The notes beneath the pieces were generated by a model. It was not told the origin of the DNA and did not search any database. It worked only from the letters and a program-made list of their open reading frames with translations. The translations under genes were made by a program, and so were the position numbers. This document shows, piece after piece, positions 1 to 37,911 of a DNA stretch of 37,911 bases. The stretch covers positions 1-37,911 of the forward strand of contig CANCXL010000017.1 of NCBI GenBank assembly GCA_947381905.1. Reading direction: 5' to 3'. The DNA is from an uncultured Clostridiaceae bacterium. GTDB taxonomy: Bacteria > Bacillota > Clostridia > TANB77 > CAG-465. The stretch's first letter is position 1. Every line of letters starts with the position of its first letter.

Positions 1-585
1 ATCTGACTTTATGTAACACTTGTTTTTTATTTCACTTATATCTATATTTCCACAACTACATTTTATAGTTGCCTCATTTACTTTTCCTATTTTTATATCT
101 CCTGCACTAGAATCTATATCTATAGTTGCATTTTCTAAATTTTCAATTTCACAATTTCCAAAATTATTATCTATTTTTAACTTGCCTAAATAATTTGAAG
201 GTACATAAATTATAATATCATTTTTAGTTTGCCCAAAACTAATAAAGTTAAATCTTTTATGAGTAAAGTCTACATTTAATTCTCCTTCATTTACATTAAC
301 TTGTGCATCTTTCTCATCATCCCCATATAAAACAACTTGAATATAGTCATTTGAAGTTTCTTTTACAATAATATCTCCTGCATCCTGCTTAACTTTTATA
401 TTTTGTATATCTTCTATTTCAAACTTTTTATCATAAATTATATTTGTAGATTTAGAATTAATACAAAATCTTATACCTTGAAATTTCATATTTCCTGTTA
501 AAGCCATAACTAAAAAAACTATAAGAAAGATAACTACAATAGAAAGTAATATTATTGATGTAATAATTAATCCGTTATTCTTCAT
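1..585 (-). CDS. DUF4097-like membrane protein, 3' end cut by window
   Basis: The frame opens at ATG 585 and runs off the window edge after 195 codons, so the C-terminus is missing. The start follows AGGAG at 596-600 with good spacing. The protein begins with a short basic tail and one hydrophobic segment (about residues 6-28), followed by an extracytoplasmic part with repeating beta-strand phrases such as GDIIVKE, GELNVDF and GDIKIGK. This is the look of the DUF4097 / adhesin-like beta-helix family. It overlaps the end of the XRE regulator gene by 11 bp, so the two are translationally coupled. DUF4097 proteins are often paired with a small regulator and linked to envelope stress. Exact role unknown; family call fairly secure, function inferred. 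Confidence 0.7.
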   Translation of the reverse strand, partial: MKNNGLIITSIILLSIVVIFLIVFLVMALTGNMKFQGIRFCINSKSTNIIYDKKFEIEDIQNIKVKQDAGDIIVKETSNDYIQVVLYGDDEKDAQVNVNEGELNVDFTHKRFNFISFGQTKNDIIIYVPSNYLGKLKIDNNFGNCEIENLENATIDIDSSAGDIKIGKVNEATIKCSCGNIDISEIKNKCYIKSD

Positions 586-1276
586 CGCTTTCACTCTCCT
601 TTAACATAAATATTAATCTAACAATTTGATTAATCATACCAATAATTATAAATATAATCCATGTTATATGCCAAGCCATTGTTATAAAACTCACTAAAAA
701 GTATATTGCTACTCCAATTATTCCTACAATATCATCTATTTGTTTTAATATTTTATCTTGCTTAATCTCCTTTTTAGTCTTATCAAATTTTGGAACAGAC
801 ATATAATGTTTTACAATTCTTGCTACCCCAAATCCAACAATTACTAAAAATGTGCATCCAACAATAACTGGATTCCACATCATTACACTAGTTCCAATGC
901 TTGCAAAAGCTATTGCAATAATAAATATTAAAATAGAACTACTAATTATTTGAGCAGACTTTTGTTTTATTTGATTTTTAGACATATTTCCATAATCATC
1001 TTTTTCTTTAAAAAATAAGTGCTCTTTTGCCTCGTTAGAATTTATATCATTTTCACTTTTTTCTTCTTCTAATTCTTGTTCATTTCCTTTTATCAAATCA
1101 TTTGGTGATATTTCATAAAGCTCACATAATGGTAGTATTTTATCAAAATCTGGTGTGCTTTGATTTGTCTCCCACTTTGAAACAGATTGTCTTGTCACAT
1201 TTAATTTTTCTGCCACCTCTTCTTGAGTCAAATTTTTATTTTTTCTTAATTCATATAATTTTTCTCCTAAATCCAT
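575..1276 (-). CDS. XRE-family regulator with C-terminal membrane domain
   Basis: A 233-residue protein. Residues 1-60 are an XRE/Cro helix-turn-helix (LTQEEVAEKLNVTRQSVSKWE), then an acidic linker (EQELEEEKSEND), then about four hydrophobic helices in residues 105-225. An upstream in-frame ATG at 1312 would add 12 residues, but ATG 1276 is preceded by AAGGAAGG at good distance, so I chose it. The next gene (DUF4097-like) overlaps its last 11 bases, giving a regulator plus membrane effector pair. Such fusions in Firmicutes probably sense a membrane or envelope signal and control their own operon; that role is inferred. Architecture confidence is high, ligand unknown. Confidence 0.85.
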   Translation of the reverse strand: MDLGEKLYELRKNKNLTQEEVAEKLNVTRQSVSKWETNQSTPDFDKILPLCELYEISPNDLIKGNEQELEEEKSENDINSNEAKEHLFFKEKDDYGNMSKNQIKQKSAQIISSSILIFIIAIAFASIGTSVMMWNPVIVGCTFLVIVGFGVARIVKHYMSVPKFDKTKKEIKQDKILKQIDDIVGIIGVAIYFLVSFITMAWHITWIIFIIIGMINQIVRLIFMLKESESDEE

Positions 1277-1300
1277 ATTTTCCTTCCTTTCTATATTAAA

Positions 1301-1357
1301 ATTATACATCATTTTTTAAGTTGCATTCTATCAATCCAAGTTGGAATTTTAGCAACT
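1301..1357 (-). promoter_or_regulatory. Promoter/leader of the XRE-DUF4097 operon with nested dyads
   Basis: A TATAAT -10 box lies at 1301-1306 (minus strand). No convincing -35 is visible. Upstream are nested inverted repeats: an 11-bp dyad TCCAAGTTGGA at 1335-1345 inside outer arms AGTTGC (1319-1324) and GCAACT (1352-1357). The placement around the promoter would suit an autoregulatory XRE operator. The operator assignment is inference. Confidence 0.35.
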
Positions 1358-1437
1358 GATGTTAACATTTGGCTATTTTTAAGTGTTTTATATATAATTT
1401 TTCTATCTATATTCCTTGCATATAAATAATATCATAA

Positions 1438-1467
1438 AAGGAAGTAATTTTTAATAATTACTTCCTT
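1438..1467 (-). terminator. Intrinsic terminator after the nitroreductase
   Basis: A 12-bp perfect stem (arms 1438-1449 and 1456-1467, 6-nt loop) followed on the minus strand by CTTTTAT. It lies 58 bp downstream of the nitroreductase stop. Confidence 0.75.
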
Positions 1468-1524
1468 AATAAGATTTAATTAAGATATTTATTTCTTATT
1501 ACGCTTAAAAATCCAAGTATAACT

Positions 1525-2043
1525 CTAAATATATTTCACCATATCTTCCATTTTATTTCTAGTATAATGTAATTCTTTATTTGGTATAGATTCATCTGTC
1601 ATATACCCTATTGGCATTAAAAATATTGGCTTTATATTTTCTGGCAGCTCTAATACCTCTTTTACATCATTACTATTAAACGCTCTAACCCAACAAGATC
1701 CTATTCCTAAATTCCACGCTTCAAGCATCATTTGTGTTCCTACTATACTTACATCCATTTCTGCAGAATCGTATCCTTCCTCACGTTTGTTTTTCCATGA
1801 TTTTGTCATATCTGCACATGAAAGTAAAATCACTGGTGCATCAAATGTCATTCTACAAATAGATTTTAACTTTTCTTTAGCCTCTTTACTTTTTATAACA
1901 AATATTCTTTGCGGCTGAAAATTGCAAGCTGTTGGAGCAATTCTTCCAGCTTCTAATATCTTATTTAAATCACTTTGTAATATTTCTTGCTCACTAAATT
2001 TCCTTACTGAATATCTTTCATTTATAACCTTTTCTAGTTCCAT
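1525..2043 (-). CDS. Nitroreductase-family FMN protein
   Basis: A 172-residue protein of the nitroreductase fold, which binds FMN and reduces substrates with NAD(P)H as a cytoplasmic dimer. Visible hallmarks: the N-terminal RYSVRKFSEQE phosphate/FMN-binding motif, APTACNFQPQ near residue 38, and IGSCWVRAF at about residue 117. The start is ATG 2043 because AAAGGAGG sits just upstream; a longer frame from 2088 has no such site. It lies 13 bp after the Asp-box membrane protein and is probably co-transcribed with it. Substrate cannot be told; small members of this family act on nitro-compounds, quinones or flavins. Family assignment is secure. Confidence 0.9.
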   Translation of the reverse strand: MELEKVINERYSVRKFSEQEILQSDLNKILEAGRIAPTACNFQPQRIFVIKSKEAKEKLKSICRMTFDAPVILLSCADMTKSWKNKREEGYDSAEMDVSIVGTQMMLEAWNLGIGSCWVRAFNSNDVKEVLELPENIKPIFLMPIGYMTDESIPNKELHYTRNKMEDMVKYI

Positions 2044-2056
2044 AATAATTCCTCCT

Positions 2057-3145
2057 TTAAGTATCACTAAGCTCAAAAGCAATACCATTTATAGAATAAA
2101 GAGTATATTCTCTTTCATCATTTCCAAAATATACGTTTAATTTTATTATATATTGACCATTCTCAAAAATTGGTAAATTTACTACTTCAAATTCCTTATC
2201 TCCAATCTCTGTATCTGTTATATCAAATTTTACCCTATTAAAGCTCTTTCCACCATCATCAGTAAATTTAAATTCAAAATTTCTCATTGAGTCTCCTTGA
2301 AGCCCGCTATCTAAATAATATCCAAAATTTTCGTTATAAAATTTAAATTTTGTGCCGTAATGGAGATCAATTGCTCCATCTCCTTTATCAAGCATTGATG
2401 TCCATGTATTTTCATCGTCTTTAGACTTCATTATTTGTACAATATGCTTTCCACTCCAGTCACCTTTACATACTACTGCAACTACTGTGTCATCAAACTT
2501 TTCCTTATATAATATCTCATCACCTTCAGTAATCTCTGCCTTAATTGGTATTTTTACACTGTTTTCTGTATTATATGGATTCGTTTGATTATTATAATTA
2601 TTTTCCCTATTATTTTTCTTTTCTTCTTCATACCTCTTTTGACTTTCAATATAGTCTTTATCATATTTATCATATAGCCCTTTATAATGCTCACTATCAT
2701 ATTTATAACTACAAAATAATGGTCCATAATAGTCATGAATTTGAACATCTGTAGACATCCAAACAGACTTTACATATACTACCTTTTTCCCATTATCAAA
2801 ATCCACTACATGTTCATTTATGTTAAAATTGCTTATACTAAACAAAAGTGCACCAAAAAGCAATGTGTATTTCCAGAAAACACAACATATTCCAATAATA
2901 ATCCAAAATATAATTAGTACTCTATTTAGAATGCTTCTTGATTTTTTATTACTTTTGTAACATATTATTATAGATAAAAATATCCAAATAAAAATTACAA
3001 CTGTAATAACCATTGAAAACCAATTTCTAAAGCTTATGTTAAAAATATTTAAAATTTTCTCACTTATGCCAAACGTTAGTATTGTTATTATAATTAAAAT
3101 AAAGTTTAATTGAATTTTGGTTAATTTTTTCAAAAATTCTTTCAT
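2057..3145 (-). CDS. Membrane protein with extracytoplasmic Asp-box-like domain
   Basis: A 362-residue protein with three hydrophobic segments (about residues 11-30, 42-62 and 72-102), then a soluble part of roughly 250 residues. The linker around 165-185 is Asn/Tyr/Glu-rich (KRYEEEKKNNRENN). The C-terminal half has two sialidase-type Asp-box phrases, SKDDENTW and TDDGGKSF, typical of beta-propeller strands, though the domain is too short for a whole propeller. ATG 3145 is preferred over a start at 3199 because GGAG lies 8 nt upstream; a TATAAT-like -10 lies further up. The nitroreductase follows 13 bp later. I do not recognise a named family. Confidence 0.75.
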   Translation of the reverse strand: MKEFLKKLTKIQLNFILIIITILTFGISEKILNIFNISFRNWFSMVITVVIFIWIFLSIIICYKSNKKSRSILNRVLIIFWIIIGICCVFWKYTLLFGALLFSISNFNINEHVVDFDNGKKVVYVKSVWMSTDVQIHDYYGPLFCSYKYDSEHYKGLYDKYDKDYIESQKRYEEEKKNNRENNYNNQTNPYNTENSVKIPIKAEITEGDEILYKEKFDDTVVAVVCKGDWSGKHIVQIMKSKDDENTWTSMLDKGDGAIDLHYGTKFKFYNENFGYYLDSGLQGDSMRNFEFKFTDDGGKSFNRVKFDITDTEIGDKEFEVVNLPIFENGQYIIKLNVYFGNDEREYTLYSINGIAFELSDT

Positions 3146-3209
3146 GATATTTTCTCCAATATAATAACTATTATACACTATATGTAAATGTAGTTCCATA
3201 TTACCAGAT

Positions 3210-3244
3210 AAAAATCACTTAAAGCATAGCCCTAAGTGATTTTT
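3210..3244 (-). terminator. Intrinsic terminator of the SpaA-type adhesin gene
   Basis: A perfect 12-bp stem (arms 3210-3221 and 3233-3244, 11-nt loop) with its own run of T on the minus strand, 30 bp after the adhesin stop. Confidence 0.8.
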
Positions 3245-3274
3245 TATTTATATATTACCTTTTAGTTTTTATAA

Positions 3275-6200
3275 CTAATTCTCTTGTTCTCTTCTATTTC
3301 TAACTGCTACTAAAAGAATTCCTGCAATTGATACGATTGCTGCTGTAAAGAATATTGTAAGTGCAATATCTCCTGTATTTAGTACTCGATCATTAGTTAT
3401 ATCTAGTACTGTTTCTTCTGTATTTATTTCTATCTCATGTGGTGTTGTATCTATTACATAATCTCCTGGTGCTTCAAGTTCTGTGTATGTATATCTTCCA
3501 TATGGTATATCTTCAAAAATAAATTCACCATTTTCATCTGTTACACCTTCTACAACATAATCTGTCTCTAAACTTTTTAATTCAAATTTACAATTTGGTA
3601 TTGCGTCCCCAGTTAAGAAATCTCTTTTCTTAAGTACTACTTTAGATGATTTTCTACGGTTTGCAACCTCCATTTTTTCTGTAATCCAGTTTCCATCTTC
3701 ATCGTATTGCGCTGTAAATCTATGAGGTTCTGTATTTATATTGTATATATCTGGTGCTTGAATTTCTACATATTCATATTCAACGCCATTTTTTAATAAA
3801 TCTGTTGCAATATATGCATCACCGTTTTCATCTGTTACTGAACTTAAAATTATATTTCCAGATAAATCTCTAATTTCAAATACACATTTAGGAACTGGCT
3901 CCCCTGTTAGAGCATCTTTTTTAGTTATTATGTTTTTTACATTTGAATCTTCAAGTATTCCTTGATAAGTATTTGTATCTATGTTTTGCTCATTTAGTTC
4001 AACTTTTACTACTTCTTCTGATAGCTTATATCCAAGAGGTGCTTCTACCTCTTTAAAATAATATGTTCCAAGAGGGATACCATGAAGTGTTACCATACCA
4101 TTTTCATTTGTAATAAGTTCAGTTTCAATATATTCACCATCTAAATTTCTATAATATAGTGGTTTTGAGCATTCGGCATCTGTATATACTTTATATTTAG
4201 CTCCTGCAATATATACTACTTTATTTTCTTCTAAATAGTTAATTATTTCCTCTTCTTTTAAAGTTTGTAGTTTTTCAATTATTCCCTTTACTTGTTCATC
4301 AAGATTTTCTCGACTTATTTCTTTACCATTTAAAACAACCTTATTGTTAGTTGAGGATGATAATTTAATTAATGTAAGCATTGCTCTATCATAATCATTT
4401 ACAAAATCTTCTGTATCAAATGTAATGTCTACATCTGTTGTATTTGTATTATCTAATGTGATTTCTTTAATATCTGTATTAATTTTATATGGAGATGTTG
4501 TTTCAAGCTCTTTTACATAGTAATTACCTGATGGATAATCCATATTTGATGTATCAAGTTCTACTCCTTCTTGAACTTCAACTAAATCTATAAGATTATC
4601 CTTATCTATTATTTTATCTCCATTTGAATTTACAAATTCTTGATTTGCGTATATTCCAAATAATGATTTCTTTACTATTTGTGGTTCAGATAAAAATTCT
4701 AAATCCACAAAAGATTTTTTAACTTTTATCTTTAATTTTTGTCTAACGTTATTTAAATCCTTTGCTAGACTTTTAACTCTTACTAGTTCATCTGAATTTT
4801 CTAATATAACATTATCAATATTTGTATCAGTAATATATCCTTTTGGAGTTACAGACTCCTCTATTCTATATTCCCCTAAATATAGATCTTTAGTAGAAGC
4901 TGTACCATCATCTTGTGTAGTTATTGTATCTACTAATGTACCTGCTGTTAAATATGTATAGTTTCCATCAGGAGACTTAATATCATTTACTGCATATATT
5001 TTATATTCTACTCCTTTAAGTCCACCTTCTGTATATTTAGGGATTTTTTTATCACCATAATCTGTCTTTTCTGTATCTGCGCTTGTTAATAGTTCTCCTT
5101 TTTTAGATATTTCTATTTTTCCTTTTAATGGCTCGTTTGGCATATCTACTATATAATATAAATCTCTTTCGGTTCCCGTAGCATTATCTTCTACACCCAT
5201 TGCAGCTTTATCTATTAGTACATATTTACCACCTTTATCTTTATTACCAATATCTGCATCATTTTCTGGTAGACGCCATTGCTCATGTCTATAATATCCT
5301 GCTGGTGCTTGAGTCTCATATATTATATATTCTCCAGCATCTAGCTTATTTGGTAGGCTTACAAGTCCGTTAGCATCTGACTCAAACTCATCTGTTACAC
5401 CTTTTCCCATATCTTGAGAAACCCATTCATTTCTTTTTACATCCCATACTTTAAATTTTGCCCCTGCAAGTTTTACATTCTCATTTGTATCTGCATCAGT
5501 TTTTTGAACTTGTAAATACATAGTTACTTGTTTTTCTTCTACAATTCTATACTCTCTTTGATCTTGCTTTGTTATAACAACTGGTTCTGGTTTAGAGAAG
5601 AAATGAGTATGTGCTCCACTATTACTTCCTCTTATCTCAGTTATAGTATAATTTCCAAAAGGTATAGTATATGGATAGTACTTTTCTCTTGATTTTTCTT
5701 CTACAAAATCTGCATATCCATTTTTATCTATTGTCACATCATAGTATGTATTTTCATCACTATCTAATGTTAATCTAAGAACTGCTCCAACCGCTGGATC
5801 TTCTGGTGTTCCCTGACTATTGTAATCAAATTTAACTACTTCAATTCTACCACGTTTTACTCTTTCTTTAGATTCGTTTGTAGACTCAATTAATTCTACC
5901 GTCTGAGCTCTTCTGTCTTCTGAAAATACATATACTGTATCATCTATTAAATATCCTTTTGGAGCTTTAGTTTCTTTAACATAGTATGTACCAGTTCTTA
6001 AAGTACCAGTTTTGGCACATAAATAACCTTGCTCATCTTTTTGATCTACAGTAATGACAACAATTGGATTTGTTAATGCCTCATCTCTATATACAGTGTA
6101 TTCTGCTCCTTTAAGTTCTGCATCACCTTGAACATAGTCTGCTGCATCCGCATCAGTTCTATCTTCATCTGTTTTTCTCATTTTAATGCTCATTTTTTTT

Positions 6201-7783
6201 GATTTATCTACCTTAGTAAATTCATATGTTTTACCATTTTCAGTAATTGATACATCAAAATTTTCTAGCTTTAAAGCTTCATCTGGAACAATAGACTCTT
6301 CTATTTCATATGTACCATATGGTACATTTTCTATTCTACATATTCCATCTTCTCCAGTCACATTAGAATAATATACTTGAGAAGGATCTGATTTTAATGT
6401 TGCCTTAAACTGTGAGCCAACTAAATTTATTTCCCTATCATAATCTGTGCCATCAAGTCTTTTTAGTATTTCTATATTACCTTTTATAACATTTTCTGTT
6501 ACTGGTTGTGTAGGATATAAATTTGACGCAGATAAAGTAACACTGTATGTGTCATTAGATAATAAATATCCAACTGGAGCCTTTATTTCCCTAATTGTAT
6601 ATGCTCCAAGAAGTAAAAACTTAGTTGTACCTGTTCCATCATCTCCTATTGTAACCTCATCTACTTTATTTCCGTTTGAATCATATATACCATAAATAGC
6701 ACCAGCAAATTTTGCATCACCTTGTGCAGTTCCTGTTTCACTATCTCTTTTTTGTAATGTTATTTTCCCACCAACAACTTCTAATCCTAAAACATTCATA
6801 GTATCTGATGGTGTGGATTTAATTCCACCTGGACTTAACAACTCTTGAATTCTTACACCATTGTGTAATCTTTCACTATTATATATAAGTTCAACAGCTC
6901 CATCATTTGGCACACTGCTTCCTGCATATTTAACTCTTACGTTTCCATTCCATACTGATGCCCAATTTGGAGATACAGTTACTACAATGTTATTTCCATC
7001 TTTTGTCATAGTAACCCCATCAGGAGTTAAACTGTTATCTACAATCCATCCAGAATCTTGGAAATTTCCATTATTATCTGTAAGTACAAGAGTCTGACCT
7101 GGATTTACTCTATAATATCCATCACTTATCTTTTCTCCACCACTTATTGTACTAAAGTTTATTGGATAATCACTAGCATTTTTAGGCTGATTTGCAGCAA
7201 CAAATTCTTCTAATGCTTGATACTGAGCCTTTACATACACTTCTGTATTCCAAAAACCTTTATTTGCAATTATATTTGAAATGTCATCCCAGTCTACATA
7301 GCCACTTCCCCCACCTTTAGTGGCATTTAAGGTTTCTTTCCATACAAACATTTGAACAGCAGCTCTATGAGCATAGAAGTTCTGAGCAGTAGTTCCATGA
7401 ACTACAGATCTAAACCAATATCCAGCAAGACGTATATTATTTTTTTGTGTTTCTCCTATTGAATTCCAATATTCAGAAGAATCATTTTCATTATACGTTT
7501 GACCATCATCTGTCCATATTCCGTGTTGAATACAAAAAACTATTTTAATTTCTCCTGTATTCTTATTTGTTAACTGGAACATCATAATTCCCCCATGTTC
7601 AGCAAGGCTTGTTGTTGCCCAGTCATTTACTTTTTGACCATTTCCCCCAACCCAGGAAAATGGTACAGCTACCTTTCTTGGAAAGCTAAGTCTCCAATCT
7701 TCGGCAGCTTTAACAGAGTTCTTACTAAATATTGTAAAACACAATACAAAAGCAAAAACTAAAAAACATTTTAACTTTTTCAT
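3275..7783 (-). CDS. Large SpaA-type surface adhesin with N-terminal thioester domain
   Basis: A 1,502-residue secreted wall or membrane protein. Residues 1-27 are a signal peptide (MKKLKCFLVFAFVLCF ... KAA). Next comes a TQXA-type thioester domain: Cys84 in FCIQHG and Gln144 in the motif VQMFVW match the Cys and Gln that form an internal thioester able to bond host amines. From about residue 339 there are ten SpaA/prealbumin-like domains, each opening with a phrase like KITLQKRD and closing with E-x-x-AP-x-GY (for example EIKAPVGYL, ETQAPAGYY), where Lys and Glu usually form isopeptide bonds. The C-terminus is VLNTGD, a hydrophobic helix and RNRRE: a sorting signal lacking the Pro of LPxTG. 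ATG 7783 was chosen because GAGGTG is 7 nt upstream; an ATG 6 nt earlier is too close. No sortase gene is nearby. Confidence 0.92.
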   Translation of the reverse strand: MKKLKCFLVFAFVLCFTIFSKNSVKAAEDWRLSFPRKVAVPFSWVGGNGQKVNDWATTSLAEHGGIMMFQLTNKNTGEIKIVFCIQHGIWTDDGQTYNENDSSEYWNSIGETQKNNIRLAGYWFRSVVHGTTAQNFYAHRAAVQMFVWKETLNATKGGGSGYVDWDDISNIIANKGFWNTEVYVKAQYQALEEFVAANQPKNASDYPINFSTISGGEKISDGYYRVNPGQTLVLTDNNGNFQDSGWIVDNSLTPDGVTMTKDGNNIVVTVSPNWASVWNGNVRVKYAGSSVPNDGAVELIYNSERLHNGVRIQELLSPGGIKSTPSDTMNVLGLEVVGGKITLQKRDSETGTAQGDAKFAGAIYGIYDSNGNKVDEVTIGDDGTGTTKFLLLGAYTIREIKAPVGYLLSNDTYSVTLSASNLYPTQPVTENVIKGNIEILKRLDGTDYDREINLVGSQFKATLKSDPSQVYYSNVTGEDGICRIENVPYGTYEIEESIVPDEALKLENFDVSITENGKTYEFTKVDKSKKMSIKMRKTDEDRTDADAADYVQGDAELKGAEYTVYRDEALTNPIVVITVDQKDEQGYLCAKTGTLRTGTYYVKETKAPKGYLIDDTVYVFSEDRRAQTVELIESTNESKERVKRGRIEVVKFDYNSQGTPEDPAVGAVLRLTLDSDENTYYDVTIDKNGYADFVEEKSREKYYPYTIPFGNYTITEIRGSNSGAHTHFFSKPEPVVITKQDQREYRIVEEKQVTMYLQVQKTDADTNENVKLAGAKFKVWDVKRNEWVSQDMGKGVTDEFESDANGLVSLPNKLDAGEYIIYETQAPAGYYRHEQWRLPENDADIGNKDKGGKYVLIDKAAMGVEDNATGTERDLYYIVDMPNEPLKGKIEISKKGELLTSADTEKTDYGDKKIPKYTEGGLKGVEYKIYAVNDIKSPDGNYTYLTAGTLVDTITTQDDGTASTKDLYLGEYRIEESVTPKGYITDTNIDNVILENSDELVRVKSLAKDLNNVRQKLKIKVKKSFVDLEFLSEPQIVKKSLFGIYANQEFVNSNGDKIIDKDNLIDLVEVQEGVELDTSNMDYPSGNYYVKELETTSPYKINTDIKEITLDNTNTTDVDITFDTEDFVNDYDRAMLTLIKLSSSTNNKVVLNGKEISRENLDEQVKGIIEKLQTLKEEEIINYLEENKVVYIAGAKYKVYTDAECSKPLYYRNLDGEYIETELITNENGMVTLHGIPLGTYYFKEVEAPLGYKLSEEVVKVELNEQNIDTNTYQGILEDSNVKNIITKKDALTGEPVPKCVFEIRDLSGNIILSSVTDENGDAYIATDLLKNGVEYEYVEIQAPDIYNINTEPHRFTAQYDEDGNWITEKMEVANRRKSSKVVLKKRDFLTGDAIPNCKFELKSLETDYVVEGVTDENGEFIFEDIPYGRYTYTELEAPGDYVIDTTPHEIEINTEETVLDITNDRVLNTGDIALTIFFTAAIVSIAGILLVAVRNRREQEN

Positions 7784-7806
7784 AATCATTCACCTCATAA
7801 CTAAAA

Positions 7807-7824
7807 TACATCTAATTTGATGTA
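7807..7824 (-). promoter_or_regulatory. Inverted repeat upstream of the adhesin gene
   Basis: TACATC and GATGTA form perfect 6-bp arms around a 6-bp spacer, 24 bp upstream of the adhesin start, in the expected leader or operator position. No clear -35/-10 pair is visible beside it. Whether it is a protein site or an RNA hairpin cannot be told. Confidence 0.3.
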
Positions 7825-7870
7825 ATAATTTTTAATTATTCGTATATATTTTTTGCTATAAAAGCAAAAA

Positions 7871-7906
7871 AAATACTATAAAATTCAAAAAATTTCATAG
7901 TACTTT
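7871..7906 (-). terminator. Intrinsic terminator of the GNAT gene
   Basis: A stem of about 15 bp (arms 7871-7885 and 7891-7906) that needs G-U pairs only available in minus-strand RNA, followed by an eight-T tract and a second small hairpin (TTTTTGCT/AGCAAAAA, 7849-7870). Confidence 0.65.
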
Positions 7907-7992
7907 TTAACGTGTTATATTAATTAGTGATTTTAATAATATTTATTTTTATTTAAGAAAATATTTAAATTTATTTTATCTAATGTTATTTT

Positions 7993-8415
7993 TTACTTTT
8001 TATATACCATTACTTTTGGAAAACATTTGACATTATACTCTTCACATATCTTACACTCATTTCCAATTAAGTCTTCACTGCTATAATTAAATCCGTTTTC
8101 TAAATAAAATTTATCTGCTTTAGAAATTGTATATATGTCACCATCTAATTCGTCTATGGCTCTTTTTATTAAAAGTGTTCCATATCCTTTATTCCTATAT
8201 TTTTTATCTACTGCTAACGCTTCTATAAAGCTATTATTTTTATATATGGAAAAAGATACTGCACCCACAATTTCTCCATTAACTATTATAGCCAAAGAAT
8301 TAACGTTATTTCCAAAATATCCTTTATTCTCATCAAATTCCAAGTCATTTTCTATATAAAATCCTATAAGCTTATTACTGTCATATTTTATAAATTCTTT
8401 GAATTCACATTCCAT
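7993..8415 (-). CDS. GNAT-family N-acetyltransferase
   Basis: A 140-residue protein with the GNAT core: the strand LAIIVNGEIVGAVSF, then AVDKKYRNKGYGTLLI (about residues 68-84) carrying the R-x-x-G-x-G acetyl-CoA pyrophosphate loop, and DKFYLENGF near residue 108, the usual tyrosine-bearing helix. The C-terminus carries a Cys cluster (ECKICEEYNVKCF). It would transfer an acetyl group to an amine; the acceptor is unknown. The ribosome binding site before ATG 8415 is weak. It stands alone between terminators, so it is probably monocistronic. Confidence 0.85.
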   Translation of the reverse strand: MECEFKEFIKYDSNKLIGFYIENDLEFDENKGYFGNNVNSLAIIVNGEIVGAVSFSIYKNNSFIEALAVDKKYRNKGYGTLLIKRAIDELDGDIYTISKADKFYLENGFNYSSEDLIGNECKICEEYNVKCFPKVMVYKK

Positions 8416-8465
8416 ATTCTCTTGCCCCCAATGCCTATTTTTTTTTACGCTTATATAATAACAGA

Positions 8466-8494
8466 AAAGAAGATAATAAGCAATTATCTTCTCT
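8466..8494 (-). terminator. Intrinsic terminator of the TetR-ABC export operon
   Basis: Hairpin with arms AGAAGATAAT (8468-8477) and ATTATCTTCT (8483-8492), 5-nt loop, then a T-rich stretch on the minus strand; 10 bp after the last permease stop. Confidence 0.7.
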
Positions 8495-8501
8495 TTATAT
8501 C

Positions 8502-9650
8502 TTAGTTCTTCTTTCTTTTTTTACTTGATACAATGTTTGTTATTGTTATAAATAAAATTGAAAACAAAACAATAACTCCCATATTAATTACTATTGGCTT
8601 TAATGTTTCAAAATTAAATTCTTCTAATGTTTTTACCATTTCATTTGTTTTTATATACCAATATGATGGCAATATATGTGCTATCTTTAATACCGAATCA
8701 GGTAATATATCTGCTGGAACAAATGCTCCGCATAAGAAGCTACTTCCTAGTGCAATTACATTTACAATACCATTTATGGCATCTTTATTTCTCATTAAAT
8801 TACCTATCAAAAATGCTATTGTTACTGCACACAATGTAAATATAAATGAATTAATTATATATATAACCCCATGAGCAGTAAACATTATATCTCCTACTAA
8901 TACAAAGCTTAGTAATACATAAAACATCCATAATATAATTGAGAATAATGTATTTGATATTAGCAGCTTCATATTATATTCTTTATAATTTATACTACTT
9001 ACAATTGTTCTTTTACTAATATTTTCATTTTTAAAGCTTGAAAGTATTAGACATATTACATATATGCAACCAGCTAAAATACAATAGTTTGTAAAATTAT
9101 AGTAAAATGATGCTTTATCTAATTTGGCTGTATCAAGTTTTGATGTAATCTCTATGTTAGTTTCTTTAGATAGAGTATCATTTACCTTTTCTATAATATC
9201 ATCTTCTAATGAATATGTATCATTATATATATTTGCAACCTTAATATATCTTTCAAGCATCATCTCTGCAAGACTTGCTTGATAGTCACCTGTACTTTTA
9301 ATTTTTATTTCTGGATTTACACCCTTTAAAAAATCTTCACCATAATTTGCTGGTATATAAATTATATAATTTACATCCCTATAAAATAATGCATCATTTC
9401 TTGCTTCTTCATTGTCTTCTATCTCTATTTTATTAGAATTTTTTTCAATATAATTTATTAAATTATTAGTAATTTTATTATCTTTATCTTCATTTACTAT
9501 TAAAATGTCTGGTTTATCTGCAACAAAACTCATAGAATTATCGCTTGTCTTTATATTAAATCCTCCAAAGAAAATTAAAAATACTGTATATATTATTATT
9601 GGTGCTTTACATTTATTTAATACTTTTAAAAATGTTTTAAATATTGTCAT
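8502..9650 (-). CDS. ABC-2-type exporter permease (second subunit)
   Basis: A 382-residue membrane protein with the ABC-2 layout: one N-terminal helix (about residues 15-30), a 150-residue extracytoplasmic region (DILIVNEDKDN ... LERYIKVANIYN), then five or six helices from about residue 185. The late phrase GSSFLCGAFVPADILPDSVLKIAHILPSYW in two parts (FLCGAFVPADILP and LPSYWYIK) is typical of DrrB/YhgE-like permeases. Its start overlaps the preceding permease by 14 bp. With that permease and the ATPase it would form a heterodimeric exporter. Substrate unknown; the TetR control suggests a drug, toxic lipid or peptide. Confidence 0.88.
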   Translation of the reverse strand: MTIFKTFLKVLNKCKAPIIIYTVFLIFFGGFNIKTSDNSMSFVADKPDILIVNEDKDNKITNNLINYIEKNSNKIEIEDNEEARNDALFYRDVNYIIYIPANYGEDFLKGVNPEIKIKSTGDYQASLAEMMLERYIKVANIYNDTYSLEDDIIEKVNDTLSKETNIEITSKLDTAKLDKASFYYNFTNYCILAGCIYVICLILSSFKNENISKRTIVSSINYKEYNMKLLISNTLFSIILWMFYVLLSFVLVGDIMFTAHGVIYIINSFIFTLCAVTIAFLIGNLMRNKDAINGIVNVIALGSSFLCGAFVPADILPDSVLKIAHILPSYWYIKTNEMVKTLEEFNFETLKPIVINMGVIVLFSILFITITNIVSSKKRKKN

Positions 9651-10839
9651 ATTTTTGCCTCCTTAAACTTAATATTGATATTACTATCATTAAAGATGCA
9701 AAGGCTAAAAGACTTATTAAATTAAAATAAAATCTATCTAATGTATCATAATAATATAATGAATAAAATCCATCTGTAATCATACTTGCAGGATTTAGTT
9801 TATTTACTAATGGTAAATTTTTATCTACTATATACTTCATTGTTATTCCCATCATTCCAGATAAAAAGCATCCAAACATTGTAAAAGATATAACAATTCC
9901 TGTTTTTAAGTTATCATTTGTTTTAAAAACAGATGCAATAGCAACACCCATTGAAAGTCCAGCAAGGCATCCAGCACATGCAAGTAATACAATAAGTGGC
10001 AAATTAGTTCCATAATCTACTTTAAGTGCAAAAATAGTATAAATAAATAATAATGCAATACCAATTAGTTGAATAATGTAACTTGCCAAAACACTACTTA
10101 AGATAACTTTATATTTTGGAGTAGGACTCATAGCAACTCTTTTTCCGTTATTACTCATATTTGGTAAATTTTGATTTATAGCAACAAGCCCTAGTATTCC
10201 ACCATATAAACATGCCATTGCAATTAAAGTATAAAACTCTATCATTGTATAGCTTAAATTACTACTTGATATATTTGAAATATTGGCATTATTTTTATCT
10301 AACATATCCACTATCTCATCATATATTTGCTTATATATTTCTTCATAGCTTGTAAATTGTATTTTTCCAGCTACTATATCTTTAACTTTTTCTTCTACTT
10401 TATTTTGTGCAACATTTTCTATCATACTTTGAGTTTGAGTAATCTCTTCTGTTACATATTTTAAAATAGTCTCGTTAATTCCACTGGTGTTTACAACAAT
10501 ATTTGGCTCATCTTTAATAATTAGATATCCTGTTATTTCATCATTATTTAGTAACTCTTTTGCTTCTTCTTCATTTACATATTGAATATCAAATAGTTTT
10601 TCCTCGTTGTTATCATCGCTTAATTCCTTAAAAGTTTCTTTAAAGATTTCATTATTTTTAAATTCGTCATTTTCTACAATGGCTATATCTATAATGTCTA
10701 ATTTTTCACTATTCTCAATATTAGAAAATGCCATTTTAAAAAATGTCCCTAATATAATTGGAAAGGCAAATGTCCAAAATATTAGCATTTTATTTTTTAA
10801 GAGAGTTTTAAATGAATATTTTAAATTATGAATAAACAT
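9637..10839 (-). CDS. ABC-2-type exporter permease (first subunit)
   Basis: A 400-residue paralogue of the downstream permease. An N-terminal helix (MLIFWTFAFPIILGTFF) precedes an extracytoplasmic domain of about 160 residues containing NDEITGYLIIKDEP and a Gln/Glu-rich helix; six helices follow from about residue 195, with FGCFLSGMMGI and LNPASMITDGFYSLYYY matching the conserved ABC-2 region. Its ATG shares one base with the ATPase stop (TAATG at 10837-10841), so translation is coupled. Inferred role: half of the membrane channel energised by the ATPase next door. Confidence 0.88.
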   Translation of the reverse strand: MFIHNLKYSFKTLLKNKMLIFWTFAFPIILGTFFKMAFSNIENSEKLDIIDIAIVENDEFKNNEIFKETFKELSDDNNEEKLFDIQYVNEEEAKELLNNDEITGYLIIKDEPNIVVNTSGINETILKYVTEEITQTQSMIENVAQNKVEEKVKDIVAGKIQFTSYEEIYKQIYDEIVDMLDKNNANISNISSSNLSYTMIEFYTLIAMACLYGGILGLVAINQNLPNMSNNGKRVAMSPTPKYKVILSSVLASYIIQLIGIALLFIYTIFALKVDYGTNLPLIVLLACAGCLAGLSMGVAIASVFKTNDNLKTGIVISFTMFGCFLSGMMGITMKYIVDKNLPLVNKLNPASMITDGFYSLYYYDTLDRFYFNLISLLAFASLMIVISILSLRRQKYDNI

Positions 10840-11777
10840 TAGTCTCTAAGTTCCTTACCTGTTAACTCTAAAAATACATCATTAAGTGTTGGTCTTTCAG
10901 AAAATATCTTATTATATTTTATACTCTCTTTTTTCAAATAATCCATTAATTCTACTAGATTATTTTTGCCTTTTTTATATGTAATTAGTAATAGTCCATT
11001 ACTATAATCTACATCTTCAACATTATCTAAATCCTTTATATCTTCTATATATTTCTCATCTAAATCTTTTACTTCTACACTTACCTTTTCCTCGATTTTT
11101 GCAAGCTCTTTTAGTTCATCTGTAGTTCCGCTTGCAATAATTTTACCTTTATCTAATATAATAACTCTATCACAAAGTATTTCTACCTCTTCCATATAAT
11201 GAGTTGTATATACTATTGTTGCACCGTTATTTCTTAATTTTTCAATTCCATCTAGTATATTATTTCTACTTTGAGGATCTACTGCAACAGTTGGTTCGTC
11301 TAAAAATATAAGTTTAGGTTTATGTGCAATACCACATGCTATATTTAATCTTCTTAAAAGTCCACCAGAAAGTTGCTTTGGATAAAATTTTTTAAAATCT
11401 TCAAGTCCTACAAGAGCTATAGCATCTTCAATACAACTTTTACGTGCCTCTTTATCTTTAATATATAATCCACAAAAGTAGTCTATATTATCATAAACAC
11501 TTAGCTCATCAAATATAGCAACATCTTGAAAAACAACGCCTATTTCTCTTTTTAAATCATAAGCATTAGGTTTCATTTCTTTACCAAATATCTTTATACT
11601 TCCATCACTAAAATTAAGTAATGATAATATACAATTAATTGTTGTAGATTTTCCACTACCATTTGGTCCTAAAAGTCCAAGAATCTCACCTTCATAAACA
11701 TCAAATGTTAAATTATCTACAGCTTTAAGTTTCTTATACTCTTTTGTTAAATTTTTAACTTCAATAACATTTTTCAT
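10839..11777 (-). CDS. ABC exporter ATPase (DrrA-like)
   Basis: A 312-residue cytoplasmic ATPase. Walker A is GPNGSGKST (about residues 38-46), the signature is LSGGLLRR, Walker B is LIFLDEP, and the switch is TTHY. The C-terminal 80 residues, with SVEVKDL and the closing phrase PTLNDVFLELTG, match the extra domain of DrrA/CcmA-like exporters. The start shares one base with the TetR stop, and AAAGGAGG lies within the end of the tetR frame. It powers the two permeases that follow. Confidence 0.93.
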   Translation of the reverse strand: MKNVIEVKNLTKEYKKLKAVDNLTFDVYEGEILGLLGPNGSGKSTTINCILSLLNFSDGSIKIFGKEMKPNAYDLKREIGVVFQDVAIFDELSVYDNIDYFCGLYIKDKEARKSCIEDAIALVGLEDFKKFYPKQLSGGLLRRLNIACGIAHKPKLIFLDEPTVAVDPQSRNNILDGIEKLRNNGATIVYTTHYMEEVEILCDRVIILDKGKIIASGTTDELKELAKIEEKVSVEVKDLDEKYIEDIKDLDNVEDVDYSNGLLLITYKKGKNNLVELMDYLKKESIKYNKIFSERPTLNDVFLELTGKELRD

Positions 11778-12343
11778 TATTTTCCTCCTTTATATCCGAC
11801 TAACATCTGTCTTACTGTACTTTCAAGTAGCTCTGCTATCTCATTATCTGTAAATTGTACTGTCCTCGTTGCAACTAAACATGCTATACCATGGGTAAAT
11901 ACCCAAACTTTAACATGAAATTTTGTTTGTTCTTCATAAGATAGCCCTGTCAAAATTTGACCCATTTTTATTACGTCATTTCCCATATCGTCATTTATAA
12001 CAATTGATTCTGCGCTAAGGTCTGTTTTTTGCATAAACAAAATCTTAAAAAATTCTGGGTAGTCTTTTGCAAACTTAATATATGCAAGTCCCATATGTTT
12101 ATATGCATTTTCTTTATTATCTTTGCCACTTATCATGTACTCCTTATATTTATCATAAATCTTAACATATACTTCTTTATTAAGTTCATCCATTGATGAA
12201 AAATTATGAAATATTGGTTGAACAGAACACCCAAGCTCTCTTGCTATTCTTCTTGCATTTACACCTTCATATCCTTCATTTTTTACTATATTATATGCAA
12301 CATTTATTATATCTTCCTTTATATACTTTTTTACTGGTGGCAT
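11777..12343 (-). CDS. TetR-family repressor of the ABC export operon
   Basis: A 188-residue regulator with a TetR DNA-binding domain at residues 8-55 (IINVAYNIVKNEGYEG, then VNARRIARELGCSVQPIFHNF), followed by a helical ligand domain with TetR_C features. ATG 12343 follows AGGAGG by 7 nt and is preferred to a TTG one codon earlier. It is the first gene of the operon and its promoter carries two abutting 14-bp palindromes, a strong sign of autorepression. Inferred logic: a substrate of the exporter, or a molecule made with it, releases TetR and switches on regulator and pump together. Confidence 0.9.
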   Translation of the reverse strand: MPPVKKYIKEDIINVAYNIVKNEGYEGVNARRIARELGCSVQPIFHNFSSMDELNKEVYVKIYDKYKEYMISGKDNKENAYKHMGLAYIKFAKDYPEFFKILFMQKTDLSAESIVINDDMGNDVIKMGQILTGLSYEEQTKFHVKVWVFTHGIACLVATRTVQFTDNEIAELLESTVRQMLVGYKGGK

Positions 12344-12357
12344 CAAATCACCTCCTG

Positions 12358-12413
12358 ATAACGTACGTTATATAACACATGTTATTATACTACAAAAAAA
12401 TAATTCTTGTAAA
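12358..12413 (-). promoter_or_regulatory. TetR operon promoter with two tandem operators
   Basis: The -35 is TTTACA (12408-12413), spacer 18, -10 is TATAAT (12384-12389). Immediately downstream are two 14-bp sites end to end: ATAACGTACGTTAT (12358-12371), a perfect palindrome, and ATAACACATGTTAT (12372-12385), palindromic at 12 of 14 bases and touching the -10. The shared form is ATAAC-N4-GTTAT. A TetR dimer on each would cover the start of transcription. Confidence 0.75.
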
Positions 12414-12429
12414 GTATTTTACAAGAATT
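12394..12429 (-). terminator. Terminator after the small membrane protein gene, overlapping the next promoter
   Basis: Perfect 12-bp stem (arms 12402-12413 and 12418-12429, 4-nt loop) then ATTATTTTTTT on the minus strand. Part of its stem doubles as the -35 of the tetR operon. Confidence 0.75.
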
Positions 12430-12437
12430 TTATATTT

Positions 12438-12794
12438 TTATTCAATTTCATTAATGCTTACAATATCTCTTATTCTAAAGAATTTATTTACTATTTTATG
12501 TTTTGACTTATCTTCATATCTAAACTCTAGCCATTCATCATCATAATCTATTATTTCTCCAGATGTATTATACATAGATGAAAATAAATATGAATTATTT
12601 ATATCATCATTATCTATTTCTATACATACCTTTTTGTTTAAATACGCATCTAAAACCAAAGTATCCTTTTTTTGTTTATTAACTATTTTATTATTATCTG
12701 ACTTAATATTGTCTATTTTTTTAGAAAGTTTATCTTGTTTATCTGAAACACTTGCAATCATAGCAATAATTATAATAAACATTACCCATTCCAT
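12438..12794 (-). CDS. Small membrane-anchored protein paired with an XRE regulator
   Basis: A 118-residue protein: an N-terminal membrane helix (MEWVMFIIIIAMIASVS), a charged coiled-coil-like stretch (DKQDKLSKKIDNIKSD), then a soluble domain of about 65 residues with alternating strands (KKVCIEIDNDD, GEIIDYDDEWLEFRY, NKFFRIRDIVSINEIE) that resembles a small Sm-like beta-barrel. The ATG shares one base with the stop of the XRE gene and GAGGAGG lies just upstream, so a longer start at 12821 was rejected. I do not recognise a named family. Coupling to the XRE gene suggests it is a partner or target of that regulator. Confidence 0.75.
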   Translation of the reverse strand: MEWVMFIIIIAMIASVSDKQDKLSKKIDNIKSDNNKIVNKQKKDTLVLDAYLNKKVCIEIDNDDINNSYLFSSMYNTSGEIIDYDDEWLEFRYEDKSKHKIVNKFFRIRDIVSINEIE

Positions 12795-13228
12795 TATATT
12801 TCCTCCTCTTTTTCTATACATTCTATCGAATTAATTAGATTCATCGAAATAAGTTTTGCTATAGTATTTTTCTTGCATTTAAATTCTATTTTTATAAACT
12901 CATTATTTACATCTAAAATTTTACATATAGTGTTATAAGACAATCTATAATCATCTAGATCTGCATCTATATAACCCTCCTTGTTAATAAGCTTTGCTAA
13001 AATAGTCTTTACTCTGGAGCATTCTATTTCAGTTTTATTATCTATTAAGTCATCTAAACTTATTTTAAAAATTTCTACAATACTTTTTGCTTGACTTAAA
13101 TCTGGACAAGTAATATTATTTTCCCAATTAGAAAGTGTCTGTCTAGATACACCTATTTTCTCTGATAATTTTTCTTGAGTTAAATTATCTTTTTTTCTAA
13201 GCTCAATAATTTTATCTCCTATATTCAT
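12794..13228 (-). CDS. XRE-family transcriptional regulator
   Basis: A 144-residue protein. Residues 1-60 are an XRE helix-turn-helix (LTQEKLSEKIGVSRQTLSNWE). The C-terminal 80 residues (VKTILAKLINKEGYIDADL, then FIKIEFKCKKNTIAKLI) form a small alpha/beta domain that may bind a ligand or the partner protein; no membrane helix is present, unlike the other larger XRE proteins here. ATG 13228 follows AGGAGG by 8 nt. The upstream region holds several ATGTAAAA-like repeats (about 13270-13312) that could be operators. Confidence 0.85.
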   Translation of the reverse strand: MNIGDKIIELRKKDNLTQEKLSEKIGVSRQTLSNWENNITCPDLSQAKSIVEIFKISLDDLIDNKTEIECSRVKTILAKLINKEGYIDADLDDYRLSYNTICKILDVNNEFIKIEFKCKKNTIAKLISMNLINSIECIEKEEEI

Positions 13229-13332
13229 ATTAATTGCCTCCTGATATAATATTAATAAATATCTGTTAATTAGTCTATAAAATACATTTTACATTATGTA
13301 TAAATATTTTTACATTTAGTTATTATATATAG

Positions 13333-13395
13333 AACAAAAGTAACAAATTTTATTTGTTACGCTCCAAAACTATTCCATAGTTTTGGATTTTTTAT
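13333..13395. repeat. Two-hairpin repeat, copy A (beside tnpB)
   Basis: A 63-bp block found again at 37850-37911 with about five differences. It holds a GTAACAAAT/ATTTGTTAC stem, then a CCAAAACTAT/ATAGTTTTGG stem followed on the plus strand by ATTTTTTAT. Differences between copies fall in loops and flanks; stems are identical. It could be the right end of the IS, a 3' part of an omega RNA, or an independent dispersed element with a plus-strand terminator. Confidence 0.8.
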
Positions 13396-13560
13396 TAAGA
13401 TGTTGTATTTAAGTTTCCACCTAAATATTTAGGCCACCCTTTTCTTAATTGGTCGTTGTTCTCGGCCATTATCCATCGCTATTTCTAGGTTTGGGTTACT
13501 ATTTTTTATATATTTTCTTAATATGTTTAAACTTCCATTTATATCTGCATTTATTTTCTT
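13396..13560 (-). ncRNA. Possible omega RNA (reRNA) of TnpB
   Basis: TnpB guides are made from the 3' end of tnpB and the IS right end. Here that zone holds the 14-bp palindrome CCTAAATATTTAGG (13420-13433) and a conserved-looking tail with GTGGAAACTTAAATACAACA just downstream of the stop. Placement follows from the family rule; limits and existence are inferred, and the RNA may extend through the hairpins at 13333-13395. Confidence 0.3.
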
Positions 13561-14703
13561 TCCTTCATTTGTTACAAATATTCCTCTACTTACCCTTCTT
13601 TTTTTATTATAGTTTTCTTTTGTTATTTCTTCTTTATCTAATGCACTTACTCCTGATGTATATTTCTCACTTATCTTTATTACATCTATTCCTTCTAATT
13701 TTGCTTTATATTCTATCTTTTGAGTTAATATTTGTATTGGTACTTGTACAAAGTTTGTGTTATAATCCATTCCTTGTTTTATATCTTTTAAGTCTCCTAT
13801 TACTATCTTTCCGCATTTATTTTTCTTTGCATACTCTATTACCATTTTTGATACTTTATGCATATATGTATTCATATAATTTCTTCTATAATCATATAAC
13901 TTATTTATTCTTTTAGTATTTGGCACATGTTTCTTATTTTTATTTTCTTTAGATAATTTATTTATTCTTTGTAATTTACTTATTTCATTTAGTATATACT
14001 TATTCTTACTCTTTGCTTCTTTTCCGGATACAAGTAATGAATCATTATTATCTCTATTTGTACATGCTACTATATTATTTAATCCTAGATCTATTGACAT
14101 TATATTTTCATATTTACTCTTTTCTTTTTCTTGCTTTTCATATATTATATTCATCTCTATTTTCTCTCCTTTTTTAGTTATCTTTATCATTTTAATGCTT
14201 TTAAAATTTACTAGCTTTTTCAATTTATATGGTATTGAAAAATTTAAACTTTTGACTTTATATTTTTCTTGCATTTTCTTTGAAAGAGATAACTTTAATA
14301 TATTTTTATCTATTCTTATTGCATATTTAGTAAATATTATTTCTTGTATATTTTCTCCTTTGTATCTTGGCTCTCTTGGTTCTCCTTTAAATTTTGCTTT
14401 ATTTTTATTATACTCATCTATTGACTTTAAGTAACTTTTATAATTTTGTACTACATTCATTATTACTTGTTGTAATGTATGAGAATGTAGATATTCACTA
14501 TGCCAGTTATTTTGTCTATATTCTTTGTATATAGGGCTTTGTATTATATTTACACTTTTATTTCCATCTATATATTTCTCTTTTTCTCTTAATTCATGTA
14601 GAAGAATATTATACACTTTGGTTGTATGCCAAATTAAATCATTTATTATTTCTTTTTGCGCATTATTTATATTGCTTATAACATATTTAAAACTTAATCT
14701 CAT
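13429..14703 (-). CDS. tnpB: TnpB (IS605 OrfB) RNA-guided nuclease with altered active site
   Basis: A 424-residue OrfB/TnpB protein. RuvC-I is intact (MSIDLGLNN, Asp205) and RuvC-III is NADINGSLNI (Asp387). In RuvC-II the usual E-D-L is VIGDL, with Gly303 where the catalytic Glu normally sits. A glutamate does occur later at Glu346 in ISEKYTS, a place where rearranged TnpB lineages are known to move it. The usual zinc finger after YTS is missing: GVSALDKEE replaces the Cys-x-x-Cys, and the protein has only two Cys (214 and 297). Length is normal and there is no frameshift. It may be an active rearranged enzyme or a nuclease-weak derivative. ATG 14703 lies directly after a hairpin holding the ribosome binding site. 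Confidence 0.9.
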   Translation of the reverse strand: MRLSFKYVISNINNAQKEIINDLIWHTTKVYNILLHELREKEKYIDGNKSVNIIQSPIYKEYRQNNWHSEYLHSHTLQQVIMNVVQNYKSYLKSIDEYNKNKAKFKGEPREPRYKGENIQEIIFTKYAIRIDKNILKLSLSKKMQEKYKVKSLNFSIPYKLKKLVNFKSIKMIKITKKGEKIEMNIIYEKQEKEKSKYENIMSIDLGLNNIVACTNRDNNDSLLVSGKEAKSKNKYILNEISKLQRINKLSKENKNKKHVPNTKRINKLYDYRRNYMNTYMHKVSKMVIEYAKKNKCGKIVIGDLKDIKQGMDYNTNFVQVPIQILTQKIEYKAKLEGIDVIKISEKYTSGVSALDKEEITKENYNKKRRVSRGIFVTNEGKKINADINGSLNILRKYIKNSNPNLEIAMDNGREQRPIKKRVA

Positions 14704-14725
14704 ATTCTCACCTCCTTGTGAGAAT
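14704..14725 (-). promoter_or_regulatory. Hairpin holding the tnpB ribosome binding site
   Basis: Perfect 8-bp arms ATTCTCAC/GTGAGAAT with a 6-nt loop; AAGGAGG falls in the loop and first stem pair, and the ATG follows the stem directly. IS200-type transposases are known to hide their ribosome binding site in an mRNA hairpin; the same throttling is inferred here. Confidence 0.6.
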
Positions 14726-14730
14726 ATTAT

Positions 14731-14756
14731 AATTCACAAACATACGTTTGTGAATT
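14731..14756 (-). repeat. Hairpin in the left-end region of the TnpB element
   Basis: An 11-bp perfect stem (AATTCACAAAC/GTTTGTGAATT, 4-nt loop). Followed by T-rich sequence on the plus strand. It could be the IS left-end hairpin recognised by TnpA, or a barrier against outside transcription; I favour the first because of its position. Confidence 0.5.
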
Positions 14757-14824
14757 GTTTTTTCTTATTTTTAGCCACTTTTCGTCGCGTTTTTCGACAA
14801 AAAATCGATTTTTCCTAGTATACA

Positions 14825-14857
14825 AAAGGAGTAAATATCAATTGTATTTACTCCTTT
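14825..14857 (-). terminator. Intrinsic terminator of the 14861-15367 XRE gene
   Basis: Perfect 13-bp stem (arms 14825-14837 and 14845-14857, 7-nt loop), then TTTTGTATAC on the minus strand, directly after the stop codon. Confidence 0.8.
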
Positions 14858-14860
14858 AAA

Positions 14861-15367
14861 CTATTTTTTTACTTGACCATACGCATGCTTTTCTATATAA
14901 GCCATCATAATATTATACTCAACAATTCCACTTATAAAACCAAGTATTATTCCAACTGTAACCATAGCTCCATTATGCTTTATAAATCCTAAAATAATTA
15001 TACTAGCAATTATTATCATAACTATTATTAATGATACTATATGCTCTTTTTGCCACTTTTGTTTGTAAAATTCGATTTTCTCTTTTAATGAAAAAGTACT
15101 ATTTTCTAGTGAGTCCATTAAATTTTTCTCAGCAACTTCTTTAAATTTTTCTTCTTCTATCTTCTCTCCTGCAAATAAATCATTTAAAGTTATATCTAAA
15201 ATCTCACATAATTCTTTATATAAAGAAACATTAGGTAAACATGTTCCACACTCCCATTTAGAGACTGATTTGTCTGTAACATTTAATTTTTCTGCAAGCT
15301 CTGCTTGAGTCATTTTTTTATTTTTCCTACACTCCGCAATAAATCTCCCAATTTTTACTTGATCCAT
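14861..15367 (-). CDS. XRE-family regulator with two membrane helices
   Basis: A 168-residue protein: XRE helix-turn-helix at residues 1-62 (MTQAELAEKLNVTDKSVSKWE), an amphipathic linker, and two C-terminal membrane helices (about residues 108-126 and 133-152). The N-terminus MDQVKIGRFIAECRK is nearly the same as that of the regulator at 26537-27697 (MDQIKIGRFIAKCRK), so they are paralogues. ATG 15367 follows AAGGAGG; the longer start at 15418 lacks a ribosome site. Their promoters share a motif (see 15389-15434 and 27722-27767). Likely autoregulated and membrane-tethered; signal unknown. Confidence 0.85.
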   Translation of the reverse strand: MDQVKIGRFIAECRKNKKMTQAELAEKLNVTDKSVSKWECGTCLPNVSLYKELCEILDITLNDLFAGEKIEEEKFKEVAEKNLMDSLENSTFSLKEKIEFYKQKWQKEHIVSLIIVMIIIASIIILGFIKHNGAMVTVGIILGFISGIVEYNIMMAYIEKHAYGQVKK

Positions 15368-15388
15368 AATACTCTCCTCCTTATCTAA

Positions 15389-15434
15389 ATAATAGCATTT
15401 ATATACTAAAATTAACACCTCTTAAAAGTAGAGT
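15389..15434 (-). promoter_or_regulatory. Promoter with upstream ACTCTACTT box (XRE paralogue 1)
   Basis: On the minus strand: ACTCTACTT (15426-15434), 8 bp, -35 TGTTAA (15412-15417), 17 bp, -10 TATTAT (15389-15394). The same boxes at the same spacings precede the paralogous XRE gene at 27697. Confidence 0.6.
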
Positions 15435-15962
15435 CTATGTTTTTTGGCTATTTTTAGTTATTATTTCCTTATTTAGCTCTCTTTTTCTATTATTATATGC
15501 AACCATATTGCTTCCAATTGTAATAATTCTCATAGCAAATATAATATACAAATTATTATACAAATTATATATTGCCCATAATATATTTGCAATTATATTT
15601 CCAACTCTTAATTTTTGTGTATTATCATAAAACCAAAGATAATAGCAAGCATAACAGGATATGAAAACAGATAAAACTTGAGAAAACTTATCTATTGTAA
15701 AAATTCCAATCACTAGTTGTACTGCGATTGCAAAAATTGGTATTAATTTAGACTTAAACTTATTTTTATAAATATATACATACGCTCTTATAGACGCTAT
15801 AATATACACACATGCTGTGGCTATATCTCTATTTATAAAATACATTATCATTTGCGAAAAATTAACTAAAAAATGTGCTATATATATTCTTTTTTTCTTC
15901 TATGTAAAAGACAAGTATATATTAGCAATAAATGTAATTATTTGCATTATAACAACTGCCAT
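15435..15962 (-). pseudogene. YgjV-like membrane protein gene with in-frame amber stop
   Basis: The frame has a good start at ATG 15962 (AGGAGA 8 nt upstream) but meets TAG at 15900-15902 after 20 codons, then continues open in the same frame to 15435. The full frame is 175 codons, close to the usual length of the YgjV family (about 180 residues). The part after the stop (KKKRIYIAHF, then several helices, RDIATACVYIIASIRAYVY and NIIANILWAIYN) carries the repeated helix pairs of that family. A restart at ATG 15851 or 15845 has no ribosome site and loses the first helix. One C-to-T change in a Gln codon would explain it. Probably a fresh nonsense mutation; readthrough or a sequencing error are alternatives. 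Confidence 0.7.
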
Positions 15963-16048
15963 AATTTTATTCTCCTATTTCATACATTTTTATATTAACA
16001 GAAAAAATAACAATTATCAAATATTATATTAGAGTAATTTTCAGAACA

Positions 16049-16080
16049 AATTAGAGCAGTTAATAAAAACTGCTCTAATT
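16049..16080 (-). terminator. Intrinsic terminator of the dehydrogenase gene
   Basis: Perfect 13-bp stem (arms 16049-16061 and 16068-16080, 6-nt loop) with a modest T-rich tail on the minus strand, 12 bp after the stop. Confidence 0.7.
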
Positions 16081-16092
16081 ATATAAATTTAT

Positions 16093-16998
16093 TTATGGAT
16101 TCAATTTTTTTAATTCTTCACTTTGTTTTTGCATCATTTTTTTAGCTATTGCACAAATTATAGGATTCGTAGCACTAACAGCTTCAAGATTTTTCTTTAA
16201 TTTTAATATTTTTAAACATGTATCAGTATAATCTACTAAGAAATCAACTCCTGATACAAATGATGCCATATTAGAATTTAAGAATACCATTGGACCAGCC
16301 ATTTCTTCTGATGTTGCTAATCGATTAGCAAGGCCTGCTTGTTCTATTAGTCCTTCTTCACTTCCAACCATATCTTGAAACTCTTGTTTCATTCCTGTAT
16401 CTGTAGCCGCTGGTAATACATTATTCATTCTAATGCCTAATTTTGCAAACTCTACTGCTTGTTCACATATAAATTGTGATAAGCATCTTTTAGAATACAT
16501 ATATGCAAATGTTGCTGGAGCAGAAGAAGCAAGTTTACTTGTTGCTGCTACAACTTCTTCCCAAGTCTTGCTATGAACTACTTTATTCTGCTCTTTTTTA
16601 AACTTTTTCCATTCAAGACCTGCAGTAGATGTACAATATACAATTGATGCTCCTTTTTGCATTCTTTCTTTTAAATAGTATAATGTAATATACATATTTG
16701 CAGTATAATTACAATCAAAAGTTGTCCTATAATCTGTTTTTGATCCAGAAAGTCCTGCTACTCCAAAAAATGAATCTATTTTTTCTGGTAATTCTTTAAA
16801 TGTCTTATCTATATCCTCTTTAGATGCTAGATTACATTTTAAATACTTTTCTATTCCTTCTACTTGACATGGATTCATATCTATTGCATATACTTTAGCA
16901 CCAAGTTCAACAAGCATTTGAGTTGTAGCTTTGCCCATTCCACTTGAAGCTCCTGTTACAACACATACTTTTCCATCATAGCCAAAAAAATCTTTCAT
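16093..16998 (-). CDS. Short-chain dehydrogenase/reductase, 3-alpha-HSD-like
   Basis: A 301-residue NAD(P)-dependent oxidoreductase. The cofactor loop is TGASSGMG (residues 15-22), the catalytic Ser is about 124 (CTSTAG), and Y-x-x-x-K is Tyr166/Lys170 (YMYSK); the phrase NNVLPAATDTGM is the usual post-catalytic loop. An insertion of about 30 residues between Ser and Tyr (LEWKKFKKEQ ... TWEEVV) and the overall order resemble the 3-alpha-hydroxysteroid/coniferyl alcohol dehydrogenase branch. The C-terminal 35 residues are a helical extension (AIAKKMMQKQSEELKKL). Asp43 after the second strand hints at NAD preference. ATG 16998 follows AGAGGAG. A steroid or bile-acid role is possible in a gut organism but not shown. 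Confidence 0.88.
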   Translation of the reverse strand: MKDFFGYDGKVCVVTGASSGMGKATTQMLVELGAKVYAIDMNPCQVEGIEKYLKCNLASKEDIDKTFKELPEKIDSFFGVAGLSGSKTDYRTTFDCNYTANMYITLYYLKERMQKGASIVYCTSTAGLEWKKFKKEQNKVVHSKTWEEVVAATSKLASSAPATFAYMYSKRCLSQFICEQAVEFAKLGIRMNNVLPAATDTGMKQEFQDMVGSEEGLIEQAGLANRLATSEEMAGPMVFLNSNMASFVSGVDFLVDYTDTCLKILKLKKNLEAVSATNPIICAIAKKMMQKQSEELKKLNP

Positions 16999-17085
16999 AC
17001 ATCTCACTCCTCTAAAATAATATATAGTAATTTTATAATATCATATTAAAAAATATATATCAAGTAGAGCAGTTATATCATGTCA

Positions 17086-17502
17086 TTATTTTTCTTTAAT
17101 TTCTGTACTTACTTCATATTCAGTAATTTGTGTTTCAAGAGATAAATTGTTAACATCTATTTCTTTTTTATTTACATCTATTTGAGTATTTTCATTTTCA
17201 TAATGTACCCAATTATCTCCATTAGAATCTGTATATTCCTTTCCATCTAATTGTACAACAACGCCATCATCTTTTATCATAGTTACCTTTATAACTTCTT
17301 TTATATTTTCTATTAATTTACCATCTGTTGCTGCATTAACACTAAAGAATCCTCCAACTAAAACTAGCATTATAACTGCAAGTACCGCAAAGACTTGCTT
17401 TTTCATATTAATTTTCATACTTTCCTCACTTTCTAAATTAGATATAACTATTTTAGATTTTACATTTTTTAATATATATTTTTTTAATTCATTATTTTCC
17501 AT
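17086..17502 (-). CDS. Putative membrane anti-sigma factor
   Basis: A 138-residue single-pass protein: a short cytoplasmic N-terminus of about 33 residues (MENNELKKYILKNVKSK), a membrane helix at about 35-57 ending VNAA, and an extracytoplasmic part of 80 residues rich in Asp/Glu/Lys. The start overlaps the sigma gene end by 11 bp, with GAGGG upstream. Position and topology fit the anti-sigma partner of the ECF factor, but no zinc-binding anti-sigma motif is visible, and homology to a named family was not recognised. The function is inferred from context. Confidence 0.65.
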   Translation of the reverse strand: MENNELKKYILKNVKSKIVISNLESEESMKINMKKQVFAVLAVIMLVLVGGFFSVNAATDGKLIENIKEVIKVTMIKDDGVVVQLDGKEYTDSNGDNWVHYENENTQIDVNKKEIDVNNLSLETQITEYEVSTEIKEK

Positions 17503-18079
17503 AGTTATACCCTCTTTCCTTAAATTCTTTTTTTACTATTTTCCTTAATCTATGTAATTTAACTTTAATATTTGTTTGTGAAATATTTAGTATACTAGAT
17601 ATCTCTTTAATCTTCACAGAATTATAATAAAACATAACAAATATATTCTTTTCTTCCTCTTTCATACTTTCTACTATATCTATAAGTATTTTACTTTTTT
17701 CGTTTTGCTCTGCCAGCTTTTCTATATTAATACAAGAATCTATTTTATTTTCATAATCATTAATATCCTCAACAATACAATTTAAATTGTAATCACGATA
17801 TCTCTTTTTTATTAGGTTTTTCGTAACACCTAACATATATAATCGTATATCTGTACTTTTATCTATTTTTAAGTAGTTTTTCCATAATATAACAAATACG
17901 TCAGATAAAGTCTCCTCTATATCTTCTGAATTTGACATAGCATTTTTTAATATAGTATAAATATAATTATTATATTTGTTTATCACTCTTTCAATATCTA
18001 ATCTACCATTTTCTATAAAATCATTTATAGTCTCTTTACTATTCAATTTAGATCTAAACTCCTTTAAAAGCGCTTTCAC
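17492..18079 (-). CDS. ECF-type RNA polymerase sigma factor
   Basis: Up to 195 residues. Region 2 spans about 35-100 (INKYNNYIYTIL ... DIEETLSDVFVILWKN ... RLYMLGVTKNLIKKRYRDY), and region 4 about 130-185 (KIKEISSILNISQTNIKVKLHRLRK), the layout of small extracytoplasmic-function sigma factors. The first possible start is GTG 18079, which lies only a few bases below the -10 and lacks a ribosome site; an inner TTG at 18040 follows AAAGGAG by 12 nt and is an alternative. It overlaps the putative anti-sigma gene. Target genes are unknown; the two neighbouring surface proteins are candidates. Confidence 0.88.
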   Translation of the reverse strand: MKALLKEFRSKLNSKETINDFIENGRLDIERVINKYNNYIYTILKNAMSNSEDIEETLSDVFVILWKNYLKIDKSTDIRLYMLGVTKNLIKKRYRDYNLNCIVEDINDYENKIDSCINIEKLAEQNEKSKILIDIVESMKEEEKNIFVMFYYNSVKIKEISSILNISQTNIKVKLHRLRKIVKKEFKERGYNYGK

Positions 18080-18083
18080 CTAT

Positions 18084-18113
18084 ATAATACCATAAAAACG
18101 AAAAAGGTTACAA
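18084..18113 (-). promoter_or_regulatory. Promoter of the sigma/anti-sigma pair
   Basis: Minus strand: TTGTAA (18108-18113), 18 bp, TATTAT (18084-18089). The same -35 zone reads TGTAACC (18106-18112) followed by T's, which resembles ECF-type -35 boxes with an AAC core, so self-activation is possible. Transcription would begin near 18077, almost at the GTG codon. Confidence 0.45.
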
Positions 18114-18115
18114 AA

Positions 18116-18144
18116 AATAGAACAGATTAAAAATCTGTCCTATT
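18116..18144 (-). terminator. Intrinsic terminator of the giant surface protein gene
   Basis: 13-bp stem with one G-U pair (arms 18116-18128 and 18132-18144, 3-nt loop), then TTTTTTG on the minus strand running directly into the sigma promoter. Confidence 0.8.
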
Positions 18145-18171
18145 AACTTTAAATTAATAATTGCATTTATT

Positions 18172-21100
18172 CTAGTTTCTTTTTTTATTTACAACTATAA
18201 TTATTCCTACTATAGCAATAACTACTAAAGCTATAACAACTATAATAATACTGCTATTTGATGTGTTTTGTTTATTATCTTGTTGTGACTCATTTTGTTC
18301 TTGTTTTTCATTATATGATAAAATATATTTTCCAAATTCTTGTGTATTTATTTGAATACTTTCTTCATCGATATATTCATAATCGATTTTTTCTAAAGTG
18401 CTATCATCTTTTATTTCATAAATTCCAGCAAATACTTTTGTTGAATCTAATTTAAATCTTATAGCAATATTTGAAGTTTCTAAATCTATTCTATCTTGAT
18501 TTCCATTTACTAAATAAATTTCTAATGCTTCACTTAAACTTCCGACTAAACTTTCAAACTCTTTATTAATAGTTAACTTTTTATTTATTAAAGTTGCGTT
18601 TTTAATATCTTGTTTTGTAGAGATTTTTACTAAAATATCTCCTTGTGAATAATTATAATCATTACTCATCAAATTATTATCTTCTTTATCGCCAGCACTT
18701 GCCACTTGATTATAGTTTGGTATATAAGCTATTTGGTTATTTTTATATGAATTATTTTCATTTATTTGGTTTTGGTCTTCAGATGGTTTATCTTTTTCAT
18801 CTTCAGAAGGTTTTATAGGCTCTATTGGACTAACAGGTTTATCTGTATCTTTTACTATCCAATCAACCTTAGTTATTACTTTTCCTTCATTACCATATTT
18901 ATCTATATATTCAAATATAAATTCTCCATTTTCATTAAATGTATAAGTATTTTTACCATCATTATTTGTAATTGTGATTGCATCGTCTGCTGTTATTGTT
19001 ACAGTAACGTTTTCTTTAGTTTGAGTTGTTATATCATAAGATATATTAATATTTGGTAAAATTTGAATCCAATCAACTTTTATTGTAGCCTTTCCTACAT
19101 TTCCAGCTTTATCTTTAAACTCAAGTTCTATTTCATCATTATCTTCAAACCTAACTTCATAAGTACTATTATCGATTTTCTTGATATTTACATTTTCAGT
19201 TAATATCTCAATATCTTCATCAAATATTATTGTTGCTAGTACATCTTTATTTGTAATTTCTGTTGTACTATATGAAACTTTTGCTGTTGGTACATCTTTA
19301 TCTATATTATCTACCTTAACAGTTATTGTACCTTGGTTTCCAGCTTTATCTATAAATTCAATTATATATTCTCCATTTTGTGCAACTTTTAACTCGTAAG
19401 TATTATTTCCTTTCTCTTCTATTTCTAGACCTTCTGTTAATATTTCTACTTCTTCATTAAATTTTACTGTTGCAATTACATCTTTATTTGTAGTTTCTGT
19501 TGTACTATATGAAATCTCTGCTGTTGGTATATCTTTATCTATATTGTTTATACTTACAGTTAAAGAATTTCTGTTTCCAACTTTATCTACAAATTCAATT
19601 ATATGTTCTCCATTTTCATTAAATTTGATTGTAAAGATTTCATTGTTTCCTACGTTTTCTATATTTACTATGTCTAAATCTTGATTTAATATTATAACAT
19701 CTTCACTAAATGTAATTATTACTTCTACATCTTCATTTGTAGTTTCTGTTGTTATGTATGAAACCTCTGCAGTTGGTATAGTTTTATCTATCCAATCAAC
19801 ATTTAATGTTCCACTAACTCTATTTCCAGCTTCATCTTCAAATTCAATTACACGTTTAGAATTATATTCAAATCTTAATTTAAATACGTTATTTTCATAT
19901 TCTACTAAATATGCATCTTCTGTTAACGCTTTAACTTTTTTATCAAATTTAATTGTTGCTATTACATTTTCTTTAGTAGCAGTAATAATATCATATTCAA
20001 CTGTAGCTGTTGGTGGAGTTTTATCTATCCAATCAACTGTTGCAGTAATACTTCCAGCAATACCATATTCATCTATGTAATCAAATTTAAAGCTTTCATT
20101 TTTCTTAAATGTATATTGGTTGCTTCCATTATTATTTACGATATTAACAGGTGTTTCAAGATCTGCTACTAATGTTACAGTTACATCTTCATTTGTAAGT
20201 TTTTGTGTGCTATATACAAGTTTAAGCCTTGGTGCTTCTCTTATCCATGTTACTTTAGCGGTTGCTGAATTTCTATTTCCGGCTTCATCTTCAAATTCAA
20301 ATGTAAACTCTCCATTTTTATCTAATGTATATGTATCACTTCCATTATTATTTAATATTTTAACCTTTTTATTTGGTTTTAAAGTTACTGTTACAGGAGC
20401 TATAGTAATATCTTGTGTACTAAATTCAAAAGTTGCTGTTGGCAATTCTTTATCTATCCAGTCAACATTTATACTCTTTTGTCCTTTGTTTCCAACTTTA
20501 TCTTTAAATTCTAATAGAAGATTTGTATTCTTTTCAAATACTATTGTATAAGTTCCATCTTCATTTTTTGTAACTTCTAAATTTTCATTTAATATTGTAA
20601 TTTCTTCGCTAAATTTTAGTGTTGCTATTACATTTTTATTTGTTAACTTTTTAGTATTGTATGTTACCTCCACTGTAGGAATAGTTTTATTTATCCAGTC
20701 TACAGTAGCAGTTATACTTCCTTTTACTCCAAATTCATCTACATATTCAAATGTAAATGACTTATTTTCTGTAAATACATATTTATTATTACCATTATTA
20801 TTTGTAATTTCTATATTTACATCATTTATTGTTACTAATGTAACCTCTACATCTTGGTTTGTCATCTCAGTTGTACTATAGATTAAATCAAGACCTGGTA
20901 TTTTATTTATCCAACTAACAGTAGCTGTTGCTTCTCCTTTATTTCCAGCTTTATCTACAAATTCAAATTTAAAGCTTCCATTTTCTGTAAATGTATATTC
21001 GTTTCCATTATTATTTAAAATTTCAACTTCTTCATTTGTTTTTAAAGTAGCTCTTACAGGATTTGCTGTACTTTCTGTTATATTATATTCGATTTCCCCT

Positions 21101-24100
21101 ATTGGAACATCTTTATCTATCCAATCTACAGTTGCCGTTACTTCTCCTTTTACCCCAAACTCTCCTGTATATTCAAATGTAAAGCTTCCATTTTTTGTAA
21201 ATATATATTCATTGCTTCCATTATTATTATCTACAGTTATTTTATTATTTGCTGATAAAGTAACAACTACATCTTGATTAGTAAGCTCTTTAGTACTATA
21301 TGAAAGACTTGCTTTTGTTTTTTCTCTTATACAATCAATAGTTGCTATTGCCTGTCCGCAGTTTCCTGCATCATCTACAAATTTTATTGTATACGTTCCA
21401 TTGTTTTTATATACAATATCATAAGTTCCATCTTCATTTTTAGTATATTCTAAACCTTCATTTAGAATAGTTATCTTTTCACTTGGAGTTAAAGTTACTG
21501 TTACAGGATTTAAAGTATTTTGCGTTGTACTATAAGACACTTGTGCTGTTGGTAACGTTTTATCTATCCAATCTACTTTTACTGTTTTACTTCTAGAAAT
21601 TCCATATTCATCTGTAAAGTCAAAAGTGAATGTTCCATTTTGAGTGAATGTATAACTATTACTTCCATTATTATTGTCTATAGTAATTCTAGCATTTTCA
21701 GATTCTATTGTAGCTGTTACATCCTTATTTGTAAGACTTGTTATATCATAAGTGACTTTTACAGTTGTTGGATCTTTTATCCAGTCTATACTAGCCTCTG
21801 CTGCTCCTATATTTCCTGCTTTATCTTTAAATTCAAATGTATATGTTGTGTTCCTATCAAATACAATAGAATAGCTTCCATCTTCATTTTCTGTATAATC
21901 TAAGTTTTCATTTAGAATTTCTATCTCTTCACTTGGTTTTAAAATTACAGTTACAGGCTCTATTGTATTTTCTGTTGTGCTATATTCAATTTCTGCAGTT
22001 GGGACATCTTTATCTATCCAATCGACATTGGCTGTTGCTTCTCCCTTGTTACCATATTCATCTACAAATTTAAATGTAAAACTTCCATTTTCTGTAAATG
22101 TATACTCATTTCCATCATTATTGGTAATTTCTATATTTGTGCTTGCATTAACCAATTTTGCTACTACATCTTTATTTGTTAATTCTTCTGTGCTATATTC
22201 GATTTCAGCTGTTGGTTTTACTGCTTCAATTTTAGTCCTATCTTCATATAAGTTTATCATTGCAACAGATGCAAAAATACCATATGTATCCATTTCAAGT
22301 TTTACATATTGTCCTTTTACACTTTCACTAAATTCTATTCTTCTTAGCTGTGTATCTTGTGGACAATTCTCTATTGTTCCTACCTGAGTCCATTCTTGTG
22401 CATCCATACTTACATATACTCTTGCATTTTTTATATAATCTGGATCATCTGGTCTATATTTTTTTTGAATAAATTCTAAAGCCGAAATATATCTAGCTTC
22501 ATCTAGTTTTATACAAATAAATGGTTTAATTTCTTGCTGTCTAACATCATATCTAAAATCTGTATGCCACAATGTATTAATATTTGCATCAATTACATTT
22601 GGAGCATAATATGGTCTTTTAGAATCTATTGATTGAGTAGAATAACTATGAATAGATAAATGTTTTACTGGTATATATTTAGCTGTATTTGGTTGACTAT
22701 CTTCTGTAAAGTTATATTCAACACTATCGCTTGCTGTATTAATTCCAGTTGCTTTTGTTCTAACATAAAGTGTTCTACTTTCTGTAACAATAGGTTCATT
22801 TTCCTCAAATGAAGTCCATTTACCATTATCTATTTTCCACTCAAGTGTATCAGTATTACTAATACCAATTAATCTATTTTCTAAATCATTTACATATTGT
22901 GCCCTTTGAGGAGCAATTCCTTTTTTAATGTTAAGTCTATATTGTGTCTCATCTCCATCAAAAAGTATTTTTATTTTATTTTCTTCTGTTATTTGCTCTA
23001 TTTCTTCAGGTGTTAATTGATGATTATCTGCACTTGTTGTTTTCCAAGTAACACCACCATCTATACTATATTTCCAATTTCTAGTTTTATATTCATCAAA
23101 TAATGATATTCTTCCTGCATTATTTCCATCAAATGAAAATTCTGCTACAAGTTTAGCACTTACATCTTCATAAAAATTAAACATGCTTACTGCAATAAAA
23201 CTCATACTAGATGAGGCAGCTTGTGTCACTTTTCCAACTATTTTTATATATTGTCCTCTAGTTGGTTCAAAGTCTACACTCTTTGGAGTAATATCATTAC
23301 TATTTCTATATGTCCAGTTGGTCTGTGATACAACTTCTGTCCAATTTTCTCCATCCATACTTACAGAGATTACTGCATTTACAATTTTACCATTTCCACC
23401 AGCTACTGGGAAAAATTCTAAGGCAGTTAAATTTTTAGGTTCATCTAGTTTAATAACTATTGTTTTAACCCTATCACTTCCATCCCATGCAGAATGCCAA
23501 TTTGTATTAATATTGCCATCAATTGCATTTACTGCATCTCTTCCTTGAGCTGTAGCTGCTGATGATGCGCTATGAACAGATAAATGAGAAATTGGTATAT
23601 ATTTTCTTGTACTTGATTCATTATCCTCTGTAAAATGATATGTGACACTATTATTTGATGCTAAATGCACTCCTGTAGCACCAGCTTTTACAATTATATC
23701 TCTATTTCCTGTTAAATCTGGTTCATACTCTTTATAATATGTCCATTCATCATTCTCATTTAATTTCCATTGCATAGTAGGTATTGCACCCATAAGTTTA
23801 TTTTCTAAGTCGTTGGCATATAAAATGCTTGGAAGTCCAGCTGATTCTAATATATCTATTTTGTATAAATTTTCTTCAGAATAATTTACACCAACAATAT
23901 GAACATATATATCATTTTCAGATGTAATAGAATTTATTTCTTCCTCAGTTAGTTGTAATTTATGCTCTTCATCTGCTGTAAATGATACTTCATTCCATGT
24001 ATTCTTACCATCTAAACTATAATCCCAACGTATACCATTTCCATCATAACGACTTGATAATACTATTTTTCCTGCATCTTCTCCATCAAATGAGAATGTT

Positions 24101-26343
24101 GCGATAGATGTATCCATTTGCCCTAACAAGAAATTTCCCATTAATCTTGTAATACTTGGTTGTAATACTTCTGTTGAACTATTTGGTAAAACACTTGCTT
24201 CCTTTAAAACTCTTGTTTGTAGTAATGTAAATTTATAAGAAGTTCCTATACTTGTTAGTTTAGGTTTGATTTGATTAGTCATTTGATACATTGGTAAAGG
24301 ATAATATTTTAAACTATTTGCTATTTCTTCTGCAAGTTCATAATATTGTTCTTCTGTTTTACTATCAGATGAATTATATGTTAATATCAATCCATACCAC
24401 GCATTTAAGTTCAATGGCTGAATTTCCAATGCTTTTCTATATGCTTCTTCTTTTTTTGTTAAATCTGTATATGAATCCGCAAGATATACAAACATTTGAC
24501 TTTGTTTATATGTATCTTCATGATTAATAACTTCTTGTGCAATTTGTATATATGTTCCAGTATATCCACTAGCATAAGGAGCTGTTGACCATCCTAAAAG
24601 TATTGTTGATCCTGTGTATGCCCATCCACTAACATCATTGTCAATCCCCCAATATCCTTCACCTTTACTATTTTGAAAATAGTTTATATGAGCTGCATGA
24701 CCTGGTTGTCCAACAACTGCGTCTGGAAGACCAAGAACACCTCTAATATTTGATCCTACTTTAGAGATACCTCCACAAACTGCACCAGTACCAAATTTAT
24801 TTCTCATATTCATCCATACTTTATAAACTTTATTAGCTGATGTACCTCTTGATATTTGCAATTTATATTCTGGTTCATCTACACCACCAGGAATAGTATA
24901 AACAACATCCCATAATCCTATTCTTTTTTCTTCATTATTTGAATCTTTTACAGAAAATAATTCATTAAAATAATCTTGATTTTCTTCAGCATAATAAACA
25001 GGATTTGAATAATTTGGCCATACATATGATATATATCTATGTGGCCACAAACGAGCCCCGCCTTCTTTTTGAATTAATTCTCTAACATATGCATTTAACC
25101 ATAGCATTGATTCATCATCTATATTGTTTACCATAACATAACGCATTTCTTCAACAGTATAATTCTCAAACCATTTGTTATAATCTATACCATCTGGGCC
25201 TTGAAATAAATTATTTTTATGCATATATTTAATAATAGCATATCTTCTAACCGAATCCGACTTATTTTCTGGAATCGATGAGTTCATCCATAATCCAACT
25301 GTAGTTGAATGTGTCAATGATAGCGAAATGGCCATTTTAGTATATAAATCACCTAATACAGTTCCATATTTTGTCACTTGTGTATTTTCAAAATCTTCTT
25401 TATAGTTTCTATATAGTCTTGAAAGTTCTGTTAATGAATTATAATAGTTATTTCCTAATGGTTTTCCACCTAAAATATAGTATCTAAGAACATCTTGATT
25501 ATTCATTAACCAATCAATAGCAGCCTTATTATCATCACTTTCATTATAAAATGAATTTAGTGTATAATTTCCTACACTACTAATAAACTTTCTTTTTAGC
25601 ATAGTATATTCTAACTCGCTTGTAACATCATTTTGGCTATTATATAATTCTTTAATGATTTCATCGTATTCTTCAACCATTGGAAATGCTGATGAATTAT
25701 TGTTGTCATTAGTTAATTTAGCGTCTGCATAAACAGAATGGTCTGATGAATTACCTTTTAATTGATCAGCTATTAACCTAATATAATTTGCATTTTCAAG
25801 CTCTATCTTGACAAAACTTGCTTCTTGTAGTGGCAATTTTATTTCTTCATATTTAGCAGTTCCCCAATTTTTTCCATCTTCAGATGTAAAAATAGAAAAC
25901 TTTACACCATCGCCTCTTGTTGAGGTGGTATTTAAACCAACAAATGCTGTGAAATATCTATAATCATAATTACTAATATCATAAGTAACTTGAGAATTAG
26001 CATGAGCAAATATTCCCTTTTTAAATGTAGTTGCTCTTCCTTCATACATTAAAGTAAGTGGATTATTTGAGTTATCCTTATCTAGTGATAAACTTCCCCA
26101 GCCAACTTTTGCATTTTGATATTTAATATCTGACAAATAAGTAAATTGATCGTTATTATCTATTTGTGCATTTAAATGTGAACTCACAGAAGGTAACATA
26201 TTACTTTGATTATATAAAACGGATTGTTCTTGTATATTTGTTACACTTTGTGCATTTGTCTGGTTAAATATATTAGAAATAATTAGCATTATAAAACAAC
26301 AAACTGATATAAAATTTATTCTTATGTTGTTTTTATCTTTCAT
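18172..26343 (-). CDS. Giant multidomain surface protein with transglutaminase-like core
   Basis: A 2,723-residue exported protein. Order: signal peptide 1-31; NPCBM-type carbohydrate-binding domain about 65-210 (FTYLSDIKYQNAKVGWGSL, GIFAHANSQVTYDIS); helical region 220-410; transglutaminase-like core about 410-600 with candidate triad Cys523 (AVCGGISKVG), His549 (GQPGHAAH) and Asp568 (YWGIDND); TPR-like helices about 615-690; then two copies of a block made of a spacer (745-910 and 1067-1218, each opening FSFDG) and an F5/8C discoidin domain (915-1060 and 1222-1368). Fifteen Ig-like repeats cover 1375-2497, mostly ending DWIDK. A Pro/Lys/Glu hinge, a 120-residue domain and a membrane helix (2698-2718) with tail NKKRN end it; there is no LPxTG. 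Start ATG 26343 follows AAAGGAGG. Inferred: glycan-bound surface enzyme acting on peptides. Confidence 0.9.
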   Translation of the reverse strand: MKDKNNIRINFISVCCFIMLIISNIFNQTNAQSVTNIQEQSVLYNQSNMLPSVSSHLNAQIDNNDQFTYLSDIKYQNAKVGWGSLSLDKDNSNNPLTLMYEGRATTFKKGIFAHANSQVTYDISNYDYRYFTAFVGLNTTSTRGDGVKFSIFTSEDGKNWGTAKYEEIKLPLQEASFVKIELENANYIRLIADQLKGNSSDHSVYADAKLTNDNNNSSAFPMVEEYDEIIKELYNSQNDVTSELEYTMLKRKFISSVGNYTLNSFYNESDDNKAAIDWLMNNQDVLRYYILGGKPLGNNYYNSLTELSRLYRNYKEDFENTQVTKYGTVLGDLYTKMAISLSLTHSTTVGLWMNSSIPENKSDSVRRYAIIKYMHKNNLFQGPDGIDYNKWFENYTVEEMRYVMVNNIDDESMLWLNAYVRELIQKEGGARLWPHRYISYVWPNYSNPVYYAEENQDYFNELFSVKDSNNEEKRIGLWDVVYTIPGGVDEPEYKLQISRGTSANKVYKVWMNMRNKFGTGAVCGGISKVGSNIRGVLGLPDAVVGQPGHAAHINYFQNSKGEGYWGIDNDVSGWAYTGSTILLGWSTAPYASGYTGTYIQIAQEVINHEDTYKQSQMFVYLADSYTDLTKKEEAYRKALEIQPLNLNAWYGLILTYNSSDSKTEEQYYELAEEIANSLKYYPLPMYQMTNQIKPKLTSIGTSYKFTLLQTRVLKEASVLPNSSTEVLQPSITRLMGNFLLGQMDTSIATFSFDGEDAGKIVLSSRYDGNGIRWDYSLDGKNTWNEVSFTADEEHKLQLTEEEINSITSENDIYVHIVGVNYSEENLYKIDILESAGLPSILYANDLENKLMGAIPTMQWKLNENDEWTYYKEYEPDLTGNRDIIVKAGATGVHLASNNSVTYHFTEDNESSTRKYIPISHLSVHSASSAATAQGRDAVNAIDGNINTNWHSAWDGSDRVKTIVIKLDEPKNLTALEFFPVAGGNGKIVNAVISVSMDGENWTEVVSQTNWTYRNSNDITPKSVDFEPTRGQYIKIVGKVTQAASSSMSFIAVSMFNFYEDVSAKLVAEFSFDGNNAGRISLFDEYKTRNWKYSIDGGVTWKTTSADNHQLTPEEIEQITEENKIKILFDGDETQYRLNIKKGIAPQRAQYVNDLENRLIGISNTDTLEWKIDNGKWTSFEENEPIVTESRTLYVRTKATGINTASDSVEYNFTEDSQPNTAKYIPVKHLSIHSYSTQSIDSKRPYYAPNVIDANINTLWHTDFRYDVRQQEIKPFICIKLDEARYISALEFIQKKYRPDDPDYIKNARVYVSMDAQEWTQVGTIENCPQDTQLRRIEFSESVKGQYVKLEMDTYGIFASVAMINLYEDRTKIEAVKPTAEIEYSTEELTNKDVVAKLVNASTNIEITNNDGNEYTFTENGSFTFKFVDEYGNKGEATANVDWIDKDVPTAEIEYSTTENTIEPVTVILKPSEEIEILNENLDYTENEDGSYSIVFDRNTTYTFEFKDKAGNIGAAEASIDWIKDPTTVKVTYDITSLTNKDVTATIESENARITIDNNNGSNSYTFTQNGTFTFDFTDEYGISRSKTVKVDWIDKTLPTAQVSYSTTQNTLNPVTVTLTPSEKITILNEGLEYTKNEDGTYDIVYKNNGTYTIKFVDDAGNCGQAIATIDCIREKTKASLSYSTKELTNQDVVVTLSANNKITVDNNNGSNEYIFTKNGSFTFEYTGEFGVKGEVTATVDWIDKDVPIGEIEYNITESTANPVRATLKTNEEVEILNNNGNEYTFTENGSFKFEFVDKAGNKGEATATVSWINKIPGLDLIYSTTEMTNQDVEVTLVTINDVNIEITNNNGNNKYVFTENKSFTFEYVDEFGVKGSITATVDWINKTIPTVEVTYNTKKLTNKNVIATLKFSEEITILNENLEVTKNEDGTYTIVFEKNTNLLLEFKDKVGNKGQKSINVDWIDKELPTATFEFSTQDITIAPVTVTLKPNKKVKILNNNGSDTYTLDKNGEFTFEFEDEAGNRNSATAKVTWIREAPRLKLVYSTQKLTNEDVTVTLVADLETPVNIVNNNGSNQYTFKKNESFKFDYIDEYGIAGSITATVDWIDKTPPTATVEYDIITATKENVIATIKFDKKVKALTEDAYLVEYENNVFKLRFEYNSKRVIEFEDEAGNRVSGTLNVDWIDKTIPTAEVSYITTETTNEDVEVIITFSEDVIILNQDLDIVNIENVGNNEIFTIKFNENGEHIIEFVDKVGNRNSLTVSINNIDKDIPTAEISYSTTETTNKDVIATVKFNEEVEILTEGLEIEEKGNNTYELKVAQNGEYIIEFIDKAGNQGTITVKVDNIDKDVPTAKVSYSTTEITNKDVLATIIFDEDIEILTENVNIKKIDNSTYEVRFEDNDEIELEFKDKAGNVGKATIKVDWIQILPNINISYDITTQTKENVTVTITADDAITITNNDGKNTYTFNENGEFIFEYIDKYGNEGKVITKVDWIVKDTDKPVSPIEPIKPSEDEKDKPSEDQNQINENNSYKNNQIAYIPNYNQVASAGDKEDNNLMSNDYNYSQGDILVKISTKQDIKNATLINKKLTINKEFESLVGSLSEALEIYLVNGNQDRIDLETSNIAIRFKLDSTKVFAGIYEIKDDSTLEKIDYEYIDEESIQINTQEFGKYILSYNEKQEQNESQQDNKQNTSNSSIIIVVIALVVIAIVGIIIVVNKKRN

Positions 26344-26372
26344 AAGTCCTCCTTTCTTTTTTCACACTTAAT

Positions 26373-26405
26373 ATTATAATACTTTTTATGCATTTTTTCA
26401 ATGCA
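26373..26405 (-). promoter_or_regulatory. Promoter of the giant surface protein gene
   Basis: -35 TTGAAA (26396-26401), 17 bp, -10 TATAAT (26373-26378): a near-consensus housekeeping promoter. An inverted repeat TGCATT/AATGCA (26389-26405, 5-bp centre) lies across the -35, suited to a repressor or to an RNA-polymerase-blocking site; its role is inferred. Confidence 0.7.
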
Positions 26406-26493
26406 TTTTATATCATTTTTATGTTATTTCATAGTCATTTAAATCGCTATATTTTAGCATTATTTTCACAACAGCAATCATTTTGTAACACGT

Positions 26494-26532
26494 AAAAAAG
26501 ATTAGATAAAAAACTTTTATCTAATCTTTTTT
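26494..26532 (-). terminator. Intrinsic terminator of the XRE/DUF4825-like gene
   Basis: Perfect 18-bp stem (arms 26494-26511 and 26515-26532, 3-nt loop) including six terminal A-T pairs; 5 bp after the stop. Confidence 0.85.
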
Positions 26533-26536
26533 ATAT

Positions 26537-27697
26537 TTAGTTACTATTTTTTATTATTTTTTCAAAGTTTTCTTCAATAAACTTATTATCATTCATCTTA
26601 CACTCTACATATTCTATAAAATTTTCTTTATTAACTTGTTTGTTTTTTACTATATTATTATAGTTTGGATAGTTGTTTTCCAAGTTTTGTCTAGTAACGA
26701 TATATGAGTTATCTGTAAAATTATATTTAATATATTCTACATTTTCAATCAAACTAAACATTGATACAGAATTATATAATAATGCCTTTTGTAAATATAA
26801 ACTTTCTACTATATACCAATCTGTCATATGATAATTTATAATTAGTCCTTTATTTTTTGAATCTATTTCAAATACATATCCAAATTCAGATAAAGGTAAA
26901 CTATTAATTAAATTACCATCATTACTGTTGTCACCTACATAACTATTTTTATATCTAATTATATTATCAATGCCTGATTTTGCTCTATTAAATGGAATAA
27001 CTGGTATTGTTTCATCATTATATTCTTTTTTACTATCTACTACATAATATTCATTTTTGGTATTTCTATTTATTCTATATACATTGCATAACAGTGATTT
27101 ATACACTATCATTTTATCTCCAGTTTCTATACAATACGAAAATCTTGGTGGTACACTATTTAAAACTACATTTCCATAGTCTATTACAAATAATGCTAGT
27201 AATGATACAATGTAATATAGCACACTAATAAATACTCTTAATTTAATTGTACTCCCTTTAAAAAGATTAAACACTCCAACAGTAGATATCATAAGTCCCA
27301 CTATAGAATAAATTGATCCCCAACTACTTTCAGTAGGAAAAATACTAAAAGACAAAAAAACTATTATCAAGCCAAAAAGTAACAACATTATAGATATAAC
27401 TTTATCTTTGCTATAAACTCTTTTTCTTGTATAGTCTATAGTGTCTATTATATTTTCCTCTAACTTTTCTTGATAATGCTCCTTATCTATTTTTTCTCCA
27501 CTTAAAAGCTCATTAATTGTAATATCTAATTCTTCACAAAGTGGTTCAAATAAAGATAAGTCTGGTAAACACCTTCCATTTTCCCATTTAGATACAGAAC
27601 GATCTGATACTCCCATTTTTTCTGCAAACTGTACTTGCGTTAGATTTTTTTCCTTTCTACATTTTGCAATAAATCTACCAATTTTGATTTGATCCAT
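26537..27697 (-). CDS. XRE-family regulator with membrane helices and DUF4825-like sensor
   Basis: A 386-residue protein. XRE helix-turn-helix at 1-62 (LTQVQFAEKMGVSDRSVSKWE), three membrane helices (about 98-118, 127-145, 153-173), then an extracytoplasmic domain of about 200 residues. The stretch QKALLYNSVSMFSLIENVEYIKYNF resembles (in parts) DUF4825-type domains, and GYVFEIDSKNKGLIINYHM precedes it. The N-terminus is nearly that of the XRE protein at 14861-15367. ATG 27697 follows AGGAGGT. It lies just upstream of the giant surface gene but is separated by a terminator. Inferred: a one-component regulator that carries an outside signal to DNA. Confidence 0.82.
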   Translation of the reverse strand: MDQIKIGRFIAKCRKEKNLTQVQFAEKMGVSDRSVSKWENGRCLPDLSLFEPLCEELDITINELLSGEKIDKEHYQEKLEENIIDTIDYTRKRVYSKDKVISIMLLLFGLIIVFLSFSIFPTESSWGSIYSIVGLMISTVGVFNLFKGSTIKLRVFISVLYYIVSLLALFVIDYGNVVLNSVPPRFSYCIETGDKMIVYKSLLCNVYRINRNTKNEYYVVDSKKEYNDETIPVIPFNRAKSGIDNIIRYKNSYVGDNSNDGNLINSLPLSEFGYVFEIDSKNKGLIINYHMTDWYIVESLYLQKALLYNSVSMFSLIENVEYIKYNFTDNSYIVTRQNLENNYPNYNNIVKNKQVNKENFIEYVECKMNDNKFIEENFEKIIKNSN

Positions 27698-27721
27698 AAA
27701 AATTACCTCCTCTCACATATA

Positions 27722-27767
27722 ATTCTACATTGTGAAAGTAAATTTTAACACGAACTCGAAGTAGAGT
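27722..27767 (-). promoter_or_regulatory. Promoter with upstream ACTCTACTT box (XRE paralogue 2)
   Basis: On the minus strand: ACTCTACTT (27759-27767), 8 bp, -35 TGTTAA (27745-27750), 17 bp, -10 TAGAAT (27722-27727). Matches the promoter of the paralogous XRE gene (15389-15434) in every spacing. Confidence 0.6.
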
Positions 27768-27796
27768 TGTAACTTTAGACGCTTTTTTCTTAAAAA

Positions 27797-28669
27797 TTAT
27801 ACTTTTTTCCATATCATCTGATTATCTTTAAATTCATAAGTAATTTTATTTTCATCACATAAATATGACAAATATGATTTTAATGTACTACCAATTAAGA
27901 CATATTGATTAGCATTAATTGTAAGTCCATACTCATCAAATACTCTTTTTAATATTTGCTCAAATGTAATTTCCTCTTTACATATATCACAAATCTTATT
28001 CATTATTTCATGTACTTTATTTTTATTTATTTCTATTAAATATGATATATCTTCTACTGCTTCACAATGAGATGGTATATATAATTTTCCCTTTAAATCT
28101 TTTAATAATTCTAATGTATTTAAAAATTCTTTAACATCGTATATAAAAAATAAGTGATATTTTGTTATTGTCTCCTCACTAAATAGTGAATCTGCTATAA
28201 AATACACATCATCACTAGTTTTTATGCCTATCATATCAAAAAAATGTCCTTTAAGATTAAAATACTCAAGACCTTCTGGTAAATTTCCATCTATATTTTT
28301 TACTGTTGATTCTTTGGCAAGTAAAAACTTATTCTTAATTCCGTCAAAAGGATATCCTCCATATAAAAAGGCTGGCTCAAGTATTGGATTTTCTATGAAG
28401 CTTTTCTCAATACCATATGAGAAAATATCACAACTAGTTCTATCTTGAATAAGCTTATTTCCACCAATATGATCAGCATTAGAATGTGTTGAAATAATTC
28501 CTTTAACATTCCACCCTTGTTCATTAATTATCTTTAGTATCTTTTTTCCTGCTTCTTTATCATTTCCACTATCTATAATATATACATTTTGATAATCTAT
28601 TTTATATATTCCAATATTTGTATTATTTTTAATATAATATGTTTTTTCTCCTACCTTTATTAATTCCAT
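27797..28669 (-). CDS. Metallo-beta-lactamase-fold hydrolase
   Basis: A 290-residue MBL-fold protein. The metal motif is T-H-S-N-A-D-H (His62, Asn64, Asp66, His67), so the second His of H-x-H-x-D-H is Asn. Other ligands are present: His142 (LKGHFFD), Asp160 (FIADSLF) and His201 (PSHCEA). The C-terminal 70 residues look like a winged-helix (ITFEQILKRVFDEYGL, then LKSYLSYLCDENKI), as in the LACTB2-like branch. ATG 28669 follows AAGGAG. The substrate is unknown; hydroxyacylglutathione hydrolases and beta-lactamases are relatives only by fold. The Asn change may weaken one metal site. Confidence 0.88.
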   Translation of the reverse strand: MELIKVGEKTYYIKNNTNIGIYKIDYQNVYIIDSGNDKEAGKKILKIINEQGWNVKGIISTHSNADHIGGNKLIQDRTSCDIFSYGIEKSFIENPILEPAFLYGGYPFDGIKNKFLLAKESTVKNIDGNLPEGLEYFNLKGHFFDMIGIKTSDDVYFIADSLFSEETITKYHLFFIYDVKEFLNTLELLKDLKGKLYIPSHCEAVEDISYLIEINKNKVHEIMNKICDICKEEITFEQILKRVFDEYGLTINANQYVLIGSTLKSYLSYLCDENKITYEFKDNQMIWKKV

Positions 28670-28705
28670 ACATATTCTCCTTTTTTATAAAATATATTAT
28701 ATCAC

Positions 28706-28737
28706 AAAAAGGATAAGTCATAAATGGCTTACCCTTT
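28706..28737 (-). terminator. Terminator of the XRE/membrane-protein pair, touching the MBL promoter
   Basis: About 12 pairs (arms 28708-28719 and 28726-28737), one a G-U pair possible only in minus-strand RNA, then TTTTTG. A TATAAT -10 for the MBL gene lies directly after it at 28696-28701. Confidence 0.65.
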
Positions 28738-28756
28738 CTATTTTATTTTTTATCTG

Positions 28757-29188
28757 CTAATTGTTTTTTTTAATTAAAGTATACACTAACGAAAATATAA
28801 TGAGCTGTGCAATTATTGCAAGTCCCAAATATTTTGATATCTCAATATGATTTGTAAAAGCACAAAATAAACTAATAATTGCTTCTAAAAATACACTAAT
28901 TTTAAACATAACTGCCATTGCTTTATCTTTTATACTATTTAGTCTTTCATCTTTTAGTGTATTTTCTAATTCTTTAGCTTTTTCTGTACTTCTTGTTGCC
29001 CTTATAACTACATATAAAACTACTATTCCTACTCCAAGTATTCCACATGCAAATCCAGCAACATAAGATGAAAGCTCTTCATTATTATTTATACCATTTA
29101 TATCTAAAACAAGATACAATATTGTCATTATTGCAATTGCTATGCATAGTACTGATCCAATTAATTTTCCTTTAACAGTTTTATTCAT
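28757..29188 (-). CDS. Membrane protein paired with a small XRE regulator
   Basis: A 143-residue protein with four hydrophobic helices (about 8-28, 40-62, 92-110, 116-138) and a charged cytoplasmic loop carrying KDERLNSIKDKAMA, a phrase typical of DUF2178-like proteins found beside short XRE regulators. Its ATG shares one base with the stop of that regulator (TAATG). The pair looks like a regulator plus its membrane target; the function is unknown. Confidence 0.8.
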   Translation of the reverse strand: MNKTVKGKLIGSVLCIAIAIMTILYLVLDINGINNNEELSSYVAGFACGILGVGIVVLYVVIRATRSTEKAKELENTLKDERLNSIKDKAMAVMFKISVFLEAIISLFCAFTNHIEISKYLGLAIIAQLIIFSLVYTLIKKNN

Positions 29189-29388
29189 TATTCTTCCTCC
29201 TCATAAATAAATATTTCCTCAATTGGTTTTCCAAAGTGATTTGCAATTTTAAAAGCAAGTAATATAGACGGATTATATTTACCCTTTTCTATGGAAATAA
29301 TAGTTTGTCTTGAAACTCCAACTATATTTGCCAAGTCCTCTTGCTTTTCATTTAGTTTTTTCCTATATTCCTCAACCTTATTTTTCAA
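29188..29388 (-). CDS. Small XRE-family regulator (YozG/Cro-like)
   Basis: A 66-residue protein that is almost only a helix-turn-helix: NEKQEDLANIVGVSRQTIISIEKGKYNPSI in two parts (QEDLANIVGVSRQTI and SIEKGKYNPS), ending IEEIFIYEEEE. The start is TTG 29388 with GGGAG 7 nt upstream; no ATG is available in frame near the expected N-terminus. Its promoter carries two near-identical palindromes, so it very probably represses itself and the membrane protein it is coupled to. Confidence 0.88.
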   Translation of the reverse strand: MKNKVEEYRKKLNEKQEDLANIVGVSRQTIISIEKGKYNPSILLAFKIANHFGKPIEEIFIYEEEE

Positions 29389-29415
29389 ATAATCACTCCC
29401 TTTTTCATTTTAAAT

Positions 29416-29474
29416 GTAAAGTTAACTTTACTTGATTATAGCATTCATATCTTGTGGTGTCAAGTATACTTTAC
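29416..29474 (-). promoter_or_regulatory. Consensus promoter flanked by two palindromic operators
   Basis: -35 TTGACA (29458-29463), 17 bp, -10 TATAAT (29435-29440): full consensus. Operator 1, GTAAAGTTAACTTTAC (29416-29431), is a perfect 16-bp palindrome just below the -10. Operator 2, GTCAAGTATACTTTAC (29459-29474), matches it at 13 of 16 bases and overlaps the -35. Centres are 43 bp apart, about four helical turns, so both sites face the same side of DNA. Confidence 0.85.
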
Positions 29475-29480
29475 ATTTTT

Positions 29481-29522
29481 TTATAAAAAATAATAGCAGA
29501 TTATAAAATTAATCTGTTATTA
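29481..29522 (-). terminator. Intrinsic terminator of the GIY-YIG gene
   Basis: 13-bp stem with one G-U pair (arms 29491-29503 and 29510-29522) overlapping the stop codon, then TTTTTTAT on the minus strand. Confidence 0.75.
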
Positions 29523-29832
29523 TGCTTGAAATATCTATTTTATTATACATTTTCCAGTTTATTTTTAAATTTAAAGATGTTGTATTATTATTTTTTATTA
29601 AATCTTCTTTTTTATTTTTAGGAAGCTGTTTTATATTATATTCTAGTTTAGAAGCTAAACTTTTATTTAAAGTTTCCCATGCACATTCTAATTTTTGAGC
29701 TTTATGATTTAAAGTATATTTTGCACAATTTTTATTTCTTGTAAAATGATCATTCATTCTCTTTTGTAAATTTTTTGCAATTCCTGTATATATTGAATTG
29801 TCTTGACATCTTAACATATATACGTAATACAT
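29509..29832 (-). CDS. GIY-YIG domain protein (UPF0213/YazA-like)
   Basis: A 107-residue protein whose first 80 residues form a GIY-YIG nuclease fold: YVYMLRCQDNSIYTGIAKNLQKRM in order YVYMLRC then IYTGIA and LQKRMNDH, followed by CAKYTLNHKAQKL in place of the usual GAKYTRGR stretch, and KLEYNIKQLPKNKKEDLI. In UPF0213 members the catalytic Glu lies in the A-x-x-x-E segment; here Glu64 in SKLEYNIKQL fits. The last 25 residues are an unusual extension (LNLKINWKMYNKID). ATG 29832 follows GAGGTG. Activity on DNA is inferred from the family. Confidence 0.88.
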   Translation of the reverse strand: MYYVYMLRCQDNSIYTGIAKNLQKRMNDHFTRNKNCAKYTLNHKAQKLECAWETLNKSLASKLEYNIKQLPKNKKEDLIKNNNTTSLNLKINWKMYNKIDISSIITD

Positions 29833-29860
29833 GTTTTCACCTCATATCTAATATAACAGA

Positions 29861-29896
29861 AAAGAAAGTAATTATCAACTTGTAATTACTTTCTTT
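29861..29896 (-). terminator. Terminator of the unknown three-gene operon
   Basis: Perfect 14-bp stem (arms 29861-29874 and 29883-29896, 8-nt loop) then TTTTCTGTT on the minus strand. Its upstream arm lies within the 27-bp direct repeat copy at 29884-29910. Confidence 0.75.
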
Positions 29897-29910
29897 TTAT
29901 AGCTTTATAT
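29884..29910. repeat. 27-bp direct repeat, copy 1
   Basis: Exact 27-base match to 31930-31956, containing TACTTTCTTTTTATAGCTTT, in the same orientation and directly after the stop of the last gene of the three-gene operon. Similarity goes on weakly into the stop codon on the right. Confidence 0.85.
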
Positions 29911-29913
29911 ATT

Positions 29914-30474
29914 TTACATTTGAACATATAGTTCAAAGTGAATTTCTTTTAACATACTAAACCATGCGCCACAATTATTATCTCTTTTTACCTTCTTATT
30001 TGCAATACAAAAAGCTTTATGTAATAATCTAAATTTTTCTAATTTTTTCAGTTTTTCTTGACTATCTACTCTCCCAAAATACTTGATTTCATAAATATAT
30101 TTCACACAAGTCATCTTTCTATCTGAAAACTTATTATTAATATTAAAAAAATTTATCGCCAGCTCCTTATCTAATTGAATGGCAGCTTCTTCAATGGTTC
30201 CATTTTCTTCTAATTTTTTCCAACTTGGTTCTAATTTTTCATATTCAATTTCATTTTCAAAATACTCTGAAATGATTTTAATAAATTGTTTTGTTTCTAA
30301 TTCTAAATTTTCATCAAACAAATCCTTTTCTGTTATTTGATATTTATAATTATGTGTATCATTATCTTTAAAAAAATCTATTAATGATTTTGGAATACTA
30401 TCTTGAGATTTTTTACTCAACATACTTATTACTTGATTAACTTGAGAAATAACTTTTTCGTTCTTGTCTTCCAT
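29914..30474 (-). CDS. Unknown protein, third gene of the flanked operon
   Basis: A 186-residue soluble protein; I cannot name it. The N-terminal part (MLSKKSQDSIPKSLIDFFKD ... YKYQI) looks like a short domain, IP-x-x-x-I-x-F-F-x-x-N, common in Clostridia proteins of unknown role. The middle (SWKKLEENG ... LDKELAINFFNINNKFSD, about 100-135) is clearly similar to residues 9-43 of the first protein of this operon (EWKELKKNK ... LSKEIAINCVRVHNMYSN): same spacing, about 14 shared positions. The C-terminus is helical with RLLHKAFCIANKKVKRD. ATG 30474 is 5 bp below the previous stop with GGAG before it. No signal peptide or membrane helix. Confidence 0.75.
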   Translation of the reverse strand: MEDKNEKVISQVNQVISMLSKKSQDSIPKSLIDFFKDNDTHNYKYQITEKDLFDENLELETKQFIKIISEYFENEIEYEKLEPSWKKLEENGTIEEAAIQLDKELAINFFNINNKFSDRKMTCVKYIYEIKYFGRVDSQEKLKKLEKFRLLHKAFCIANKKVKRDNNCGAWFSMLKEIHFELYVQM

Positions 30475-30479
30475 TTTCC

Positions 30480-31349
30480 CTATTTCTCCTGTTCTTTATG
30501 AATATACTCTTCTCTATATTCATAAACTTGTTTTTTACTAACGTTAAGTACATTTGCGAGATTATCTATATTTGCTTTTGATAATCCTGTTTTAATACCA
30601 ATTGCACGACATTTTTTATCTCTATTTTCATCCGATTCCATTAAATAACTATTAGAATAATATACATTTAAAACTTCTCTTAATTCATTTTCTGTACCTA
30701 CCTCATTATTTGCCACCAAATAATCGTGTTGAGTTAAATTTTTATTTGCAATAAGAGATAATAATAAGTTATGATTATAAAACTCACCAGTCTTTGAAAT
30801 AGCATAAGGATATGTTTTATCAATATCTTGTAATAATTCTGTAGGAATATCTCTTTTCAGATGCCATGATAGTTGACCGTTTCCAGGGATATCTATAACA
30901 TATGACTTAATACGTTCTCCTTTTATTATATCAGTTTTAAATCCATCTATTATATCTAAAGTTTTATTATTTTTAATCTCCTTATGCATCACATTAACAA
31001 TGTTAGATTTAAGTGAATATAAAGCATCAGATATGTCAGGATATTTTGAAGAATGAGCTAAATTATTAGCCACATCAGCCAGTAATGCCATATTACGTAA
31101 AAAGTCAGTAAAGGTGTTGTCGACATCCTCACTCTCACAAACATAATCACATAAACAATTTAACTCATATATAGAATTTTCTCTTCTTTCGATGGAACTA
31201 TCATTCGTTTTATATTTATTAATCTCGTATATTCTTTTTAACTTTTTACTAATATTATTTAAAACATTATTATTATTTTTAAGTTCTTGATAATTAATCT
31301 TATTTAATTGCTTAACAATACCAAATATTTCTTCAGTTATTCTTACCAT
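30480..31349 (-). CDS. Unknown protein with C-terminal helix-turn-helix
   Basis: A 289-residue soluble protein, not recognised. The N-terminal half is helical (KQLNKINYQELKNNNN, then FLRNMALLADVANNLAHSSKYPD). The middle has a strand-rich phrase, IDIPGNGQLSWHLKRDIPTE, with conserved-looking Gly, Trp and His residues, then YPYAISKTGEFYNHNLLLS. The last 40 residues, KANIDNLANVLNVSKKQVYEYREEY, in part NLANVLNVSKKQVYE, form a likely helix-turn-helix. ATG 31349 follows AAGGAG and lies 3 bp after the first gene, so the operon is tightly packed. A regulatory or nucleic-acid role is inferred only from the helix-turn-helix. Confidence 0.75.
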   Translation of the reverse strand: MVRITEEIFGIVKQLNKINYQELKNNNNVLNNISKKLKRIYEINKYKTNDSSIERRENSIYELNCLCDYVCESEDVDNTFTDFLRNMALLADVANNLAHSSKYPDISDALYSLKSNIVNVMHKEIKNNKTLDIIDGFKTDIIKGERIKSYVIDIPGNGQLSWHLKRDIPTELLQDIDKTYPYAISKTGEFYNHNLLLSLIANKNLTQHDYLVANNEVGTENELREVLNVYYSNSYLMESDENRDKKCRAIGIKTGLSKANIDNLANVLNVSKKQVYEYREEYIHKEQEK

Positions 31350-31352
31350 ACT

Positions 31353-31709
31353 TTACTCCTTAAAAAACTTTATTAATTCTTTTTGATATTTTTCAAATTT
31401 GGATAAATATTCTTTAGATAATTTCAGATCATTTTCGTCAGTATTTAAATCTAAAGAATATATTGCACCATTAAGCATAAATGCTAAATAATGAATGTCT
31501 TTTAATTCTTCAATATATTCTCCATTTTTGTTCATTCCAAAGTTTAATGCACCTATATTACCAGGTTGTTCCTCTAATTTTATATTTGAATACATATTGT
31601 GAACTCTTACACAATTAATAGCAATTTCTTTTGAAAGTATCCTTGCCGCTTTATAATATTCCTTATTTTTTTTAAGTTCTTTCCATTCGTTATTATACAA
31701 GTATTCCAT
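31353..31709 (-). CDS. Unknown protein, first gene of the flanked operon
   Basis: A 118-residue soluble protein that begins MEYLYNNEWKELKKNK. It shares a domain with the third protein of the operon (residues about 9-43 here). The rest (GALNFGMNKNGEYIEELKDIHYLAFML, partly LKDIHYLAFMLNGAIYSL) is helical and ends in a charged helix. ATG 31709 is chosen because GGAGG lies 5 nt upstream; an ATG four codons earlier has no ribosome site. A TATAAT -10 lies at 31738-31743. No family recognised. Confidence 0.75.
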   Translation of the reverse strand: MEYLYNNEWKELKKNKEYYKAARILSKEIAINCVRVHNMYSNIKLEEQPGNIGALNFGMNKNGEYIEELKDIHYLAFMLNGAIYSLDLNTDENDLKLSKEYLSKFEKYQKELIKFFKE

Positions 31710-31929
31710 AGTTACCTCCATAAAATTTTATAATTATATTATATCAAAAAATAATATGTTAGTATAGTAAAAAAGCAAAATTATGTCAAATTATTTTATA
31801 ATTATTTTAATTGTTTCTATGATAAGCAGTTATTATAGTAAATTAAAATTCGTTAATTTCATACTCAAAAAAAGTGAACCTCAAATACTATATACTTTTA
31901 ATATAGCATTTTTAGTTCACTATTTTTTA
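31710..31929. other. Gap between the unknown operon and yxeA
   Basis: Very AT-rich. It holds the leader and -10 of the three-gene operon near its low end and the yxeA terminator near its high end. A plus-strand reading frame from 31783 crosses yxeA on the opposite strand and has no ribosome site. I see no further gene. Confidence 0.6.
31873..31921 (-). terminator. Two-tier hairpin after yxeA
   Basis: Outer arms AGTGAAC (31873-31879) and GTTCACT (31915-31921) enclose an inner CTATAT/ATATAG stem; TTTTTTT follows on the minus strand. Probably the terminator of the Yxd-type operon. Confidence 0.55.
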
Positions 31930-31956
31930 AATTACTTTCTTTTTATAGCTTTATAT
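31930..31956. repeat. 27-bp direct repeat, copy 2
   Basis: Exact copy of 29884-29910, directly after the yxeA stop. Unlike copy 1 it lacks a complementary terminator arm beside it. The two copies lie 2,046 bp apart and bracket the three-gene operon. Confidence 0.85.
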
Positions 31957-32300
31957 TATTTATACATGAATTTAACCTTTTCTGGTAGTTCTTCAAGTGA
32001 TACTTCTTCCCAAGAGTGTACTCCTAAACTTCTAACTTCTAATTTTAAGTATGCTCCTTCTCTTAGTTCCCTATTAGTTTTAAATTTAACCTCTTTCTTT
32101 ACTCCATTTTCAGTATAACATTCCAATGTATATTCATATTTCATATCGCTTTCTGTAGATAACTTTTCTATTTTTGTATTATCTACTTGGGTATAATATA
32201 CTTTATTATAATTTTCAATAGCAACTAATGATACTATACAAATTGCTACTGCTATAATTACTGCTATAATCATTGGTAATTTTTCTTTTAATTCTTCCAT
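31956..32300 (-). CDS. yxeA: YxeA-family small exported protein
   Basis: A 114-residue protein: a membrane helix or signal anchor at about 9-28, then a small beta-rich domain with YYTQVDN, KYEYTLECYTENGVKKEVKF and GAYLKLEV, matching YxeA (DUF1093). YxeA is typically encoded after a BceAB-type transporter, as in the yxdJKLM-yxeA operon of Bacillus subtilis, and the gene order here is the same. It lies 2 bp after the permease with GGGAGG before its ATG. Family role is not fully known; envelope-side partner of the peptide-resistance transporter is likely. Confidence 0.85.
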   Translation of the reverse strand: MEELKEKLPMIIAVIIAVAICIVSLVAIENYNKVYYTQVDNTKIEKLSTESDMKYEYTLECYTENGVKKEVKFKTNRELREGAYLKLEVRSLGVHSWEEVSLEELPEKVKFMYK

Positions 32301-32302
32301 AT

Positions 32303-34384
32303 TTATTCCTCCCTTATTATATTTCTACTTTGAAAATATGTTGCAACAAAATATGTTCCATATATTCCACCTATAATAACTATAGTAGCAATAATTGAAG
32401 GAATAAGTTCATCATTACGTGCAAGACCACTCATAACTTTTAGTGCAAATTGTATTCCAAATACAGAGTGAATTACAGCAAGTAAAAGTGGCATTAAGAA
32501 AAATATTCCGATTTGCATAAATAATGATTTATTTATCATTTTTTCATCGCAGCCTATTTTTCTAAGTATTGTATACCTTTGCTTATTATCCGAGCTTTCT
32601 GTTAATTGCTTTAATGCAAGAATTGCTGCACTAGAAATAAGGAATATTATACCAAGATATATTGCAATAAATAATACTATAGTCACTATTCCTACACTTG
32701 ATTCTATAATAGCAATTTTAGTCATTCCATCAATTTCTATACCATTGTTTGCTAGACTTTGAACAAATCCAGAATCACTGCTTGAAAATATATTATTTAT
32801 CTCTTTCTTTTCTTCTTCAGTGTTTGCATTATAATTTGCAACTAACACTTGTTGCTCTGTCATTTCATCTTTTAAAGGACAACTATCTGGAACGAGTATT
32901 ATTCCTGTATTTACATGACTTGTGGACATAAATACATATCCTTCTTGGCACTCGTTATATTTAGCTTTATACTTAATTCCTGCAACTGTTATATCATTTC
33001 CATTTTGTAGTGCAGAATTTCTTGCTTCCTTCATAGACTTAAAATCACATAGCATTATATATTCATTATCTTCTAATGTATATTCTTGTAGTCCATATAA
33101 CTTTGCAACCTTATTATAATCTGATACTTTTATAATCTCTTCTGCAGTATCATATGCAAGATTTGGAAAACTTGCTTTTACATTATCTAAGTTTTCGCCA
33201 AAAAAGTCTCCCCAAGTTAAATTTTTATCTGTATATATAGGTATCTCTACTATATCTTTTAAAATATTCATATCAAGTCCATTATTTTTTAAAGTTTCTT
33301 GAATTGATATTCTTGAATCTTCTATTTGTTCTTTGGTATAAATAATTTCTCTTCCCCATTTATTTATATATTTTTCTGGCAAATATGCAGTCTTTTGCAA
33401 ATTTATATCTACTGGTGTCATCTCTTTTAAATCCTTTTCCATTGTTCCTCTTAAAGATAAGCTTACAGAAAGAACAGAAATAGTTATAAATAGCATTAAA
33501 CAAATTACACTCATACTTATTACTGTAGTATTAATCTTATTATTAATTTGCCTTAGCACAAACATATTTGTATCTTTTAAATATATACCTTTTAATTTCT
33601 GTATAACCTTTATTATAAATCCTGATAAAGACCAAAAGACAAGAATTGTTCCTATAACTCCCATAATAATTGCGATAAAGAGTTCTTCTTGGGTTACTGA
33701 ATTACTTGCTACAACTTTATAATATGCCATTCCTAAAATTATTGATGCAACTAAAAATATTATAATTGATATTATTGGATTTTTTATTTTTACCTTTTCA
33801 TTCTTTTTAGAAGCATTTAGTAAATTTATAAGTTTATATTTAGATATAGTAAATGTATTAAATAACATTGCTGCAACATACATTATGGCAAAATATATAC
33901 ATGTTTTCATACACGATTCAGCTGAAAAAACAAACTCAAACTTCGTCATATCTGCTTGAAACATTTTAGCAACAAGTATTGACATAAATTGTGAGCCAAA
34001 AATTCCTACAACTATTCCAACAACTAAAGAAATTATACCAATTATTATAGTCTCCATAAGTATAATTTTTGAGATTTGTCTTCTCCCCATACCAAGAGTC
34101 ATATATATACCAAACTCTTTTTTTCTTCTATTAATCAAGAAATTATTAGCATAAACTATTAATAGTCCTAATATAACTGCAATAAAAACAGAAATCATAC
34201 CAAGCATACTTATCATTAGTTTTATAAGCTCTTTTTGTGATTGTGTTACTTGAAGCATTGCTTGTTGACTATCAAGTGAATTAAACATATAAAATATAGT
34301 AACACCTAACACCAAAGTTAAGAAATATATTGTATAATCTTTAAAACTCTTTTTTATATTTTTAAGTGATAGTTTAAATAACAT
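32303..34384 (-). CDS. BceB/YxdM-type FtsX-like permease
   Basis: A 693-residue permease with ten membrane helices: one at 18-36, three around 55-155, two around 200-260, one near 285, then a large extracytoplasmic domain (about 305-555), and three at the C-terminus. The FtsX-type phrase RRKEFGIYMTLGMGRRQI is near residue 86. The large outer domain is the feature that lets Bce-type permeases bind peptide antibiotics or their lipid complexes. It overlaps the ATPase end by 11 bp. Together they would act with the kinase as a flux-sensing complex. Substrate unknown; Yxd systems respond to cationic peptides. Confidence 0.93.
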   Translation of the reverse strand: MLFKLSLKNIKKSFKDYTIYFLTLVLGVTIFYMFNSLDSQQAMLQVTQSQKELIKLMISMLGMISVFIAVILGLLIVYANNFLINRRKKEFGIYMTLGMGRRQISKIILMETIIIGIISLVVGIVVGIFGSQFMSILVAKMFQADMTKFEFVFSAESCMKTCIYFAIMYVAAMLFNTFTISKYKLINLLNASKKNEKVKIKNPIISIIIFLVASIILGMAYYKVVASNSVTQEELFIAIIMGVIGTILVFWSLSGFIIKVIQKLKGIYLKDTNMFVLRQINNKINTTVISMSVICLMLFITISVLSVSLSLRGTMEKDLKEMTPVDINLQKTAYLPEKYINKWGREIIYTKEQIEDSRISIQETLKNNGLDMNILKDIVEIPIYTDKNLTWGDFFGENLDNVKASFPNLAYDTAEEIIKVSDYNKVAKLYGLQEYTLEDNEYIMLCDFKSMKEARNSALQNGNDITVAGIKYKAKYNECQEGYVFMSTSHVNTGIILVPDSCPLKDEMTEQQVLVANYNANTEEEKKEINNIFSSSDSGFVQSLANNGIEIDGMTKIAIIESSVGIVTIVLFIAIYLGIIFLISSAAILALKQLTESSDNKQRYTILRKIGCDEKMINKSLFMQIGIFFLMPLLLAVIHSVFGIQFALKVMSGLARNDELIPSIIATIVIIGGIYGTYFVATYFQSRNIIREE

Positions 34385-35141
34385 CGTTCAAATCACCTCC
34401 AAGAAGTGTTTGTACCTCAATTATCTTTTCAAAGAATTCTTTTCTACTACTATCTCCTTTTATTATTTCAGTAAATATCTTTCCATCTTTTATAAATATT
34501 ATTCTGTCTGCATAACTTGCTGTAAAAGCGTCATGAGTAACAACTAAAAAAGTAGTGTTTAGTTTTTCATTTAAATATTCAAAACTTTCTAATAATTGCC
34601 TTGCCGATTTAGAATCAAGTGCACCTGTTGGCTCATCTGCAAGTACAATTTTAGGATTTGTAATTATAGCTCTTGCTGATGCTATTCTTTGCTTTTGCCC
34701 TCCTGATACTTGATATGGATATTTTTCTAAAATAGCACTTATATTTAACTTTTGAGCTATTTCTTCTACCCTTTTTTCTATTTCTTTTGGTTTAACTTTT
34801 TGAATTGTTAAGGCTAGCGCTATATTTTCATACGCTGTAAGTGTATCTAGTAAGTTAAAATCTTGAAAAATAAATCCCAGTTCTTCTCTTCTAAATTTAT
34901 TTAATTTATTATGTTTTAATTTAGTTATATCTTCTTTATTTATTAAGATATGTCCTGATGTTACTTTATCTATTGTTGAAATACAATTTAAAAGTGTGGT
35001 TTTTCCTGATCCTGACGCTCCCATTATCCCAACAAATTCTCCATCTTGTACATTAAAACTAATATTATCTATTGCTTTTGTCAAATTAGATTTATTTCCA
35101 TAATATTTTTCTATATTTTTTACTTCTAATATATTACTCAT
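34374..35141 (-). CDS. BceA/YxdL-type ABC ATPase
   Basis: A 255-residue ATPase of the MacB/LolD-like class. Walker A is GASGSGKTT (about residues 40-48), Q-loop FIFQDFNLLDTLTAYENI in short form FQDFNLLD, signature VSGGQKQR, Walker B IVLADEPTGALDSKS in short form VLADEP, switch VVTHD. ATG 35141 follows AAAGGAG. It opens the transporter half of the operon after a 92-bp gap that carries its own promoter and is coupled to the permease by an 11-bp overlap. Confidence 0.95.
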   Translation of the reverse strand: MSNILEVKNIEKYYGNKSNLTKAIDNISFNVQDGEFVGIMGASGSGKTTLLNCISTIDKVTSGHILINKEDITKLKHNKLNKFRREELGFIFQDFNLLDTLTAYENIALALTIQKVKPKEIEKRVEEIAQKLNISAILEKYPYQVSGGQKQRIASARAIITNPKIVLADEPTGALDSKSARQLLESFEYLNEKLNTTFLVVTHDAFTASYADRIIFIKDGKIFTEIIKGDSSRKEFFEKIIEVQTLLGGDLNDVI

Positions 35142-35166
35142 AATTAGATCTCCTTTCTACGTTATA

Positions 35167-35221
35167 ATTATACATAAGTCTTTTTTCACGTTCCATCGAT
35201 TTATATTACATTTCCTTACAT
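35167..35221 (-). promoter_or_regulatory. Response-regulator-type promoter before the ABC genes
   Basis: A -10 TATAAT lies at 35167-35172 with no good -35. Upstream, two direct copies of ATGTAA (minus strand; 35206-35211 and 35216-35221) sit exactly 10 bp apart, the usual pattern for an OmpR-type regulator dimer. This fits control of the transporter by the neighbouring response regulator. Confidence 0.55.
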
Positions 35222-35233
35222 TTTTGAAACGTT

Positions 35234-36253
35234 CTATTTAATATTAGTATAACTATTTTTAGGAAATACTAATTTAACAATAGTTCCTTCCTTAAAAATT
35301 GATTCAATATTTATTGATAATGCTAATTTATCACAAAGCTTTTTACAAAGGTATAATCCAATACCTGTAGATTTCTTATCTTGTATTCTGCCATTATATC
35401 CAGTAAACCCTTTTTCAAACACTCTATTAATATCTGAAGATTTAATTCCTATACCATTGTCCTTAATATAAAGTACTATATTTTCTTTATTACATTTAGA
35501 ATAAAATTCTAGTGATAATGTTTTACTTAAATCTTTATATTTTATACTATTTTGAATAATTTGATTTAATATAAAAACAATCCATTTATGATCTGTGCTA
35601 ACACTATAATCTAAATCATGCATGTTTAATACAGCTTTTTCTCTAATTAAGCTATTTTTATTTTTCTTAACACTTTCATTTATGATATCACTAAGTTTTA
35701 TATTTTTAATGTAATAATCTTTTTCTACAGTGTTACTCCTTGCATAAAACAAAGCTTGTTCAACATATCCTTCAATTTTATCAAGCTCTTCATCTATACT
35801 TCTTGTAACTTCATTTTTGTTATTTTCAACTATCATCTTACTAGATGATATTGGTATCTTTATTTCATGTATCCATAGTTCTACATATTCTTTATAATCT
35901 TGTGTTAAGTATTTATACTTACTTACATTATCTGTCATAGACTTATCTATTTCACTTAAATATTCTAATAATAGCTTTCCTTCAATAAAATTTGTAGGCT
36001 TTATTATTTCTGTAATCAAATATTTTTCATCTAAATCTTCAAGTGTTTCTTTTATGTTGTTATAAAATTTTCTTTTATTATAATATTCAACAATAATTCC
36101 AATAAAATATGATAATATTATTACCACTATTGTATATATCCTAATAAATCTTCCAACTGGAAATGCAAGTAAAAATATTTCTATCGTCAGTAGTGCAAAC
36201 ATAATCAAACTTATTTGCATAGCTTTATCTTTTAAAAACTCTTTAAAACTCAT
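35234..36253 (-). CDS. BceS/YxdK-type intramembrane-sensing histidine kinase
   Basis: A 339-residue kinase with two membrane helices (about 13-31 and 37-56) and almost no outer loop, the layout of kinases that sense through their transporter. The phospho-acceptor is His129 in WIHEIKIPIS. ATPase boxes: N-box NQIIQNSIKY, G1 KDNGIGI, G2 GTGIGLYL-like phrase STGIGLYLCK. The ATG shares one base with the response-regulator stop. It would phosphorylate that regulator when the permease is working on its peptide substrate. Confidence 0.93.
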   Translation of the reverse strand: MSFKEFLKDKAMQISLIMFALLTIEIFLLAFPVGRFIRIYTIVVIILSYFIGIIVEYYNKRKFYNNIKETLEDLDEKYLITEIIKPTNFIEGKLLLEYLSEIDKSMTDNVSKYKYLTQDYKEYVELWIHEIKIPISSSKMIVENNKNEVTRSIDEELDKIEGYVEQALFYARSNTVEKDYYIKNIKLSDIINESVKKNKNSLIREKAVLNMHDLDYSVSTDHKWIVFILNQIIQNSIKYKDLSKTLSLEFYSKCNKENIVLYIKDNGIGIKSSDINRVFEKGFTGYNGRIQDKKSTGIGLYLCKKLCDKLALSINIESIFKEGTIVKLVFPKNSYTNIK

Positions 36254-36936
36254 TATTTGTTCCCTCTATTTAATATATATCCTTGTCCTCGTTTAGTCTC
36301 TAATAAATCTTTTAAACCTATTTCTGAAAGTTTATTTCTAAGCCTATTTATATTCACTGTTAGTGTATTATCATCTATAAAACTTTCATTATCCCATAAA
36401 TATTCTATTATATTATCTCGTGATACTATCTTTTCTCTATTTTGACATAAAAGTTTAAGTATTCTAAATTCATTTTTCGTAAGTTCAATGAACTTACCTT
36501 CTTTTTCAATTAAGCTCTTTGACATATTTAATATAAATTCACCACAATTTATCTTATCTTGTGAATACTCATTTCTTTTACTTCTTCTTAGTAATGCTTC
36601 AATTTTTGCAAGTAAAATTCTAATGTTAAATGGCTTTGTCACATAATAATCTGCGCCATAATTTAAGCTAATTAATTCATCAAGTTCACTATCTCTACTT
36701 GTTATAATAATGATAGAAATATCTGATACTTTTCGTAACTCTTTGCATATATATTGTCCATCAATATTTGGAAGATTAATATCTAGTAATAATAAATCTG
36801 GATTTATATCTATAATATCATTTATAGTGTTTGAAAAAGATTCTAAAACATATGCTTCATATCCGCTATTGTTTAAAAATATTTTTAATTCTTCTCTTAG
36901 CTTCTTATCATCTTCTACAATTAGTATTTTCTCCAT
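36253..36936 (-). CDS. BceR/YxdJ-type response regulator (OmpR family)
   Basis: A 227-residue regulator. Receiver domain 1-115: acidic pair Glu8/Asp9/Asp10, phospho-acceptor Asp52 (LLDINLP), Ser80 and Lys101 (VTKPF). OmpR-type winged helix 130-225 with LTKNEFRILKLL and DDNTLTVNINRLRNKL, ending in GQGYILNRG. ATG 36936 follows GGAGG; a TATAAT -10 sits at 36960-36965. First gene of the Yxd-like operon; probably binds the ATGTAA repeats ahead of the ABC genes. Confidence 0.95.
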   Translation of the reverse strand: MEKILIVEDDKKLREELKIFLNNSGYEAYVLESFSNTINDIIDINPDLLLLDINLPNIDGQYICKELRKVSDISIIIITSRDSELDELISLNYGADYYVTKPFNIRILLAKIEALLRRSKRNEYSQDKINCGEFILNMSKSLIEKEGKFIELTKNEFRILKLLCQNREKIVSRDNIIEYLWDNESFIDDNTLTVNINRLRNKLSEIGLKDLLETKRGQGYILNRGNK

Positions 36937-36978
36937 CTTTTGCCTCCAATTACATAAATATTATACCATACATATATA

Positions 36979-37012
36979 AATAATAACCTTACGTTTTCGT
37001 AAGGTTATTATT
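36979..37012 (-). terminator. Intrinsic terminator of the ZIP transporter gene
   Basis: Perfect 15-bp stem with TTTT/AAAA loop (arms 36979-36993 and 36998-37012), directly next to the stop codon. Confidence 0.8.
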
Positions 37013-37792
37013 TTATCCTAAGGCTATATCTAAAATCATCATAATTATAAATCCAACTGATACACCAATTATTCCTATTTTAGCATAATCACCATGCTGA
37101 GATTCTGGTATAAGTTCCTCAACTACTACATACATCATTGTCCCCGCTGCAAAAGACAGTACATATGGAAGTATAGGTACAACTAAATTTGTAAGTAATA
37201 CAGTTATTGCAGCAGCTATTGGTTCTACTATTCCAGATAAGCTTCCAAAAATAAATGCTTTATGTTTAGATATTCCTTCATTTTTAAGAGGCATTGATAT
37301 AATTGCACCCTCTGGAAAATTCTGAATAGCAACTCCTATGGCAAGCGCAAATGCCCCAGCAAGTGTTATTCCAGCATTTCCAATTAAAGCTCCTGCAAAA
37401 GTTACACCTACTGCCATACCCTCTGGAATATTATGAATAGTGATTGCAAGTAACATCATTGTAGTCTTTTTTATTCTTTTTTTGATAGAATCTTCTCTAT
37501 CCATCTTATCCACCTTAAAATATGGAATTAAAGCTTCCAAAAGTAATAAAAACAAAATTCCAAGAGTAAATCCAATAGAAGTAGGAATCCATGATAACTT
37601 TCCAAGATGTTCTGACATGTTAATAGCTGGTATCATTAAAGACCAAACTGATGCTGCAATCATAACACCAGATGCAAATCCTAATAGTAATTTTTCTATT
37701 TTCTTATTTATCTTATCTTTCATAAAAAATACCATTGAAGAACCTAGAACAGTTCCTAAAAAAGGTATTATTAATCCTATAATTAAATTCAT
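37013..37792 (-). CDS. ZIP-family divalent metal transporter (GufA/ZupT-like)
   Basis: A 259-residue importer with eight membrane helices. The two metal-site helices are clear: HNIPEGMAVGV (about residues 121-131) and NFPEGAIISMPL (about 158-169), where the His/Asn/Glu residues form the binuclear site. A charged loop DKMDREDSIKKRIKK precedes helix 4. The start is ATG 37792 with AAAGGAGG. It moves zinc and often manganese or iron into the cytoplasm. Monocistronic between a terminator and a dyad-rich upstream region. Confidence 0.93.
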   Translation of the reverse strand: MNLIIGLIIPFLGTVLGSSMVFFMKDKINKKIEKLLLGFASGVMIAASVWSLMIPAINMSEHLGKLSWIPTSIGFTLGILFLLLLEALIPYFKVDKMDREDSIKKRIKKTTMMLLAITIHNIPEGMAVGVTFAGALIGNAGITLAGAFALAIGVAIQNFPEGAIISMPLKNEGISKHKAFIFGSLSGIVEPIAAAITVLLTNLVVPILPYVLSFAAGTMMYVVVEELIPESQHGDYAKIGIIGVSVGFIIMMILDIALG

Positions 37793-37804
37793 TTAATGTT
37801 CCTC

Positions 37805-37846
37805 CTTTAGTATTCTATTCGACTAAAGTTATCGTCGTAACTAAAG
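37805..37846 (-). promoter_or_regulatory. Dyad-rich upstream region of the ZIP transporter
   Basis: CTTTAGT (37805-37811) and ACTAAAG (37822-37828) are inverted 7-bp arms 10 bp apart; a further ACTAAAG lies at 37840-37846, and AGTTA/TAACT (37827-37842) form a second dyad with a 6-bp centre. Such overlapping dyads ahead of a metal importer suggest a metal-sensing repressor; the regulator is not identified and no clear -10 is visible. Confidence 0.35.
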
Positions 37847-37849
37847 AAT

Positions 37850-37911
37850 AACAAAGGTAACAAATAAATTTGTTACGCTCCAAAACTATTTCATAGTTTT
37901 GGATTTTTTAT
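37850..37911. repeat. Two-hairpin repeat, copy B (runs off the window)
   Basis: Same element as 13333-13395, with both stems unchanged. The window stops at the exact base where copy A passes into the sequence next to tnpB, so the element may continue outside. Confidence 0.8.

Follow-up and report, generated by a model that had tools for sequence, protein, structure and literature searches.

The window, a 37,911-nucleotide stretch of DNA from an uncultured Clostridiaceae bacterium, holds a gene for a giant surface protein whose core, by structural modelling and profile comparison, belongs to the transglutaminase superfamily. An invariant Cys-His pair marks this core in all homologues that cover the site, and predicted glycan-binding domains flank it. 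We favour, with somewhat more belief than doubt, the reading that the protein is a cysteine hydrolase tethered to the cell surface, where it acts, probably as a peptidase, on host glycoproteins; the nature of the substrate is suggested by the modules joined to the enzyme.

The gene is an intact frame, and its features are listed in Table 1. A preliminary description of the sequence had picked out three motifs as a possible catalytic triad, and these were found in place: AVCGGISKVG begins at residue 521, GQPGHAAH at 545 and YWGIDND at 564, which puts C523, H549, H552 and D568 at the positions given to them. The NPCBM and F5/8C domains named there were both recovered with Pfam, the latter as two to three stretches according to the Pfam count. 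Weak profile matches to TPR chains, together with the helices of the model, back the TPR-like part, and a signal-like N-terminal segment and a C-terminal hydrophobic helix plus KKRN agree with export and membrane anchoring. Core residues 216-745 had no match in the Pfam scan, and the NCBIfam scan matched nothing. Behind the core, a module of 160-170 residues is duplicated (41.5% identity between the copies), each copy preceding one F5/8C domain; Ig-like repeats and the hydrophobic helix follow.

Table 1. Features of the giant gene, in coordinates of the window.
Feature	Residues	Position	Strand	Basis
Whole gene, surface protein	1-2723	18172..26343	-	Intact frame
Signal-peptide-like N-terminus	1-32	26248..26343	-	Sequence
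NPCBM (CBM51-type) domain	68-211	25711..26142	-	Pfam PF08305, E 1.5e-24, above cut-off
Helical N-terminal part of core	216-465	24949..25698	-	No Pfam match; model
Transglutaminase-like catalytic domain	~505-600	24544..24831	-	Models, fold search, profile comparison
Codon of predicted nucleophile Cys523	523	24775..24777	-	76/76 homologues; helix N-terminus in model
Codon of His549, family signature QPxH (Q546, P547)	549	24697..24699	-	76/76 homologues; strand start
Codons of Asn569 and Asp570, candidate third triad residues	569-570	24634..24639	-	N569 74/76, D570 70/76
TPR-like helices	610-745	24109..24516	-	Weak profile matches, model, fold search
Module without Pfam match, copy 1	747-915	23599..24105	-	Repeat; conserved in homologues
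F5/8 type C (CBM32-type) domain, copy 1	925-1039	23227..23571	-	Pfam PF00754, best E 2.6e-26
Module without Pfam match, copy 2	1066-1223	22675..23148	-	Repeat of copy 1
F5/8 type C domain, copy 2	~1224-1368	22240..22674	-	35% identical to copy 1
~15 Ig-like repeats, 70-79 aa each	~1375-2500	18844..22221	-	Repeat spacing
C-terminal membrane anchor, hydrophobic helix then KKRN		18175..18255	-	Sequence; like tail in 24/66 relatives

The fold of the core was computed with AlphaFold (mean pLDDT 93 for the whole core). Because the whole 530-residue core, used as query in a fold search, retrieved mainly TPR proteins, the catalytic part (residues 395-609) was also modelled alone, with a mean pLDDT of 76. 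In the whole-core model a helix begins at C523 and a strand at H549, and N569 directly follows the next strand. When the catalytic part was compared with the PDB by a structural aligner, the best 50 rows all belonged to the transglutaminase superfamily, with factor XIII (Z 6.9, rmsd 5.1, 144 aligned), 3isr (Z 6.2), TgpA (5.2) and TglA (5.0), as well as TG2, TG3, 3kd4, XPC and menin; yeast and mouse PNGase were also matched (3esw, Z 4.7; 2f4o, Z 4.2). The top 18 Foldseek hits of the same part consisted of 3isr and transglutaminases, at weak E-values (best 0.28). All structural Z values are moderate (below 8); the argument for the fold rests on the purity of the match list and on an independent profile test.

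For this test, a diverse alignment of the core was scored against 33 PF01841, 16 C39 and 20 NlpC proteins, all from Clostridia genomes. The score was 33 against the PF01841 proteins (P 2e-5 to 6e-5), compared with 14 for C39 and 11 for NlpC, and column-shuffled controls had a mean of 11 and a maximum of 16. Identities as NlpC/P60 or C39 peptidases, whose scores lie at shuffle level, were therefore rejected. An earlier comparison from a shallow alignment had been weak (P 0.019) and became clear once divergent relatives were added. The profile alignment places C523 onto the transglutaminase Cys, and GLPDAVVG onto GIPARYVEG. With HMMER, none of 19 core sequences matched Pfam PF01841 at E up to 1; three other PF01841 genes are present in the window's own genome. 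The preliminary description had called the core transglutaminase-like and proposed structure prediction with a fold search as a check. Both were run and place it in that superfamily: as modelled, the core is a real transglutaminase-superfamily domain of papain/transglutaminase fold, in which the Cys begins a helix and the His lies on the sheet that comes after it.

Alignment of the 76 homologues that cover the site upheld one part of the proposed triad and corrected another. C523, Q546, P547 and H549 are identical in every one, which for C523, Q546 and H549 holds down to 26% identity and with the Enterococcus proteins included; such conservation is more than chance would give. H552, offered as an alternative histidine, is Leu, Ile or Tyr in most homologues. 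D568 is Asp in 65, and divergent members have Gly, Tyr, Ser, Ala, Trp or Arg at this position; for that reason it is not the third triad residue. The candidates for this role, as judged from the alignment, are instead Asn569 and Asp570. N569 lies four residues past W565, which is the spacing of the transglutaminase Asp (as in PF01841 sequences). At the position of D570 the homologues that lack Asp have Ser, Asn or Gly, and the Enterococcus proteins carry Tyr in place of N569, followed by Asp. Asn, Asp and even Ser or Thr have been documented as third residue in the transglutaminase superfamily (PMC4866520). At six loci (L037, L040, L048, L053, L081 and L094) the enzyme is present as a tandem pair of diverged copies; the second member of the L053 pair keeps the Cys and His, with no equivalent of Asn569 or Asp570.

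The glycan-binding flanks attributed to the core were borne out at domain level, with both Pfam families above cut-off, and they recur in full-length relatives (NPCBM in 23/23 and F5/8C in 21/23 by Pfam). Both kinds are predicted to bind host glycans. The Enterococcus relative has two PF03272 mucin/carbohydrate-binding modules ahead of the same core, and neither NPCBM nor F5/8C is detectable in it. One core has thus been combined with different glycan-binding modules in two lineages, and these fusions would point to a glycoprotein as the substrate.

The attachment of the enzyme to the cell is interchangeable within the family, a feature newly observed here: an anchor in cis, to membrane or wall, alternates with a dockerin. 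The tails of 66 relatives (the window protein among them) were classified: 42 are dockerins and 24 are anchors to membrane or wall, and the computed tree of relatives requires at least five switches between the two states. Pfam Dockerin_1 was found in 13 of 23 scanned relatives, and Pfam detected no dockerin module in the window protein. An ORF starts 7-55 bp downstream of 20 of the 42 dockerin genes, whereas the 24 others have no such ORF (Fisher p 1.5e-5, a value that ignores the relatedness of the sequences). Their products, ~230-270 residues long, begin with a signal-like segment; at the C-terminal end of 18 of the 20 lie an (L/I)P-x-(A/T)-G motif plus a hydrophobic tail, the other two being cut by contig ends. 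A Pfam cohesin was detected in 16 of 21 aligned downstream ORFs, one of the 21 (L066) being outside the 20. The enzyme with its dockerin and the neighbour with its cohesin and wall anchor probably form a docking pair, as we infer from this gene order.

The genome of the window itself holds cohesins and about 15 dockerins. Its sampled dockerin proteins are BspA-LRR, CAP and GH25 proteins rather than mucin-sugar hydrolases; clusters of such proteins occur at L202, L203, L204 and L208, where the dockerins are joined to BspA-type leucine-rich repeats, CAP or GH25 domains, and L204 also has three near-identical small cohesin-like ORFs. Judging by gene content, these clusters and the L204 cohesins would be a separate cohesin-dockerin system with unusual cargo.

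The enzyme family was found in 106 of 385 genomes of the same order (about 28%), in 2 of 36 genomes of the taxonomic family to which the window belongs and in 7 of 391 genomes in a wider draw from the class, and a phylum-wide draw gave no convincing further relative. The nearest copies, 78-82% identical, reside in MAGs labelled Bacilli. This, together with the patchy spread, is the pattern that lateral transfer would give. Six Enterococcus plasmids, five of them predicted to be conjugative, carry a relative (best 26% identity, E 2e-18); no relative was found in viral contigs or phage records. At L089:7824-11822 a frame break or an assembly error divides the enzyme gene into two neighbouring ORFs (108 + 1219 aa), and intact near-identical copies exist at L083 and L103.

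None of the gene neighbours in the window recurs beside homologues. Directly downstream of the giant gene lie an ECF-type sigma factor (PF08281) and a 138-aa single-helix membrane protein (17086-18079, minus strand), which were rejected as parts of a system since they are absent beside homologues. Directly upstream is an HTH regulator fused to DUF4825 (26537-27697, minus strand). An IS605 OrfB/TnpB protein with a Cas12f1-like_TNB domain is encoded ~3.5 kb from the giant gene (13429-14703, minus strand), and a second large surface protein of 1504 aa with eight SpaA repeats is encoded at 3275-7789 (minus strand); the VFCIQHG motif near the start of the latter resembles a thioester domain.

The preliminary description knew of no system with this domain order. 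We found none in the open-licence literature either, where searches for the family, the QPxH signature, the combination with CBM51-type or mucin-binding modules and a swappable anchor accompanied by a cohesin gene next door gave no earlier description. The fold and the flanking modules are of known kinds. The plan is very like that of the M60-like (PF13402) mucin peptidases such as Clostridium perfringens Zmp, which are large and secreted, combine NPCBM/CBM51 and F5/8C/CBM32 domains with Ig or Fn3 repeats and sometimes dockerins, and have host glycoproteins as their proposed targets (PMC3267712). Of the solved chains, 7js4 is nearest in sequence, and its match lies in the NPCBM domain. The catalytic domain is unrelated, however, having a Cys-His transglutaminase fold instead of a zinc peptidase, and the window protein contains no HExxH and no PF13402 match. 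Co-occurrence of the family with M60 was considered and dropped, PF13402 being nearly absent (1/18) from the genomes compared, namely the window's own and those of family carriers. In a 2012 survey, no MEROPS peptidase had CBM51 and no cysteine-peptidase family was listed with CBM32 (PMC3267712).

With bacterial Transglut_core (PF01841) proteins and the putative cysteine proteases of the 3isr type, the family shares the common fold, the Cys at a helix start, the His on a strand, a G-(I/L)-P-(A/S) motif between them and a candidate third residue at W+4. It differs from them by the absent PF01841 match, the QPxH signature, a candidate third residue that is Asn or Asp (rarely Ser), a large helical domain in front and the TPR-like helices behind. 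The dockerin-borne relatives resemble, by description, transglutaminase-like dockerin proteins and an NlpC-like X-dockerin module of Ruminococcus flavefaciens FD-1 (PMC2930009, PMC3573020), the former grouped with peptidases by their authors (PMC2930009); NPCBM or F5/8C domains are not described there, and the NlpC profile does not match our family. The Limousia mucinolysome likewise assembles dockerin-bearing peptidases and CAZymes of gut bacteria on cohesins, and the main text of that paper does not mention a transglutaminase (PMC12997984). Its scaffoldins are multi-cohesin, whereas here one enzyme is followed by one small sortase-type cohesin-like protein.

In the mechanism that we favour, the protein would be an enzyme of the transglutaminase superfamily that is secreted and stays anchored in the membrane. 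Its NPCBM and two F5/8C modules would bind host-type sugars and its ~15 Ig-like repeats would serve as a stalk, while the Cys523-His549 dyad, oriented by Asn569 or Asp570, would attack an amide bond. The most likely activity would be that of a cysteine peptidase, hydrolysing the polypeptide of mucins and other host glycoproteins. In relatives the same enzyme has either an anchor to membrane or wall, or a dockerin that would probably dock to the small cohesin surface protein next door. The proposal that the protein cuts or cross-links peptides while held on glycans is thereby narrowed: surface anchoring and glycan-binding flanks stand, and cutting is favoured over joining because of the dockerin company, the mucin-binding fusion and the M60-like plan. 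Several findings weigh against the favoured reading, namely the weak Foldseek E-values, structural Z values below 8, the lack of a PF01841 match, the non-canonical and variable third residue, the sampled dockerin cargo of the window's own genome, and the absence of a dockerin from the window copy.

A true transglutaminase, which would cross-link host or bacterial surface proteins or couple the bacterium covalently to a host protein while held on glycans, is in our view unlikely. Its case comes from the top structural matches (factor XIII, TG2 and TG3, with TglA of S. pyogenes also matched), but these stem from the common fold and from how large the eukaryotic set is, and the putative cysteine protease 3isr reaches a similar Z. 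Moreover, the candidate third residue, Asn or Asp, stands in another context, and the dockerin-borne partners of known complexes are mostly hydrolases. We consider it improbable that the core is a catalytically dead fold kept as an adhesin or structural spacer. Such a fold could explain the variable third position and the L053 paralogue, yet loss of the Cys would be expected in some lineages of a dead domain, and Cys523, Gln546 and His549 persist in every homologue that covers the site. Similarly improbable is a peptide:N-glycanase-type amidase that removes N-glycans from host glycoproteins: the PNGase matches and the flanking glycan-binding modules would suit it, but PNGases rank below other superfamily members and mucins are mainly O-glycosylated.

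Current accounts of how gut bacteria degrade mucins and glycoproteins rely mostly on glycosidases and zinc peptidases (M60). The cysteine hydrolase that we favour, which is widespread, built on an M60-like plan, missing from Pfam and frequent in one uncultured order, would be a new route of such degradation and a new enzyme family acting on these substrates, and it can be tested directly as a single 530-residue fragment. The dockerin-bearing enzyme gene followed by a one-cohesin anchor gene would make a simple natural docking pair. More tentatively, and with rather more doubt than belief, the family may be the founding one of mucin-directed cysteine peptidases with a transglutaminase fold, targeted by CBM51/CBM32, shared by gut clostridia and enterococcal plasmids, and held by a swappable anchor (a membrane helix in cis, or a dockerin with a private next-gene cohesin in trans). 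If so, it would link a catalytic type to CBM51/CBM32 targeting for the first time.
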